A stretch of 60,990 bases of DNA from Lutibacter sp. (GTDB lineage Bacteria > Bacteroidota > Bacteroidia > Flavobacteriales > Flavobacteriaceae): positions 1 to 60,990 of the forward strand of contig NZ_JABDRI010000029.1 of assembly GCF_013041805.1 (NCBI RefSeq), written 5' to 3'. The position numbers and the translations under genes were made by a program. The notes under the pieces were generated by a model. The model did not search any database, was not told the origin of the DNA, and saw only the letters and a list, made by a program, of their open reading frames with translations. Of this stretch, positions 1 to 60,990 are shown piece by piece. Within the stretch, counting starts at the first letter, position 1; each line of letters starts with the position of its first letter.

Positions 1-80
1 CGAATGCAACACAGTGAAATGAAGCAATCTGTTGCTAAAATTAGCAGATTACTGCGTTGCTATCGCGCCTCGTAATGACG
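1..80. repeat. REP-like unit A, copy 1 (cut by window start)
   Basis: These 80 bases are identical to the same stretch of the full unit at 222-309. The right end TCGTAATGACG is the imperfect inverse of CGTCATTGCGA at the left end of the full copy. An inner TGCTAA/TTAGCA hairpin is visible. It looks like the flavobacterial repeats of the form CGTCATTGCGA...TCGCAATGACG; that comparison is from memory. Confidence 0.8.
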
Positions 81-221
81 GTAAGCAACGCACCTTATCA
101 CTCTTCACTTCTCACATCTCACTTATCTTGAAGTTGTGCAGTCTATTTTTTTACTTAAACTAAAACGAAGACCAAGACTCTTTACTTTTAGAGTCGTGCA
201 GTTGTGCAGTCTCGGTCGTAA

Positions 222-309
222 CGTCATTGCGAATGCAACACAGTGAAATGAAGCAATCTGTTGCTAAAATTAGCAGATTACTGCGTTGCTATCGCGCCTC
301 GTAATGACG
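222..309. repeat. REP-like unit A, copy 2 (complete)
   Basis: Complete 88-base unit bounded by CGTCATTGCGA and TCGTAATGACG (one mismatch as an inverted repeat), with an inner TGCTAA/TTAGCA hairpin. It matches copy 1 base for base over the shared 80 bases, which points to recent duplication or correction. The bases between the copies (about 81-221) hold no gene, only short direct repeats such as TTGTGCAGTC and ACTAAAACGAAGAC. Confidence 0.85.
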
Positions 310-374
310 GTTATCACTCTTCACTCTTCACTGTTTCACTATTCAGCCCAAATGCGCCAGCTGGCACATTCACT

Positions 375-400
375 AAAAACAGCCAGTGGCTGTTTTTTTT
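375..400. terminator. Bidirectional hairpin terminator
   Basis: AAAAACAGCC and GGCTGTTTTT form a 10-bp stem with a 3-base loop, followed on the plus strand by a run of eight T. It lies 11 bases past the stop of the wlbA-like gene and could end its transcript on the minus strand, and any plus-strand transcript as well. Confidence 0.75.
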
Positions 401-410
401 ACGTTCTGTC

Positions 411-1391
<981 letters not shown>

Positions 1392-1454
1392 TTACTTTGA
1401 CCTAAACGAAGACAAAAAGGTTACTTTAATTTTGACATTGCCTAGCTTTTGAAA

Positions 1455-1520
1455 AAAGTTGCAATCATCTGCTACTAATGGTGAGATTACCACGTCGTTG
1501 ACACTCCTCGTAATGACCGT
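1455..1520. repeat. Decayed REP-like unit A remnant
   Basis: The stretch ending in CTCCTCGTAATGACCG resembles the right half of unit A (GAGATTACCACGTCGTTG against CAGATTACTGCGTTGCTA) but has diverged. It lies in the 376-base spacer between wlbA and ugd, which otherwise holds the 12-bp tandem array at 1539-1628 and a G/C-rich hairpin near 1633-1655, and no credible gene. Confidence 0.5.
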
Positions 1521-1538
1521 TTATTTTTTATTCTTTTC

Positions 1539-1628
1539 TCTTTGTTTTCGTCTTTGTTTTCGTCTCTGTTTTAGTCTTTGTTTTCGTCTTTGTTTTATTC
1601 TTTGTTTTATTCTTAGTCTTCGTTTTAG
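1539..1628. repeat. 12-bp tandem repeat array (TCTTTGTTTTCG)
   Basis: Eight consecutive units, one of them a 6-base half. The first is TCTTTGTTTTCG and the others vary at the last two bases (CG, AG, AT) or by single changes. The plus-strand reading gives a Leu-Cys-Phe repeat peptide that I do not regard as a gene. Related AAACGAAGAC strings occur near 160-175, 1400-1410 and 5225-5352, so this is one dispersed family in the spacers of the sugar genes. Confidence 0.85.
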
Positions 1629-1755
1629 TTATTCCCCCTTTGGGGGTTAGGGGGCTTCTTCACTCTTCAGCCCAATCGTGCCAACTGGTATCTGCTCACC
1701 AGCTCGCCCATAGCTTTCGCTATGTCGTGCTAAAAATATTCACTTAATAATTTTC

Positions 1756-3087
1756 TTAACGCTCTGCCCTCCCAATCTGATAATACTCAAATCCTTTGTC
1801 GGCTAAATTAAACATATTGTATTGATTTCTTCCGTCAAAAATTACAGGATTGTTTAATAGTTTTTTAATTTCTTCAAAATCTGGAGATCTAAATTCTTTC
1901 CATTCGGTTAACAATATCATAGCATCTGCTTGCTGTAATGCTTGGTATTTTGAATCGACATAGATTACCTGATTCACGTCTTTTAAATAAAACTCTTGCG
2001 CTTCTTGCATAGCTTTAGGATCGTAGGCCTGAATTTTAGCACCTCGTTTTACCAATTCTTTTACAATATAAATGGCGGGTGCTTCTCGCATATCATCAGT
2101 TCCTGGTTTAAATGCCAATCCCCAAATACCAAATGTTTTACCGTGTAAATCTTCTCCAAAACGCTTGATAATTTTATGGGCAATGACTAATTTTTGTGCA
2201 TCGTTTACCTCTTCTACTGAAGTAATTAATTTTGCGTGGTAATCATATTCCGAAGCTATTTTTTTTAAGGCTTTTACATCTTTTGGAAAACAAGAACCTC
2301 CATAACCACAACCAGGATAAATAAAATTATACCCAATTCTACTGTCTGAACCTATTCCAATGCGTACTTGGTTGGCATCTGCCCCTACTTTTTCACAAAT
2401 ATTTGCAATTTCATTCATAAATGAAATTTTGGTGGCTAGCATGGCATTTGCAGCATATTTTGTCATTTCAGCTGAACGTACATCCATCACAATAAAACGT
2501 TCATGCGACATAGAAAATGGTGCGTATAATTGTTTCATTTTTTCTATGGCATAGTCACTCTCGGCACCAATTACAACTCTATCTGGTTTCATAAAATCGT
2601 TGATAGCGGCTCCTTCTTTTAAAAATTCAGGATTCGACACTACTTCAAATTCTACTTTGAGATCTCTTTTATCTAATTCTTTTTGAATGGTTGCCGTTAC
2701 TTTGTCTGCTGTTCCAATAGGCACGGTAGATTTGTCTACTATGACCATTTTTTTGGTGATTGCTTGCCCAATTGATTTAGCCACTGCTAACACATATTGA
2801 AGGTCTGCCGATCCATCATCACCCATTGGGGTTCCTACAGCAATAAATACAACTTCTGCGTTCTGTAATGCTGATGCAAGATTCGTAGTGAAAAACAAGT
2901 TTTTATTCGTCGTGTTTTTTACCACCATAGGTTCTAATCCTGGCTCGTAAATTGGAATAATCCCTTTATTTAAATTTTCTATTTTGGTGGTATCTATATC
3001 TACACAGGTTACTTTATTTCCCATTTCAGAAAAACAAGTTCCTGATACCAATCCTACATAGCCTGTTCCTATTACTACAATGTTCAT
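1756..3087 (-). CDS. ugd: UDP-glucose 6-dehydrogenase
   Basis: Oxidises UDP-glucose to UDP-glucuronate with two NAD in the cytoplasm, giving a precursor for acidic surface polysaccharides. The 443 residues are full length for the family. The N-terminal NAD fold has GTGYVG at 7-12, and the catalytic cysteine is Cys266 in GGSCFPKD. NPEFLKEG (152-159) and the C-terminal UDP-binding fold (GIWGLAFKPGTDDMREAP) are present. It is distinct from the second dehydrogenase at 3926-5209, whose cysteine motif is GGHCIGVDP. It is followed by a 376-base repeat-rich spacer before the wlbA-like gene, so coupling of the two is uncertain. UDP-glucose is the most likely substrate; a related nucleotide sugar cannot be excluded. 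Confidence 0.93.
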   Translation of the reverse strand: MNIVVIGTGYVGLVSGTCFSEMGNKVTCVDIDTTKIENLNKGIIPIYEPGLEPMVVKNTTNKNLFFTTNLASALQNAEVVFIAVGTPMGDDGSADLQYVLAVAKSIGQAITKKMVIVDKSTVPIGTADKVTATIQKELDKRDLKVEFEVVSNPEFLKEGAAINDFMKPDRVVIGAESDYAIEKMKQLYAPFSMSHERFIVMDVRSAEMTKYAANAMLATKISFMNEIANICEKVGADANQVRIGIGSDSRIGYNFIYPGCGYGGSCFPKDVKALKKIASEYDYHAKLITSVEEVNDAQKLVIAHKIIKRFGEDLHGKTFGIWGLAFKPGTDDMREAPAIYIVKELVKRGAKIQAYDPKAMQEAQEFYLKDVNQVIYVDSKYQALQQADAMILLTEWKEFRSPDFEEIKKLLNNPVIFDGRNQYNMFNLADKGFEYYQIGRAER

Positions 3088-3114
3088 ATTTTTTGTTTTT
3101 TAACTTTAATTCCA

Positions 3115-3315
3115 CTTCGACAAGCTCGGTGTGACATTCCATTTAATTATTACCTAATTACCGTCAGTCTGAGCCTGTCGAAGACCCTTTTTGCTAAAAT
3201 TACACTTTGACAAGCTCAGTGTGACATTACGTTTAATCATTACCTTATTACTGTCAGTCTAAGCCTGTCGAAGACCCTTTTTGTTACAATTACACTTCGA
3301 CAAGCTCGGTGTGAC
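3115..3315. repeat. REP-like inverted repeat array B, left block
   Basis: Left arms (CTTCGACAAGCTCGGTGTGA type) at 3115-3135, 3205-3225 and 3295-3315, and right arms (CAGTCTGAGCCTGTCGAAG type) at 3163-3183 and 3253-3273, with a period of about 90 bases. Left and right arms are imperfect inverses (CTTCGACA...TGTCGAAG) separated by an A/T-rich middle. The third left arm is followed directly by the GIY-YIG gene in place of its right arm. Confidence 0.9.
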
Positions 3316-3326
3316 ATTACGTTTTA

Positions 3327-3635
3327 TTAATTTTTTGGTTTCCCGTATTCAGTGTAATTTTTAGAATACAACATTAATTTTTCCCAATCTTCATTTACTA
3401 ATGCTTCTTTCTTTTTTCTACTCCATCCTTTTATTTTTTTCTCTATTTGAATAGCATCATTCACATCAGAAAAGGTTTCAAACCAAACTAATTTTACGGG
3501 TCTTTTTGAAAAAGTATATGCTCTCTTATCTCGTCCTAAATTATGTTCATTTAATCTACGTACAATATCATTTGTTATTCCTGTATAATAAGAATTGTCT
3601 GAACATTCAACTATATATACAAAATATTGTTTCAT
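3327..3635 (-). CDS. Small GIY-YIG nuclease inside a repeat array
   Basis: This 102-residue protein is a stand-alone GIY-YIG catalytic domain of the UPF0213/YhbQ-like type. It has VYI at 6-8, YYTGIT at 16-21, Arg27 and His31 in RRLNEH, and Glu65 in QIEKKIKGWSRKKK. All expected catalytic positions are present, so it is probably an active single-strand or structure-specific nuclease. There is no DNA-binding domain and no partner gene. It interrupts the nucleotide-sugar gene run and is bracketed by blocks of array B (3115-3315 and 3652-3852) in the same orientation, 2.5 units on each side. That context suggests it travels with, or acts on, these repeats, by analogy with REP-associated transposases; this role is inference. 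Confidence 0.85.
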   Translation of the reverse strand: MKQYFVYIVECSDNSYYTGITNDIVRRLNEHNLGRDKRAYTFSKRPVKLVWFETFSDVNDAIQIEKKIKGWSRKKKEALVNEDWEKLMLYSKNYTEYGKPKN

Positions 3636-3651
3636 TTACCTTTTAAAAACA

Positions 3652-3852
3652 CTTCGACAAGCTCAGTGTGACGTTCCATTTAATCATTACCTTATTACTG
3701 TCAGTCTGAGCCTGTCGAAGACCCATTTATGTTACAATTATACTTTGACAAGCTCAGTGTGACGTTCCATTTAATCATTACCTAATTACTGTCAGTCTGA
3801 GCCTGTCGAAGACCCTTCTTGTTACAATTACACTTCGACAAGCTCAGTGTGA
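3652..3852. repeat. REP-like inverted repeat array B, right block
   Basis: Arm pairs at 3652-3720 and 3743-3811, then a lone left arm at 3832-3852. Unit, period and orientation are as in the left block. The number of arms on either side of the GIY-YIG gene is the same (three left, two right). After 3853 a short stretch with CTTGACTCAAGACTGCACG leads to the end of the tviB-like gene. Confidence 0.9.
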
Positions 3853-3925
3853 CATTACGTTTAATCATTACCTAATCACTATTCAATCTTGACTCAAGAC
3901 TGCACGATACTAGACTTTTCGACTC

Positions 3926-5209
3926 TTACAATTTCCCATCAACCTTGCCTTCTAGTACCCCTTTCACATCATAAATAATCCCGTTTGCATTTAAATATTG
4001 GCTAAAATCTATATCTAAAAACTCTTTATGTGCTACCGCTAACACAATACCATCAAATTTTGTTTGAGGCATTTTATTTACGGTTTCAATAGCGTATTCA
4101 TGCTTTACTTCATCTGGACTCGCCCAAGGGTCAAAAACAGTAACCTGCGTACCAAACTCTTCTAAATTACGAATCACATCAACCACTCTTGTATTCCGCA
4201 CATCTGGACAATTTTCTTTAAACGTGATTCCTAATAGTAGAATAGAGGCCTTTTTAATAGGAATGTCATTTTTAACAAATAACTTAATGACTTCAGAAGC
4301 CACATAACTTCCCATACTATCATTCATTTTTCTCCCTGCCAAAATAATTTCAGGATGATAACCTACTTCCTGTGCTTTTTGAGCTAAATAATACGGATCA
4401 ACACCAATACAATGCCCGCCAACTAAGCCTGGCTTAAATGGTAAAAAATTCCATTTTGTACCTGCTGCTTCTAATACTGCTTGGGTATCAATAGCAAGAA
4501 TATTAAATATTTTTGCCAACTCGTTTACAAATGCAATGTTAATATCACGTTGAGAATTCTCAATGACCTTTGCTGCTTCTGCCACTTTTATAGTAGGTGC
4601 TAAATGAGTTCCTGCAGTAATGACATCAGCATATAAATTATTTACTTTCTCTCCAATTTTAGGTGTTGAACCTGAGGTCACTTTTAATATTTTTTCAACG
4701 GTATGTTCTTTATCTCCAGGATTGATTCGCTCTGGCGAATAGCCTACATAAAAATCTTTATTATAGGTAAGTCCTGAAAATTGTTCAAGCACCGGTACAC
4801 ATATTTCTTCCGTAGCACCTGGATACACCGTAGATTCATAAATAACAATGGCTCCTTTTTTGAGCACTTTCCCAACGGTTTCACTCGATTTTATCAATGG
4901 TGTTAAATCGGGTTTGTTATTTTTATCTACAGGTGTTGGAACAGTTACAATATAGTAGGTGCAATTTTCTATATCTGAAATTTCTGTAGTACAATACAAT
5001 CCGTTTACATCTGTTGGATTGGTTACTAACACTTCTTGTAACAACTCATTTTCAACTTCCAACGTGGTGTCAATTCCCTTAGTCAATTCCAACACACGTT
5101 CTTTATTGATATCGAACCCAATCACTGGATATTTAGTGGCAAATAATCGTGCTAAAGGCAAGCCAACATAACCTAGGCCAATAATTGCTATTTTAATTTG
5201 TTCTTTCAT
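3926..5209 (-). CDS. tviB: TviB/WbpA-type UDP-N-acetyl-hexosamine 6-dehydrogenase
   Basis: Nucleotide-sugar dehydrogenase of 427 residues that turns a UDP-N-acetylhexosamine (UDP-GlcNAc in TviB and WbpO relatives) into its uronic acid. GLGYVG at 11-16 binds NAD, and Cys267 in GGHCIGVDPYYL is the catalytic cysteine. The segments YVGYSPERINPGD, AAKVIENSQRDINIA and GITFKENCPDVRNTR match Vi-antigen TviB closely from memory. It lies 132 bases downstream of rfbB across the AAGAC-type repeat spacer. With the wlbA-like gene it could start a path to modified uronic acids. The subgroup is clear; GlcNAc versus GalNAc specificity is not. Confidence 0.88.
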   Translation of the reverse strand: MKEQIKIAIIGLGYVGLPLARLFATKYPVIGFDINKERVLELTKGIDTTLEVENELLQEVLVTNPTDVNGLYCTTEISDIENCTYYIVTVPTPVDKNNKPDLTPLIKSSETVGKVLKKGAIVIYESTVYPGATEEICVPVLEQFSGLTYNKDFYVGYSPERINPGDKEHTVEKILKVTSGSTPKIGEKVNNLYADVITAGTHLAPTIKVAEAAKVIENSQRDINIAFVNELAKIFNILAIDTQAVLEAAGTKWNFLPFKPGLVGGHCIGVDPYYLAQKAQEVGYHPEIILAGRKMNDSMGSYVASEVIKLFVKNDIPIKKASILLLGITFKENCPDVRNTRVVDVIRNLEEFGTQVTVFDPWASPDEVKHEYAIETVNKMPQTKFDGIVLAVAHKEFLDIDFSQYLNANGIIYDVKGVLEGKVDGKL

Positions 5210-5249
5210 TGTTTTTTAAAATTACTACGAAGACTAAAACTTCGAGATT

Positions 5250-5352
5250 ATTTTTAATTTTCCTCTTAGTCTTAGTCTTAGCCTTAGTCTTCGTTTTTTG
5301 TCTTCGTCTTAGCCCTTCCGTCCTCGTTTTTAGTCTTCGTTTTAGTCTTCTT
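5250..5352. repeat. GTCTTA/GTCTTCGTTTTA tandem-type repeat at the end of rfbB
   Basis: Degenerate runs of TCTTAG, TCTTCG and TCTTCGTTTTAG, the same family as the array at 1539-1628. On the minus strand the repeat begins inside the last codons of rfbB, and the rfbB stop TAA is itself part of an AAGACTAAAACGAAGACTAA string. The repeat therefore forms the gene end. Confidence 0.75.
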
Positions 5353-6355
5353 TATATTTTTTTACGTACCAATCTACCGTTTTCACAATACCCGAATCAA
5401 AATTTTCATTGGCTTTCCAACCTAAGTCAGTTTCAATTTTTGTTGCATCTATGGCATATCTATAATCGTGTCCAGCCCTATCTTTCACATAGGTAATTTG
5501 TTCTTTATAACTTCTCTCTTTTGGGTGTTTAGCATCTAACAGCTCGCAAATTTTAGCTACAATATAATTGTTATTTTGTTCGTTTTTACCGCCAATATTA
5601 TAAACTTCGCCACTTTTACCGGTATGATAAGCTAGATCTATTCCTTTACAGTGATCTAACACATATAACCAGTCTCTTACATTTTTACCATCGCCATATA
5701 CTGGAATAGGCTCACCTGCTAATGCTTTTCTAATAACAGTTGGAATTAGTTTTTCATCATGTTGTTTAGGTCCGTAGTTGTTAGAACAATTGGTGATGAC
5801 TGTTTCCAACCCATAGGTATGATGGTAGCTGCGCACTAGCATATCACTACTCGCTTTTGAGGCGCTATACGGTGAGTTAGGTGCATAGGGTGTTTCTTCG
5901 GTAAACAATCCCGTTGCCCCTAATGTTCCATACACTTCATCAGTTGATACGTGCAAAAATTTATTGTTTTCATATCCCTTTTTATATGTAAAAGGTTTTT
6001 CCATCCAATATTTATAAGCGACATCCAATAAGGTAAATGTACCTTTGATATTGGTTTCAATAAAAACATCAGGTTTTGATATTGAGTTATCTACATGCGA
6101 TTCAGCAGCTAAATGAATAACGCCGTGTATGATATAATGTTGAAAAACGCGTTCCACTAATTCTCTATTACAAATATCGCCTTGAACAAATGTATAATTT
6201 GGGGCACTTTCAACAGATTTTAAGTTTTCTGAATCTCCCGCATAGGTTAACAAATCAAAATTAACGATGTTATATTCTGGGTATTTTTGAACAAGGTGTT
6301 TAATTAAATTTGAACCTACAAACCCTGCCCCACCTGTTACTAATATTGATCTCAT
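5342..6355 (-). CDS. rfbB: dTDP-glucose 4,6-dehydratase
   Basis: Second step of dTDP-L-rhamnose synthesis: dTDP-glucose to dTDP-4-keto-6-deoxyglucose with bound NAD. It is an extended short-chain dehydrogenase fold of 337 residues, with GGAGFVG at 8-14, Tyr163 and Lys167 in YSASK, and the family-specific Thr138-Asp139-Glu140 in STDEVYG. LAAESHVDNS and the C-terminal GWKANENFDSGI segment fit RfbB. It follows rfbD after 123 bases with no visible signal. The last codons (YKED and the stop) run into repeat DNA. Confidence 0.95.
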   Translation of the reverse strand: MRSILVTGGAGFVGSNLIKHLVQKYPEYNIVNFDLLTYAGDSENLKSVESAPNYTFVQGDICNRELVERVFQHYIIHGVIHLAAESHVDNSISKPDVFIETNIKGTFTLLDVAYKYWMEKPFTYKKGYENNKFLHVSTDEVYGTLGATGLFTEETPYAPNSPYSASKASSDMLVRSYHHTYGLETVITNCSNNYGPKQHDEKLIPTVIRKALAGEPIPVYGDGKNVRDWLYVLDHCKGIDLAYHTGKSGEVYNIGGKNEQNNNYIVAKICELLDAKHPKERSYKEQITYVKDRAGHDYRYAIDATKIETDLGWKANENFDSGIVKTVDWYVKKYKED

Positions 6356-6478
6356 ACCTTATAATTTTAGTCGATTTAACAAAAGTTTAAAGATACCTAT
6401 TTTAAAGCGATTCCACAAAAGGTTTCATTTGATATTTTACACTGAACAAACCTGTTTTTTAAATAAATATGCTGTGGT

Positions 6479-7336
6479 TTATATTTTTTCAATACAGGTA
6501 CGAAGTGACTCTTTCCAATGCGGAATTTCAACCTTAAATATTTCTTGAATTTTTTGCGTATTTAACAAACTATACGGTGGTCTTTGAACCTTCGTTTTAA
6601 ATTCTGAAGAGGCAATAGGAACTACTTTACAGTTGTGTTTGGAAATGTTTACAATCTCCTCTGCAAATTGAAACCAACTGCAGGAGCCTGTATTTGCATA
6701 ATGGTAAATTTGTACTCCCTCATTTTTTAATAACGGAATTAGTTGAAGGATTGTTCTAGCCAAATCAGTTGCATAGGTTGGAGACCCTATTTGATCTTTC
6801 ACTACTGAAATAGTCTCTTTTTCTTTGGTTAAACGCAGTATTGTTTTTACAAAATTAGCACCGTGTTCTGCATATACCCATGAGGTTCTAATCAATATAG
6901 AATTAGATGGATTGATACGCAACATTGCTTGCTCTCCTTTTAATTTGGTTGCTCCATAGCTATTTTGTGGATTGGTGATATCTGTTTCTTTATAAGGTAT
7001 TTTTGAAGTCCCCTCAAATACATAATCTGTTGAGATATGAATCAACTTAATATGATGCTTTTTGGAAATTTTTGCTAAATGCTCAACTGCTAAATGGTTA
7101 ATTTTATTGGCTACGTTAGGTTCATCCTCGGCTTTATCAACATTGGTATACGCAGCACAGTTAATAATAACTTCAATTTTATCACATTCAATAAGTTCTT
7201 CAACTGCTTTCGCATTTGAAATATCTAGTTCGCTTTTGGATTTAAAAATCAGTCGAAAGTTTGGAAAATTCGTTGCTATATTAGCTATAGAAATTCCCAA
7301 TTGTCCTTTTGCGCCTGTAACTAAAATCGTAGTCAT
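6479..7336 (-). CDS. rfbD: dTDP-4-dehydrorhamnose reductase
   Basis: Last step of dTDP-L-rhamnose synthesis, reducing the 4-keto group with NAD(P)H. The 285 residues have GAKGQLG at 8-14, STDYVF at 102-107, and Tyr127 and Lys131 in SYGATKLKGE, all typical of RfbD. It begins 15 bases after the stop of rfbC, so the two are almost certainly co-transcribed. Confidence 0.95.
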   Translation of the reverse strand: MTTILVTGAKGQLGISIANIATNFPNFRLIFKSKSELDISNAKAVEELIECDKIEVIINCAAYTNVDKAEDEPNVANKINHLAVEHLAKISKKHHIKLIHISTDYVFEGTSKIPYKETDITNPQNSYGATKLKGEQAMLRINPSNSILIRTSWVYAEHGANFVKTILRLTKEKETISVVKDQIGSPTYATDLARTILQLIPLLKNEGVQIYHYANTGSCSWFQFAEEIVNISKHNCKVVPIASSEFKTKVQRPPYSLLNTQKIQEIFKVEIPHWKESLRTCIEKI

Positions 7337-7351
7337 AACCGAAGTTGAAAT

Positions 7352-7903
7352 TTATACAAACAAATCGGCCTGCTTAAATAAAGGCTGATTTTTATCCTTT
7401 TCAGAAATTATCAATTCATTTGCTGGTAATTGCCAATCTATTTGCAATGCAGGATCGTTAAACATAATACCTCTTTCAGATTCTTTATTGTAATAATTAT
7501 CTACTTTATAGCTAAAAATGGCCTCGTCACTTAGTACTACATAGCCATGAGCAAATCCTTTTGGTATATACAATTGTAATTTATTTTTGTCGCTTAATTC
7601 AATCGCTTCATATTGACCAAACGTAGGTGAATGTTGTCTAATATCAACGGCAATGTCTAAGACACATCCTTTTATTACACGAACTAATTTAGTTTGAGCA
7701 AACGGTGGCAATTGATAATGTAAACCTCTTAAAACACCCTTAGTAGATTTTGCTTCATTATCTTGGGTGAATTGCAATTCACTTCCAATAAATGCTTCAA
7801 AAAGTTCCTTTTTAAACGATTCAAAAAAATAACCACGTTCATCCTTTAAAATGTTCGGTTCACAAACAATAACATCTGGAATTTCTGTTCTAGTAAATTT
7901 CAT
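7352..7903 (-). CDS. rfbC: dTDP-4-dehydrorhamnose 3,5-epimerase
   Basis: Cupin-fold epimerase acting between RfbB and RfbD. The 183 residues are normal length. His62 in GVLRGLHYQ is the catalytic base and Tyr132 in FSYKVDNYY the proton donor. It is first in the rfbC-rfbD-rfbB order on the minus strand. The usual partner rfbA (thymidylyltransferase) is not next to it and must be elsewhere if the pathway is complete. Confidence 0.95.
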   Translation of the reverse strand: MKFTRTEIPDVIVCEPNILKDERGYFFESFKKELFEAFIGSELQFTQDNEAKSTKGVLRGLHYQLPPFAQTKLVRVIKGCVLDIAVDIRQHSPTFGQYEAIELSDKNKLQLYIPKGFAHGYVVLSDEAIFSYKVDNYYNKESERGIMFNDPALQIDWQLPANELIISEKDKNQPLFKQADLFV

Positions 7904-8044
7904 GCATTTTGGATAAATTGAATAAAGCGAAATTAACTATTTAAAATGTAATTACAATTCCAAAAGAAAACAAATACTTATTGAGGTTGGTATTTCAAGA
8001 GATAAAAGAATTTTTGATGTTTCTTAAATGAATGTAAACCGCAT

Positions 8045-8073
8045 AAAAAAAGCATCTCAATTGAGATGCTTTT
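8045..8073 (-). terminator. tRNA-Asp terminator
   Basis: A perfect 20-base palindrome AGCATCTCAATTGAGATGCT at 8051-8070 lies 3 bases beyond the tRNA 3' end and is followed on the minus strand by a run of T. Confidence 0.85.
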
Positions 8074-8075
8074 CG

Positions 8076-8149
8076 CGGTCTGGACGGGACTCGAACCCGC
8101 GACCCCCTGCGTGACAGGCAGGTATTCTAACCAGCTGAACTACCAGACC
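8076..8149 (-). tRNA. tRNA-Asp (anticodon GTC)
   Basis: 74 nt. The acceptor stem GGTCTGG/CCAGACC pairs perfectly and the discriminator base is G. The anticodon loop CTGTCAC gives GTC, and the T arm GCGGGTTCGAGTCCCGT is standard. CCA is not encoded. It stands alone between rfbC and the DUF58 gene, with its own promoter (8166-8197) and terminator. Confidence 0.97.
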
Positions 8150-8165
8150 GTTGCTCTTAGCGGAT

Positions 8166-8197
8166 GCAAATATAGTAGTGTTTTTTATATCTGCAAA
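8166..8197 (-). promoter_or_regulatory. Promoter of tRNA-Asp
   Basis: On the minus strand TTTG (8194-8197), a 19-base spacer and TATATTTGC (8166-8174) match the Bacteroidota primary-sigma promoter (TTTG, 17-23 bases, TAnnTTTGC). The expected start site is a dozen bases before the tRNA. Confidence 0.85.
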
Positions 8198-8213
8198 GCT
8201 TTTTTAACAATTT

Positions 8214-9137
8214 TTATAAAAATCTTTTTCGACTAATTAAATACGAAACTAATATTTGATGAAATCCTTTGTGTATATCTACAGGTACGTATTCAATCTT
8301 ATATTGCATACATTTCATTTTCAATTCATTAAAATAAGTTTCCACTTTAAGTTTGTAGTCCTTTTGTATTGTAGACGCATATAAATTAATTTCATCACCT
8401 GTTTCTACATCCACAAACTTTTTTGGAGAATTTTCAAAATCAAAATCTCGTTCTAATTTCCCGTCATACGTATGAAATAAAATTACCTCGTGTTTATTAT
8501 ATTTTAAATGACGTAATGCCTCAAATAACTCCTTTTCGTTTTTAGTAGCTTGAAACATATCTGTAAATAAAAATACCAATGATCTCCTATGAACTTTTTC
8601 TGCTATTTCGTGTAAAACAGCATATGTATCGGTAGAAGATTTTGAAGGTTTCTTTAATAAATCAGCTAAATGCGCTAACAACATTCTTCGATGTCGATCG
8701 CTTCCTTTTGTTGGGGCATAATATTCTTCCTTATTGGAATAAATACTCAATCCTACAGCATCTCTCTGACGCTTTAAAATTTCCATTAATGCAGCCGACG
8801 CTATTGCTGAAAACCCAATTTTATTTAATTGATTAATTGAAGGATTCGCAACAATTGGATAGTGCATAGAAGCTGAATTATCAACTATTAAATGACAACG
8901 TAAATTGGTCTCTTCTTCATAACGCTTTACAAACATTTTTTTTGTTTTCGCGTATAACTTCCAATCAATATGGCGGGTACTTTCACCTTTGTTATATAAT
9001 CTATGCTCAGCAAACTCTACTGAAAAGCCGTGAAAAGGGCTTTTATGCATTCCCGTAATAAAACCTTCAACTACTTGATTTGCTAACAATTCAAGGTTAT
9101 TTAATTCTGAAATATTTTTTACGGCTAACGGACTCAT
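8214..9137 (-). CDS. DUF58 protein with von Willebrand A fold
   Basis: 307-residue cytoplasmic protein of the DUF58 family. The hallmark block is EFAEHRLYNKGESTRHIDWKLYAKT (residues 41-65), followed by a VWA-like core with LIVDNSASM, whose DxSxS-type start can bind a metal ion, and VFLFTDMF. Members usually sit beside MoxR AAA+ ATPases in clusters thought to assist folding or maturation of envelope complexes. No moxR or BatA-type gene is next to it here, so it appears to be an orphan copy. Function beyond the family is unknown. Confidence 0.85.
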   Translation of the reverse strand: MSPLAVKNISELNNLELLANQVVEGFITGMHKSPFHGFSVEFAEHRLYNKGESTRHIDWKLYAKTKKMFVKRYEEETNLRCHLIVDNSASMHYPIVANPSINQLNKIGFSAIASAALMEILKRQRDAVGLSIYSNKEEYYAPTKGSDRHRRMLLAHLADLLKKPSKSSTDTYAVLHEIAEKVHRRSLVFLFTDMFQATKNEKELFEALRHLKYNKHEVILFHTYDGKLERDFDFENSPKKFVDVETGDEINLYASTIQKDYKLKVETYFNELKMKCMQYKIEYVPVDIHKGFHQILVSYLISRKRFL

Positions 9138-9174
9138 TATTTTTTTTAATCTACTTGTAAATATACTATAAAAT

Positions 9175-9210
9175 AAAAAGGCTTAACAAAATTATTGTTA
9201 AGCCTTTTTT
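9175..9210 (-). terminator. Terminator after trxA
   Basis: AAGGCTTAACAA and TTGTTAAGCCTT pair around a short A/T loop, flanked by A and T runs. It lies 20 bases past the trxA stop on the minus strand and before the DUF58 gene. Confidence 0.85.
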
Positions 9211-9229
9211 ACAAAATTATTCTTTTATA

Positions 9230-9547
9230 TTATAAATGCGCATCAATTTTTTGTGCATATACAGTTTTTGGAGCAACACCTACTTGTTTTTCAACAACTT
9301 CGCCATTTTTAAAAACCAATACTGTTGGAATATTACGCACTCCATATTCAGCCGCAAATTTTTGATTTGCATCAACATCTACTTTAGCTATTGTTGCTTT
9401 TCCTTCATATTCAGTTGTTAATTGATCCATAATTGGAGCAACCATTCTACAAGGACCACACCATGCTGCCCAAAAATCAACCATTACGGGTTTATCTGAT
9501 TTTAATACTACTTCGTCAAAAGTTGCATCTGTTACTTCTAATGCCAT
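9230..9547 (-). CDS. trxA: Thioredoxin
   Basis: General dithiol reductant of 105 residues with the active site WCGPC (Cys30, Cys33) and the cis-proline segment RNIPT. No signal peptide, so it is cytoplasmic. A TAnnTTTG-like box is visible on the minus strand at 9589-9597 but without a clear upstream box. As a thioredoxin it could serve as electron donor for the PAPS/APS reductase encoded in the nearby cysteine operon; the gene is separately terminated and probably expressed on its own. Confidence 0.95.
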   Translation of the reverse strand: MALEVTDATFDEVVLKSDKPVMVDFWAAWCGPCRMVAPIMDQLTTEYEGKATIAKVDVDANQKFAAEYGVRNIPTVLVFKNGEVVEKQVGVAPKTVYAQKIDAHL

Positions 9548-9667
9548 GTTTTATTTTTTTAAAATTATTATTAGCTCTATTAAGCTGTACAAAAGTAAAC
9601 AAATATTTCACCTTTTCTAGCTATTACATATTACTTTTATCTATGGTATTATTAACAAAATTAATTT

Positions 9668-10624
9668 TTAAAAAACGGCTGATGCTATCTCCTTTATGTT
9701 ATCCGATTTTCCCATCGAATAAAAATGAACCACAGGTACTCCTTTGGCAATTAATTCTTTAGATTGCTCAATAGCCCATTCTATTCCAACTTGGCGAACT
9801 TGTTTGTTATTTGTACATTTTTCAACTTCAGAAATTAATAACTCTGGCAAATCTAACTTAAACACTTGCGGTAATACTTGTAAATGTCGTTCAATAGCTA
9901 TTGGCTTAATTCCGGGAATGATAGGGACAGTTATCCCAATATCACGTGCCTTTTCAACGAAATCAAAATATTTTTTATTATCAAAAAACATTTGTGTTAC
10001 TACGTAATCGGCTCCTGCATCAACTTTTTCTTTCAATCTTCTCAAATCCGAATCTAAACTCGGAGATTCTAAATGTTTTTCGGGATAGCCCGCCACCCCA
10101 ATGCAAAAATCAGCATTATAAGTGGTTTCAATTATTTCATGTAAATATTTTCCTTTGTTCAAATTTTTAATTTGAGTGACCAACTCTGAAGCATACTTAT
10201 TTCCATCCTTAGAAGGTGAAAAATATGTTTCGTGCTTCATCGCATCACCTCGCAATGCCATTACATTGTCTAATCCTAAATAATGACAATCTACCAATAC
10301 ATATTCTGTTTCTTCTTTGGTAAAACCTCCGCACAATACATGTGGTATTGCATCTACATTGTACTTGTATTTTAATGAAGCACAAATACCAACTGTACCT
10401 GGGCGCATTCGTGTGATTTTTTGTTCTAAAAGTCCATTCTCTTTGGAGATATATACGTATTCCTCTCTTGAAGTCGTTACATCAATAAAAGGTGGCTTAA
10501 ACTCCATTAATGGATCTATATTATTATACAATTGCTGTATATTTTGTCCTTTTTGTGGAGGCACAATTTCAAATGAAAATAGTGTTTTACCTTTAGCGTT
10601 ATGTATATGTTCCGTTACTTTCAT
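9668..10624 (-). CDS. metF: Methylenetetrahydrofolate reductase
   Basis: Reduces 5,10-methylene-THF to 5-methyl-THF, the methyl donor used by MetH. It is a 318-residue FAD-dependent TIM barrel. FSFEIVPPQKG carries the catalytic glutamate at the start, and QMFFDNKKYFDFVEKA with PIIPGIKPI are family signatures. It lies 98 bases after the C-terminal half of metH on the same strand, so it is probably in the same SAM-I-controlled transcript. Confidence 0.95.
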   Translation of the reverse strand: MKVTEHIHNAKGKTLFSFEIVPPQKGQNIQQLYNNIDPLMEFKPPFIDVTTSREEYVYISKENGLLEQKITRMRPGTVGICASLKYKYNVDAIPHVLCGGFTKEETEYVLVDCHYLGLDNVMALRGDAMKHETYFSPSKDGNKYASELVTQIKNLNKGKYLHEIIETTYNADFCIGVAGYPEKHLESPSLDSDLRRLKEKVDAGADYVVTQMFFDNKKYFDFVEKARDIGITVPIIPGIKPIAIERHLQVLPQVFKLDLPELLISEVEKCTNNKQVRQVGIEWAIEQSKELIAKGVPVVHFYSMGKSDNIKEIASAVF

Positions 10625-10722
10625 TTGTTTAATACTATTTAAAAATTTCTGTATTCATTGATTTATTATGACAACATACTTTTTACCCACTCTTTATAAT
10701 TGTTGGACGTTCCCTTTTAGGT

Positions 10723-13440
10723 CTAATTTTCAGCTAAATTAGGGTTTAACCATTTTTTAGCCTCATCTAAACTCATGTTTTTTCTAACAGCAAAATCCTT
10801 CACTTGATCTTCTGTTATTTTCCCAACTCCGAAATATTTAGCTTGTTCATTCCCAAAATAATAACCAGACACTGATGCTGCAGGCCACATTGCTAAACTA
10901 TCAGTTAATTCAACTCCAATGGTTTCTTTTACACTTAATAATTCCCAAAGTGTTAATTTTTCTGTATGGTCTGGACACGCCGGATAACCTGGTGCTGGTC
11001 TAATTCCTTTGTAATTTTCTTTAATTAAATCTGCATTTGTTAAATCTTCGGAAACTGCATAGCCCCAATGCTCTTTTCGAACCTTTTCATGCAAATATTC
11101 AGCAAAAGCTTCTGCCAATCTATCAGCTAAAGCTTTAATCATAATGGAATTATAATCATCGTGGTCTTTTTCAAACTCAGCGGCTAATTCAGCTGTTCCA
11201 AATCCTGTTGACACACAAAATGCGCCAATGTAATCTTCAATAGTTGATTCCTTTGGCGCAATAAAATCAGCTAAAGCTATGGAAGGAATCCCTTCTTTCT
11301 TTTTTAATTGTTGACGCAAGGTTACAAATTTAACATTCACTTCTTGTCTTGTTGAATCTGTGTACACTTCAATATCGTCCTCAGCAGCATTTGCAGGAAA
11401 AATTCCAAAAACAGCTTTTGCCGTTAACAAATTTTCATCTAGAATTTTGGCTAATAACAATTTAGCATCTGAAAACAAATTTGTTGCTTCTTTTCCTACT
11501 ACTTCATCTGTTAATATCTCAGGATACCTGCCGTGCAATTCCCACGTTCTAAAAAATGGACTCCAATCAATATAATCTACCAATTTACTAAGATCAAAAT
11601 CTTCAATTACCTGTGTTCCAAGATAATTTGGTGCCTCGATTTTTGTTGCATTCCAATCTATCTTAAATTTATTATTTCTTGCTAGTTCCAGCGTCAAATA
11701 TTCTTTGCGCTTAGAGCGGTTTAAAAAGCCATCACGTACCTTTACATAATCGGCTTTTATATCGAAAACATATTGCTTGTTTGTTTTAGCATTCAACAAA
11801 TCACCAACCACCGTTACTGCTCTAGAAGCATCGTGAACGTGAACCACAGCGTTTTTATACTGCGGATCAATTTTTACTGCTGTATGTGCTTTTGAAGTAG
11901 TAGCCCCACCAATTAATAGCGGTACTTCAAAATTTTGGCGCTCCATTTCTTTTGCTAAATATACCATTTCATCTAATGATGGCGTAATTAAACCACTTAA
12001 TCCAATAGCGCTTACTTGTTCGGCTTTGGCGGTTTCAATAATTTTTTCTGGTGGAACCATCACACCTAAATCAATAATATCATAGTTATTACATGCTAAA
12101 ACAACACCTACAATATTTTTACCAATATCATGAACATCACCTTTTACAGTTGCTAATAAAATTTTACCATTCGACTGACTTACTCCATTTTTTTCGGCCT
12201 CAATATACGGTAATAAATACGCGACTGCTTTTTTCATCACTCGCGCAGATTTTACCACTTGTGGTAAAAACATTTTTCCAGAACCAAATAAATCTCCAAC
12301 AACATTCATCCCTTTCATAAGATTCACTTCAATAACTTCAATCGGCTGTGAAGCTTGTAATCTAGCTTCTTCTACATCCTCTAAAATATATTCATCTAGA
12401 CCTTTCACTAATGCATGTGTGATACGTTCTTGTAAGGATTTTTCGCGCCAAGACAAATCTACTTTATGTTCTTTAGCAGAAGTCACCACGGTTTCAGCAA
12501 ATGTTAACAAACGTTCTGTAGCATCTTCTCGCCGATCTAAAATTACATCTTCAACGTGCTCTAATAAATCTTTAGGAATTTCATCATATACCTCTAACAT
12601 TGTAGGATTTACAATTCCAATATTCATTCCCGCTTTGATCGCATGATATAAAAATACCGAGTGCATGGCCTCTCGAACCGCATTATTACCACGGAAAGAA
12701 AAGGAAACATTACTAACCCCTCCACTTACGCTTACATTTGGTAAGTTAGTGCGAACCCAACGCGTGGCTTCAATAAAATCAATGGCATTTCTTTTATGCT
12801 CATCCATTCCGGTGGCCACAGGAAAAATATTTAAATCGAAAATAATATCCTCTGATGGAAAGTGAACATCATCTACCAATATTTTATAAGAACGCTTTGC
12901 TATTTCTATTCTTCGCTCATAATTATCAGCTTGCCCAACTTCATCAAAAGCCATAATAATTACAGCAGCACCGTACATTTTTATTTTTTTAGCTTGCTCA
13001 ATAAACTGTGCTTCTCCCTCTTTTAATGAAATAGAATTTACTACACATTTTCCCTGAGCTACCTGCAAACCAGCTTCAATAATTTCCCATTTCGAACTGT
13101 CGATCATGATAGGTACACGGGCAATATCCGGCTCGGCAGCGATAAGATTCATAAAACGAACCATGGATTCTTTTCCATCAATTAACCCATCGTCCATATT
13201 AATATCGATTATTTGGGCTCCACCTTCTACTTGATGGCGTGCAATCGCAAGGGCTTCATCAAATTTTTCTTCTTTTATTAATCGTAAAAACTTTTTAGAA
13301 CCAGCAACATTTGTACGTTCACCAACATTGATAAAATTACTTTCTGGAGTAATAATTAGTGGCTCAAGTCCGGAAAGTTTTAAAAACTTTCTTTGGTTGT
13401 TAGTTGTTGGCTGTTGGTTATTGGTTGTTTTATGTAACAT
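10723..13440 (-). CDS. metH: Cobalamin-dependent methionine synthase, C-terminal part (folate, B12 and reactivation domains)
   Basis: The second of two genes that together equal full MetH. In order: pterin-binding barrel (from about residue 30, [11 protein letters not shown]), B12 cap, B12-binding fold with DVHDIGKN (near 440; the His ligates cobalt), and a SAM-dependent reactivation domain ([12 protein letters not shown]). The homocysteine domain is on 13822-14820. The first 16 residues ([16 protein letters not shown]) are Asn/Gln/Thr-rich and are coded by the CAAC-type repeat that flanks the inserted S23 gene. The family normally starts near [11 protein letters not shown], and there is no Met between those points. 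The ATG overlaps the end of the S23 gene by 11 bases. Confidence 0.95.
13395..13430. repeat. CAAC-type inverted repeat, right copy
   Basis: On the minus strand it reads as stacked CAACAACTAACAACC-like units. CCAACAACTAACAACCA (17 bases) recurs exactly, in inverted orientation, at 13814-13830. The two copies flank the S23 gene. This copy encodes the N-terminus of the C-terminal MetH part. Confidence 0.85.
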
Positions 13441-13792
13441 TTTTTCTATAATAATTTATAAATCCGTTTAATAACTTTTTACAGCTAGTAACTTGAACTA
13501 ATAATAATTTTAATTCTTCAATCGACAAAAACTCTAAATCATTTGCTAGGTACAATTGGGTTTCTAATTCAAATAAAGAACCTCTTGATATATGTAAAAA
13601 ATGAATTGTTTCATTTGAACTATGTCTTCCGCAACCTTCAGCAATATTTGAAGGGACAGAAACTGAACATCTTTTAATTTGACTAGTAAGCCCATACACT
13701 TCTTCAGAAGGAAACTTTTTACAAATGGCATATACCATTTTTACGAGTTTTCTAGTTTCTAACCAAACATCTAATTCTATATATGAAATCAT
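13430..13792 (-). CDS. Four-helix-bundle protein (S23 / 23S rRNA intervening-sequence family)
   Basis: 120-residue all-helical protein of the S23 family. Its hallmarks are [17 protein letters not shown] at the start and [19 protein letters not shown] (about residues 38-56), then [19 protein letters not shown]. These proteins are named for genes inside 23S rRNA insertions and are related to the Avd accessory of diversity-generating elements, but no reverse transcriptase is nearby and the host locus is metH. It lies between the two metH genes on the same strand, starting 29 bases after the first part and overlapping the second by 11 bases. Inverted 17-base repeats flank it. I infer a small mobile or formerly mobile unit; its function is unknown. 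Confidence 0.88.
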
Positions 13793-13805
13793 TTTATTTA
13801 TTTTA

Positions 13806-13840
13806 AACTAAAACCCAACAACTAACAACCATCAACCAAT
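13806..13840. repeat. CAAC-type inverted repeat, left copy
   Basis: It contains CCAACAACTAACAACCA on the plus strand, the exact inverse of the copy at 13395-13430. Read on the minus strand it supplies the last codons (LVDGC) and the stop of the N-terminal metH gene. Confidence 0.85.
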
Positions 13841-14820
13841 CTTGGCTTATAATCCTTTACCAAATCTGCAATTGCTTTAATATGTGCTGGTGTTGTACCG
13901 CAACAACCTCCAATTATATTGACTAGCCTTTTGTCTAAGTAGGTTTTAATTTGACTCGCCATTTGATCTGGAGTTTCATCATATTCACCAAAGGCATTTG
14001 GCAACCCTGCGTTAGGATGTGCTGAAATTCTAATTTTAGATTTTTGGGCTAACACCTCTAAATGAGGCGTTAACTGATTGGCACCCAATGCGCAATTAAA
14101 CCCAACTGATAACATTGGAATATGCGAAACTGAAATTAAAAAAGCTTCAGCAGTTTGCCCCGATAAAGTTCTACCACTTGCATCGGTAATAGTACCACTT
14201 ACCATAATTGGTATATCAATATTTCGTTCTTCTTTAATTTCCTCAATGGCGAAAAGGGCCGCTTTTGCATTTAAGGTATCAAATACGGTTTCAACCAATA
14301 ACAAATCTGCTCCACCATCTAACAAGGCTTCTGCTTGTTGTTTGTACGCCACTCTTAAATCGTTAAAAGTAACTGCTCTATAGCCAGGATCATTCACATC
14401 AGGTGACATACTTGCTGTTCTGTTAGTTGGTCCTATTGAACCAGCTACAAAACGAGGTTTATTCGGATTTTTAGCCGTAAATTCTTGAGCTGCTTCCTTT
14501 GCAATTTTTGCCGACTGATAATTGATTTCATACACAAAATCTTCCATTTCATAATCGGCCATGGCAATGGTTGTTCCTGAAAAAGTGTTTGTTTCAATAA
14601 TATCAGCACCGGCTTCTAAATATTTTCTATGAATTTCTTTAATAGCTTCTGGCTGGGTTAACGAAAGCATATCATTATTCCCTTTTACCGAAAGATGAAA
14701 ATCTTTAAATTGTTCTCCTCTATAATCTTCTTCTGAAAAATTATATTGCTGAATCATAGTTCCCATGGCACCATCCAACACTAAAATTCGTTTTTTTATT
14801 TCTTCTTCTATTGTACTCAT
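13822..14820 (-). CDS. metH: Cobalamin-dependent methionine synthase, N-terminal part (homocysteine methyltransferase domain)
   Basis: 332-residue homocysteine S-methyltransferase barrel that activates homocysteine with zinc. The zinc ligands are all present: Cys243 in GFNCALG and Cys306-Cys307 in [18 protein letters not shown] and ETNTFSGT are typical. It must act with the folate/B12 part encoded at 10723-13440. Splitting into two genes is usual in flavobacteria as far as I recall, but here an S23 gene lies between them. The last five residues, LVDGC, and the stop are coded by the flanking repeat, so the native C-terminus near DYKPR appears to have been altered. The leader has a SAM-I aptamer and a structured element. 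Confidence 0.95.
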
Positions 14821-14850
14821 CTAATATTATTTTATAAATTCATAGCTTTT

Positions 14851-14926
14851 GCGTTAGGGATAAAGGTGACATCCTTTTTTGAAAAAAAAGATATAACCGA
14901 AAGCCCGACCGCTTGCGGTAACGCCC
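14851..14926 (-). other. 76-nt structured repeat-like element in the metH leader
   Basis: Read on the minus strand, GCGTTA near the start pairs with TAACGC at the end. Inside are two hairpins, ACCGC/GCGGT and ATCTTTTTT/AAAAAAGGAT, giving a three-way-junction shape. The unpaired CGGGCTTTCGGTTAT stretch sits between them. From memory, very similar elements (GGGCGTT...GGTCGGGCT...TCCCTAACGC) are scattered through flavobacterial genomes. It ends 31 bases before the metH start codon and lies downstream of the SAM-I aptamer. It might be part of the expression platform or an inserted repeat. Confidence 0.6.
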
Positions 14927-14973
14927 AAATTAGTATTAAAAAGAAAGAATTTACTTTATGAAGTTTTTCTTGT

Positions 14974-15074
14974 GTTATCTTCCCACAAAATTGCGGTAGA
15001 ACGTAGCACCTTCTTTATAGATAAAGGGTTGCTAAGGCTTCAATAGGTCTATTCCCTCTGCCTTTCTTAATAAC
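14974..15074 (-). ncRNA. SAM-I riboswitch upstream of metH
   Basis: S-box aptamer on the minus strand. P1 is GTTAT (from 15070-15074) with ATAAC (14974-14978). The core has AAGAAAGGCAGAGGGA, GAAGCCTTAGCAACC and AAGGTGCTA, the conserved strings of this class. It resembles the aptamer at 23104-23199 closely. SAM binding should lower metH expression. I see no strong intrinsic terminator between aptamer and start, so control of translation is as likely as attenuation. Confidence 0.93.
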
Positions 15075-15102
15075 TTATATCAGCTTGTTTATGAACTTGA
15101 CT

Positions 15103-15135
15103 GCAAATAAACGGAATATGAAGTTTATTTACAAG
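15103..15135 (-). promoter_or_regulatory. Promoter of the metH-metF transcript
   Basis: Minus-strand CTTG (15132-15135), 20 bases, TTTATTTGC (15103-15111). The match to TAnnTTTGC has one mismatch. The same spacer and the same kind of mismatch occur before the other SAM-I riboswitch. The start site would fall just ahead of the aptamer. Confidence 0.55.
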
Positions 15136-15150
15136 TCAAATTGTTATTTA

Positions 15151-16398
15151 TTAATCAATAAAGCCAGCTCCTACCGTATTATTGGATTGAGGGTCTATCA
15201 ATATAAAAGCTCCATTTGTTCTATGCTCTTTGAAAGAATCGAAAAATATTGGTTTATTTAATTGAAAAGAAATAGAAGCAATGTCATTTATTTTTAAACT
15301 GATTGCATTTGTTTCAATTCCTGAAAAATCGGTTTCAATTTTATTATTGATTGCTTGAACTTTAGCTAACACCTTATGAACGCCATGTTGTAATACATAT
15401 TTTGAACCTGCAGTAAGCTCTTTGTTACACATCCAAGATACGGTTGCAGAAAATTGTTTTTCAATTTTTGGTAACTCCGTTGCTTTTACAATCATATCTC
15501 CTCTGCTCACATTTACATCATTTTCTAAAGTTAAAGAAATAGATGATCTGCGCGCAGCACTTTTAAATTTTTTATCGTTAAAGTAAATTTCTTTGACCTT
15601 TGTTTTCGTTTGTGAAGGTAAAACAACTACTTCATCTCCAACATTGATAGCTCCTCCATACACCTTACCTGCATAACTTCTAAAGTCATGATATGCTTCT
15701 GTTTTTGGACGGATCACATACTGTACCGGAAAACGCATTTTACCTTTGTTATAAATATTTTGGGTATCTAACTTTTCTAAATGAGAAAGTAATGTTTCGC
15801 CTTGATACCAAGACATTGTATGTGACTTTTCAACAACATTATCGCCTTTTAACGCACTTACAGGGATATAGGTAATGTTTTGATCTTCATAATCACTTTT
15901 TGTCACTAACTTTTGAAAATCTGCTTTAATTTCATTGTATCTTTCTTTTGAAAAATCAACCAAATCCATTTTATTAATCGCTACAATTACATCTTTAATT
16001 CTTAACAAATTATTGATAAAAAAATGACGATACGTTTGTTCAATAACTCCGTGACGTGCATCAATTAAAATAATAGCTGCTTGCGATGTAGAAGCACCTG
16101 TAACCATATTTCTAGTATATTCAACGTGCCCAGGTGTATCTGCTATAATATAACTTCTAGTTGCCGTAGAAAAGTAGATATGAGCTACATCAATGGTAAT
16201 TCCTTGTTCACGTTCTGCAACTAAACCATCTGTTGCCAACGAAAAATCCAAATAATCATATCCTTTTTGTTTACTACTACGTTCAATAGCTTCTAATTTA
16301 TCGCTTGTTAATGATTTTGTATCGTATAATAATCTTCCAATTAATGTACTCTTACCATCATCTACGCTTCCTGCTGTTGCTATTTTTAAAACTTCCAT
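15151..16398 (-). CDS. cysN: Sulfate adenylyltransferase subunit 1 (GTPase)
   Basis: GTP-driven regulatory subunit of ATP sulfurylase, which makes APS from sulfate and ATP together with CysD. It is an elongation-factor-like GTPase of 415 residues, with GSVDDGKST at 10-18, DTPGH at 87-91 and NKMD at 142-145, then two beta-barrel domains. There is no fused APS kinase domain (CysC) and no separate cysC in the window. It is the last gene of the metX-thrA, metZ, DUF2061, cysH, cysD, cysN series and is separated from cysD by 94 bases holding two G/C hairpins. Confidence 0.95.
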   Translation of the reverse strand: MEVLKIATAGSVDDGKSTLIGRLLYDTKSLTSDKLEAIERSSKQKGYDYLDFSLATDGLVAEREQGITIDVAHIYFSTATRSYIIADTPGHVEYTRNMVTGASTSQAAIILIDARHGVIEQTYRHFFINNLLRIKDVIVAINKMDLVDFSKERYNEIKADFQKLVTKSDYEDQNITYIPVSALKGDNVVEKSHTMSWYQGETLLSHLEKLDTQNIYNKGKMRFPVQYVIRPKTEAYHDFRSYAGKVYGGAINVGDEVVVLPSQTKTKVKEIYFNDKKFKSAARRSSISLTLENDVNVSRGDMIVKATELPKIEKQFSATVSWMCNKELTAGSKYVLQHGVHKVLAKVQAINNKIETDFSGIETNAISLKINDIASISFQLNKPIFFDSFKEHRTNGAFILIDPQSNNTVGAGFID

Positions 16399-16411
16399 TA
16401 GCCCCTCCTTA

Positions 16412-16491
16412 CCTCCCCAAAAGGGAGGAATATTTTTTAAATTAATTAGTTACACTTTTTTCTTAAACTTTCTATTCATCCCGTTTGGGGA
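16412..16491. repeat. G/C hairpins between cysD and cysN
   Basis: CCTCCC/GGGAGG (16412-16428) has a 5-base loop and is followed by T residues on the plus strand. ATCCC/GGGAT (near 16477-16491) lies just past the cysD stop. Similar CCCCC/GGGGG strings appear at 1633-1655, so this may be a dispersed repeat. On the minus strand there is no T run, so it is not an obvious terminator; mRNA processing is possible. Confidence 0.5.
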
Positions 16492-16492
16492 T

Positions 16493-17392
16493 TTAAAAAT
16501 ACCCTTGTTGTTTGCGCTTTTCCATTGCTGATTCTGAACGTTTATCATCTATTCTTGCTCCGCGTTCTGAAATACTTGAATCTCTAATTTCAGCAACCAC
16601 CTCACTAATGGTGGTAGCATAAGAATCAACTGCCGCAGTGCAACTCATATCGCCAACCGTTCTAAAGCGCACCATACGCTCCTCGACCTCTTCTTCTTCA
16701 TCTTTGTAAACATATTCCGAAGCTGACCAAATCATTTGATCTCGAACAAATATGTTTCGTTTATGCGCAAAATAGATGGAAGGAATTTCTAAATCTTCAT
16801 TTTCGATATAAGTCCATACGTCTAATTCTGTCCAATTAGAAATTGGAAACACACGTACATTTTGACCTAATTCTATGGTTCCATTTAGCATATCAAATAA
16901 TTCAGGTCGTTGGTTTTTTTCATCCCACTGTCCAAAATCATCACGCACTGAAAAAATACGCTCTTTAGCTCTTGCTTTTTCTTCGTCTCTTCTGGCACCG
17001 CCTATACACGCATCAAATTTAAATTCTTCAATAGCATCTAAAAGCGTTGTGGTTTGGAGCATATTTCTGCTTGAATAGCGTCCTGTTTCTTCAATTACTT
17101 TTCCTTGGTCTATGCTATCTTGTACATTTCTTACAATTAATTCAACACCTAGTTCTTTCACCAATCTATCTCTAAATTCAATGGTTTCAGGAAAATTATG
17201 ACCTGTATCTATGTGCATTAAAGGAAAAGGAATTTTTGCTGGATAAAATGCTTTTTGAGCCAATCTTACCAATGTAATAGAATCTTTCCCTCCAGAAAAT
17301 AATAAAACAGGTTTTTCAAATTGTGCGGCAACTTCTCTAAAAATATAAATTGCTTCGTTCTCTAATGCATTAATATGTATAGTTTCTGTCAT
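16493..17392 (-). CDS. cysD: Sulfate adenylyltransferase subunit 2 (ATP pyrophosphatase)
   Basis: Catalytic subunit of ATP sulfurylase, 299 residues. SGGKDS at 33-38 is the PP-loop. RNVQDSIDQGK, ACIGGARRDEEKARAKERIFS and the C-terminal RGARIDDKRSESAMEKRK segment are typical of CysD. It starts 9 bases after cysH. It should form a heterodimer with CysN. Confidence 0.95.
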   Translation of the reverse strand: MTETIHINALENEAIYIFREVAAQFEKPVLLFSGGKDSITLVRLAQKAFYPAKIPFPLMHIDTGHNFPETIEFRDRLVKELGVELIVRNVQDSIDQGKVIEETGRYSSRNMLQTTTLLDAIEEFKFDACIGGARRDEEKARAKERIFSVRDDFGQWDEKNQRPELFDMLNGTIELGQNVRVFPISNWTELDVWTYIENEDLEIPSIYFAHKRNIFVRDQMIWSASEYVYKDEEEEVEERMVRFRTVGDMSCTAAVDSYATTISEVVAEIRDSSISERGARIDDKRSESAMEKRKQQGYF

Positions 17393-17401
17393 ACTCTATA
17401 T

Positions 17402-18019
17402 TTATGAATGCAAACCGCATTCTCTGGTTGCTACTACTTTTGTTGGATCAAAATAGGTAAACTCATTTGGTAAGTTTCGTTCAACTAAATAAGTGTCGAG
17501 TTCAGCATCAGACCAATGATAAAATGGACTTACTTTTAATAAACCATCTTTGCTTCTCGAAACAATGTCAATACTGCTTCTAAAAGCTGTTTGACCTTTT
17601 CTTAAATTCGTAAACCAAACATCTGCTTTGTGCTCTTTCATTGCTCTATTAAAAGGTTCTAACTTTACTTGCTCTGTAAACAATTTATGAAGTGGATCTT
17701 CAATTTGAGGAATTCCCATCAATGCGTCTCTATATGCCGAAGTTTGTTTAGGAACATATAGATGAACATTTAATGCTAGTTTTTCAATTAGTTCATTTGC
17801 ATGAGCATATGTTTGAGGTGTATTATACCCTGTATCGCACCAAATAACTTTTACATTTTTATCAACCTGAGTACAAGCATATAAAATTGCGACTTCATAC
17901 GGTCTAAAATTAGTAGTCACTATTGGATTTTTAGCTTGACTTAATGCCCAAGTAATAATTTGTTCTGGCGACTTATCTTTTAATTGTTTGTTTATGTTCT
18001 CAATTTCTATATCAATCAT
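17402..18019 (-). CDS. cysH: Phosphoadenylyl-sulfate (or adenylyl-sulfate) reductase, compact form
   Basis: Reduces activated sulfate to sulfite with thioredoxin. About 205 residues. TTNFRPYEVAILYACTQ is the phosphate-binding start, and RECGLHS at the extreme C-terminus carries the catalytic cysteine. The paired cysteines that bind the Fe-S cluster of APS reductases are absent, which points to the PAPS type, yet no APS kinase gene is here. The loop between HWSDAELD and ECGLH is shorter than in E. coli CysH. I chose the ATG at 18019 because it overlaps the stop of the DUF2061 gene as ATGA and fits the usual family N-terminus; an ATG four codons upstream (18031) is also possible. Confidence 0.9.
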   Translation of the reverse strand: MIDIEIENINKQLKDKSPEQIITWALSQAKNPIVTTNFRPYEVAILYACTQVDKNVKVIWCDTGYNTPQTYAHANELIEKLALNVHLYVPKQTSAYRDALMGIPQIEDPLHKLFTEQVKLEPFNRAMKEHKADVWFTNLRKGQTAFRSSIDIVSRSKDGLLKVSPFYHWSDAELDTYLVERNLPNEFTYFDPTKVVATRECGLHS

Positions 18020-18315
18020 TGTTTTCCCCATTTAATAAAATTCCAAATTCGTTCATGAAAAAAATACAGTATCATTTTAGTTACTACTTCTATTAAACCA
18101 ATAGATAATGCCAGCGTAATTTTACCCGTAATAAGCCATGAAATAACCACAGTATCTATGGTTCCCACAATTCTCCAACTAATTGCTTTGACAACACTAC
18201 GTAGTGCCTTTTCTGTGTTTTGGACTTCACGAAAGCTTTTTTCAGGCGCAGTGGCTCTTGAAGTAGCAATAGAATCTAAAATCATTTTAATGTATTCCGT
18301 TTTTTCAAAGGTCAA
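18016..18315 (-). CDS. DUF2061 small membrane protein
   Basis: 99 residues with the DUF2061 signature KALRSVVKAISWRIVGTIDTVVISWLITG, followed by a second membrane segment (LALSIGLIEVVTKMILYFFHERIW). Two transmembrane helices span about 43-62 and 67-86. The first 35 residues are soluble. It overlaps cysH by ATGA, so translation is probably coupled. Its place between metZ and the sulfate reduction genes suggests a role in sulfate uptake or assimilation, but the family has no proven function that I can name. Confidence 0.85.
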   Translation of the reverse strand: MTFEKTEYIKMILDSIATSRATAPEKSFREVQNTEKALRSVVKAISWRIVGTIDTVVISWLITGKITLALSIGLIEVVTKMILYFFHERIWNFIKWGKQ

Positions 18316-18410
18316 AAATACATGATTCAGAATACTCTACCAACTAACTAGACTTTAATTTTTAAAGAATTTTGTTTTTAAATTTAAATAAATGAAGTTT
18401 AATTTAAATA

Positions 18411-19580
18411 TTATTTAGATAATGCCTGATTGATATCTTCTATGATATCCGAAATATGTTCCAATCCAACAGATATTCTAACCAACCCTGGTGTAATTCC
18501 CGCAGCCAATTGTTCTTCTGAAGACAGTTTACTGTGAGTTGTAGATGCCGGGTGCGTAACAATAGTTCTAGTATCACCTAAATTAGGAGATAATGAGCAC
18601 ATTTTAATTGAATTTAAAAATTGTTCACCTGCTAATAAACCTCCTTTTACTTCGACAGCAATAACATTACCTCCCAATTTCATTTGTTTTTTAGCAACTT
18701 GAAACTGTGGATGGGACTTTAAAAATGGATATTTAACTTTTAAAATTTTAGGATGATTTTCTAAAAATTCAGCTAATTTTAAGGCGTTCTCACAATGTTT
18801 TTCAACTCTTACAGCCAACGTTTCTAAACTTTTAGATAACACCCAAGCATTAAAAGGCGATAATGCCGGACCTGTATTACGAGAAAACAAATAAATTTCA
18901 CGTACTAAACTAGATTTTCCAACTACCACTCCACCCAAAACACGACCTTGTCCGTCCATTAATTTTGTAGCCGAATGAATCACCAAATCTGCACCAAACT
19001 TAATAGGTTGCTGCACATATGGCGATGCAAAACAATTGTCGATTACCAATAGTAAATTGTGTTTTTTAGCAATAGCACCTAGCAATTCTAAATCAATAAT
19101 ATCAACACCTGGATTGGTTGGAGATTCTGCATATAATATTTTTGTTGAAGGCTGAATTAACTCCTCAATTTCTTCAGGTCTATTGATATCAAAATAAGAA
19201 GTATTGATATTCCATTTTGGAAAATAATTGATAAATAAGGAATGTGTTGATCCAAAAACTGAACGAGCAGAAACAATATGATCACCACTTTTTAATAAAG
19301 CTGCAAATGTTGAAAATACAGCGGCCATACCCGTAGCGAATGCAAAACCATCTTCTGCCTCTTCCATTTTAACTACTTTTTGAACAAATTCAGAAGTATT
19401 TGGATTGCTATAACGCGAATAAATATCTCGCTCTTTTTCTTCCATAAAAGTTGCCCTCATTTCTTCTGAATCCTCAAAAACAAAACTTGAAGTTAAGTAT
19501 AATGGTGTTGAATGTTCTTGAAAATGTGATCGCTCTAATTGCGTTCTAATCGCTTCTGTTTCGAAATGCTTATTGCTCAT
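18411..19580 (-). CDS. metZ: O-acyl-homoserine sulfhydrylase (trans-sulfuration PLP enzyme)
   Basis: Joins sulfide to an activated homoserine to give homocysteine. It is a Cys/Met metabolism PLP enzyme of 389 residues: YSRYSNPN (54-61), Asp181 in VIDNCFASP, and the PLP lysine Lys206 in HSATKLMDGQGR. This MDGQGR form is typical of the MetZ branch. The upstream gene encodes a MetX acyltransferase fused to the aspartate branch, so the substrate is O-acetyl- or O-succinylhomoserine made by its neighbour. Which acyl group is used cannot be read from the sequence. Confidence 0.9.
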   Translation of the reverse strand: MSNKHFETEAIRTQLERSHFQEHSTPLYLTSSFVFEDSEEMRATFMEEKERDIYSRYSNPNTSEFVQKVVKMEEAEDGFAFATGMAAVFSTFAALLKSGDHIVSARSVFGSTHSLFINYFPKWNINTSYFDINRPEEIEELIQPSTKILYAESPTNPGVDIIDLELLGAIAKKHNLLLVIDNCFASPYVQQPIKFGADLVIHSATKLMDGQGRVLGGVVVGKSSLVREIYLFSRNTGPALSPFNAWVLSKSLETLAVRVEKHCENALKLAEFLENHPKILKVKYPFLKSHPQFQVAKKQMKLGGNVIAVEVKGGLLAGEQFLNSIKMCSLSPNLGDTRTIVTHPASTTHSKLSSEEQLAAGITPGLVRISVGLEHISDIIEDINQALSK

Positions 19581-19608
19581 AATATCGTTTATTTATTGAA
19601 TCTCTTTT

Positions 19609-22600
19609 TTAATTTTTATCTGCTAATCGTAAAATATCACCAAAAACACCTCTCGCTGTTACGGCTGCACCGGCTCCCGCTCCTTGAATTACCAATGGTT
19701 TTTCTCCATAGGATTCGGTATAAATTTCAAAAATAGCATCAGCTCCTTGTATTTGCCCTAAAGCACTATTACTTGATACAGATACTAAATTTACATCTAA
19801 AATTCCTTTGTCTTGTTGTAAATCGCCTGATAAATCGCCAATGTATCGTAACACATGATTTTCTTGTTGATTATCTTTTAACTCTTGGTAATGTGTGTCC
19901 ATGTCGCTTAACCGCTGCAAAAACTCTTGAGTAGTTCCTTGTCTTAAATCTTCAGGAATCAAATTTTCAATATTCACATCATCAAACTCGTTTTGTAAAT
20001 CTAACTCACGAGCTAAAATTAATAATTTTCGTCCAACATCATTTCCACATAAATCTTCACGGGCATCAGGTTCCGTATATCCATTTTCTATTGCTTCTTT
20101 TAAAACTGCGCTAAACGGTTTGTCTTGTATGGAAAAATTATTAAATAAATAGCTTAACGACCCTGAGAATACACCGCGTATTCTGGTAATATTTTCACCT
20201 GAATCATGCAATAACTTAATGGTATCAATTAAAGGTAAACCAGCTCCAACATTCGTCTCATACAAATATGATTTTTTATGTTCCTTCATGGTTGCACGTA
20301 ATTCTTTATATGAATTATATGTTATGGTATTTGCTATTTTATTTGATGATATTAAATCAAATCCATTTTCAACCAGCTGCAAATAGTTTTCAATAAACTC
20401 ATTACTTGCCGTATTGTCTATCGCTATTAAATTTTCCAAATGATTTTTTTCGGCAAAATCAATGACATCAGTTACCTTATAATTTTCTAAAGAATGAACT
20501 TCAAAATCACTTTCCCAATTAGATGAAATTCCTTCTTTATCTAATAGTACGGCTTTTGAATTTGCAACGGCAAAAATCTTTAGATTGATGTTTTTACGTT
20601 TTAAAATGTTTTGTTGACTTTGAAATATTTGATTAATTAGCGTACTACCAACTAACCCTTTTCCAAAAATGGCAATATTTATATTTTTTGAAACTCCAAA
20701 TATTTCACCGTGAATTACATTTGCAGCTTTGTTTAAATCGGATTTTTGAACAACTAAACATACATTTTCACCTGTAACAGTGTTGTTAATTAAAATTGGT
20801 GTGATATTATTTTTAATTAAAGCACTGTACGATTGATTAAATGAGTGCAAACTTTGACCGATAATTGAGATTACTGAAATGTTTTCTGTAATATAAATCT
20901 GACTAACATCTTTATTTTTAAATTCATTTTCAAATTCATTTTCAAGAACTTGTTTGGCCTTATACCCATCTTTTGCATCAACAATAAAGCCAATACCTCG
21001 TTCAGAAGAGCCCTGAGAAATAATACTAACACTTATATTATCCTTCGCCAGCGCATTAAAAATTCGAGCATCAACACCTACTTTACCCAGCAAACCTCTA
21101 CCTACCAAATTTACCAAAACAACATCTTCATCAACAGATAACGATTTTATACCACCAATTTCAGTTTCAGAACCAATTAAAGTACCTTCATTATCCGTAT
21201 CAAAAGTATTTAAAATTCGTAAGGGAATGTTTTTTTCTATTAACGGTATAATTGTTTTCGCATGTAAAATATCTGCTCCAAAGTTTGCCATTTCATTTGC
21301 CTCTTGATAAGACAATTTTTCTATCTTTTTTGAAGTAGCAACTAAATCGGGGTTTGCCGTGTAAATTCCATTTACGTGTGTATAATTTTGAAGTTCTTCG
21401 GCATTTAAAAAATTAGCAATTAATGACGCTGAATAATTACTGCCATTTCTACCAAGTGTAGTAGTTTCTCCTTCTAAATTAGAACCAATAAAACCTGTAA
21501 TAATTTGAATAGCATTTTTATTATGTTTAAAATGTTGAATCACATTTTCTTTTGAAAGACTGTGAATTGGCAACGCTTTTCCAAACTGATTATTGGTTTT
21601 AATTAACTCACGCGTATCTACAAAATTAGCCTTAAACCCTTGCTTATTTAATAAATGTACAATTGTCTTACCCGATACAATTTCTCCTTGGGACAGTACT
21701 TGATCTTTAATTTTTTCGCTGTAGTCGCCTAATAATTTTACACCTCTAAAAATCTCATGAAGTAGGTTAAACTCTTCAGATAAATTAACTGTGCTGTCAA
21801 TCGCTGTTTGATAATTCTTAAATATTTCAAACTCTTCTGAATAATCAATATTATTTTTTGCCTTATCTAAAATTGATTCTAAATGATTTGTACTATTTCC
21901 TCTTGCCGAAACAACAATAGCTATTTTTTCATTTGCATTAATTTTGGTTGAAATAATTTTTAAACTACTCTCTAAACCCAAACCATTTGCTAAAGATTTT
22001 CCGCCAAATTTTACAATCTTAATATTATTGTATTTTGAATTTTTATTAAAAATTGGCGCAATTATTTTTTCTAATTGTTCATATTCAATTAAAAAAGCAT
22101 CGTGCCCGTGTACTGAATTAATTTCATTATAGGTAACATTTGGATTTGTTAATGCTAATTGTTTGTGTGTTTCTTTGTTTTCTTCAGCAGTGAAAAACAA
22201 ATCAGAATCCACACCAATAATATGAATATTGGCTTTTATGGTATCTAACACATTTTCTGATCTCTCTTTGGTAACATCAATGGTTTTTAACAATTGATTC
22301 ATTAATTTATAGGCAGATAATTGAAAGCGTTGTTGTAATTTATTCCCATGATGTAATAGCCAACTTTCTACATTAAAAATTTCTAAATCGTCATTTTTTG
22401 AACGTTGGAAGCGTTCTTTAAAAGATTCAGGGGTCCTATAGCATAACATAGCATGCATACGAGCATCATGAACTGGGTTGCTTGAATTCGACAAAAATTG
22501 CTCTTGAATTTGACAATTAGCAATCAACCAATCGGTAGATTTCCAATCGGTTGCAACCACAATTAAATGTTTTGTAATTATTGGATTTAATACCGCCATT

Positions 22601-22998
22601 TCCCAAGCAATCCCACCACCTAAAGAACCTCCAACTATCGAAAATAATTGGTTAATTTTAAGTTCATGTAACCCAATTAAAAATAAATGAGCGATATCTC
22701 TCGCCACAAAATCTTTATAATTTTCAATTACAAATTCATCAAAACCATTCCCAGGTATATTAAATGCTAAAATGGTATATTTTGCTGTATCTATTACTTT
22801 GCTTTCACCTACTACATCTTTCCACCAACCTTTTTCTCCAGCAACATCAGAATTACCCGTTAATGCGTGATTTATTAAAACAATTGGTGCGGTATGCAAC
22901 TTTTTTCCAAATAACTGATATGATAGTTGTATGTCTTGAGGCTCTGTTCCTTTTTCAGAACTGAAATTTTGTATTGTAATGTAATTTAATTGATTCAT
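19609..22998 (-). CDS. metX-thrA: Homoserine O-acyltransferase / aspartokinase / homoserine dehydrogenase fusion
   Basis: 1129-residue three-enzyme protein. Residues 1-320 are a MetX alpha/beta hydrolase with nucleophile Ser125 (GGSLGG), Asp266 and His299 (GHDAFL). About 326-620 is aspartokinase (IVKFGGKSLANG; TTLGRNGSNYSASL). ACT-type regulatory domains follow to about 790. The rest is homoserine dehydrogenase (NIAIFGKGLVGSTL; GYTEPDAREDLCGNDVGRKLLILARE). One chain thus holds the first, third and acylation steps from aspartate to O-acylhomoserine. I start at the ATG at 22998, because an in-frame extension to 23094 runs through the riboswitch platform and encodes a non-homologous stretch. A perfect 7-bp palindrome surrounds the start codon. 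It is led by a SAM-I riboswitch. Confidence 0.93.
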   Translation of the reverse strand: MNQLNYITIQNFSSEKGTEPQDIQLSYQLFGKKLHTAPIVLINHALTGNSDVAGEKGWWKDVVGESKVIDTAKYTILAFNIPGNGFDEFVIENYKDFVARDIAHLFLIGLHELKINQLFSIVGGSLGGGIAWEMAVLNPIITKHLIVVATDWKSTDWLIANCQIQEQFLSNSSNPVHDARMHAMLCYRTPESFKERFQRSKNDDLEIFNVESWLLHHGNKLQQRFQLSAYKLMNQLLKTIDVTKERSENVLDTIKANIHIIGVDSDLFFTAEENKETHKQLALTNPNVTYNEINSVHGHDAFLIEYEQLEKIIAPIFNKNSKYNNIKIVKFGGKSLANGLGLESSLKIISTKINANEKIAIVVSARGNSTNHLESILDKAKNNIDYSEEFEIFKNYQTAIDSTVNLSEEFNLLHEIFRGVKLLGDYSEKIKDQVLSQGEIVSGKTIVHLLNKQGFKANFVDTRELIKTNNQFGKALPIHSLSKENVIQHFKHNKNAIQIITGFIGSNLEGETTTLGRNGSNYSASLIANFLNAEELQNYTHVNGIYTANPDLVATSKKIEKLSYQEANEMANFGADILHAKTIIPLIEKNIPLRILNTFDTDNEGTLIGSETEIGGIKSLSVDEDVVLVNLVGRGLLGKVGVDARIFNALAKDNISVSIISQGSSERGIGFIVDAKDGYKAKQVLENEFENEFKNKDVSQIYITENISVISIIGQSLHSFNQSYSALIKNNITPILINNTVTGENVCLVVQKSDLNKAANVIHGEIFGVSKNINIAIFGKGLVGSTLINQIFQSQQNILKRKNINLKIFAVANSKAVLLDKEGISSNWESDFEVHSLENYKVTDVIDFAEKNHLENLIAIDNTASNEFIENYLQLVENGFDLISSNKIANTITYNSYKELRATMKEHKKSYLYETNVGAGLPLIDTIKLLHDSGENITRIRGVFSGSLSYLFNNFSIQDKPFSAVLKEAIENGYTEPDAREDLCGNDVGRKLLILARELDLQNEFDDVNIENLIPEDLRQGTTQEFLQRLSDMDTHYQELKDNQQENHVLRYIGDLSGDLQQDKGILDVNLVSVSSNSALGQIQGADAIFEIYTESYGEKPLVIQGAGAGAAVTARGVFGDILRLADKN

Positions 22999-23103
22999 CA
23001 ATTTATATTTATATATGTTAAACAACCATCTCACTGGTTTGATATACTTAAATAAAATTGTTAGAAAAAAATGCAGGAAACTACCAAATGGCAATTAGGT
23101 TTG

Positions 23104-23199
23104 GTTATCTATCCGTATGGGTAGAATTTAGCACCTTCTTTATTAATAAAGGGTTGCTAAGGCTTCACAGGGTCTATTCCCTCTGCCTTTCTTGATAAC
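23104..23199 (-). ncRNA. SAM-I riboswitch upstream of metX-thrA
   Basis: Minus-strand S-box aptamer of 96 nt. P1 is GTTATC/GATAAC (23194-23199 with 23104-23109). AAGAAAGGCAGAGGGA, GTGAAGCCTTAGCAACC and AAGGTGCTAAATT are the conserved core, nearly the same as in the metH leader. About 105 nt separate it from the start codon. A CCAAA/TTTGG hairpin next to the P1 3' strand could compete with it, but no clear U-rich terminator follows. Confidence 0.95.
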
Positions 23200-23227
23200 A
23201 ATAGTCAATAAGTGTATGAACTAAGGA

Positions 23228-23260
23228 GCAAATTAACGCATTAAATTCTTACAAAACAAC
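23228..23260 (-). promoter_or_regulatory. Promoter of the metX-thrA operon
   Basis: Minus-strand GTTG (23257-23260), 20 bases, TTAATTTGC (23228-23236), close to TTTG/TAnnTTTGC with one mismatch in each box. It would start transcription about 22 nt before the riboswitch. Confidence 0.55.
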
Positions 23261-23283
23261 ACTTTTTAAAATAAAAATAACTT

Positions 23284-23319
23284 TTTGTTTTTTATGATTT
23301 TTAGTTTTTGTAAATTTGC
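23284..23319 (+). promoter_or_regulatory. Promoter of metK
   Basis: TTTG (23284-23287), 23 bases, TAAATTTGC (23311-23319), a full match to the Bacteroidota -7 box. The predicted start is about 23322, so the transcript begins just before the SAM-II-like aptamer. It is back to back with the metX-thrA promoter, 24 bases apart. Confidence 0.8.
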
Positions 23320-23329
23320 AGTCGATAAT

Positions 23330-23385
23330 TCAAGAGGAAGGATTTGAACTGATTGCAACCTCATTAAAAAATGCTAAAGCAGTAA
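23330..23385 (+). ncRNA. SAM-II riboswitch upstream of metK
   Basis: The segment has the features of the compact SAM-II pseudoknot: P1 GAGG/CCTC (23334-23337 with 23359-23362), loop GGATTTGAACTGATTGCAA, the linker TCATTAAAAAATGCTAAA, and a second helix ACTG/CAGT (23348-23351 with 23380-23383). GATTT, TTGCA and GCTAAA match the class consensus I remember. The 3' strand can instead form a longer hairpin, GCTAAA..AGTAA with TTACT..TTTAGC (to 23404), which would exclude the pseudoknot. This is a plausible switch. The start codon follows 70 nt later. Confidence 0.8.
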
Positions 23386-23455
23386 TTATTTACTTCTTTT
23401 AGCGACTATAGCAATCACATCAATTCGACCTTAAATTTAACTAAAAATTAAAATT

Positions 23456-24712
23456 ATGTCATATTTATTTACCTCAGAATCTGTTTCTGAAGGACATCCA
23501 GATAAAGTTTCTGATCAAATTTCAGATGCTTTAGTTGATAATTTTTTAGCATTTGATGAAAACTCTAAAATTGCTTGTGAAACTTTGGTGACGACTGGTC
23601 AAGTAGTTTTAGCTGGAGAAGTAAAATCTGAAACCTATTTAGATGTTCAAAAAATAGCAAGAGATGTAATCAATAAAATTGGTTATACTAAAAGTGAATA
23701 TATGTTTGATGGAAACTCTTGTGGTGTTTTTTCTGCAATTCATGAACAATCACAAGATATTAATCAAGGAGTTGATAAGGCTTCAAAAGAACAACAAGGA
23801 GCAGGCGACCAAGGAATGATGTTTGGTTACGCTACCAACGAAACTGAAAATTTTATGCCGTTGGCATTAGATTTAAGTCATAAAATTCTAGTTGAACTTG
23901 CTGAATTAAGAAGAGAAAATAAGGATATTACTTATTTACGTCCCGATTCTAAAAGTCAGGTTACCATTGAATATACCGATGATAATGTTCCATTTAGAAT
24001 TAAAGATATTGTAGTTTCAACACAACACGACGATTTTGGCCCAAATGATGATGCCATGTTGAAAAAGATTAAAAGTGATGTTATTTCAATTTTAATTCCT
24101 AGAGTAATTGCAAAATTACCAGCAGCGATAAAAGCATTATTTAATGATAGTATCGTCTATCACGTAAATCCAACAGGTAAATTTGTTATTGGTGGACCAC
24201 ACGGAGATACAGGGCTAACAGGACGAAAAATTATTGTTGATACCTATGGTGGAAAAGGTGCTCACGGTGGTGGTGCATTTTCAGGAAAAGACCCTAGTAA
24301 AGTTGATAGAAGTGCTGCTTATGCAACACGTCATATTGCTAAAAATTTAGTGGCAGCAGGAGTTGCTGACGAAATTTTAATTCAGGTTTCATATGCCATT
24401 GGAGTTGTTGAACCTATGGGAATTTATGTAAATACAAACGGCACTGCAAATGTTGAAAAATCTGACGGTGAAATTGCTGAAATTGTAGCTACTATTTTTG
24501 ATATGCGACCTTTTGCTATTGAACAACGTTTAAAATTACGTCAGCCAATGTATTTAGAAACTGCAGCATATGGTCATATGGGTAGACAAACTGAAACTGT
24601 TTCTAAAACATTTAAAAATGTAGATGGAACGGAAAAAACTATGGAAGTAGAGCTATTTACTTGGGAGAAACTAGATTATGTTGAACAAGTAAAAGAAGCT
24701 TTTAATATCTAG
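23456..24712 (+). CDS. metK: S-adenosylmethionine synthetase
   Basis: Makes SAM from methionine and ATP. The 418 residues are normal for the Bacteroidota form. It has [24 protein letters not shown] at the start, [12 protein letters not shown] (the methionine-binding hexapeptide region), and [19 protein letters not shown] (P-loop-like). It is divergent from the metX-thrA operon and has its own promoter and SAM-II-like leader, so the product should repress its own synthesis and, through the SAM-I leaders, precursor synthesis. Confidence 0.97.
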
Positions 24713-24735
24713 TTTATTTTAAAAATTAAAAAATT

Positions 24736-24771
24736 AAAAACCTCAAATTAGAATTCTAATTTGAGGTTTTT
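24736..24771. terminator. Bidirectional terminator between metK and the SIMPL gene
   Basis: A perfect palindrome with 17-base arms (AAAACCTCAAATTAGAA and its inverse), with A and T runs at its ends. It serves the convergent metK and SIMPL genes. Confidence 0.9.
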
Positions 24772-24790
24772 AATTTATATTAGTGACGGT

Positions 24791-25480
24791 CTATTCGATT
24801 TTAAATTTGATGTTAATTTCACTTTGAACTTTAATTTTTTGGAATTCAATATCAATAGGTTCAAATTTTTTATCATAAGCAACTTCCATAACTAAAGATC
24901 TTGATTGCATTGAGTAATTGTTATTATTATAAACATCAGAAATATAAATTGCCCCACCTACTTTTTGGTTTAATGGTTTTAATAAAGCGGCTGCTTCTCG
25001 TTTAGCCTTACTAACCGCTTTCGTTTTTAAATTAAGTTTCAATTCATCAATTTTTGAATACTCGGTTTTATGAAATTGCACATTTGAAATTCCAATTTCT
25101 TCAAGCCCAACAATTACCTTGCCCGCCGTTAAACCATCATAAACAACTAATGAGTATGCTTTACTTTTCAATATATCTTGTCTTTTTAGAAAGTACTTTT
25201 TAAAATTACTTGCTACATCATTTATCATTAGCTGTTTTTTTAAATCTATTCCTAAAGAAACTAATTTAGCTGCCATTGCATTTTCAAATTCCTCAACAGA
25301 AACTTTACCTTTGGTATCTTTTTCCGCTATTAGAATATTTAAATAAATCCTATCGGGTGTAACAAGCGTATCAACTTGTGCTCGAGTTTCAATATAAGGT
25401 TGATCAATAAAATTTTTGGTTTGTGCAAACGCACTCGTAATAATTAGACTAAGAACAAGAAGAAGGATCAATTTTTTCAT
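24791..25480 (-). CDS. SIMPL-domain (DUF541) exported protein
   Basis: 229 residues from the ATG at 25480. The signal peptide is MKKLILLLVLSLIITSAFAQ, predicted cut after Ala19, so the protein is periplasmic. An in-frame ATG 13 codons upstream would put a polar stretch before the signal and is less likely. The domain starts with the SIMPL pattern (IETRAQVDTLVTPDRIYLNILIAEKD) and ends in VMEVAYDKKFEP. Family members (BP26/OmpA-like oligomers) have unclear envelope roles. Confidence 0.8.
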   Translation of the reverse strand: MKKLILLLVLSLIITSAFAQTKNFIDQPYIETRAQVDTLVTPDRIYLNILIAEKDTKGKVSVEEFENAMAAKLVSLGIDLKKQLMINDVASNFKKYFLKRQDILKSKAYSLVVYDGLTAGKVIVGLEEIGISNVQFHKTEYSKIDELKLNLKTKAVSKAKREAAALLKPLNQKVGGAIYISDVYNNNNYSMQSRSLVMEVAYDKKFEPIDIEFQKIKVQSEINIKFKIE

Positions 25481-25569
25481 TTTACTATTTTTAATTGTTA
25501 AACTACTTTGAATGAACAATAGTTATACCAAATTATAATTTCACTATTTATTTAAGAGTTAATACATAT

Positions 25570-25893
25570 TTATTGAGCACAATTCACACAAAATAAACTT
25601 TCTGGTCGAATTAAAATTCTCCCTATTGGGATTGGTTTTTTACATTTTAAACAAATTCCAAATTCTTCACTTCCCAGTTGAGAAAAAACACGTTGTAAAT
25701 TTCTCAATTTACTTTCAGCTTGCCTAAGAGATGCTTCCACAACGCTTTTATTGTTAATCGCATCCATACGAGAAACACGACCAATTGCGCAATCTGGCTC
25801 AATAGGTTTTGACAATTCTTTATATTCTTTAATTGTGTTTTCTGTTAAAGATATTTCTTCAAGAAGTTTTTGTTTAATTTCATCACTGTCCAT
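25570..25893 (-). CDS. DksA/TraR-type zinc finger protein
   Basis: 107 residues with an N-terminal helical hairpin (1-70) and a C4 zinc finger: Cys81, Cys84, Cys102 and Cys105 in GICLKCKKPIPIGRI and SLFCVNC. It is much shorter in the coiled coil than E. coli DksA and closer to the 110-130 residue flavobacterial proteins. The DksA acidic tip is not evident (the hairpin turn reads EPDCAIGRVSRMDA), so direct action on the RNA polymerase secondary channel is uncertain. Confidence 0.8.
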   Translation of the reverse strand: MDSDEIKQKLLEEISLTENTIKEYKELSKPIEPDCAIGRVSRMDAINNKSVVEASLRQAESKLRNLQRVFSQLGSEEFGICLKCKKPIPIGRILIRPESLFCVNCAQ

Positions 25894-25935
25894 AGATCAA
25901 ATATAACTATTCTATGCGTATTACATCGTTTCGAT

Positions 25936-26730
25936 TTAATATAAGAATAGTTGATGATTCATTACATTTGCATATCCATAACCAACCGTAGAGCTCCAAT
26001 AACCATATTCCCAATACCCAGCAGAAGGTTCTGTGAAATTCTCTCCATATCCACCATAAAACTCTTCATTACCAACATCGGTTGCTCTATAATATCGCAC
26101 CTCAAAATGAAGGTGTGGTCCGCCAACAGTTTCTGCATATAAGTGTTTTGAAATTAAAGCTCCTTCTCTAACATACTGTCCTTCTTGGTATAAAAATTCT
26201 TGAGCATCTAAATCCAAATCAATATGGGCATATATTGTTACTAGCTTTCCAATTAATTCGCCAAGATCATCTTCTATATTTTTTGTAATTGAAACATATT
26301 GACGGTATTTATCTACATCTCTTGCCGTTGAAATATACCCTTCGTGGGTTGCATATACATTAACGTTAGTTACAAAATTTCCTACGTATACATCAACCGC
26401 GGGATGATATTGGGTTGCTGGACCGATCCCTTTTTCATCACCAAATTTAGTTTTAACCACATAATTGGGTCTTTCTTCTGATGAACCTAACGGATGATAA
26501 AATTGGATTTGCTCAACCTCACTTATAAATTGATCGACTTCATTTTTAAATGGATTCGCTATAGTTGACACATAATAAGATGGAGTTAGCATATTCATAT
26601 AGGTACTCTCAGTAGATATCGTATTATCTTCATTTATAATAACGTCCTCAATAACTGAAGAGTCTTTCGAACAACCAAAATTGAAGGAAACAATAAAAAT
26701 TATTAAAAAATATGGAAATTTGGTAAACAT
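25936..26730 (-). CDS. M23-family metallopeptidase lipoprotein
   Basis: 264-residue predicted lipoprotein: hydrophobic signal, then Cys20 in SFNFGC-SKDSS. The peptidase core has all zinc and catalytic positions of the LytM fold: His109 and Asp113 (HPAVD), His169 (YAHIDL), and His206 and His208 (GPHLHFEVR). It probably cuts peptidoglycan cross-bridges or peptides in the periplasm. The C-terminus is rich in Tyr and Gly (YWEYGYWSSTVGYGYANV). It is flanked by the zinc-finger gene and YitT on the same strand with no shared pathway evident. Confidence 0.85.
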   Translation of the reverse strand: MFTKFPYFLIIFIVSFNFGCSKDSSVIEDVIINEDNTISTESTYMNMLTPSYYVSTIANPFKNEVDQFISEVEQIQFYHPLGSSEERPNYVVKTKFGDEKGIGPATQYHPAVDVYVGNFVTNVNVYATHEGYISTARDVDKYRQYVSITKNIEDDLGELIGKLVTIYAHIDLDLDAQEFLYQEGQYVREGALISKHLYAETVGGPHLHFEVRYYRATDVGNEEFYGGYGENFTEPSAGYWEYGYWSSTVGYGYANVMNHQLFLY

Positions 26731-26806
26731 AACCTTGTTTCAAACTTTATTCAATTATTATAATTAATTTTTAGACTCTTAAAATTTGATTTAGTTTAAT
26801 GTGCTA

Positions 26807-27769
26807 TTATTTGAGTGGGCGCTTTTTTATCATTCCCCCTTTGGCATCTTTTATACTATGCATTACAATAAAAGCTTCTTTGTCAATTTTATCAATTTCT
26901 GTGTGAAGTTTCGCCAATTCTAACCTCGTAATAAGTGTATAAAGTATATCTATTGATTTTAATACGTGCCCTCGCTTACCAAAACCTCTTTTACCATCAT
27001 AAATAGTACAACCCCTTCCCATAGTTTCAACAATAGCAAGTCTAATTTCCTCATTTTTATCTGAAATTATAGTTACACCAACATATTCTTCTATACCTGA
27101 AACTACAAAATCTACTGTTTTTGAGGCTGCCAAATACGTTAAAATAGCGTACAAAGCAATTTCCATTGAAAATACATAAGCGGCAACTCCAAAAATTAAA
27201 ATATTGAATATTAAGATAATATCCCCAATTGTTAGGGATGTTTTTCGGCTGATAAAAACCGCCAATACTTCTGTTCCGTCAATAACCGAACCTCCACGAA
27301 TTGCTAAACCAATTCCCATTCCTAAAAAGAAACCACCAAAAACTGCAATTAATAATTTATCATTTGTAATTATTGGGAATGGAATAAAATGTACAATAAT
27401 TGCTAATAACAAAATAGCTACAATACTACGTAAAGCAAACTGTTTACTTATGGTTGAATATGCCATAATTATAAACGGTAAGTTAATAACTACTAATAAA
27501 ATAGATAATGGTAATTCCGTAGATTCTGAAATTATAAGTGAAATACCTGTTACACCTCCATCAATAAAAGTATTGGGTAATAAAAACCCTTTTAAACCAA
27601 ATGCAGCTGATATAATACCTAATAAAATGAAGAAACTATCTCTAATTAAATGCGAAAATTCAACTTTTGTATTTATAATTACTTTTTCAATTTCATTTAA
27701 TTCAATTTTTTTCCTTCTTAACTTTCGTTTTGTTAACTCATCTACAATAAATTGAAAAATTGGCTTCAT
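26807..27769 (-). CDS. YitT/DUF2179 membrane protein
   Basis: 320 residues. A basic soluble start is followed by about five membrane helices (first near 45-65 in FFILLGIISAAFGLKGFLL; GGFFLGMGIGLAIRGGSVIDGTEVLAV marks the family) and a C-terminal DUF2179 domain (YVGVTIISDKNEEIRLAIVE..GRGCTIYDGKRGFG). YitT proteins are widespread inner-membrane proteins of uncertain, possibly transport, role. Confidence 0.88.
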   Translation of the reverse strand: MKPIFQFIVDELTKRKLRRKKIELNEIEKVIINTKVEFSHLIRDSFFILLGIISAAFGLKGFLLPNTFIDGGVTGISLIISESTELPLSILLVVINLPFIIMAYSTISKQFALRSIVAILLLAIIVHFIPFPIITNDKLLIAVFGGFFLGMGIGLAIRGGSVIDGTEVLAVFISRKTSLTIGDIILIFNILIFGVAAYVFSMEIALYAILTYLAASKTVDFVVSGIEEYVGVTIISDKNEEIRLAIVETMGRGCTIYDGKRGFGKRGHVLKSIDILYTLITRLELAKLHTEIDKIDKEAFIVMHSIKDAKGGMIKKRPLK

Positions 27770-27861
27770 ATATACTATTTTTTAACTTTTATAATTTTTA
27801 CTCAACCGAGCAATTGGAATGTCCGCTTCAAATATTCCATTTCTAAGGTCTATTCTATTTT

Positions 27862-28704
27862 CTAGTTTTTACTTGAAATAAAGTTAAAAACTTCACGAAT
27901 TGTTTTTTTTCTAATTTTTCGTTGTAAATCCATATCTACTGATATCAGCGTGTATTGAAATTTCACCTCTAAATAATCCATTTTCATTTCAACAACTCTT
28001 AAATTATATGATTGTGGTTCTATATAATCACTAAAACCTTCTAGTGATAGAATGATTTCCTTTTCTAGTTCTTCAATATTGCTTATATATTTTAAAGCAA
28101 TTTGAAAATCTACAGTCATTAATCTTGCATCTCTTTTCGTGTAATTTATAATTTCATTGTAATGCACTTTCGAATTTGGGATAATTACCGTGTCATCATC
28201 ATCATTAAGGATTTTTACTTTGAGCATATTTATTTCAACAACTTTACCTTTTTGATTATCTATTTTAACATAATCATTTATTTCGAAGGTGTTTGAAAAA
28301 CTTAAATAAATACCACTTAAAAAATCAATAATATACTCTTTTGATAAAATCGCTAAGGCTGCTGCTACAATTGTTAAAGAGGTAATTAATTCTTTAGGAT
28401 TTACTCCAAATAAGCTTATAATTGTTAAAAGCAATCCAATTCCTATTGTGAAATTAGCAATATTTTCAATTCCAAAATGGACATTATTTTTCTTTCCTTT
28501 CTTAATTTTATTTTTTTTAGAATAAAAATATTTAATCACATTTGCTGTTATATTTATAGCAATGTAAAAAATTAAAAAAGCCATTATTGTTTGAAACTGA
28601 TAATACTCAAAAATTATTTTTGAAGTAATCGCATTGAAATATTTTACATATAGTATTAGAACTAATAATATAACATTTAATAAAAATATCCATTTCTTTT
28701 TCAT
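27862..28704 (-). CDS. MscS-family mechanosensitive channel
   Basis: 280 residues with four hydrophobic helices in the first 130 residues. The last is the pore-type helix before EYIIDFLSGIYLSFSNTFEINDYVKID, and the beta domain carries VIIPNSKVHYNEIINYT. Small-conductance MscS channels release solutes on sudden osmotic downshift. It is well separated from its neighbours, and no regulator is visible. Confidence 0.88.
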   Translation of the reverse strand: MKKKWIFLLNVILLVLILYVKYFNAITSKIIFEYYQFQTIMAFLIFYIAINITANVIKYFYSKKNKIKKGKKNNVHFGIENIANFTIGIGLLLTIISLFGVNPKELITSLTIVAAALAILSKEYIIDFLSGIYLSFSNTFEINDYVKIDNQKGKVVEINMLKVKILNDDDDTVIIPNSKVHYNEIINYTKRDARLMTVDFQIALKYISNIEELEKEIILSLEGFSDYIEPQSYNLRVVEMKMDYLEVKFQYTLISVDMDLQRKIRKKTIREVFNFISSKN

Positions 28705-28861
28705 TTCTTAACTTTAATTCAAGAATAAGTATAGCTGCAAAGATAATTGAAGTTAGTATCTAAAAAATATATTTTTTAAACTTCATTTAATAATAGCTGT
28801 TATGGGCAAGCAATTAATTTTGAGATTATTATCTTCAAATTAACAACTAGAAAAGTTTAAT

Positions 28862-29380
28862 TTATTTAACAAAAATCAGCAATAAAGTAAGAATAATACC
28901 ACCTAGCGTAAAATACAAGCCTTTTCGAAATGTTTTAGTTTTAGGTAAAAACATCCAAAAGGATGAGATTGCAAAAAACAAAAGTGACAAACCAAAAAAG
29001 ATATTTAACCAATATAATGGACTTTTTGTAGAGGCTTTATGCAATTGAGTCATTTTATTTAAAAGAAAAGGAAGTTCTTTTACCGTATAAGTTACAACTC
29101 CTGTTTTACTATTATAAGAACCATTCGAAAACTGTAAAATCTCATTTTCAGTGTTAGTAATCTTAAAATTTTTAATTTTTAATTCTTTCCCTATTTCGGC
29201 TGCTTCTAATGATGGTTGCAGTTTCTTTTCAATTTGGTTATCAACTTTTAATGCATCGGTATTTCTAAAAACCAAAATTATTCCGCTTAAGGCATAAACA
29301 GTCATAATACCTGCTAAAAAAAAACCTAAATAACGGTGAATAATTCTCATATAAAATTGAGTTGATTTTTTCCTTGTCAT
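28862..29380 (-). CDS. PepSY-domain membrane protein
   Basis: 172 residues from the ATG at 29380; an upstream in-frame ATG would add 14 residues. Helix 1 is RYLGFFLAGIMTVYALSGIILVF after an MRIIHRYLG start typical of PepSY-TM proteins, then a short periplasmic PepSY region, then two C-terminal helices. It is much smaller than the 350-500 residue iron-reductase-like PepSY-TM proteins. It is divergent from the histidine kinase gene 135 bases away, so the two-component system may sense or control it. Confidence 0.8.
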   Translation of the reverse strand: MTRKKSTQFYMRIIHRYLGFFLAGIMTVYALSGIILVFRNTDALKVDNQIEKKLQPSLEAAEIGKELKIKNFKITNTENEILQFSNGSYNSKTGVVTYTVKELPFLLNKMTQLHKASTKSPLYWLNIFFGLSLLFFAISSFWMFLPKTKTFRKGLYFTLGGIILTLLLIFVK

Positions 29381-29515
29381 AAATTTTAGTTTTTTTATGT
29401 TTAAAATTTTAATTAGATACAAACTTATAAATTCTTTATCAAAATAGTAGGTTAATTAGTGTTAACTACTGTTAAGCAATTCGGATAATACAATTTATGT
29501 CCTTAACTTTGAAAT

Positions 29516-30991
29516 ATGAATAAGAAAAACTACAAATGGGTTGTTTATTTTATTGGTATTACGGTAGTTACAACAATTGCAGTACAAGTATATTGGAATT
29601 ACAGAGAATATCAAATTAACAAACAAAATTTGATTAGCAAGGTACAACTAAGCCTAGATAACTCCGTAGAAGCTTATTTTGTAAACTTAACAAAATCGGG
29701 AATTATTACCTACAAATCTTTAGATTCTACAAATTTAAAAGAAAGAACGGATACGATTGTTTTAAGTACAAATTCTAAACGTAGTTTAAGAAAAAAAATG
29801 GATAGTGCCATTTACAATATGGCAAAGTTATTAGAAGACGAACGACCAATTTTAGTGAAAAGCAGAGAAGATAATTATTATCCTTTTATAACTGCAAATC
29901 GAGCATTTCCTAAAAGTATAGATAGCTTAATTTCTAAAGTATTTGTTTCTATTTCTAGAGACACTTTAGATTTAGAAAAACTAAACACGTATATAAGCAA
30001 TGAGTTTGTTAGAAATAATATTAATGTTAGCTATGGTCTTAAATACAATTATCATGTAAGGCATTCGGGTGATAGTATCATAAAAAAAACGAAGGAATAC
30101 CAATTAGAAAATTTATCAAACAAGTACCTAACTACAACTTCAAATTCTACATATTTACCTCATCGAAGTCAATTAGAATTATTCTTTACCAATGAGACCG
30201 CTCTACTTTTAAGAAATTCGTTTATTAGTATTTTACTCTCTCTGCTATTATCGGCAAGTATTATTGCAAGTCTTTTTTATTTATTGAAAACTATCTATAA
30301 ACAAAAACAGTTAGCTGAAGTAAAAAACGATTTAATAAGCAATATTACACACGAATTTAAGACACCTATTGCCACAATTTCTACTGCATTAGAGGCTATG
30401 AAAAATTTTAATGCCCTAGATGATAAAGTAAAATCTCAAAAATATATTTCTATAGCTCACTCTCAAGTTGATAAATTGAATTTAATGGTTGAAAAAATAC
30501 TTGAAACTGCAACACTCAATCAAAAGAAGTTAGTTTTACATAAATTACCTGTAGATATTGCACGTTTAATTGAAGAAATTGTAGAAAAGTATATGGTTGT
30601 AAATACAAGTAAACATTTTAGTTTTAACAATAATATTGGTACAACGTTTTTAAACTTAGATCAATTTCATTTCGAAAATGCCATTGGTAATATTTTAGAC
30701 AATGCAATTAAATATGGTGGAAATTCAATTCATTTAGAATTAAATTCAGAAAATAATCGTATTTTTCTAATCATTAAAGATGATGGAAACGGAATTTCTA
30801 AAGTGTATAAAGATAAAGTTTTTGAACAATTTTATAGAATTCCAACAGGCAACACTCACAATGTAAAAGGCTTTGGTATTGGATTGTATTACACGAAAAA
30901 CATTATTGAAAAGCACGGTGGAAGCATCCGTATCATTTATGATGAAAACAATTTTACATTGTTTAAAATTGAATTACTAAATGAACACTAA
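29516..30991 (+). CDS. Membrane sensor histidine kinase
   Basis: 491 residues: helix 1 at 9-27, a periplasmic sensor of about 200 residues without a recognisable domain, helix 2 at 235-258, then HisKA with His279 in SNITHEFKTPIATIS, and an ATPase with DNAIKYGG, DDGNGIS and GFGIGLYYTK. Signals from the envelope are passed to the response regulator that overlaps it by 11 bases. A TAACTTTG box ends only 4 bases before the ATG, so the transcript could be nearly leaderless. Confidence 0.93.
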   Translation: MNKKNYKWVVYFIGITVVTTIAVQVYWNYREYQINKQNLISKVQLSLDNSVEAYFVNLTKSGIITYKSLDSTNLKERTDTIVLSTNSKRSLRKKMDSAIYNMAKLLEDERPILVKSREDNYYPFITANRAFPKSIDSLISKVFVSISRDTLDLEKLNTYISNEFVRNNINVSYGLKYNYHVRHSGDSIIKKTKEYQLENLSNKYLTTTSNSTYLPHRSQLELFFTNETALLLRNSFISILLSLLLSASIIASLFYLLKTIYKQKQLAEVKNDLISNITHEFKTPIATISTALEAMKNFNALDDKVKSQKYISIAHSQVDKLNLMVEKILETATLNQKKLVLHKLPVDIARLIEEIVEKYMVVNTSKHFSFNNNIGTTFLNLDQFHFENAIGNILDNAIKYGGNSIHLELNSENNRIFLIIKDDGNGISKVYKDKVFEQFYRIPTGNTHNVKGFGIGLYYTKNIIEKHGGSIRIIYDENNFTLFKIELLNEH

Positions 30992-31661
30992 AATAAAAAT
31001 ATTACTAGCTGAAGACGAACCTTCTTTGGGACAAATAATTAAGGAAAGTTTAGAAACTAGAAATTTTGAAGTACTCCTTTGTGAAGATGGAGAAATAGCC
31101 TACAATACTTATAAAACTGAAAGCCCTTTGCTACTAGTTTTAGATGTAATGATGCCAAAAAAAGACGGATTTACATTAGCCAAAGAAATTAGAGAAGAAA
31201 ATTCAGAAATTCCAATTATATTTTTAACAGCAAAATCACAAACCAACGATGTTGTGGAAGGATTTAATTTAGGTGGAAATGATTATTTAAAAAAACCTTT
31301 TAGCATGGAAGAGCTTATCGTTCGCATAAACTCTCTGCTCAAAAGAGCTAAAAAAGATGAAAACACCGAGCATATGGCTATAGGTAGTTATATTTTCAAT
31401 CTAAAAAAACAAACACTACAATTAAATGAAGTAATTGAAACTTTAACCCATAGAGAAGCACAACTTTTGTTTCACCTTGTAACCAATAAAAATAAAGTTT
31501 TAGATCGCTCTTTTATTTTAAAAAAACTTTGGGGAGATGACGATTTTTTTAATGCGAGAAGTATGGATGTGTTTATTTCAAAACTTCGAAAAAAATTAAA
31601 AGGAGATTCTACTATTCAAATTTTAAACATTCGTGGCTACGGTTATAAATTAATTTATTAA
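30981..31661 (+). CDS. OmpR-family response regulator
   Basis: 226 residues. Receiver domain: acidic pair in AEDEP, phospho-acceptor Asp55 in VLDVMMPKKDG, Thr83, and Lys105 in YLKKPF. Winged-helix DNA-binding domain with LTHREAQLLFHLVTN and RSMDVFISKLRKKLKGDSTIQILNIRGYGYKL. Cognate partner of the overlapping kinase gene. Target genes are unknown; the divergent PepSY gene is a candidate. Confidence 0.95.
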   Translation: MNTKIKILLAEDEPSLGQIIKESLETRNFEVLLCEDGEIAYNTYKTESPLLLVLDVMMPKKDGFTLAKEIREENSEIPIIFLTAKSQTNDVVEGFNLGGNDYLKKPFSMEELIVRINSLLKRAKKDENTEHMAIGSYIFNLKKQTLQLNEVIETLTHREAQLLFHLVTNKNKVLDRSFILKKLWGDDDFFNARSMDVFISKLRKKLKGDSTIQILNIRGYGYKLIY

Positions 31662-31736
31662 CAGTTTCCAATTGTTTTATTATAACATAAAAAAAATAAG
31701 TAACTTTATCACCTTAAATTTACTTAACAATTAATT

Positions 31737-32351
31737 ATGCACGTAGCAATTGCTGGAAATATTGGAGCTGGAAAAACAACATTAACAAAGCTTTTAGCGA
31801 AACATTATAAATGGGAGCCTCATTTTGAATCTGTTGATGAGAATCCATACTTAGACGATTTTTATGGTCAAATGGAACGTTGGTCTTTTAATTTACAAGT
31901 ATACTTTTTAAACAGTAGATTTCGCCAAGTTCTTGAAATAAGAGAAAGTGGAAAAAGTATTATTCAAGACAGAACTATTTATGAAGATGCTAGAATTTTC
32001 GCTCCTAACCTACATGCAATGGGCTTAATGCCAAATAGAGACTTTAATAATTACGAATCTCTTTTTGAACTAATGGAACGTTTAGTGAGCCCTCCTGATT
32101 TGTTAATTTACCTAAGAGCTTCTATTCCAACCTTGGTTGGTCAAATTCACAAAAGAGGACGCGATTATGAAAATTCAATTAGCATTGATTATTTAAGCAG
32201 ATTAAATGAACGTTATGAGGCTTGGATAACAAAATATACAAAAGGAAAATTATTAATTATTGACGTCGATAATTTAAATTTTGTAGACAATCAAGAAGAT
32301 TTAGGAAATGTTATTGGAAAAATTGATGCTCAAATAAACGGGTTATTCTAA
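31737..32351 (+). CDS. Deoxynucleoside kinase
   Basis: 204 residues; phosphorylates deoxynucleosides in salvage. GNIGAGKTTL at 7-16 is the P-loop. ESVDENPYLDDFY, the DRTIYEDARIF segment (ERS/DRS-type substrate site) and KRGRDYENSISIDYLSRLNERYEAW fit the dGK/dAK group. It lies 76 bases after the response regulator and converges on the GH73 gene with 6 bases between stops and no terminator. Confidence 0.88.
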   Translation: MHVAIAGNIGAGKTTLTKLLAKHYKWEPHFESVDENPYLDDFYGQMERWSFNLQVYFLNSRFRQVLEIRESGKSIIQDRTIYEDARIFAPNLHAMGLMPNRDFNNYESLFELMERLVSPPDLLIYLRASIPTLVGQIHKRGRDYENSISIDYLSRLNERYEAWITKYTKGKLLIIDVDNLNFVDNQEDLGNVIGKIDAQINGLF

Positions 32352-32357
32352 TAATAT

Positions 32358-33140
32358 TTATTGTACGCTCAATACTTGACCAATATTAATATTGTTAGAA
32401 TTTAAGCCATTTAGTTGCTTCAATTCTTCAACAGTTAATCCATATTTTTTTGAAATAGAATACAATGTATCTCCTTTTATTACAATATGCCTTGTAGAAG
32501 TATCAACGTTCTGTTTTGTAAATGATTTTCCTAAAACCTCTGTATCAAATTTATGCAAATCGTACTTTTCAATCAATGCTATTAACTTCGCTGGATATCT
32601 TCTATCTGTTGCATAACCTGCCGAACTTAAACCTTTGGCCCATTCCACATAATCTCCTTCTTGCAATTTAAATAAATTTGCATATCTGCTTCTTCCAGTT
32701 AAAAATAAAGAATGGTCTTTAAATGAATTTGCAGGGTCTTTATAAACTCTAAAACAATCATCCTTTTTATCGTCATCATGATAAACGCGTTTACCTTTCC
32801 ACCCTTTATGACATTTAATTCCAAAATGATTATTAGATTTTCTGGTTAACTCACTTCGACCACTTGATGATTCTAAAATTCCTTGTGCTAATGTAATACT
32901 TGCAGGAATTTTATATTTTTTCATAGATTCCATAGCGGTATTTTTATAGCGCTTTATATAGTCTATTGTAGCATTTGTTATGGGACTGTTTGAAGGTTTC
33001 TTTGTTATAACCGAACTTTGTCCTCTTTTCTTAACTACAACTTGTTTTTTTGTACTTCTAGAAATCGTTTTCTTTTTTGATTTACAGCTAAATAATAAAC
33101 CAATTGATAAAAGACATATAAAAACATATTTCAACTTCAT
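32358..33140 (-). CDS. Glucosaminidase (GH73) lipoprotein with LysM
   Basis: 260 residues. Lipoprotein signal with Cys19 (IGLLFSC-KSKKK), a basic Ser/Thr-rich linker to about 55, a GH73 N-acetylglucosaminidase domain with the catalytic Glu90 in LAQGILESSSGRSEL and NNHFGIKCHKGWKG, and one LysM at about 215-258 (IKGDTLYSISKKYGLTVEELKQLNGL) for peptidoglycan binding. Probably an outer-envelope murein hydrolase. It starts 3 bases after the PLP enzyme gene. Confidence 0.9.
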   Translation of the reverse strand: MKLKYVFICLLSIGLLFSCKSKKKTISRSTKKQVVVKKRGQSSVITKKPSNSPITNATIDYIKRYKNTAMESMKKYKIPASITLAQGILESSSGRSELTRKSNNHFGIKCHKGWKGKRVYHDDDKKDDCFRVYKDPANSFKDHSLFLTGRSRYANLFKLQEGDYVEWAKGLSSAGYATDRRYPAKLIALIEKYDLHKFDTEVLGKSFTKQNVDTSTRHIVIKGDTLYSISKKYGLTVEELKQLNGLNSNNINIGQVLSVQ

Positions 33141-33143
33141 AAA

Positions 33144-34076
33144 TTATAATATTTGAGGTAAGTTCTTCTTCTTTAAAAGTACATTCATTCCTTCAATTCC
33201 TTGCAAACCACCTGTATGAATTGCGAGTATTTTAATTCCTTTTTTAAAATATCTGTTTTTAATTAAATCAACAATTCCGAATAACATTTTTCCAGTGTAA
33301 ATTGGATCTAAAGGTATATTCGTTTCATTTTTAAACTTATTGATAAATGTAATTAATTCTTTCGAAATTTTAGCATAACCTCCAAAGTGATAATTAGTAT
33401 TTAAACTCCAATTATCCATATTTCGTACATATGGATTAATTTCATTCTTCAGAAAATCGCCTTTTAAAGCAGGAAAACCAATGACTCTTTGATGATTTTT
33501 AGCAGAATTTATCAACCCGGAAATGGTTCCTCCAGTTCCAATAGATGAACAAATAATATCAAATTGCTTATCGTCTTCTGATAAGATTTCTTCGCAGCCT
33601 TTCACTGCAAAATGATTTGTACCGCCTTCAGGAACAAGATAAAAATCACCAAATTTATTTTCTAAATTTTTTATAAAATGTGATGTTGTTTTATTTCTAT
33701 AATCACTTCTTGAGACAAAATAAAACTGCATATTATGCTCTGATGCGAATTTTAAAGTTGGGTTAGTTTCAAGTACTTCCTTTAAATTAGTGGCTAATTC
33801 ATCACCTCTAATAACCCCAATTGTATTAAAATTATGTTCAAAACCAGCTGCTGCAGTTGCAGCAATATGATTTGAAAATGCTCCTCCAAATGTGAGTAAC
33901 GAACTTTTATTTTGCTGAAAAGCTTCAGCTAAGTTGTATTTTAATTTTCGGTATTTATTTCCTGATATAAAAGGGTGTAATTGGTCTTCACGTTTTATAA
34001 ATAATGAAATATCATACTTATCTATTTCAGAAAACCGAATTTGTTGAACAGTACTATTTTTAGTTTTTAAGAACAA
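33144..34076 (-). CDS. ACC deaminase / D-cysteine desulfhydrase family PLP enzyme
   Basis: 310 residues of the fold-type II PLP family, with Lys41 in ISGNKYRKLKYN and GGAFSNHIAATAAAG. GTGGTISGLI binds the PLP phosphate. Known members break down 1-aminocyclopropane-1-carboxylate or D-cysteine; the sequence does not tell which, and D-cysteine desulfhydration is the more common role in bacteria of this kind. It overlaps the ABC-F gene by 10 bases. Confidence 0.85.
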   Translation of the reverse strand: MFLKTKNSTVQQIRFSEIDKYDISLFIKREDQLHPFISGNKYRKLKYNLAEAFQQNKSSLLTFGGAFSNHIAATAAAGFEHNFNTIGVIRGDELATNLKEVLETNPTLKFASEHNMQFYFVSRSDYRNKTTSHFIKNLENKFGDFYLVPEGGTNHFAVKGCEEILSEDDKQFDIICSSIGTGGTISGLINSAKNHQRVIGFPALKGDFLKNEINPYVRNMDNWSLNTNYHFGGYAKISKELITFINKFKNETNIPLDPIYTGKMLFGIVDLIKNRYFKKGIKILAIHTGGLQGIEGMNVLLKKKNLPQIL

Positions 34077-35986
34077 TTTTCTATCTTTTCTTGAAGTTCA
34101 GCCCATTCATCCATTAACTCATCCAATTCATGTTTTTTAGCTTGGTAATTTTTAAAAAAGTCAGGATTTGCATTTACTTTCTCTGAATTTTCAAATATTT
34201 CAGCATCTAAGTTAAGAATTTCTTTTTCTAAATTAGCAATGGTTTTCTCAACTTTACTTAACCTATTTGTTAATTGTTTTGCTTGTTTTTCTTGTTGTTT
34301 TTTTTCTAAATAAGCATCTTTTCCGGTTGTCTTAGTAGTTGTTTTTTCAACATCTCTTTTTTCTACTTCTCTAAAATCTTCTAAATTATGTTGTTCTAAA
34401 TAATAATCAATATCACCTAAATACTCTTTAATCACTTTATTTTTGAACTCATATACTTTGTTGCTCAAACCTTGTAAAAAATCACGATCGTGTGAAACCA
34501 AAATTAAGGTTCCTTCAAAATTTTTCAGGGCTTGTTTTAATACATTTTTAGAAGGAATATCTAAGTGATTTGTTGGCTCATCCATTATTAAAACATTGAA
34601 AGGACTCAACAACATTTTACATAGGGCTAATCGATTCCGTTCACCTCCAGAAAGTACTTTCACTTTTTTATCAACATCTTCGCCTCTAAATAAAAAAGAG
34701 CCCAGCATATCTCTTAATTTTGTTCGGTTTGCATCAGTTGAAGCATCTTCCATAATTTGCAATACAGTTTGCTCACCATCTAGATATTCTGCCTGATTTT
34801 GAGCAAAATAACCAATTTGAACATTGTGCCCTAATTTTAAATTTCCATTAAAATCAATATCTCCAACCATCATTTTTGCTAATGTAGATTTCCCTTGTCC
34901 GTTTTGACCAACAAAAGCAATTTTACTATTGCGTTCAATTAATAAATCAATTGACTCTAAAACCTGATTGTTTCCGTAATTTTTAGCAAGATTTTCACCT
35001 TCAAAAATTATTTTTCCAGGCTGAATTGAAACAGGGAACCGCAGATTTAATACTGAATTATCATCGGCATCCACTTCAATGCGTTCTACTTTATCTAATT
35101 TTTTTATTAACGATTGAGCAAATGCAGCCTTTGAGGCTTTATATCTAAATTTTTCAATTAACTGCTCGGTTTGTTTGATTTCCTTTTCTTGATTTTTTTG
35201 AGCCTGAGCTTGTTTTTCTTTGATGTCTTTTCGCAATTCTAAAAACTGCGTATATGGTTTATTATAATCGTAAATTTTACCTAAAGATATTTCAATGGTT
35301 CTATTAGATACATTATCTAAAAACATCTTGTCATGTGAAACCAACACTACAGCCCCAGGATAATTTTTTAAGAAGTTTTCTAACCAAATAATAGATTCAA
35401 TATCTAAGTGGTTTGTTGGCTCATCTAATAACAATATGTCATTTTTTTGAAGTAATAGTTTTGCTAATTCAATTCTCATTCTCCAACCACCAGAAAAAGT
35501 TTCAGTAAGTTTCCCAAAATCCTCACGTTTAAATCCTAACCCTTGTAATATTTTTTCAGTATCACCTTGGTAGTTATATCCTCCCAGCAAATCATATCTA
35601 TGTGTTAAATCGTCTAATTCATGCAGTAAATCGTGATAACTAACTGATTCATAATCTTTACGTTCAGCTAAACTCTCGTTAATCGTTGATAATTGTTTTT
35701 CAACAGCTTTTATTTCAACAAAAGCGGTATAGGCTTCTTCTAATATCGTTCTTCCATACGTAAACTCTATATCCTGTTTTAAGAAACCAATACTTGTATT
35801 TTTCTCAAACGCCATAGTTCCTGTATCACATTCTAATTCCTTCGCTATTATTTTTAATAGCGTTGATTTTCCAGCTCCATTTTTACCAATTAAACCAACT
35901 CTATTACCTGCATCTAACTTAAAAGTTATGCCTGAAAATAAATCTGTTCCTCCAAATGAAATTGATACGTTGTGTGCGTTTAGCAT
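34067..35986 (-). CDS. ABC-F ATPase (translation factor type)
   Basis: 639 residues, two ABC domains in tandem and no membrane segment. Walker A sites are GKNGAGKST (near 35) and GQNGQGKST (near 365), with LSGGERNRLAL in the second half and SGGWRMRIELAKLLL in the first. The charged inter-domain linker (KEKQAQAQKNQEKEIKQTEQLIEKFRYKASKAAFAQS) and the C-terminal coiled coil (570-635) are typical of Uup/EttA relatives that act on the ribosome. It leads a three-gene overlapping run with the PLP enzyme and GH73 lipoprotein. Confidence 0.92.
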   Translation of the reverse strand: MLNAHNVSISFGGTDLFSGITFKLDAGNRVGLIGKNGAGKSTLLKIIAKELECDTGTMAFEKNTSIGFLKQDIEFTYGRTILEEAYTAFVEIKAVEKQLSTINESLAERKDYESVSYHDLLHELDDLTHRYDLLGGYNYQGDTEKILQGLGFKREDFGKLTETFSGGWRMRIELAKLLLQKNDILLLDEPTNHLDIESIIWLENFLKNYPGAVVLVSHDKMFLDNVSNRTIEISLGKIYDYNKPYTQFLELRKDIKEKQAQAQKNQEKEIKQTEQLIEKFRYKASKAAFAQSLIKKLDKVERIEVDADDNSVLNLRFPVSIQPGKIIFEGENLAKNYGNNQVLESIDLLIERNSKIAFVGQNGQGKSTLAKMMVGDIDFNGNLKLGHNVQIGYFAQNQAEYLDGEQTVLQIMEDASTDANRTKLRDMLGSFLFRGEDVDKKVKVLSGGERNRLALCKMLLSPFNVLIMDEPTNHLDIPSKNVLKQALKNFEGTLILVSHDRDFLQGLSNKVYEFKNKVIKEYLGDIDYYLEQHNLEDFREVEKRDVEKTTTKTTGKDAYLEKKQQEKQAKQLTNRLSKVEKTIANLEKEILNLDAEIFENSEKVNANPDFFKNYQAKKHELDELMDEWAELQEKIENCS

Positions 35987-35989
35987 AAT

Positions 35990-36025
35990 TTGTTACAGTA
36001 ATTAATTCTAAAATTTTAACTTTGC
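35990..36025 (+). promoter_or_regulatory. Promoter of the DUF983 gene
   Basis: TTTG (35990-35993), 23 bases, TAACTTTGC (36017-36025), with the ATG at 36053. The 23-base spacer is the same as at metK. Confidence 0.7.
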
Positions 36026-36052
36026 AAATCTATCATATTTTTAATAAAGTGT

Positions 36053-36451
36053 ATGTTTAAAAAAGGAACGAAATTATACAGTATTTTATTTAATAAATGT
36101 CCAAAGTGCCATGAAGGTGATTTTATGGTTGAAAAAAATCTATTTAAACTTACAAAGGCATTTAAAATGCATGAAAACTGTCCAAAATGTAATTTTAAAT
36201 ATATGATGGAACCTTCTTTCTTTTATGGCGCAATGTATATAAATTATGCGCTTACGGTTGGTTTGGCAATTGCAACTTTTATTATTTCAGCGTTGGTATT
36301 TGATTTAAGTTTGTTAAAAAGTTTTATCCCAATTGTTGCTGTTCTAGTTGTAACGGCCCCATTTACCATTCGATTATCTCGAATCATTTGGATTAATATA
36401 TTTGTATCTTATGATGCTAGCCTAAAAAAAGATGTTGAAAACGAGCAATAG
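36053..36451 (+). CDS. DUF983 membrane protein
   Basis: 132 residues. The N-terminal zinc-ribbon-like part has Cys-x2-Cys pairs (NKCPKCHEGDF near 14-21 and NCPKCNFKYMMEPSFFYGAMY), followed by two membrane helices. DUF983 proteins are of unknown function. Its 3' end overlaps the FAD oxidoreductase gene on the other strand by 35 bases. Confidence 0.85.
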   Translation: MFKKGTKLYSILFNKCPKCHEGDFMVEKNLFKLTKAFKMHENCPKCNFKYMMEPSFFYGAMYINYALTVGLAIATFIISALVFDLSLLKSFIPIVAVLVVTAPFTIRLSRIIWINIFVSYDASLKKDVENEQ

Positions 36452-37472
36452 AAATTTCATTATCTAGTGTAATGTTTTTCTCTAAGTGGTTATATAGTGC
36501 TTTTGCTGCTATAGGAGCAATCATGACACCTCTAGTTCCTAAGCCATTTAAAACACTTATATTTTTATATTTAGGATGTACACCAACTAAAGGTCTTCTA
36601 TCTTTTACAGTAGGCCTTATTCCTGCTGAGTGGTCTACAATTTTATAGGGAACTTCTATAAATGAATTCAATTTATCAAGTAACTCTTTTTTTCCTTCTG
36701 CCGAAGGCTGCTTTGTTTTATCTTTCCAATTAAATGTAGCGCCCACTCTATAATAATCATTTCCTAATGGAAGAACAAATACAGCTGCCTTTAATGCAAA
36801 ATCAATCGCTAGATTAGGCGCAAGAATTGTAATTAATTCTCCCTTTGCTTCTTGCATTGGCAAATAATTAAAATAAGGATTCTTCTTCAAGCCAAATCCT
36901 TCGCAAAACACTATATTAGATGCTTTTACTCCCTTATAGTTTAATTGAGTTTCACTAATGTTCAATTCTGAGTAGTCAAACCCTTGATTTCTTATAAGTT
37001 GTTTCTCTGATAAATAGTTTCTATAATCTTGAAGTAACAGTTTAGTATCTACTCTTCCTGTATTGATCAATTTTCCAAAACCAAAATCAGCTATAATTCC
37101 TTCAAATTTTTTATGAATTAAATCAGCATCCATATAGTTTGCAAGTAATGGATTATCTGAGGCTATAAACCAGTTATTTTGTTCTTCAACTGATTTAAAT
37201 ATGCGATAAATAGGAATGGTAAAATCATACTTCTTGCCAAATTTATATTCTAAAGACTGATAAAAAGGCAGTGCTACTTTTAGTTGTTCTATTGCGTTCC
37301 AAACTGGCGTAAATCTTTTTAAAATTACTGGATTATACATCCCACCAGCTACTATTGATGAATTTTGAGAATTATCTTCATAAACTACAAATGATTTGTT
37401 GGCTTCTTCTAGCTCTTTTGTAAAAGCTAAACCTGCTAATCCTAAACCAACAATTATATAATCTACATGCAT
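36417..37472 (-). CDS. FAD-dependent oxidoreductase (DAO family)
   Basis: 351 residues. The FAD-binding start YIIVGLGLAGLAFTKEL (residues 5-21; GxGxAG) and the C-terminal HSAGIRPTVKDRRPLVGVHPKYKNISVLNGLGTRGVMIAP are typical of D-amino-acid-oxidase-like enzymes such as glycine/sarcosine oxidase or MnmC-like proteins. The substrate cannot be named. It follows the gldN terminator on the minus strand and is probably a separate transcript. Confidence 0.82.
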   Translation of the reverse strand: MHVDYIIVGLGLAGLAFTKELEEANKSFVVYEDNSQNSSIVAGGMYNPVILKRFTPVWNAIEQLKVALPFYQSLEYKFGKKYDFTIPIYRIFKSVEEQNNWFIASDNPLLANYMDADLIHKKFEGIIADFGFGKLINTGRVDTKLLLQDYRNYLSEKQLIRNQGFDYSELNISETQLNYKGVKASNIVFCEGFGLKKNPYFNYLPMQEAKGELITILAPNLAIDFALKAAVFVLPLGNDYYRVGATFNWKDKTKQPSAEGKKELLDKLNSFIEVPYKIVDHSAGIRPTVKDRRPLVGVHPKYKNISVLNGLGTRGVMIAPIAAKALYNHLEKNITLDNEISIARFQHLFLG

Positions 37473-37495
37473 GCCACAAATGTAGTTCTTAAAAC

Positions 37496-37525
37496 AAAAA
37501 ACTCTTGCGTTTGCAAGAGTTTTTT
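37496..37525 (-). terminator. Terminator of the gld operon
   Basis: ACTCTTGC/GCAAGAGT with a GTTT loop, flanked by A and T runs. On the minus strand it lies 20 bases past the gldN stop. Confidence 0.85.
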
Positions 37526-37544
37526 AAATAATTTAAAAAAGAAT

Positions 37545-38447
37545 TTAGTAATTCCACATATCTAATTCTTTATTACGAATATCGTCTTTAATTTTATTAG
37601 ATTCTATAACCTGAAATAATGCATTCCCTTTCACATATTCAGATACGTCTCTGTTTCCATAAATATTTTCTTCTCTATAAATAATAGAGTTGAACCTTCT
37701 AGCATTTAATAAATGATCAAATGAAATTGGGTAGGCTGAGTTCTTAGAATTGAATACTTTCATTTCATGAAGAATGGGTCTTGCATCTGGAAACCAAACC
37801 CAAAACAATGCTAATTGCTCACTGATATCCATATCCTCTCTTCCCATTGTTTGAACATCTGGTGCTACAGGTGCAATCGCTAATAAACGGTATTTTAACT
37901 CTCCTTGTCGTTTATCAAAATACCAAAGCCCCTTAATTCTGAAGCCCTCAATATCTTGAGAAGTTAAATTAATTTTATCAATATATTCATCAATATTAGT
38001 TGCTCCTGCATTTAACTCATCAATACCAGCTTCAGTTGTGTCAACTCTGTATAATTTCTTACTTATTTCAGATTTAGTCATTTTTGCAGTGAAATAAGAA
38101 TCATCATAAACCTCTGTAATTTTTCCAGATTTAATACCTCTTAATAAGGTGTCAAATAATGAACGTCTATTATTTGAAACATTTGTAGTGTCAACAGGGT
38201 AATACATTGGTAAATTGATACGCTCATTTAAATCTATAAATTCCCAAACAACTTTAGACCATAAAATATCTCTATCATCAATAAAACCATATTCTAAAGG
38301 CTTATCATTATCGACAGCTAACTGCTGATCTGTTTTTACTCCAATATTAGAAGGATTTTTTGCATTCAATAAATTTGACTGTGCATATGTTGTTGTGTAC
38401 AGCACAAATGCTAAAATAAAAATTCCAATATGTCTCTTATTCATCAT
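37545..38447 (-). CDS. gldN: Gliding motility / type IX secretion protein GldN
   Basis: 300 residues with a signal peptide (MMNKRHIGIFILAFVLYTTTYAQ). The body carries GldN/PorN hallmarks such as DDRDILWSKVVWEFIDLNERINLPMYYP and LFWVWFPDARPILHEMKVFN. In the periplasm it forms, with GldK, the ring associated with the outer membrane part of the type IX secretion system. It is 11 bases after gldM and last in the operon. Confidence 0.96.
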   Translation of the reverse strand: MMNKRHIGIFILAFVLYTTTYAQSNLLNAKNPSNIGVKTDQQLAVDNDKPLEYGFIDDRDILWSKVVWEFIDLNERINLPMYYPVDTTNVSNNRRSLFDTLLRGIKSGKITEVYDDSYFTAKMTKSEISKKLYRVDTTEAGIDELNAGATNIDEYIDKINLTSQDIEGFRIKGLWYFDKRQGELKYRLLAIAPVAPDVQTMGREDMDISEQLALFWVWFPDARPILHEMKVFNSKNSAYPISFDHLLNARRFNSIIYREENIYGNRDVSEYVKGNALFQVIESNKIKDDIRNKELDMWNY

Positions 38448-38458
38448 TTAAAACTATT

Positions 38459-39988
38459 TTATTGTATTTCAATACTAACTGCTGAAGCTGATTTTATTTT
38501 ATAGGTACTATTACCAACTAACGATGATTTAATATCGAATATTGTAACAACATCTCCTCTTTTAGCTTTTGCAATTGCCTTTTTAGCTTGAGCATCCATT
38601 TTATTTCCTCTCACAACTACTGCTCCTTGACCTGGGACTTTTAGCGTGAATCCTGAAGTTCTTAACTCTAAGTCAAAATCAAAATCTTCTAATAATGCTC
38701 CAACAGTTGAGTTTTCTAAACTTGTTTTAGGCATTTTTACATAGCCTATTTGTTTTCTTATACTTCCACTAGGTGAAGGAATTCCTTTAATTCTAAAAAC
38801 TTGAGAAGTAGTAACTGTTTGACCATTAGGTAACTTTCCTGATACACTAATTTTAACTTCTTTTCCAGCTCCAGGTGTCATTATATATTTTCCTGAACCC
38901 GATGCCCTAGCAAGTCCAATTCCATTTGCTGTCACTAAATTATCTGGTATTCCTGGAATTGAAATTGTCATTGGATTTGCCACTCCCCTATATACAACAT
39001 TCATTTTATCTGCAGAAATAACGGCACTATTTGGTTTTGGTATTACAGCATAAGAACTATTAATTTCAATTTCAACAGGTTCTCCATTTTCAATAAAAAT
39101 AAATTTACCTTTTACGTCGCGCTCACCAACTGCACCAGCAGGAAAGTCTAGAATTGCACCACCATCCTCTATTTTTGTAATATTTCTTCCATTAACCACA
39201 ACTTCTGATGGTTTTAATGAAGAATCATAACGACCTAAAACAATTTTCCCTTTAAAGTTTTCCCCTTGGAAAAATGCAGATTTTTCAGGTATTAAAATTG
39301 TTTTATAATTGGACATTGAAACATCACTTTCTAATTGACCACCTAAAAGTGTTCCATATATTTCAGATTGTGTTGTTTTAATGTCAGTTTGCATAGATGT
39401 TAAGTTCGTTACTGTAGAAATTAAAGGAAATCCTTCATATCTATTTTTCAACCAAGCTTGTTTACCATCTTCAGTTTCTTGATCTGAAGTATCAAACCTT
39501 TTCTTAATGGTTGGAACCAACATATTACCTTCATTTAAAAGTGCTATTATATTATCTCTATAACCATTAACACGATCTATAAATTCTTGCCCTTCTGCAG
39601 TAAAACCATCGCCCACAAAAAAATGTTCATTTACAATATCAATTTTATCCATCGCCTCATAATTTTTTAGATCATCTTGATCTTCAAGAAATAAGGTTTT
39701 TTTAGCATCTAAATAGGCGTTAAAAGATTTTGACAATTCATCAACTTTTTTCGCTGTTTCATAAAGTTCGGCATACTTTTCCTTTTGCTCACTCGCTTTT
39801 GTCGCTAAGTTTTCAAGAGTTGCATTATTCTTTTCTGTTGCCGTAACGTTATTATCGGAAAGCTTTTCATTCATATAACCGAAAGCAGAAAGCACTTCTT
39901 TTGACATTTGCATTGCAATCATCGCAATGAAAATTAAGTACATAAGGTTGATCATTTTCTGCCTTGCTGATAATTTACCTGAAGCCAT
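38459..39988 (-). CDS. gldM: Type IX secretion motor protein GldM
   Basis: 509 residues. One N-terminal membrane helix (SARQKMINLMYLIFIAMIAMQMSKEVL, about 7-32) is followed by a large periplasmic part of stacked domains. GldM with GldL forms the proton-driven motor, and its periplasmic arm reaches the GldK/N ring. It is 47 bases after gldL. Confidence 0.96.
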   Translation of the reverse strand: MASGKLSARQKMINLMYLIFIAMIAMQMSKEVLSAFGYMNEKLSDNNVTATEKNNATLENLATKASEQKEKYAELYETAKKVDELSKSFNAYLDAKKTLFLEDQDDLKNYEAMDKIDIVNEHFFVGDGFTAEGQEFIDRVNGYRDNIIALLNEGNMLVPTIKKRFDTSDQETEDGKQAWLKNRYEGFPLISTVTNLTSMQTDIKTTQSEIYGTLLGGQLESDVSMSNYKTILIPEKSAFFQGENFKGKIVLGRYDSSLKPSEVVVNGRNITKIEDGGAILDFPAGAVGERDVKGKFIFIENGEPVEIEINSSYAVIPKPNSAVISADKMNVVYRGVANPMTISIPGIPDNLVTANGIGLARASGSGKYIMTPGAGKEVKISVSGKLPNGQTVTTSQVFRIKGIPSPSGSIRKQIGYVKMPKTSLENSTVGALLEDFDFDLELRTSGFTLKVPGQGAVVVRGNKMDAQAKKAIAKAKRGDVVTIFDIKSSLVGNSTYKIKSASAVSIEIQ

Positions 39989-40035
39989 ATTAACTAGTTT
40001 TTTTGTTTATAATTTTAGTTTTATAAGTAAACTAA

Positions 40036-40671
40036 TTAATTGTTTTTAGACATTGCAGACAACATACCACCATAAACTCCATTTAATGAAGAAAGGTTAG
40101 TTGCTAGCGATTCCATTTGCTCTTTAAGTTTTTCTGAATTCACAACAACCTGGTCATTTATCTCTGCTTGACGTGTAGAACTTTCTAATTGAACTTTATA
40201 CAAGCTATTTAATGATTCCATTTGAGCTGCAGCCATAGACATTTGCTCGCTGTATCTATTCGTAGCAGCAATTGAATCAACTGCCGGTGCAATATTTTCA
40301 GCTGCACCTTTAAAGCTTTGAATACTATCTCCTAAGCTTTGCATTAAACCAGCATCTAATTTTGCATCTTTAAGCATTGTGTCTAATTTTTGAGAGAGCA
40401 GACTTTGTGACTCTCTAGCGTCTTTTCTATCTTTATCTCTATCTTGTCCTCCAGATAATTCAGGATACACAAGACTCCAATCTAAATCTTCTTCAACAGA
40501 ATCAAAAGCAGATACGAAGAACACTAAAGCTTCAACTATCATACCTATAGAGAGCATCATTCCTCCACCAGTCCAGTGTTGAATTTTAAATAAAGCTCCT
40601 AAAATTACAATTGACGCTCCAATACCATAAGCGTAGTTAAAAAGTTTTTTTGTATTTCTTGATTGTGCCAT
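40036..40671 (-). CDS. gldL: Type IX secretion motor protein GldL
   Basis: 211 residues, two membrane helices (about 12-30 and 35-55 in GGGMMLSIGMIVEALVFFVSAFD) and a long cytoplasmic helical tail. The glutamate in MIVEALVFF within helix 2 is the kind of membrane-buried acidic residue used for proton flow in GldL. A DLDWSLVYPELSGG segment links the membrane part to the tail. It follows gldK after 41 bases. Confidence 0.96.
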   Translation of the reverse strand: MAQSRNTKKLFNYAYGIGASIVILGALFKIQHWTGGGMMLSIGMIVEALVFFVSAFDSVEEDLDWSLVYPELSGGQDRDKDRKDARESQSLLSQKLDTMLKDAKLDAGLMQSLGDSIQSFKGAAENIAPAVDSIAATNRYSEQMSMAAAQMESLNSLYKVQLESSTRQAEINDQVVVNSEKLKEQMESLATNLSSLNGVYGGMLSAMSKNN

Positions 40672-40712
40672 AATTTAATTTTTAAGTTTGGGTTATTTGA
40701 TTTGGATTGATT

Positions 40713-42071
40713 TTAATTTCCTTCGATATTAGTTCCTAAAAAATCTTGAACAGTTCTAAAACCAATATAGCTTCTAGAAGAATCTGCATACTCATAATCA
40801 CGAGTACTAACCTCTAAAAAATAAGCTACATCTTTCCAAGAACCTCCTCTAATTATTTTTCTATGATTTTTAGTGTTTTCTACATTTGGATTCATTGTTG
40901 AACCTATATAATAAGAAGCTTCATTATAAGCTGTATTCGTCCATTCTGAAACATTTCCTGCCATATTATACAAACCATAATCATTTGGATTGTAAGATTT
41001 CGCTTCCATGGTGTATAGTGCTCCATCTACAGCATAATCACCTCTTACTGGTTTAAAGTTTGCTAAAAAACAACCTCTATCACTTGTTGTATATGGACCA
41101 CCCCAAGGATATGTAGCATAGTCTAATCCTCCACGAGCTGCATATTCCCATTCTGCTTCAGTTGCCAATCTAAAATAAGGAACTGAGCTAGGATTTTTTT
41201 TCGAACGTAAAAAATCGTTTTTCTTTTTAGTTCTCCATCTACAAAATGCTTTTGCTTGACTCCAAGAAACTCCTACAACAGGATAATCATCATATGCTTG
41301 ATGATGAAAATAATCTTGGTGCATTGGATCATTGTATGAATAACTAAAATCTTTTACCCAAACAGTCGTATCTGGATATACTTCAACAATTTCACTTTTT
41401 ATAAAATCTTTTCGCTCTCCTTTTACTTTTGCTGCATTTTCTCTATCAAGCCATGAATATTTAAATTTTAATTTTTTCGTATCTAAAATTCTTTTCCCAT
41501 CAAAACTGTTTTCAATAGAAACATACATGGTATCCATTACTTCTGAATAATACTCATCAGGAAATTCGCTAGTATCCCACAATAAATCTTCTTCCCAACT
41601 TAAAGATCTTCCTTGCAAAGGTGAATTTACATCGCCTAAACTACCGTAATTATTCATCATATATTTTTCATACGGAGTCATGTCAGCGGTATCAATATTT
41701 TTAAATTGATAGTCTGGTAAAATAGTATTTGTATCATCAGACATTAGCTCTGATAATATTGCTAGTTTTGTTCTCACAATTGAATCTCTAACCCAAAATA
41801 CAAACTCTTTGTATTCTGCATTGGTAATTTCAGTTTCATCCATATAATATGGGCGTACTGTTACTGTTCTCGCTGGAGTAGTTAAAGAACCCGCAACATC
41901 TTCATCTTCTTTACCCATTGTAAATGAGCCTCCTGGAATTAGAACCATTCCTAATGGTTTTTGAGAGTGCCATTTAGTTTGAGATCTTTCCCCAACCAAT
42001 TCTCCTTGGTCACTACCTCCACAGCTATAAACTAATAAAGCCATTAAAATATACAATGATATTTTCTTCAT
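40713..42071 (-). CDS. gldK: Type IX secretion lipoprotein GldK
   Basis: About 452 residues, first of gldKLMN. The lipoprotein signal MKKISLYILMALLVYSC has the lipidated Cys17. The body is a formylglycine-generating-enzyme-like fold (MVLIPGGSFTMGKEDED, RLATEAEWEYAARGG, GNVSEWTNTAYN, KIIRGGSW). It is believed to have a structural role in the outer-membrane-associated ring rather than enzymatic. I chose the second of two ATGs (42071 instead of 42086), because the predicted start of transcription lies at about 42090 and the second gives a standard signal peptide. Confidence 0.95.
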   Translation of the reverse strand: MKKISLYILMALLVYSCGGSDQGELVGERSQTKWHSQKPLGMVLIPGGSFTMGKEDEDVAGSLTTPARTVTVRPYYMDETEITNAEYKEFVFWVRDSIVRTKLAILSELMSDDTNTILPDYQFKNIDTADMTPYEKYMMNNYGSLGDVNSPLQGRSLSWEEDLLWDTSEFPDEYYSEVMDTMYVSIENSFDGKRILDTKKLKFKYSWLDRENAAKVKGERKDFIKSEIVEVYPDTTVWVKDFSYSYNDPMHQDYFHHQAYDDYPVVGVSWSQAKAFCRWRTKKKNDFLRSKKNPSSVPYFRLATEAEWEYAARGGLDYATYPWGGPYTTSDRGCFLANFKPVRGDYAVDGALYTMEAKSYNPNDYGLYNMAGNVSEWTNTAYNEASYYIGSTMNPNVENTKNHRKIIRGGSWKDVAYFLEVSTRDYEYADSSRSYIGFRTVQDFLGTNIEGN

Positions 42072-42094
42072 ACTTATTTTCTTCATCTATTTAG

Positions 42095-42127
42095 GCAAAC
42101 CTATTACTAATTATTTAAAAAAACAAT
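42095..42127 (-). promoter_or_regulatory. Promoter of gldKLMN
   Basis: Minus-strand ATTG (42124-42127), 20 bases, TAGGTTTGC (42095-42103). The -7 box is a full match. It places a promoter between the arginase-like gene and gldK, so the gld genes can be transcribed independently of topA. Confidence 0.7.
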
Positions 42128-42186
42128 ATTTAATTTAATCTGTTCTAAACTAAAAAAAATGAAATTTATTTTAAGTTACACCTAAA

Positions 42187-43347
42187 TTATTCCAATTTTT
42201 TTAATGTTTTTATCCATCTATCAGGAATTTCCTGATTAGTTGCGCTTATATAATCTTGATAAGTACATGGTATTAACGCATGCCTCTTAAATTTATTATT
42301 TTCATTTAAACTAATTTCCATCCACCAGCGACCACTCTTATTACTTTTATGAAAATTCAATACTTGATCATCAATTGGAACGATATATTTTTGGTAATTA
42401 TCTTTTAACCCAAAAGGATAATCTTTAGCTCTATAGTTGACTCCTTCAATAAAATACCAGATCATTTGTGCTATCAATTGGGCTGTTCGATTTTTAACAT
42501 CAAACTTTGCATTGTATTCATAAATTCCAAACGATGATACTTTATCACTAATTCCAGCGTACCTAGAAATTGCACAAATTTCAGAACCTGAAAATCCGTT
42601 TGGTGTTGCATTATTATTTGCAGGAGCATCGGCACTTCTAATTGCCGATAAATCTATGGAAACAATATCTGCATCTCTCATTAATGGCTCAACTAATTGA
42701 ATTGAATTTGTAACTTCCCCAAGCCTATAGGTGTCAAAAAATAAACTATCTAATAAGTCAATCTCGTCTTGTGAATTAAAATAAGTTTGAAATCCAATAT
42801 TACTAAAATTGAATAAATTATTTGGCTTATTCATTACAATTTTACTCAAGAAGGATTCAGATGTTAATTCATCTTCAATTGCTCCAACATTAAACTTATT
42901 ATCAACAGACACCATATTCACGGTCTGCTCTAAAACATCATAAGCTCTATAATTGGGATATGTTAAATCTTGGCTGCCTCCAAGAATAATAGGAATAATT
43001 TGATTTTTAACTAGATAAGATATTAAACTTTGTAACGCAAAATATGTATCTTCAACTGAACTACCCTGTTTAATAGTACCTATATCAGCTACATGAACAG
43101 GCCAATTACCAGAGTATAACTTATATAACTCCTTCCTAATTTCATCCAAATTAGAACCTGTTCCATAATTACCAACAGAAGCTCTACTTTCTTGAACACC
43201 AATAAGTGCTATTTTTTTATTTGCTAAATCAGGGAAACCATTTTGTGTAGTATAAATTTCAATTAACTGACCAAGAGTTTGATTTGGTTGCATTTTGGCG
43301 TGAGCCAATAATGTTTCATCAACAGGATTCAAATATTCGAAATTCAT
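42187..43347 (-). CDS. Arginase-fold protein with degenerate metal site
   Basis: 386 residues; the overall pattern is that of the arginase/formiminoglutamase family. The metal ligands are mostly changed: the His of the first motif is Gln126 (LGGSQDLTYP), DxHxD is D149-N-K151-F-N153, and of the third motif (DxD) only the first Asp remains (SIDLSAIRSADAP, D232 then S234). A two-manganese centre is therefore unlikely, and activity as a ureohydrolase is doubtful. It lies between topA (52 bases upstream) and gldK. I infer a non-enzymatic role, perhaps connected to its neighbours; databases may label it formimidoylglutamase. Confidence 0.8.
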   Translation of the reverse strand: MNFEYLNPVDETLLAHAKMQPNQTLGQLIEIYTTQNGFPDLANKKIALIGVQESRASVGNYGTGSNLDEIRKELYKLYSGNWPVHVADIGTIKQGSSVEDTYFALQSLISYLVKNQIIPIILGGSQDLTYPNYRAYDVLEQTVNMVSVDNKFNVGAIEDELTSESFLSKIVMNKPNNLFNFSNIGFQTYFNSQDEIDLLDSLFFDTYRLGEVTNSIQLVEPLMRDADIVSIDLSAIRSADAPANNNATPNGFSGSEICAISRYAGISDKVSSFGIYEYNAKFDVKNRTAQLIAQMIWYFIEGVNYRAKDYPFGLKDNYQKYIVPIDDQVLNFHKSNKSGRWWMEISLNENNKFKRHALIPCTYQDYISATNQEIPDRWIKTLKKLE

Positions 43348-43399
43348 TAAAAAGGGGTTATGTCTTTTTCTTTATTTTAATGCAAGATAATGTTTTTTT

Positions 43400-45895
43400 T
43401 TATTTTTTGGATGTTTTACGCTTTGTAGTTTTTTTTACAGCTTTCTTTTTTGGGGTCTTCTTTTCAATAATTGATTTTACTTCCTCTAATGTTAATTTAG
43501 TTGCATCAACAGTTTTAGGTAATTCAATTTTTAATTTTCCTTTTAAAATATTTGATCTACCCCAGCGCGCCTTTTCAACTCTAATTCCTTCCTCTTCCCA
43601 ATTATGAAGTACTTTTTCAATGTCTTTCCTTTTTTTATCTTCTATTAATTCAATAATATTCTCTTGAGTTAGATGATCAAAATCGTACTTTTTATTTACA
43701 TTGATAAATGTATTATTCCATTTTAGAAAAGGTCCAAATCGTCCAACACCTTTTTGAACTGGCAAATTTTCATATTCAGCAATAGGAGCATCTGCCTTTT
43801 GCTTTTCTTTTATTAACTCCGTTGCTCTATCCATATCAACCGACATTGGATTTTCGTCTCTTGGTATTGAAACAAACATCTTATCATATTTAATATATGG
43901 ACCAAAACGACCATTAGCTACAATTACGTCAATTTCTTCATAAGTACCAATAGTTTTTGGAAGTTTAAACAAATCCATCGCCTCTTCATAAGAAATAGAG
44001 GTTAATGTTTGATCTCCTTGCAAACTTGCAAATTTTGGTTTTTCCTCATCTGTAGCTTCCCCAATTTGAACCATTGCTCCAAACCTTCCTAAACGTGCAT
44101 ATACATTTTTACCGCTTTCTGGATCTACTCCTAACAAGCGTTCTCCTTTAGCTCTATCTGCATTTTCTAATACATCTTCAACAATTGGATGAAATTTGGT
44201 GTAGAAATCTTTTATCATTGCAATCCAATCTTCTTTTCCTTCTGAAATATCATCAAATTCTGATTCTACCTTGGCTGTAAAACCAAAATCTAATATATTA
44301 GAGAAATTTTCTACAAGAAAATCGTTTACAATGTTTCCAATGTCTGTTGGAATTAACTTTCCTTTATCTGAACCAACTTTTTCTGTTAAAGTTGTTACAG
44401 TTACTTTTTGACTTTCTAGTTTTAACTGTGTATAATTTCTATCAATTCCTTCAACTGTTCCTTTTGCAACATATTCTCTTTTCTGAATTGTTGAAATTGT
44501 TGGAGCATATGTTGAAGGACGACCAATACCAAGTTCTTCTAATCTTTTTACTAAAGAAGCCTCTGTATAACGATAGGGAGCTTTTGTATATCGCTCTGTT
44601 GCTGTTATATTATCATTAATTAAAACTTCCCCAACCTTCATAAATGGCAACATGCCTTCTTGCTCTTCATCTTCATTATCAGTCCCTTCTAAATACACCG
44701 TTAAAAAACCATCAAATTTTATCATTTCACCATTTGAAGTAAACACCTTTGAATTATTGGCATTCGATATTTTAACATTCGTACGTTCTAATTGTGCATC
44801 ACTCATTTGAGAGGCAATAGTTCTTTTCCAAATTAAACTATACAATCTATCTTGGTCATAATCAACTGAAACAGTTTGTGTACTCATATTTGTAGGCCGT
44901 ATGGCCTCATGAGCTTCTTGTGCACCTTTAGCCTTATTACTGAAACTTCTTGGCTGACTATATTTTTCTCCGTAAGAAGAAATAATTTCTTGCTGTGCAT
45001 CATCTTTAGCATCATTTGATAAGTTTACACTATCTGTCCTCATATAGGTAATTAAACCTGCTTCGTACAAACGTTGTGCTATCATCATTGTTTTTGACAC
45101 AGGAAAATACAATTTTCTTGATGCTTCTTGCTGCAATGTTGAAGTTGTAAAAGGAGCTGCCGGAGATTTTTTAGCTGGTTTTTTTTGCAAATCATCCACC
45201 TTAAAATCAGCAGCAATACAAGAATTTAAAAACGATTCTGCTTTGGCTTTTGACTGAAAGTTTTTAGGTAATGATGCTTTAAATTTTTTACCTTCTTCTG
45301 TTAAAAATTCACCAACAACTTTATAAGATGCTGCTGGTGTAAAGCTTTCTATTTCTCTTTCCTTTTCAACAATTAAACGAACAGCAACAGATTGAACTCT
45401 ACCCGCTGACAAGCCTCCTCTAATTTTTCTCCAAAGTACAGGAGATAACTCATAACCTACCAATCGATCTAAAACTCTACGCGCTTGCTGTGCATTCACC
45501 AAATTATAATCAATACTTCTTGGGTTTTCAACAGCTTTTAATATTGCTTTCTTAGTAATTTCATGAAAAACAATACGCTTTGTATTTATGTTTTTTAATT
45601 TTAATTGTTCAAATAAATGCCACGCAATAGCCTCTCCTTCACGGTCCTCATCCGATGCTAACCAAACAGTATCGGCTTTTTTTGCTAAATCCTTTAGTTT
45701 TTTTACAATTGCCTTTTTATCTGTAGCAACTATATACTTTGGCATAAAATCACCCTCTACATTTATTCCAATTTCTTTTGAAGGCAAATCTGCAATATGC
45801 CCAAAACTTGATTCTACCTGAAAATCTTTACCTAAAAAATTTTCAATTGTTTTTGCTTTTGCAGGTGACTCAACTATTACTAAATTTTTAGCCAT
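43400..45895 (-). CDS. topA: DNA topoisomerase I
   Basis: Relaxes negative supercoils. The 831 residues start with a Toprim domain (LVIVESPAKAKTIENFLG; DREGEAIAWHL) and have the catalytic tyrosine in AGLITYMRTDSVNLS. The C-terminus has no zinc-finger cysteines; it carries repeated TopA C-terminal domains (RLGRFGAMVQIG, NGRFGPYIKYDKMFVSIP, GRFGPFLKWNNTFINV) and a Lys/Thr-rich tail (KKTPKKKAVKKTTKRKTSKK) as in other Bacteroidota. A TAnnTTTGC box on the minus strand at 45982-45990 is the likely promoter. Confidence 0.97.
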   Translation of the reverse strand: MAKNLVIVESPAKAKTIENFLGKDFQVESSFGHIADLPSKEIGINVEGDFMPKYIVATDKKAIVKKLKDLAKKADTVWLASDEDREGEAIAWHLFEQLKLKNINTKRIVFHEITKKAILKAVENPRSIDYNLVNAQQARRVLDRLVGYELSPVLWRKIRGGLSAGRVQSVAVRLIVEKEREIESFTPAASYKVVGEFLTEEGKKFKASLPKNFQSKAKAESFLNSCIAADFKVDDLQKKPAKKSPAAPFTTSTLQQEASRKLYFPVSKTMMIAQRLYEAGLITYMRTDSVNLSNDAKDDAQQEIISSYGEKYSQPRSFSNKAKGAQEAHEAIRPTNMSTQTVSVDYDQDRLYSLIWKRTIASQMSDAQLERTNVKISNANNSKVFTSNGEMIKFDGFLTVYLEGTDNEDEEQEGMLPFMKVGEVLINDNITATERYTKAPYRYTEASLVKRLEELGIGRPSTYAPTISTIQKREYVAKGTVEGIDRNYTQLKLESQKVTVTTLTEKVGSDKGKLIPTDIGNIVNDFLVENFSNILDFGFTAKVESEFDDISEGKEDWIAMIKDFYTKFHPIVEDVLENADRAKGERLLGVDPESGKNVYARLGRFGAMVQIGEATDEEKPKFASLQGDQTLTSISYEEAMDLFKLPKTIGTYEEIDVIVANGRFGPYIKYDKMFVSIPRDENPMSVDMDRATELIKEKQKADAPIAEYENLPVQKGVGRFGPFLKWNNTFINVNKKYDFDHLTQENIIELIEDKKRKDIEKVLHNWEEEGIRVEKARWGRSNILKGKLKIELPKTVDATKLTLEEVKSIIEKKTPKKKAVKKTTKRKTSKK

Positions 45896-45981
45896 AAATA
45901 CGTATTAAAATTATTTTTCAACCTTCAATAAAACCATTTTCATCATTCCAATTAAATTGAATGTTATTGAAATTTTCGATT

Positions 45982-46013
45982 GCAAAAGTATATAGATTTT
46001 TTTAAATGCAACT
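45982..46013 (-). promoter_or_regulatory. Promoter of topA
   Basis: Minus-strand GTTG (46010-46013), 19 bases, TACTTTTGC (45982-45990). The -7 box is complete; the upstream box has G for T. Confidence 0.6.
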
Positions 46014-46097
46014 TTTAAACTTTCAAAATCACATATTTTAACAAATAATTCACTTACAAAATTCTGCCAATATGTCATCTTTTTGAAAAATTGGTTA

Positions 46098-46106
46098 TAT
46101 CTTTGC
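46098..46106 (+). promoter_or_regulatory. -7 box of miaB
   Basis: TATCTTTGC lies 17 bases before the ATG at 46124. No TTTG at the right distance is clear. The expected transcript start (about 46110) lies downstream of the TTG at 46091, which rules that start out. Confidence 0.55.
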
Positions 46107-46123
46107 AGCCGAATAAACGATAT

Positions 46124-47557
46124 ATGGGAAGCGAAAAAGTAATAGAAGAAAAAAATCAGGGTCAAGCTCTTTTGACAGATCATAAAGAAGGCAATAACAA
46201 AAAATTGTACATAGAAAGTTATGGTTGCCAAATGAATTTAAATGACAGTGAAATTGTAGCTTCAATTCTTTCAGAAGAGGGTTATAATACTACACATTTA
46301 ATTGAAGAAGCAGATTTAGTGTTAGTCAATACTTGTTCCATTAGAGAAAAAGCTGAGCAAACAGTTCGTAAACGTTTGCAAAAATATAATGCCATAAAAA
46401 AAATAAATCCAACCATGAAAGTTGGTGTTTTAGGATGTATGGCAGAACGCTTAAAAGCCAAGTTTTTAGAAGAAGAAAAAATAGTTGATTTGGTTGTTGG
46501 ACCAGATGCCTATAGAGATTTACCAAACTTATTACAAGAAGTTAGTTCTGGTAGAGATGCAATAAATGTTATTTTATCTAAAGAAGAAACTTATGGTGAT
46601 GTCGCACCAGTTCGTTTAAATTCAAATGGAGTTTCTGCTTTTGTTTCCATCACAAGAGGCTGTGATAATATGTGTACTTTTTGTGTAGTACCATTTACTC
46701 GCGGACGTGAACGAAGCAGAGAACCTAAAAGTATTTTAGATGAAGTTAAACAACTCAGCGAAAAAAATTACAAAGAAATTACCCTACTTGGACAAAATGT
46801 AGATAGCTATCTTTGGTATGGTGGAGGATTAAAAAAAGATTTTAAAAATGCTTCTGAAATTGCTAAAGCAACTGCGGTAGACTTTGCACAATTATTAGAT
46901 ATGGTTGCTACTGCTTTTCCAAAAATACGAATTCGTTTTTCTACTTCTAACCCTCAGGATATGAGTTTAAATGTAATTCATACCATGGCAAAACATGAAA
47001 ATATTTGTAAATATATCCATTTACCTGTGCAGTCTGGAAGTACTTCAGTTTTAAAAAGAATGAATCGCCAGCATACCCGTGAAGAGTATATGGAGTTGAT
47101 TGATCATATTAAAAAAATAATTCCTGATTGTGCAATATCTCAAGATATGATGACTGGTTTTTGTGGTGAAACTGAAGAAGAACATCGAGATACGTTAAGT
47201 TTATTAGAGTATGTGAAATACGATTTTGGATTTATGTTTGCCTATTCTGAAAGACCAGGAACACCAGCTGCCAAGAAAATGCCTGATGATATTCCATTAG
47301 ACGTCAAAAAAAGACGTTTAGCTGAAATTATCTTAGTTCAACAAAAACATAGTTTGCTTCGTTTAAAACAATTTGTTGGAAAAACTGTTGAAATATTAAT
47401 TGAAGGTTCATCAAAAAAATCTGATGCCCATTGGAAAGGTAGAAACTCGCAAAATGCTGTTGCTGTATTTCCTAAAGGGAATGAAAAAATAGGGGATTTT
47501 GTAAATGTTTATATTGAAGATTGTACTTCGGCAACCTTATTAGGAAAAAGAGTTTAA
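46124..47557 (+). CDS. miaB: tRNA (ms2i6A37) methylthiotransferase MiaB
   Basis: Radical-SAM enzyme of 477 residues that adds a methylthio group to i6A37 in tRNAs reading UNN codons. The N-terminal domain has three cluster cysteines ([27 protein letters not shown]). The radical-SAM motif is CDNMCTFC in [23 protein letters not shown], and the C-terminal TRAM domain runs from about 410. The start is the ATG at 46124 ([10 protein letters not shown]); a TTG upstream lies within the promoter. It uses SAM, so it depends on the metK product. It is followed by the sigma-54 activator after 2 bases. Confidence 0.96.
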
Positions 47558-47559
47558 CT

Positions 47560-48795
47560 ATGGAATCATTACAAGCAATAAAACAGCGTTTTGAAATTAT
47601 TGGAAACGACAATCACTTAAACAGATCACTTGAAAAAGCGATGAGAGTTGCCCCAACAGATATATCTGTTTTAGTAACTGGTGAAAGTGGTGTAGGGAAA
47701 GAAAGTATCCCGAAAATAATTCATAACTTATCACATCGAAAACATGCGAAATATATTGCGGTAAACTGTGGTGCTATTCCAGAAGGAACTATAGATAGTG
47801 AACTCTTTGGCCATGAAAAGGGTTCCTTTACTGGTGCTACAACAGCTCGAAAAGGCTATTTTGAAGTGGCAGATGGCGGAACAATTTTTTTAGATGAAGT
47901 TGGAGAATTGCCACTAACAACACAAGTTAGATTGTTACGTGTTTTAGAAAATGGAGAGTTTATAAAAGTAGGATCATCTCAAGTACAAAAAACAAATGTT
48001 CGGATTGTTGCTGCTACAAATATAAATATGCACGAAGCTATAGAAAAAGGAAAATTTAGAGAAGATTTATACTACCGCTTAAGTACTATTGAAATAAATT
48101 TACCTCCCCTAAGAGATCGTTTAGGCGATATTCACTTACTATTTAGAAAATTTGCTGCAGATTTTGCACAAAAATATAAAATGCCAACTGTAAGACTTTC
48201 TAACAATGCTATAAAGATGTTAGAAAATTATGGTTTCCCTGGGAATATTAGACAATTAAGAAACATTGCTGAGCAAATTTCTGTAGTTGAAGAAAACAGA
48301 GAAATTTCTTCAGAGAATTTATTACAATATTTACCTACTAAAGGAACTAATTTACCTTCCGTTATTAATAGTGAAAAAACAAATAACAACTTTGCAAATG
48401 AACGTGATATCATGTATAAAATCTTGTTCGACATGCGAAATGATATTAATGACTTAAAAAAGTTAACATTAGACTTGATGAAAACTGGTGATAATGATAA
48501 AGTTCAAAAAGAAAATAAAAATTTAATTGAAAAAATTTATAAAGAAGAAACTGCCAAATTACCTCAAGAAAATGAAGTTGAATTACTTCGTATTAATGAA
48601 AAATATAATGAAGATGACAGTTTTGAATTTGCAGAAACAATAGATGCTGATGAAAGCTTAACAATTCAAGATAAAGAAATTGAACTCATCAAAAAATCTC
48701 TAGAAAGAAACAATGGGAAGCGAAAACTTGCAGCTAAAGAATTAGGAATTTCTGAAAGAACACTCTATCGCAAAATAAAACAATATGATTTATAG
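47560..48795 (+). CDS. Sigma-54-dependent transcription activator (AAA+ and Fis domains)
   Basis: 411 residues starting at the ATG 2 bases past miaB. It has no receiver or GAF sensor domain and starts directly with the AAA+ core: Walker A GESGVGKE (41-48), sigma-54 loop GSFTGA (88-93; Ser where most have Ala), Walker B TIFLDE (108-113), and R-finger region REDLYYRL. A charged linker of about 80 residues leads to a Fis helix-turn-helix (NNGKRKLAAKELGISERTLYRKIKQYDL). How it is switched on cannot be seen. Its place in an operon with lptE and secG suggests envelope-related targets. Confidence 0.92.
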   Translation: MESLQAIKQRFEIIGNDNHLNRSLEKAMRVAPTDISVLVTGESGVGKESIPKIIHNLSHRKHAKYIAVNCGAIPEGTIDSELFGHEKGSFTGATTARKGYFEVADGGTIFLDEVGELPLTTQVRLLRVLENGEFIKVGSSQVQKTNVRIVAATNINMHEAIEKGKFREDLYYRLSTIEINLPPLRDRLGDIHLLFRKFAADFAQKYKMPTVRLSNNAIKMLENYGFPGNIRQLRNIAEQISVVEENREISSENLLQYLPTKGTNLPSVINSEKTNNNFANERDIMYKILFDMRNDINDLKKLTLDLMKTGDNDKVQKENKNLIEKIYKEETAKLPQENEVELLRINEKYNEDDSFEFAETIDADESLTIQDKEIELIKKSLERNNGKRKLAAKELGISERTLYRKIKQYDL

Positions 48796-48844
48796 TTTAA
48801 ATACTTAACTTTGAGACTTTCTAAAACTCGATTAAAATATTTTA

Positions 48845-49351
48845 ATGAAAACATATAGTTACTTCATCCTATTTTTATCAATAATTTCAATACAAAGTTG
48901 TGGAATTTATGGATTTACAGGAACCACCATCAACCCTGATGTAAAAACAGTACAAATAGATTATTTCCCTAATAATGCAATTTTAGTAGAGCCATCACTT
49001 AGCCAAGAGTTTACAATTAAATTTCGAGATTTATTTGATACTCAAACAAATTTAACCTCAGTCAATTCGGGAGGAGATTTACAATTTGAAGGAGAAATTA
49101 CTGGCTATAAAATAAATCCAATGACGGCAACTGCGCAACAAACGGCTGCTCAAAACAGATTGACCATTACGGTAAACGTTCGTTTTTTCAATAATAAGGT
49201 AGAAGAAGATAATTTTGAAAAAACATTTTCACATTTTTATGATTTCGACGCAAATGCGCAATTAACAGGTGGTGTTTTAGATGATGCATTTACCATAATA
49301 TTAGAACGTATTACCCAAGATATTTTTAATGCTTCAGTAGCAAATTGGTAG
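48845..49351 (+). CDS. lptE: LptE-family LPS-assembly lipoprotein
   Basis: 168 residues with a lipoprotein signal ending in SIQSC-GIYGFTG. GTTINPDVKTVQIDYFPNNA and the C-terminal DDAFTIILERITQDIFNASVANW fit the Bacteroidota LptE family, which plugs the LptD channel that inserts LPS in the outer membrane. A TAACTTTG box at 48806-48813 could give it an extra promoter. It is followed after 4 bases by the next gene. Confidence 0.88.
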   Translation: MKTYSYFILFLSIISIQSCGIYGFTGTTINPDVKTVQIDYFPNNAILVEPSLSQEFTIKFRDLFDTQTNLTSVNSGGDLQFEGEITGYKINPMTATAQQTAAQNRLTITVNVRFFNNKVEEDNFEKTFSHFYDFDANAQLTGGVLDDAFTIILERITQDIFNASVANW

Positions 49352-49355
49352 GAAT

Positions 49356-50153
49356 ATGAATCACAGAGAATTTACAGCTATATTACAAAATCCAGAAAGT
49401 ATTGATGCACTAAAAACGCAACAATTAGAAGAAATTATTACCGAGTTTCCCTATTTTCAATCGGCAAGGGCAATTTGGCTTAAAGGATTAAATAAAACAA
49501 AAAGCTATAAATATAATTCAGCATTAAAAAAAACAGCTGCATATACAATTAATAGAAAAGTTCTTTTTGATTTTATAACTTCTCCAACATTTGCTAAAAA
49601 TGTTGTTACAAAACCTGAAGTATTAGAAAATATTAAACCTTCTAAAGAAGAAAATGTTAAGGAGTTACATCAAAAAATAAGCCAATCTGTTACCACTAAA
49701 CAAGAAGAAAATAAACCTACTGAAATATCGAAAGAAGAAATTAGTATAACCAGCCAACACGCATCTGAAACTTTAGAATTAGGTACCCCTATTAAATTTA
49801 GCAGTTTGGAGCCACATTCTTTCAATGAATGGATGCAATTAATTTCAAAAAAACCTATTATTAGAGAAGCAAAAAGCAATGACAAATCTACTATTATTGA
49901 TACATTTATTGAAAAAAACCCAAAAATAAAACAGCTAGATAAAACTGCTATAAATGCTGATATTTCTTCGGAAAGTTTAAAAGAAAACGATAGCCTGATG
50001 ACCGAAACTTTGGCTAAAGTTTATCTCGAACAAAAGAAGTATGAAAATGCAATAAAAGCTTATCACATTTTAAGTTTGAAATATCCAGAAAAAAGTGGTT
50101 TCTTTGCAGACCGAATTAAAGCAATAAAAATTTTACAAAAGAATAAATCATGA
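49356..50153 (+). CDS. Conserved flavobacterial protein with TPR-like C-terminus
   Basis: 265 residues, no signal peptide or membrane helix, unknown function. The N-terminal 85 residues hold a recognisable block (IITEFPYFQSARAIWLKGLNK), the middle is Lys/Glu/Ser-rich and likely disordered (about 100-200), and the end (TETLAKVYLEQKKYENAIKAYHILSLKYPEKS) is a TPR-like helical pair. It overlaps secG by 4 bases (ATGA), so it is translationally coupled to it; a link to protein export is inference. Confidence 0.75.
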   Translation: MNHREFTAILQNPESIDALKTQQLEEIITEFPYFQSARAIWLKGLNKTKSYKYNSALKKTAAYTINRKVLFDFITSPTFAKNVVTKPEVLENIKPSKEENVKELHQKISQSVTTKQEENKPTEISKEEISITSQHASETLELGTPIKFSSLEPHSFNEWMQLISKKPIIREAKSNDKSTIIDTFIEKNPKIKQLDKTAINADISSESLKENDSLMTETLAKVYLEQKKYENAIKAYHILSLKYPEKSGFFADRIKAIKILQKNKS

Positions 50154-50494
50154 CCTACACATTATTTTTAATTTTAATTATGATCGTAGCATTTTTGCTA
50201 ATACTAATTATTATGGTGCAAAATCCTAAAGGTGGTGGATTATCATCTTCATTTGGAGGTGGTGGAACTCAATCATTAGGTGGAGTTCAAAATACAACTA
50301 ACTTTTTAGATAAAAGTACTTGGACATTGTCAATTGTGTTACTTGCACTTATATTGTTATCAAATTTTGCAGCGCCAAAAATGACTGCTGTTGATACAAG
50401 CTCAGAAATAGAAAATACTATTGAAAATCGAGAAGTTCAAGACGCTCCGATGCAAACCGAAGCAACTACAACTTTAAAAGATTCGGCTCAATAA
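50150..50494 (+). CDS. secG: Preprotein translocase subunit SecG
   Basis: 114 residues: helix 1 (TLFLILIMIVAFLLILIIMVQ, about 3-24), the SecG loop NPKGGGLSSSFGGGGTQSLGG, helix 2 (about 58-78), and a longer acidic tail than in E. coli. It helps SecYEG move proteins across the inner membrane. A strong terminator follows. Confidence 0.95.
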   Translation: MTYTLFLILIMIVAFLLILIIMVQNPKGGGLSSSFGGGGTQSLGGVQNTTNFLDKSTWTLSIVLLALILLSNFAAPKMTAVDTSSEIENTIENREVQDAPMQTEATTTLKDSAQ

Positions 50495-50516
50495 TTATAA
50501 ACATACTATAGATATG

Positions 50517-50554
50517 AAATGCCAACGTAAATGACACGTTGGCATTTTTGTTTT
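50517..50554 (+). terminator. Terminator after secG
   Basis: AAATGCCAACGT/ACGTTGGCATTT, a 12-bp perfect stem with a 7-base loop and a T-rich tail. It separates the miaB-secG run from groES-groEL. Confidence 0.92.
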
Positions 50555-50657
50555 CTAGTATTTTATGTTTAAGGTACATTTGTCAGTATTTATACATTGG
50601 CACACTTTTAGAAAGCATAAGATACATAGAATTAATAATTTTTTAAACTAAATACAC

Positions 50658-52593
<1,936 letters not shown>

Positions 52594-52614
52594 TTCATTC
52601 TTAAAGTTATAAAT

Positions 52615-52650
52615 AAAAAAATCCGATGTTCTTAGCATCGGATTTTTTAT
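52615..52650. terminator. Bidirectional terminator after groEL
   Basis: ATCCGATG/CATCGGAT with a 7-base loop, flanked by A and T runs on both sides. It serves groEL and the convergent lipoprotein gene. Confidence 0.92.
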
Positions 52651-52669
52651 TTTATAAAGAAAACTCTTT

Positions 52670-53137
52670 CTATGCTTTACATTCGCATTTGCCTGGTTCA
52701 CACTTTGTACATTCCATTTTTTTTGCAGCCATTTCAGCTCCACACTTACATTCACCATCGGCGCATTTAGTGCATTCCATTTTATTTGAAGCAACCTCTG
52801 CACACTTACATTCACCGGGCGCACAAGTACACTCTCCACCTTCTTGACATTTGCAAACAACAGTATTTTCTAATTCTTTAGAATCTACAGATTTCATTTT
52901 TAAATCCATTTTACAAACTGGACAAGTTCCTTCATTCTCATAAACTTTTCCTTCTTCGCAATCCATTGGGCATTGATAAACATCTTTTGAAGCCATTTCT
53001 TCAGAATCGTGATCGTGACCTTCATGACTTTCCATCTTAACATCTTCTTTCACTTCCTCTTTTTTAGTTTCTTTACAAGCAGTAAATAGCAATGTAAACG
53101 AAAATATTGCAGCAAATACAAAAATTGATTTTTTCAT
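52670..53137 (-). CDS. Heavy-metal-binding lipoprotein with metallothionein-like tail
   Basis: 155 residues. Lipoprotein signal ending at Cys21 (TLLFTAC-KETKKEE); a His/Asp/Glu-rich spacer (ESHEGHDHDSEE); a heavy-metal-binding domain of the YHS-like type (DVYQCPMDCEEGKVY and GTCPVCKMDLK, four cysteines); then a tail of about 62 residues with 14 cysteines in CxC and CxxC pairs (CKCQEGGECTC, ECTKC-ADGECKC, ECTKC-EPGKCEC). The tail is made of repeated ECTKCxxGxCxC units like bacterial metallothioneins. It probably binds copper or zinc at the envelope. The fusion of these two parts is what is unusual. Confidence 0.82.
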   Translation of the reverse strand: MKKSIFVFAAIFSFTLLFTACKETKKEEVKEDVKMESHEGHDHDSEEMASKDVYQCPMDCEEGKVYENEGTCPVCKMDLKMKSVDSKELENTVVCKCQEGGECTCAPGECKCAEVASNKMECTKCADGECKCGAEMAAKKMECTKCEPGKCECKA

Positions 53138-53213
53138 TATTATGATTTTTTTAGTTCAACTATTAATTTATGCCGACTAAAATAGTAAAAAATGACAATT
53201 ATTAATGATTTTT

Positions 53214-53663
53214 TTATTTTTTAAACCGAACTTTTCTTGTTTTTAACTGTTGATAATAAAAGGCAGGAAGTAAAATCAATAAAAAAATTGGATGAATTAA
53301 AAATCTTCGTACATAAAAAATAAGCTGATAGTCTAAATTTAAATTATATTTTAAGAGTAATAAAAGAATCATGCAAAGCACTACAAAAGCAATTATATAA
53401 ATTTTTAACGAAAACATAAGGGTTTTTATGTTTTTAAAAACTAAATATATAATAGCTAATGAAATAGTTGAATTTAAAGAATACCTGTATAAAAGGTTTA
53501 GAAAAAAAAGTTTAAAATTAATTTGAGGAATTGGCTTAGAAAGATAGTCACTTTTAAAATAATCAATTAAAGGATCGTAAAAGTAAGGCTGAACAAAAAC
53601 TCGTATAGCAATTAGCATCAAAACTAACATCAAAAGTGCAACTATTTGAACTGTTTTTTTCAT
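53214..53663 (-). CDS. Exosortase F-associated membrane protein
   Basis: 149 residues with about four membrane helices. The block PYFYDPLIDYFKSDYLSKPIPQINFKLFFLNLLYRYSLNS and RRFLIHPIFLLILLPAFYYQ are those of the small protein that always accompanies XrtF. Its stop-start spacing to xrtF is 2 bases. Role unknown, presumed partner of the protease. Confidence 0.88.
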   Translation of the reverse strand: MKKTVQIVALLMLVLMLIAIRVFVQPYFYDPLIDYFKSDYLSKPIPQINFKLFFLNLLYRYSLNSTISLAIIYLVFKNIKTLMFSLKIYIIAFVVLCMILLLLLKYNLNLDYQLIFYVRRFLIHPIFLLILLPAFYYQQLKTRKVRFKK

Positions 53664-53665
53664 TC

Positions 53666-54196
53666 TTAAATTTTAGAAAATTTCTTGATCCAAATAAACC
53701 ACAATAAAAAAGTAAACCCATAAATAATCAGTGGAAATAATATATCATGTAAAATATATTCATATTGTGGAAATTGATATAAGGAAATAGAAATTATGGC
53801 AATTCTAATAATATTCACAATATAAATAAGTAAGCTCCCTACTAAAATAAATAAAAATGTTGATTTAAAATTACTAGAAAAAGCAATTACAAAAGAACAA
53901 AATAAAATAATTATACTAATAGAATTACAACCTTCAATAATACGTGAAACATACTTTTCATTAATAAATAACTTTACAGAAACCTCTTTAGTATGTTGTT
54001 CAATTTTAGCGTCAAAACCAACAGTATTCAATAATAACTGAGTTTGTTTAGCTACTGAATTAGTAATTGGAGCACAAGCAAATACACCTGATTTACTTTG
54101 CGTTTTATTTAAGTACAAAGAATACATTAAAAATAACAGTATGTATGTACCAAAAAATTTACCTAAAAATAAAAGCACTATTTTATTGCTTTGCAC
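53666..54196 (-). CDS. xrtF: Exosortase F
   Basis: 176 residues, polytopic inner-membrane cysteine transpeptidase/protease of the exosortase/archaeosortase family. Catalytic Cys90 in IIEGCNSISIII, Arg131 in VNIIRIAI, and His150 in YEYILHDILFP are all present. XrtF is expected to process proteins with a C-terminal sorting tail; no such substrate is seen in the window. Confidence 0.93.
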   Translation of the reverse strand: MQSNKIVLLFLGKFFGTYILLFLMYSLYLNKTQSKSGVFACAPITNSVAKQTQLLLNTVGFDAKIEQHTKEVSVKLFINEKYVSRIIEGCNSISIIILFCSFVIAFSSNFKSTFLFILVGSLLIYIVNIIRIAIISISLYQFPQYEYILHDILFPLIIYGFTFLLWFIWIKKFSKI

Positions 54197-54218
54197 TCTA
54201 AAAGAATTTTAATTTTGC
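54190..54218 (+). promoter_or_regulatory. Promoter of the GAF-domain gene
   Basis: TTTG (54190-54193), 16 bases, TAATTTTGC (54210-54218), with the ATG at 54237. It overlaps the first codons of the divergent xrtF gene. Confidence 0.65.
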
Positions 54219-54236
54219 ATAAAACTACAAATTTAT

Positions 54237-54692
54237 ATGAACATTACTCTATTAAAAGAATCGATAATACAGCAGATTCAATTGAATAAAACAGTTTCGG
54301 AAAAACTACAAGCTATTTGTAATTATTTAAAACAAGAAATAGAATATTATGACTGGGTTGGATTTTATTTTAAAAATGGTGATAAGCAGGAATTGAAACT
54401 TGCTGAATTTGCTGGTGAACCTACCGAACATATAATTATTCCTTTTGGAAAAGGCATTTGTGGACAAGTTGCTATAAGCAATGAAAATTTTATTGTTCCA
54501 AATGTTGAAGACCAAGACAATTATATTTCTTGTGGTTTTAAAGTGAAAAGCGAAATTGTAATTCCAATTTTTGTGAATGGAGAAAATATTGGACAAATAG
54601 ATATCGATTCACATGCCATAGATCCATTTACTAAAAATGATGAAATGCTGTTAGAATTTGTGTGTGAAAAAGTTAGTGAATTTCTTCAATAA
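54237..54692 (+). CDS. GAF-domain protein, free methionine-(R)-sulfoxide reductase-like
   Basis: 151 residues, a single GAF domain with the fRMsr pattern: DWVGFYF, IPFGKGICGQVA (Cys75), PNVEDQDNYISCGFKVKSEIVIPI (Cys99). E. coli fRMsr uses three cysteines; two have counterparts here and the third (ten residues before Cys75) is a His, so recycling of the enzyme may differ. If active it returns free oxidised methionine to methionine in the cytoplasm. Confidence 0.82.
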   Translation: MNITLLKESIIQQIQLNKTVSEKLQAICNYLKQEIEYYDWVGFYFKNGDKQELKLAEFAGEPTEHIIIPFGKGICGQVAISNENFIVPNVEDQDNYISCGFKVKSEIVIPIFVNGENIGQIDIDSHAIDPFTKNDEMLLEFVCEKVSEFLQ

Positions 54693-54728
54693 AAATAAAA
54701 ATTTACTATAAAATTTATATTTTTTTAT

Positions 54729-54760
54729 GTTGTTAAGCTGCTGATAATTATTAGCTTTGC
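54729..54760 (+). promoter_or_regulatory. Promoter of purH
   Basis: GTTG (54729-54732), 19 bases, TAGCTTTGC (54752-54760). The start site would be about 54764, past the TTG at 54757, so the ATG at 54781 is the start of purH. Confidence 0.7.
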
Positions 54761-54780
54761 GTAAACTTAGAAAGCTACAA

Positions 54781-56307
54781 ATGAATTCAACAAAAAAAGC
54801 AAAAACAGCATTAATTTCGGTATTTCACAAAGATGGTTTAGCTCCTATTGTAAAAAAGCTAAATGAACTTGGAGTTATAATTTATTCAACTGGTGGTACA
54901 GAAAAATTTATTAAAGAATTAGGTATAAACGTTATCCCTGTTGAAGATTTAACTTCATATCCTTCAATTTTGGGAGGAAGAGTAAAAACGTTACACCCAA
55001 AAGTTTTTGGAGGGATTTTATCAAGACGTGAAAACGAAAATGATTTATCACAATTGAATGAATATAATATTCCTGAAATTGATATTGTAATTGTTGATTT
55101 ATATCCTTTTGAAAAAACAGTTTTAAGTGATGCTACTGAACAAGATATTATTGAAAAAATAGATATTGGTGGTATATCACTTATACGAGCTGCAGCAAAA
55201 AATTTCAAAGATGTTATTTGCGTATCTTCTATGAACCAATATGATGATTTTTTAGAAATAATGTCAAATTCAAATGGCGAAACCACACTTGAAGAAAGGA
55301 AGAACTTCGCAGCAAAGTCTTTCGCTATTTCAAGTCATTATGACACTGCTATATTCAACTATTTAAATAATAGCGAAATAACATTTAGAGAAAGTTTTGA
55401 TACTGTTTCAACATTGCGTTATGGTGAAAACCCTCATCAAAAAGGGTATTTCTTTGGTGATTTAGACGCTCTTTTTGATAAATTACATGGTAAAGAACTT
55501 TCGTACAATAATTTGTTGGATGTTGATGCCGCTGTTAATTTAATTAACGAGTTTAAAAATGACACACCAACTTTTGCTATTTTAAAACATAATAATGCTT
55601 GTGGATTAGCACAACGTGATTCCTTAAAACAAGCGTATTTGGATGCGCTAGCAGGAGATCCAACATCCGCTTTTGGTGGTGTTTTAATTTCAAATAGAGA
55701 AATTGATACTGATACAGCTTCTGAAATTCATAAATTATTTTGTGAAGTTGTAATTGCTCCAAGCTATACTTCTGAAGCTTTAGAAATTTTAAAAGGCAAA
55801 AAAAATAGAATTATTTTAATTCAAAAAAATATTGAATTACCTAAAAATCAATATAGAACTGCTTTAAATGGTGTGCTATATCAAGAAAAAGATAATAAAA
55901 CAGATAATGCTAGTGGTATAACTACAGCTACAATTAAACAACCAACTACTAATGAATTAGAAGATCTGTTTTTTGCATCAAAAATTTGTAAGCACACTAA
56001 GTCAAATACCATTGTATTAGTAAAAAATAAACAGCTTTGCGCAAGCGGAACAGGGCAAACTAGTCGTGTTGACGCGTTGAATCAATCAATTACAAAAGCT
56101 ACTCATTTTAATTTCGATTTAAAAGGTGCTGTGATGGCAAGTGATGCATTTTTCCCATTTCCAGATTGTGTTGAAATAGCTGATAAAGCTGGTATTAATG
56201 CTGTAATTCAGCCAGGAGGTTCAATTAAGGATAAATTATCTATTGATTATTGCAACGATCATAAAATGTCGATGATATTTACAGGAACGCGTCATTTTAA
56301 ACACTAA
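54781..56307 (+). CDS. purH: Bifunctional AICAR transformylase / IMP cyclohydrolase
   Basis: Last two steps of purine synthesis, 508 residues from the ATG at 54781. The N-terminal MGS-like cyclohydrolase has ALISVFHKDGLAP, IYSTGGTEKFI and GGRVKTLHPKVFGGIL. The C-terminal transformylase has KHNNACGLA (Lys-His of the active site) and the end MASDAFFPFPDCVEIADKAGI and QPGGSIKD. A TTG upstream would start inside the promoter and is rejected. Confidence 0.96.
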   Translation: MNSTKKAKTALISVFHKDGLAPIVKKLNELGVIIYSTGGTEKFIKELGINVIPVEDLTSYPSILGGRVKTLHPKVFGGILSRRENENDLSQLNEYNIPEIDIVIVDLYPFEKTVLSDATEQDIIEKIDIGGISLIRAAAKNFKDVICVSSMNQYDDFLEIMSNSNGETTLEERKNFAAKSFAISSHYDTAIFNYLNNSEITFRESFDTVSTLRYGENPHQKGYFFGDLDALFDKLHGKELSYNNLLDVDAAVNLINEFKNDTPTFAILKHNNACGLAQRDSLKQAYLDALAGDPTSAFGGVLISNREIDTDTASEIHKLFCEVVIAPSYTSEALEILKGKKNRIILIQKNIELPKNQYRTALNGVLYQEKDNKTDNASGITTATIKQPTTNELEDLFFASKICKHTKSNTIVLVKNKQLCASGTGQTSRVDALNQSITKATHFNFDLKGAVMASDAFFPFPDCVEIADKAGINAVIQPGGSIKDKLSIDYCNDHKMSMIFTGTRHFKH

Positions 56308-56361
56308 TTTTAGTAACTTTGTTAGATTCCAATTTAAAAATTAATAAACATTTAATATAGT

Positions 56362-57390
56362 ATGGGTTTTTTCGACTTTATGACTGAAGACATTGCCATT
56401 GATTTAGGTACTGCAAATACACTAATAATTCATGACGGCAAAGTTGTTGTTGATGCTCCTTCAATAGTTGCAAGAGATAGAAATACTGGGAAAATTATTG
56501 CAATTGGGAAAAAAGCCAGCTTAATGCAAGGGAAAACTCATGAAAATATTAGAACAATTCGCCCTCTAAAAGATGGTGTAATTGCAGATTTCGAGGCTTC
56601 GGAACAAATGATTAAAGAGTTTATTAAAAATATTCCGAACATTAAAAAACGTTTTTTCTCTCCCTCACTACGCATGGTTATTTGTATACCATCTGGAATA
56701 ACAGAAGTTGAAAAACGTGCAGTAATTGATTCTGCAGAACATATGAATGCTAAAGAAATTTACTTAATTCATGAGCCAATGGCTGCAGCCATTGGTATTG
56801 GAATTGATATTATGCAGCCAAAAGGTAATATGATTATTGACATTGGTGGTGGTACTACAGAAATTGCAGTGATAGCTTTAGGAGGTATTGTGTGCGATAA
56901 ATCGGTAAAAGTTGCAGGTGATGTATTTACTTCAGATATTGCCTATTATATGAGAACGCAACACAACCTATATGTTGGTGAGCGTACTTCTGAAAAAATT
57001 AAAATTCAAATTGGTGCTGCTACTGAAGATTTAGAAACACCTCCTGATGATATGCTCGTTCAAGGAAGAGATTTATTAAGCGGAAAACCAAAACAAGTTC
57101 AAGTTTCTTTTAGAGAAATTTCAAAAGCTTTAGATAAATCAATATTAAGAATTGAAGATGCAGTTATGGAAACATTATCTAAAACTCCACCTGAATTAGC
57201 CGCAGATATCTACAATACCGGAATTTATCTTGCCGGTGGTGGATCTATGCTTAGAGGGTTGGACAAAAGATTATCAAGAAAAACTGATTTACCAGTTTAC
57301 GTTGCTGAAGATCCGCTAAGAGCAGTGGTTAGAGGAACTGGAATTGCGTTAAAAGATATTGGCAAATACAGAAATGTATTAATGAAATAG
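56362..57390 (+). CDS. mreB: Rod shape-determining protein MreB
   Basis: Actin-like ATPase of 342 residues, with DLGTANTLI (15-23), DIGGGTTEIAVIALGG and AGGGSMLRGLDKRL as the phosphate and adenosine sites. It forms filaments under the inner membrane that guide cell-wall synthesis. A TAACTTTG box at 56314-56321 may start the rod operon. Confidence 0.97.
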   Translation: MGFFDFMTEDIAIDLGTANTLIIHDGKVVVDAPSIVARDRNTGKIIAIGKKASLMQGKTHENIRTIRPLKDGVIADFEASEQMIKEFIKNIPNIKKRFFSPSLRMVICIPSGITEVEKRAVIDSAEHMNAKEIYLIHEPMAAAIGIGIDIMQPKGNMIIDIGGGTTEIAVIALGGIVCDKSVKVAGDVFTSDIAYYMRTQHNLYVGERTSEKIKIQIGAATEDLETPPDDMLVQGRDLLSGKPKQVQVSFREISKALDKSILRIEDAVMETLSKTPPELAADIYNTGIYLAGGGSMLRGLDKRLSRKTDLPVYVAEDPLRAVVRGTGIALKDIGKYRNVLMK

Positions 57391-57410
57391 ACTAACTTCT
57401 ATAACTACTT

Positions 57411-58241
57411 ATGCAGCAGCTGTTTTATTTTATTAAAAAATTTAGATATTCTCTGCTGTTTATACTGTTAGAAATTCTAGCCTTATATTTTACCATTCAG
57501 CACCATTCATATCATACAAGCAGATTTATAAACTCAGCTAATTTTGTTACAGGCGGTATTTATAGTAAAGCTAATTCAATCAATGAATTTTTTCTTTTAA
57601 AAGATGAAAATAAGCTTTTAATCGAAGAGAATATTCGTTTAAAAAACCAATTAAACAAACAAAATTTTAATTCTTCAAATAATTATTTTATTGTTTCTGA
57701 TACATCAAAATACTTTCAACAGTATGAATATACTTCAGCAAAAGTTATTAATAATAACTTTACAAAAAGGAATAATTTATTGACTATTAATAAAGGCAAT
57801 AATCAAGGAGTTGATAGAGATTTAGGAATCATAAATAGTGCTGGTATTATTGGTGTTGTTAAAAATATATCTTCAAATTTTAGTACCGTACTTTCAATTT
57901 TAAATGAAAACTCTAGAATTAATATACGCTTAAAAAATAGTAATCATTATGGAACGCTAGTTTGGAACGGCAAAGATTATAAAACTTTACAAATAACAGA
58001 TATTCCTAGGCAAGCAATTATTAATATTGGAGACTCAATAATTACAGGTGGAAAATCGGCTATATTTCCTGAAGGAATTAATGTTGGAGTGATTAAAGAT
58101 TTTAAATTTGAAAATAATCAATATAACGAAATTAATGTCTCATTATTTAATGATATGAGTTCAATTGGATACGTTCAAGTGATTAAGAATTTAAAAAAGA
58201 AAGAACAAAAAGAATTAGAAGAAAAATCTATCAATGAATAA
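57411..58241 (+). CDS. mreC: Rod shape-determining protein MreC
   Basis: 276 residues: one N-terminal helix (SLLFILLEILALYFTI), a coiled coil around 60-90 (LLKDENKLLIEENIRLKNQLNKQ), and the beta domain with NNLLTINKGNNQGVDRDLGIIN. Periplasmic link between MreB-MreD and the penicillin-binding protein. 20 bases after mreB; it overlaps mreD by 8 bases. Confidence 0.95.
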   Translation: MQQLFYFIKKFRYSLLFILLEILALYFTIQHHSYHTSRFINSANFVTGGIYSKANSINEFFLLKDENKLLIEENIRLKNQLNKQNFNSSNNYFIVSDTSKYFQQYEYTSAKVINNNFTKRNNLLTINKGNNQGVDRDLGIINSAGIIGVVKNISSNFSTVLSILNENSRINIRLKNSNHYGTLVWNGKDYKTLQITDIPRQAIINIGDSIITGGKSAIFPEGINVGVIKDFKFENNQYNEINVSLFNDMSSIGYVQVIKNLKKKEQKELEEKSINE

Positions 58242-58740
58242 TTTAATACTTTCAAATAGCCTCAGATTTATTGGGTTAGTGCTTTTACAAGTATTAATTT
58301 TAAATCATATAAATTTATTTGGGTACTTAAACCCTATGGTTTATATCGTATGGATATTTTTGTTTCCTCTTAAAAAAAATAGGAGTTTATTTTTAATACT
58401 AAGCTTTCTATTTGGTCTTTCAGTTGATATATTCTCTGATTCAGGAGGAATAAATGCTGCCGCGACATTATTTATTGCATTTATTAGAATCTCAGTGTTA
58501 AAAACCATTTTAAGAAAATCTGATTTTGATTATTTACTTTTTAATATTAGATCATTGTCAATTGATAAAATATTTTTATACATAGCTACGTTAACTATTA
58601 TACATCATTTTATAGTATTCTCACTTGAATACTTTAGCTTCAATGCTTTTATAACGATCCTAAAGAATACAATTTTTACTAGTATCTTTACCATTATTTT
58701 AAGTATTTTAGGAATATTATTATTCACTAAAAAGAAATAA
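58234..58740 (+). CDS. mreD: Rod shape-determining protein MreD
   Basis: 168 residues, about five membrane helices. FLFGLSVDIFSDSGGINAAATLFIAFIR is the MreD signature region. Identified by hydrophobic pattern, this motif, and place between mreC and mrdA. Confidence 0.92.
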   Translation: MNNLILSNSLRFIGLVLLQVLILNHINLFGYLNPMVYIVWIFLFPLKKNRSLFLILSFLFGLSVDIFSDSGGINAAATLFIAFIRISVLKTILRKSDFDYLLFNIRSLSIDKIFLYIATLTIIHHFIVFSLEYFSFNAFITILKNTIFTSIFTIILSILGILLFTKKK

Positions 58741-58791
58741 AAAAAATGATGAATTATTTTGTTCACAACTCATAAAAGCAACTAAAAACAA

Positions 58792-60648
58792 ATGAAAAGA
58801 ACGGGCTTATTAACTATACTAATAATTTTTATTGGGATAGTATTTATAATTCGCTTATTTTATTTACAAGTAATAGATAGTTCATATGATAAAGAGCTAT
58901 TAAATAATTCAGCAGTAAAAGTTAAATACGACTATCCTGAAAGAGGTTATATTTATGATAGAAATGGAGTTTTACTCGTTGCTAATCAATTATCGTATGA
59001 TATCATGGTTATTCCTAGAGAAGTAAAACCTCTTGACACATTAGATTTTTGCAACCTAATTAGAATTGATAAAGAGACTTTTATTAAAAATTTAAATAAA
59101 GCTAAAAAATATTCAACACGAATTCCTTCTATTTTCCAAGCTCAAATATCTAAAACCGATTACGCCTACTTTCAAGAAAAGATGCATAAATTTAAAGGGT
59201 TTTATATTCAAAAGCGTTCATTAAGAGAATACCCTATCAATTCAGCTCCCAACGTTCTAGGATATATAAGTGAAGTCAACGAAAATTTAATCAAAAAAAA
59301 CCCAAACTATCAATTAGGAGAACTAATTGGTACAGCGGGAGTTGAAAAAACATATGAAAATATTTTAAGAGGTGTTAAAGGTGTAAAATTTATTCAGCGA
59401 AACAGATTCAATAAAGAAATTGGACCTTATAAAAATGGTATTTATGATACCATTCCAATACCTGGAAAAGACATTACATTAACAATAGATTCACAATTAC
59501 AAACGTATGGAGAATCTTTAATGACTAATAAAAGAGGTGGAATTGTTGCTATTGAACCAAGCACTGGTGAAATATTAGCTATGGTGTCTACACCAACATA
59601 TGATCCTAACTTAATGATTGGAAGAGATCGATCAAAAAATTTTACAAAACTATATTTAGATACCATAAATATGCCACTACTTGATAGAGGTTTACAAGGT
59701 GAATATCCTCCCGGGTCTCCATTCAAAGTAATTACTGCTCTTACCGCTCTACAAGAAAATGTTATTAGCACCACAACAGCAATAAAATGTTTTGGAGGGT
59801 ACAGATATGGAAATAGTAAGGATGCTTTTATGGAATGCCACTGCGGAACACGCGGAAGCTCTGTTGCACTAAACAAAGCAATTTATAGATCCTGTAATAG
59901 TTATTTTGCAAATGCATATAGAAAATCTATTGAAAAATATCCCACACCTACAGAAGGCATGGAAGTTTGGAGCAACCATGTAAAAAGCTTTGGATTAGGT
60001 AATTATTTAAATAATGATTTATCAGTAGGTAAAAAAGGACTAATTCCAAGTAGTGCGTTTTATAATAAGTGGTATCCAAATACTAATTGGACAGCGACTT
60101 ATACCATTTCGAATGCAATTGGTCAAGGAGAAATTTTAACAACTCCAATTCAATTAGCAAATATGACCGCTATTGTTGCAAATAAAGGCTCTTATTATAC
60201 ACCACATATTGTTAAAAACATCAAAGATGAAGTGCTAGATTCCAAATTCACAACACTTAAACGTACAACTATTAATGAAGAGCATTTTGATCCTGTTATT
60301 GAAGGTTTATTTCAGGTGTTTGAAAACCCAAGGGGTACAGCAAGTTGGTCTAAGGTAAAAGGTATTGAAATTTGTGGTAAAACTGGAACATCAGAAAATC
60401 CTCATGGACAAGATCACTCGATATTTATTGCATTCGCTCCAAAAGATAATCCTAAAATTGCTATTGCAGTTTTTGTAGAAAATGGTTATTGGGGATCTCG
60501 ATGGGCTGGCCCAATCGCGAGCTTAATGATTGAAAAATATTTAACAGGAAAAACAACTAGATCTTGGGAAGAACAGCGCATGTTAAATGGTAGTTTACAA
60601 GATGAATATGACAAACAACTAAACGAAACATTAAAAATTGAGGATTAG
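58792..60648 (+). CDS. mrdA: Penicillin-binding protein 2 (elongation transpeptidase)
   Basis: 618 residues. One N-terminal helix, a pedestal domain starting near 50 (PERGYIYDRNGVLL), and a transpeptidase with Ser309-x-x-Lys312 in PPGSPFKVI, Ser367-Cys-Asn369, and KTGT in EICGKTGTSEN. A MECHCG segment sits before the SxN motif, in the region where E. coli PBP2 binds zinc. It cross-links peptidoglycan during elongation together with RodA, whose gene overlaps its end. Confidence 0.96.
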   Translation: MKRTGLLTILIIFIGIVFIIRLFYLQVIDSSYDKELLNNSAVKVKYDYPERGYIYDRNGVLLVANQLSYDIMVIPREVKPLDTLDFCNLIRIDKETFIKNLNKAKKYSTRIPSIFQAQISKTDYAYFQEKMHKFKGFYIQKRSLREYPINSAPNVLGYISEVNENLIKKNPNYQLGELIGTAGVEKTYENILRGVKGVKFIQRNRFNKEIGPYKNGIYDTIPIPGKDITLTIDSQLQTYGESLMTNKRGGIVAIEPSTGEILAMVSTPTYDPNLMIGRDRSKNFTKLYLDTINMPLLDRGLQGEYPPGSPFKVITALTALQENVISTTTAIKCFGGYRYGNSKDAFMECHCGTRGSSVALNKAIYRSCNSYFANAYRKSIEKYPTPTEGMEVWSNHVKSFGLGNYLNNDLSVGKKGLIPSSAFYNKWYPNTNWTATYTISNAIGQGEILTTPIQLANMTAIVANKGSYYTPHIVKNIKDEVLDSKFTTLKRTTINEEHFDPVIEGLFQVFENPRGTASWSKVKGIEICGKTGTSENPHGQDHSIFIAFAPKDNPKIAIAVFVENGYWGSRWAGPIASLMIEKYLTGKTTRSWEEQRMLNGSLQDEYDKQLNETLKIED

Positions 60649-60990
60649 AAAGAAAAATATTTTTTTTGGAATAGATTGGCTACTTATACTCCTCTATTTC
60701 GTGTTAATTTTCTTCGGATGGATTAATATATACTCAGCTACTGTTAATGAAGAAGCTGTTAATTTAATAAATTTTTCAACGGAATACGGAAAGCAACTAA
60801 TTTGGATTGGACTGAGTTTTCCTATTATTATTTTAATACTATTTTTTGACGCTAAATTTTATGAAAAATATGCCTCACTAATTTATTTAGTTGGCTTATG
60901 CTCACTAATTGGACTTTTTATAATTGGGAAAAATATTAACGGGGCAACCTCATGGTATGACTTTGGTGGATTTAGCTTACAGCCCTCAGA
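60638..60990 (+). CDS. rodA: Rod shape-determining protein RodA (partial, cut by window end)
   Basis: First 117 codons of a SEDS glycosyltransferase. The reading frame gives KNIFFGIDWLLILLYFVLIF, then FGWINIYSATVNEEA, two more membrane helices, and GATSWYDFGGFSLQPS, the conserved loop of RodA. In this frame a stop (TAA at 60632) lies just before the TTG at 60638 and there is no ATG nearby, so TTG is the likely start. This overlaps the mrdA stop by 11 bases, implying translational coupling. Confidence 0.9.
   Translation, partial: MRIRKKNIFFGIDWLLILLYFVLIFFGWINIYSATVNEEAVNLINFSTEYGKQLIWIGLSFPIIILILFFDAKFYEKYASLIYLVGLCSLIGLFIIGKNINGATSWYDFGGFSLQPS

Follow-up and report, generated by a model that had tools for sequence, protein, structure and literature searches.

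Results

The window, the whole 60,990-nt stretch of Lutibacter sp. DNA analysed here, encodes methionine synthase in two parts on its minus strand. metH part 1 (metH1, 13822–14820) specifies the homocysteine S-methyltransferase (PF02574), and metH part 2 (metH2, 10723–13440) the pterin-binding, B12-binding and activation domains. Between them lies a 120-residue four-helix-bundle gene of the S23 type (13430–13792, minus strand; PF05635, TIGR02436) with weak similarity to Avd. This is the sole open reading frame of at least 60 amino acids between two inverted arrays of heptads. The left array (13805–13837, minus strand), upstream in coding sense, reads GGTTGAT GGTTGTT AGTTGTT GGGTTTT AGTTT, and is mirrored downstream by the right array (13394–13429, minus strand). 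Gene and arrays form a compact unit of ~440 bp, located between metH1 and metH2 and not inside an rRNA gene; an Rfam search of 12800–14400 gave no match at gathering score.

The cores of the arrays are 17-bp arms, CCAACAACTAACAACCA at 13815–13831 and its exact reverse complement at 13394–13410 (both minus strand), sitting within 26-nt arms of 88% complementarity. The two 60-nt flanks are of low complexity, and their longest exact match in inverted orientation was 17, compared to a mean of 7.2 and a maximum of 16 in 2000 dinucleotide shuffles (0/2000 reached 17). An S23 gene with exact 17-base inverted repeats between the metH genes had been described in the initial annotation, correctly in both coordinates and content. 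A 16-mer search of the genome itself (≤2 mismatches) returned 6 matches versus 4 for a reversed control. The only two exact matches were the left and right arms. A separate reversed-pattern control, run with the heptad pattern, was uninformative, because that pattern is nearly identical when read backwards.

Both neighbours take codons from the arrays. The metH1 stop, TAG on the coding strand (13822–13824), falls inside the left repeat, and the last metH1 codons (LVDGC) likewise lie in the left array, as first annotated. The companion claim, that the right repeat provides the metH2 start, was only partly borne out: the right array rewrites the metH2 N-terminus, coding for residues ~5–16, but the ATG (13438–13440) lies just beyond it, in the S23 tail. 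The S23 and metH2 frames overlap by 11 nt (ATGTTACATAA, 13430–13440, minus strand), a segment holding the S23 stop and metH2 start codons.

The window S23 protein matched PF05635 with an E-value of 5.8e-37, and its scores exceeded the curated cut-offs of both PF05635 (126.6 bits vs 33.8) and TIGR02436 (122.9 vs 24). Its AF2 model comprised four helices (pLDDT 95.4), with 2gsc (XCC0516, Xanthomonas) as best structural match (TM 0.91 for 2gsc_B). The TM-score to the Avd structure 4dwl was 0.80, and the DivGenRetAVD profile matched weakly (E 6.1e-5, 23.3 bits, cut-off 80). S23 reading frames are intact and conserved; an alignment of 22 rows has 29 invariant columns. The family is common and, to our knowledge, of unknown function.

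Loci were sampled as the first 32 plus 80 further from among the S23 matches listed. Inverted flanks were present at 107 of 174 distinct intact S23 loci, in comparison to 3/128 control genes. The flanks showed a sharp period-7 signal (lag-7 identity 0.46/0.475 vs 0.33/0.30 in controls), and period-7 profiles were used in place of fivemer cosine similarity, which proved too noisy. Both arms were periodic at 103 loci, one arm at 48 and neither at 23; a large part of one conserved clade (L098, L107, L112, L120, L122) is among those without full periodicity. Similarity between the arms of a locus was 0.83 when read inverted and 0.17 when read direct.

Heptads vary across S23 lineages and are shared by related S23 proteins at unrelated sites. 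A first Mantel correlation of protein with heptad (rho 0.724) was set aside because met-operon loci share descent, which confounds it, and we therefore restricted the comparison to pairs without homologous flanks. These were drawn from the 103 loci with both arms periodic, omitting pairs from the same nucleotide cluster or lacking a BLAST alignment of at least 70 columns; the pairs share loci, and their counts are hence not independent. Where one member lay in a met operon and the other elsewhere, heptads matched in 197/273 pairs at ≥60% protein identity versus 1/1954 below 50%. With neither member in a met operon, the values were 18/24 and 6/1044, respectively. The 50–60% bins were mixed (62/223 with one member in a met operon, 4/41 with neither). 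The CAAC-type repeats anticipated at other S23 flanks were found beside related S23 genes, and other lineages carry other heptads, such as the AGAAAAG type at L119 and the AGACNGA type at L126. GTTG arrays also occurred without S23 at 18 of 20 array loci; a looser scan of these 20 found no inverted partner arrays.

Simple ORF calling identified both neighbours at 171 of the 174 loci, and S23 was co-directional with both in every case (171/171 loci, 94/94 clusters). The corresponding figures were 36/52 for window genes and 63/82 for other genes of the same loci. Three cyanobacterial plasmid units are antisense to both neighbours, so sense placement is not universal. Among 49 metH1|S23|metH2 loci, the metH2 N-terminus was array-coded in 31 by keyword count, and the metH2 ATG, taken as the first in-frame ATG and possibly different from the true start, lay within the S23 frame in 29. 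The metH1 ends were unread for L001, L024, L025, L070, L187 and L220, and that of L183 was misread (Ns).

Of the 80 nearest named loci with S23, 64 fell in met operons, where they occupy several junctions. About twenty named genera of flavobacteria carry the same S23 clade, together with GTTG arrays, in their met operons. The metH arrangement is hence an old one that has seen losses and left relics, which argues against the recent local insertion proposed initially. Many S23 loci share orthologous neighbours in related genomes. metH1 was found in 36 of 38 genomes and 30 metH loci were taken, two of which (L064, L065) were dropped when the anchor pattern failed. S23 was absent from 24 of the 28 analysable Lutibacter metH junctions, and one-sided array relics, as judged by eye, were seen at metH in four genomes. 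The empty sites expected in relatives were thus found; of the old arrangement without empty sites that had been set against mobility, the age was confirmed, but empty sites exist. Independent S23 gains at metH within Lutibacter were considered but not adopted as an explanation, S23 monophyly not being rejected (p-AU 0.7). The metH1 tree was poorly resolved, with S23-bearing genomes scattered, and loss from an ancestral unit is therefore an equally good account.

Other junctions were also variably occupied. Thirty HPPD loci were taken and three dropped, the partner gene being absent from the stretch. The HgmA-like|HPPD-like junction of Lutibacter was 10–27 nt long in 14 of the 27 genomes and held S23 units in 9, belonging to at least three unrelated lineages of 22–36% mutual identity; scar-like gaps were also present. 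At the thiolase|acyl-CoA dehydrogenase junction, one of 30 genomes carried an intact S23 gene (G009), and its close relative G011 has 21 nt there. Related units occupy different operons (e.g. L119 vs L124). S23 neighbours are very diverse, including genes for anthranilate synthase subunits, glycosyltransferase-4 and MurD-like genes, HgmA-like/HPPD-like and thiolase/acyl-CoA dehydrogenase genes, efflux genes and cas genes. An apparent array insertion inside an aroA-like gene was discarded: its loop varies among 30 genomes at nearly constant length, so the case is not a clean insertion.

An S23 match was present in 28 plasmid records, of which 14 were taken and 13 scored (L230 was omitted as a copy of L229). 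These S23 genes, mostly cyanobacterial (L239 is Riemerella), bore inverted arrays in 7/13 cases, a count in which L236 and L237 have identical flanks. Heptads on the cyanobacterial plasmids include TAGGGTG, TAGGGAG and GGTGACA. Phage carriage was dismissed, as the phage collection yielded no S23 match.

Signs of recent transposition were sought as near-identical S23 copies at different sites, and none was found; the best pair without homologous flanks was 83% identical over 335 nt. No target-site duplication was evident by eye at the G009/G011 and G005/G006 junctions, whose flanks have diverged too far for a sure reading. The unit holds no transposase, and its own genome (99% complete) gave no RVT_1 match. 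A reverse transcriptase as necessary partner was rejected, since RVT_1 occurs in only 15 of 38 genomes; G003, G014 and G020 have 8–10 S23 matches each and no RVT_1.

Discussion

We interpret the S23 gene and its two inverted heptad arrays as one compact unit, belonging to a large family of codon-supplying units that move rarely and in which S23 would bind its own arrays (probability roughly 0.6). This reading draws on the anatomy of the unit, the matching of protein to heptad at unrelated sites, sense placement, the existence of alleles with the unit, without it or with its relics, the occupation of one junction by different units, and codon supply. The original suggestion of a mobile unit with codon-supplying ends is supported by the inverted flanks and array-coded N-termini, and generalised beyond metH.

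The arrays are the ends of the unit and would also be binding sites of its own S23 protein. The Avd-like four-helix protein may mark these ends so that host enzymes can copy or join them, and each S23 lineage would take its own heptad to new addresses. In the Bacteroidota loci examined, the units sit in sense between two genes that run in one direction, as in operons, and probably ride read-through transcription. Their ends provide a stop for the upstream gene, and a coupled start and harmless Asn/Gln/Thr-rich N-terminus for the downstream gene. Units would decay or collapse to leave array scars.

Placement in the met operon, conserved over about twenty named genera and several junctions, also fits a host role. 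S23 could be an operon regulator that serves the host: by binding to the heptad arrays of its operon, in DNA or in mRNA, it would tune neighbours such as metH2, and it would be kept for regulation, not movement. Sense placement, tight coupling to metH2 and protein–heptad matching are all consistent with this. Against it, S23 is often absent from the same junctions in close relatives, unrelated S23 lineages occupy one junction, and its neighbours are very diverse; we consider such a regulator doubtful. It is also unlikely, and distinctly so, that the unit is processed like an intervening sequence (IVS), its arms pairing in the polycistronic mRNA, RNase III cutting the stem, and removal from the message accounting for tolerance of the unit. 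A stem of ~17 bp is predicted between the arms, and the unit RNA folds at −100.9 kcal/mol compared to a shuffle mean of −81.6 kcal/mol (z −3.73). In the available part of PMC4990558, RNase III cuts the 28-bp terminal stem of the Coxiella 23S rRNA IVS in vitro. However, stem cutting would behead metH2, whose start codon lies in the loop. Selection on an RNA stem was also rejected from the arm mismatches at 129 aligned loci, where left/right counts (G/A 66 vs A/G 102; T/C 43 vs C/T 40) showed no excess of sense-strand G-U wobble, but rather the reverse.

A decayed, inert relic of an ancestral insertion, vertically inherited, with arrays changing by slippage and neither mobility nor function at present, would account for the orthologous neighbours at many S23 loci. 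Unrejected S23 monophyly at Lutibacter metH and the one-sided arrays seen by eye in four genomes would fit as well. We hold this to be very improbable in view of the intact reading frames with their invariant columns, heptads that match the protein across unrelated sites, and several unrelated units at one junction.

The mobile, codon-supplying unit may belong to something broader, which we put forward tentatively and at somewhat less than even odds. S23 proteins may be sequence-specific, heptad-reading nucleic-acid-binding oligomers with a seven-base code per lineage. S23 genes with inverted arrays may form a previously unnamed class of minimal mobile units in operon junctions, paying their way by stop and start codons, with the rRNA IVS and the heptanucleotide repeats of cyanobacteria and Xanthomonas as members, offspring or debris. 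The pairing of one S23 lineage with one heptad at unrelated sites links two puzzles, the function of S23 and the maker of the arrays, and makes both a direct binding assay. We know of no maker of the heptanucleotide arrays of cyanobacteria and other bacteria, and no paper linking S23 genes with heptad arrays appeared among the titles and abstract beginnings returned by searches of open-access literature. If true, the proposal adds a class of mobile unit without a recombinase gene, and explains tolerated insertions in tight operons by unit ends that stop one gene and start the next.

The nearest known relative is the 23S rRNA IVS. The place of the metH unit differs from known S23 homes, as initially noted, but this closest kin shares the anatomy: in the portions of the literature covered, the IVS of Coxiella and Leptospira is an S23 ORF inside terminal inverted repeats with sporadic distribution. 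The available part of PMC4990558 gives the Coxiella IVS as 428 nt, similar in size to the metH unit, with two or three tandem GACAGAT heptamers and a degenerate one directly before the S23 ATG. Unlike the IVS, the metH unit is hosted by a protein-coding operon, its ends give stop and start codons, the heptads of its arrays correspond to the S23 lineage, and RNase III excision is not expected.

In REP/RAYT systems a small protein is matched to its own short repeats, copies of which also lie elsewhere. S23 shares this pairing of a small protein with short repeats, and the occurrence of further repeat copies elsewhere, but it is not Y1 transposase-like, and its gene is flanked by inverted heptad arrays instead of hairpins. 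Avd of diversity-generating retroelements shares the fold of the window S23, whereas the genome here lacks the RVT_1 match of such an element.

Cyanobacterial heptanucleotide repeats are known as STRR. These and the TAACTGA heptamers of Beggiatoaceae, cyanobacteria and Bacteroidetes are also tandem, mostly intergenic and patchy, according to the part of the source at hand. There, MacGregor (2015) suggested an unknown repeat-binding protein as a possible mobile element (PMC4679880); unlike in S23 units, no protein is tied to the repeats and no S23 gene is described in that part of the text. The GGGAATC heptamers of Xanthomonas resemble S23 units in forming heptad arrays, and in the available part of PMC4692102 Xcc has 70 cases, and Xac 75, of two sites that lie close together and convergent. 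S23, helix bundle and XCC0516 were all absent from a word search of that paper. Besides its GGGAATC arrays, Xcc encodes the S23 protein XCC0516 (2gsc).

Results and Discussion

On the minus strand of the window's met operon, metH1 (the homocysteine S-methyltransferase part), the S23 gene (PF05635) and metH2 (the pterin- and B12-binding and activation part) are consecutive, the gene order given in the initial annotation. The exact 17-bp inverted repeat described around S23 was recovered; none of 2000 shuffles reached 17 bp (best, 16 bp). As claimed, the left repeat contains the metH1 stop. The right one, said to supply both the start codon context and the first residues of metH2, belongs to an array encoding part of the metH2 N-terminus, but the start codon itself lies between S23 and this array, in an 11-nt overlap with the S23 stop region. 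Tandem seven-base repeats beside S23 are referred to here as heptad arrays, the left and right arrays as arms, and S23 with both arms as the unit. Two further S23 genes are present in the window genome (L002 on contig C85 and L003 on contig C59), one with an internal stop codon and the other without clear inverted arrays.

We collected 192 S23 loci, 191 with a recognisable S23 ORF and 174 distinct, intact and with both flanks present; two genomes of the genus recur under Lutibacter names, L024 matching L167 and L025 matching L149 without a difference over 3315 nt. At 107 of the 174 loci the 120-nt flanks gave an inverted match scoring ≥12, versus 3 of 128 other genes in the same loci, with direct reading giving 27/174 and mismatched flank pairs 73/600. 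The match ends a median of 19 nt before the S23 ATG and resumes a median of 17 nt past the stop (83 loci, score ≥14). Within 60-nt flanks, bases 7 nt apart were identical at a rate of 0.46 (left) and 0.475 (right), compared to 0.33 and 0.30 for controls, and the signal echoes at 14 and 21 nt. Both arms were periodic at 103 of the 174 loci; since only one was at 48 and neither at 23, the trait is common rather than universal.

Both neighbours were co-directional with S23 at all 171 callable loci (94/94 sequence clusters), against a background of 36/52 window genes and 63/82 other genes of S23 loci. Neighbour pairs at non-met loci include anthranilate synthase I and glutamine amidotransferase; enoyl-CoA hydratase and 3-hydroxyacyl-CoA dehydrogenase; glycosyltransferase-4 (mraY-like) and MurD-like genes; outer membrane efflux protein and HlyD-like genes; HgmA-like and glyoxalase-fold (HPPD-like) genes; and thiolase and acyl-CoA dehydrogenase. 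On cyanobacterial plasmids S23 lies between cas6 and cas4, between cas10 and a cmr3-type gene, and, antisense, between two ribonucleotide reductase genes; two further plasmid loci are likewise antisense. Seven of 13 scored plasmid loci (one from Riemerella) gave an inverted match ≥12, and the long arrays of plasmid locus L233 match in direct, not inverted, reading.

The comparison of relatives proposed in the initial annotation yielded empty sites: S23 occupies 4 of 28 analysable Lutibacter metH1/metH2 junctions (G000, G014, G029, G030) and is absent from 24. By eye, S23-less junctions retain a left-array relic in G020 and G025 and a right-array relic in G005 and G010. Overlap of metH1 and metH2 in G008 shows that a closed junction is possible. 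On the metH1 tree, which is poorly resolved, the four genomes with S23 fall in scattered positions, but their S23 proteins could be monophyletic (p-AU 0.7). Among the 80 nearest S23 loci in the named genome collection, 64 had metH or metF in the fetched stretch and 16 had neither. The most frequent placement was metH1|S23|metH2; metH2|S23|metF occurred in other Flavobacterium, Flagellimonas and Allomuricauda. S23 also precedes metH1 in a Chryseobacterium, flanks metH2 on both sides in two Croceivirga, and in G319 follows a fused metH ahead of metF. The S23 tree, with few columns and many weak forks, requires at least four junction changes. The presence of S23 in the met operon is thus old, and its place there has shifted between junctions.

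Array-coded metH2 N-termini of the TTNNQQP kind were counted by keyword at 31 of 49 metH1|S23|metH2 loci, and at 29 of the 49 the first metH2 ATG is internal to the S23 reading frame, usually 1, 4 or 11 nt short of the frame's end. Keywords returned only three array-coded metH1 ends; by eye, stops like KLTVVS* and VVVSC* look array-derived. The initial interpretation of the metH locus is partly supported: a unit with codon-supplying ends holds up and proved far more general than proposed, and a recent origin at this metH site was not borne out.

Several met-operon variants were also seen. In Algibacter, Tamlana, Aequorivita, Flavivirga and Snuella (L151–L154, L168, L170, L173, L181, L200) the metH1–S23 gap is 327–1277 nt, with S23 still tightly coupled to metH2. 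At L040, L041, L050 and L057 the metH1|metH2 junction carries other repeat pairs (AGCCCCCTAACCCCC..GGGGG kind) extending both reading frames. Among the matches listed in a phylum-wide metH1 search, MetH is one long ORF (mostly 1200–1400 aa) in many Bacteroidota and split (part 1 ~330–420 aa) in some groups, including the window's family. L204, titled a Klebsiella pneumoniae MAG, has a Flavobacterium-like met operon with S23 and is probably a metagenome assembly that was mislabelled or wrongly binned.

Gain and loss were followed at two other junctions in the genus. Of 27 HgmA-like|HPPD-like junctions with both genes, 14 (window genome included) measure only 10–27 nt; one of these, the 21-nt L355, resembles what is left of an array. 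Nine carry S23. Leaving out L373, which is broken by Ns, and L369, which lacks an intact ORF, these form three groups only 22–36% identical to one another: four intact or near-intact genes (69–96% identical), a pair (84%) and a singleton. Of the other four junctions, one is a decayed stretch of 207 nt and three are gaps (41, 58 and 61 nt); by eye, the 58-nt gap (L374) consists of two arms without a gene. The simplest count is three or more insertions, barring exchange of entire operons. At thiolase|acyl-CoA dehydrogenase, S23 is intact in 1 of 30 junctions (G009). Eleven measure 14–30 nt, including that of G011, a close relative of G009 (thiolase 94% identical), at 21 nt. Three are decayed (247–260 nt), one with clear arrays, and the remaining 15 span 56–132 nt, some of them carrying repeats of another kind. 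A 108–132-nt element with complementary C- and G-rich ends occupies this junction at L385, L388, L390, L398, L399, L401, L404 and L406. By coordinates, another S23 lies ~60–125 nt upstream of the same thiolase in six Lutibacter (G009, G012, G017, G019, G030, G036; loci L016, L017, L019, L077, L091, L115), placing S23 on both sides of thiolase in G009.

Relatives of the window S23 have arrays of GTTGNNR type. Those of other lineages are AGACNGA, AGAAAAG, AATTGAC, AAAGCTG, GCTNTTN and others, often several in one genome; G029 alone has 13 S23 matches. Common descent of the met operon links many of the close relatives, so heptads were compared only between loci whose flanking proteins within 1500 nt are not homologous, profile similarity >0.8 counting as near-identical. 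For pairs of a met-operon locus and a locus elsewhere, heptads were near-identical in 197/273 pairs at ≥60% protein identity, 62/223 at 50–60% and 1/1954 below 50%. For pairs entirely outside the met operon, the counts were 18/24, 4/41 and 6/1044; pairs share loci and are non-independent, yet the step with identity is steep. S23 proteins and their heptads thus stay matched at different sites. L119 and L124, related S23 genes in different operons, are 78% identical over 454 nt, the similarity stopping inside the arrays.

The window S23 is confidently modelled as a four-helix bundle (pLDDT 95.4) matching XCC0516 (2gsc, TM 0.91), reportedly a five-bundle assembly, and BT_0352 (2rld). Weaker likeness was found to Avd, the accessory protein of diversity-generating retroelements (4dwl, TM 0.80, E 3.6e-3), including the Avd of RT ribonucleoproteins of known structure (8ub7 and others). 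As Avd acts within an RNA-bound complex, a nucleic-acid-binding role is by analogy plausible for S23. The unit RNA can fold a ~17-bp stem between its arms (z −3.73), as does the 23S rRNA intervening sequence (IVS), and the arms could accordingly form an RNA-processing stem. This reading is disfavoured, however: arm mismatches show no excess of sense-strand wobble (109 versus 142 of the mirror kind), and a cut would leave metH2 without its start codon. These two points favour the arrays as putative DNA or RNA binding sites instead. Recognition by each lineage's S23 of its own heptads is the best-supported hypothesis, and is directly testable.

Elements of this arrangement appear in earlier reports. 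In Coxiella, the IVS within 23S rRNA is 428 nt long; it has a terminal inverted repeat of 28 bp and contains an S23 ORF, whose ATG is preceded by two or three heptamers in tandem and a further, degenerate copy (PMC4990558). Xanthomonas heptamers form close convergent pairs, with 70 cases in one genome and a function given as unknown (PMC4692102). TAACTGA heptamers are reported from Beggiatoaceae, from cyanobacteria and from five Bacteroidetes, a repeat-binding protein being suggested as a possible mobile element (PMC4679880). The likeness of PF05635 to Avd was pointed out in a retroelement paper (PMC10053308). We found no link between S23 and heptad arrays as one system in the accessible open-access literature, and claim no wider absence.

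Arrays also occur apart from S23, which was absent from the fetched stretch at 18 of 20 GTTG-array loci. L303 (G009, contig C14) has long GTTGNTG arrays of ~12 and ~20 units at 1026–1114 and 3691–3835, with no S23 in its 4.9-kb stretch. At L318 (G010, 760–838) AGAAAAG-type and CAACCAA-type arrays abut just before a start codon, without S23 in the fetched stretch, possibly a double scar. In several Lutibacter genomes, at L304 (G014, 839–871), L324, L329 and L336, GTTG-type heptads encode the variable loop (NQQLATSNQQP and alike) of a protein we take to be AroA-like; in other genomes this loop is of unrelated sequence and nearly equal length.
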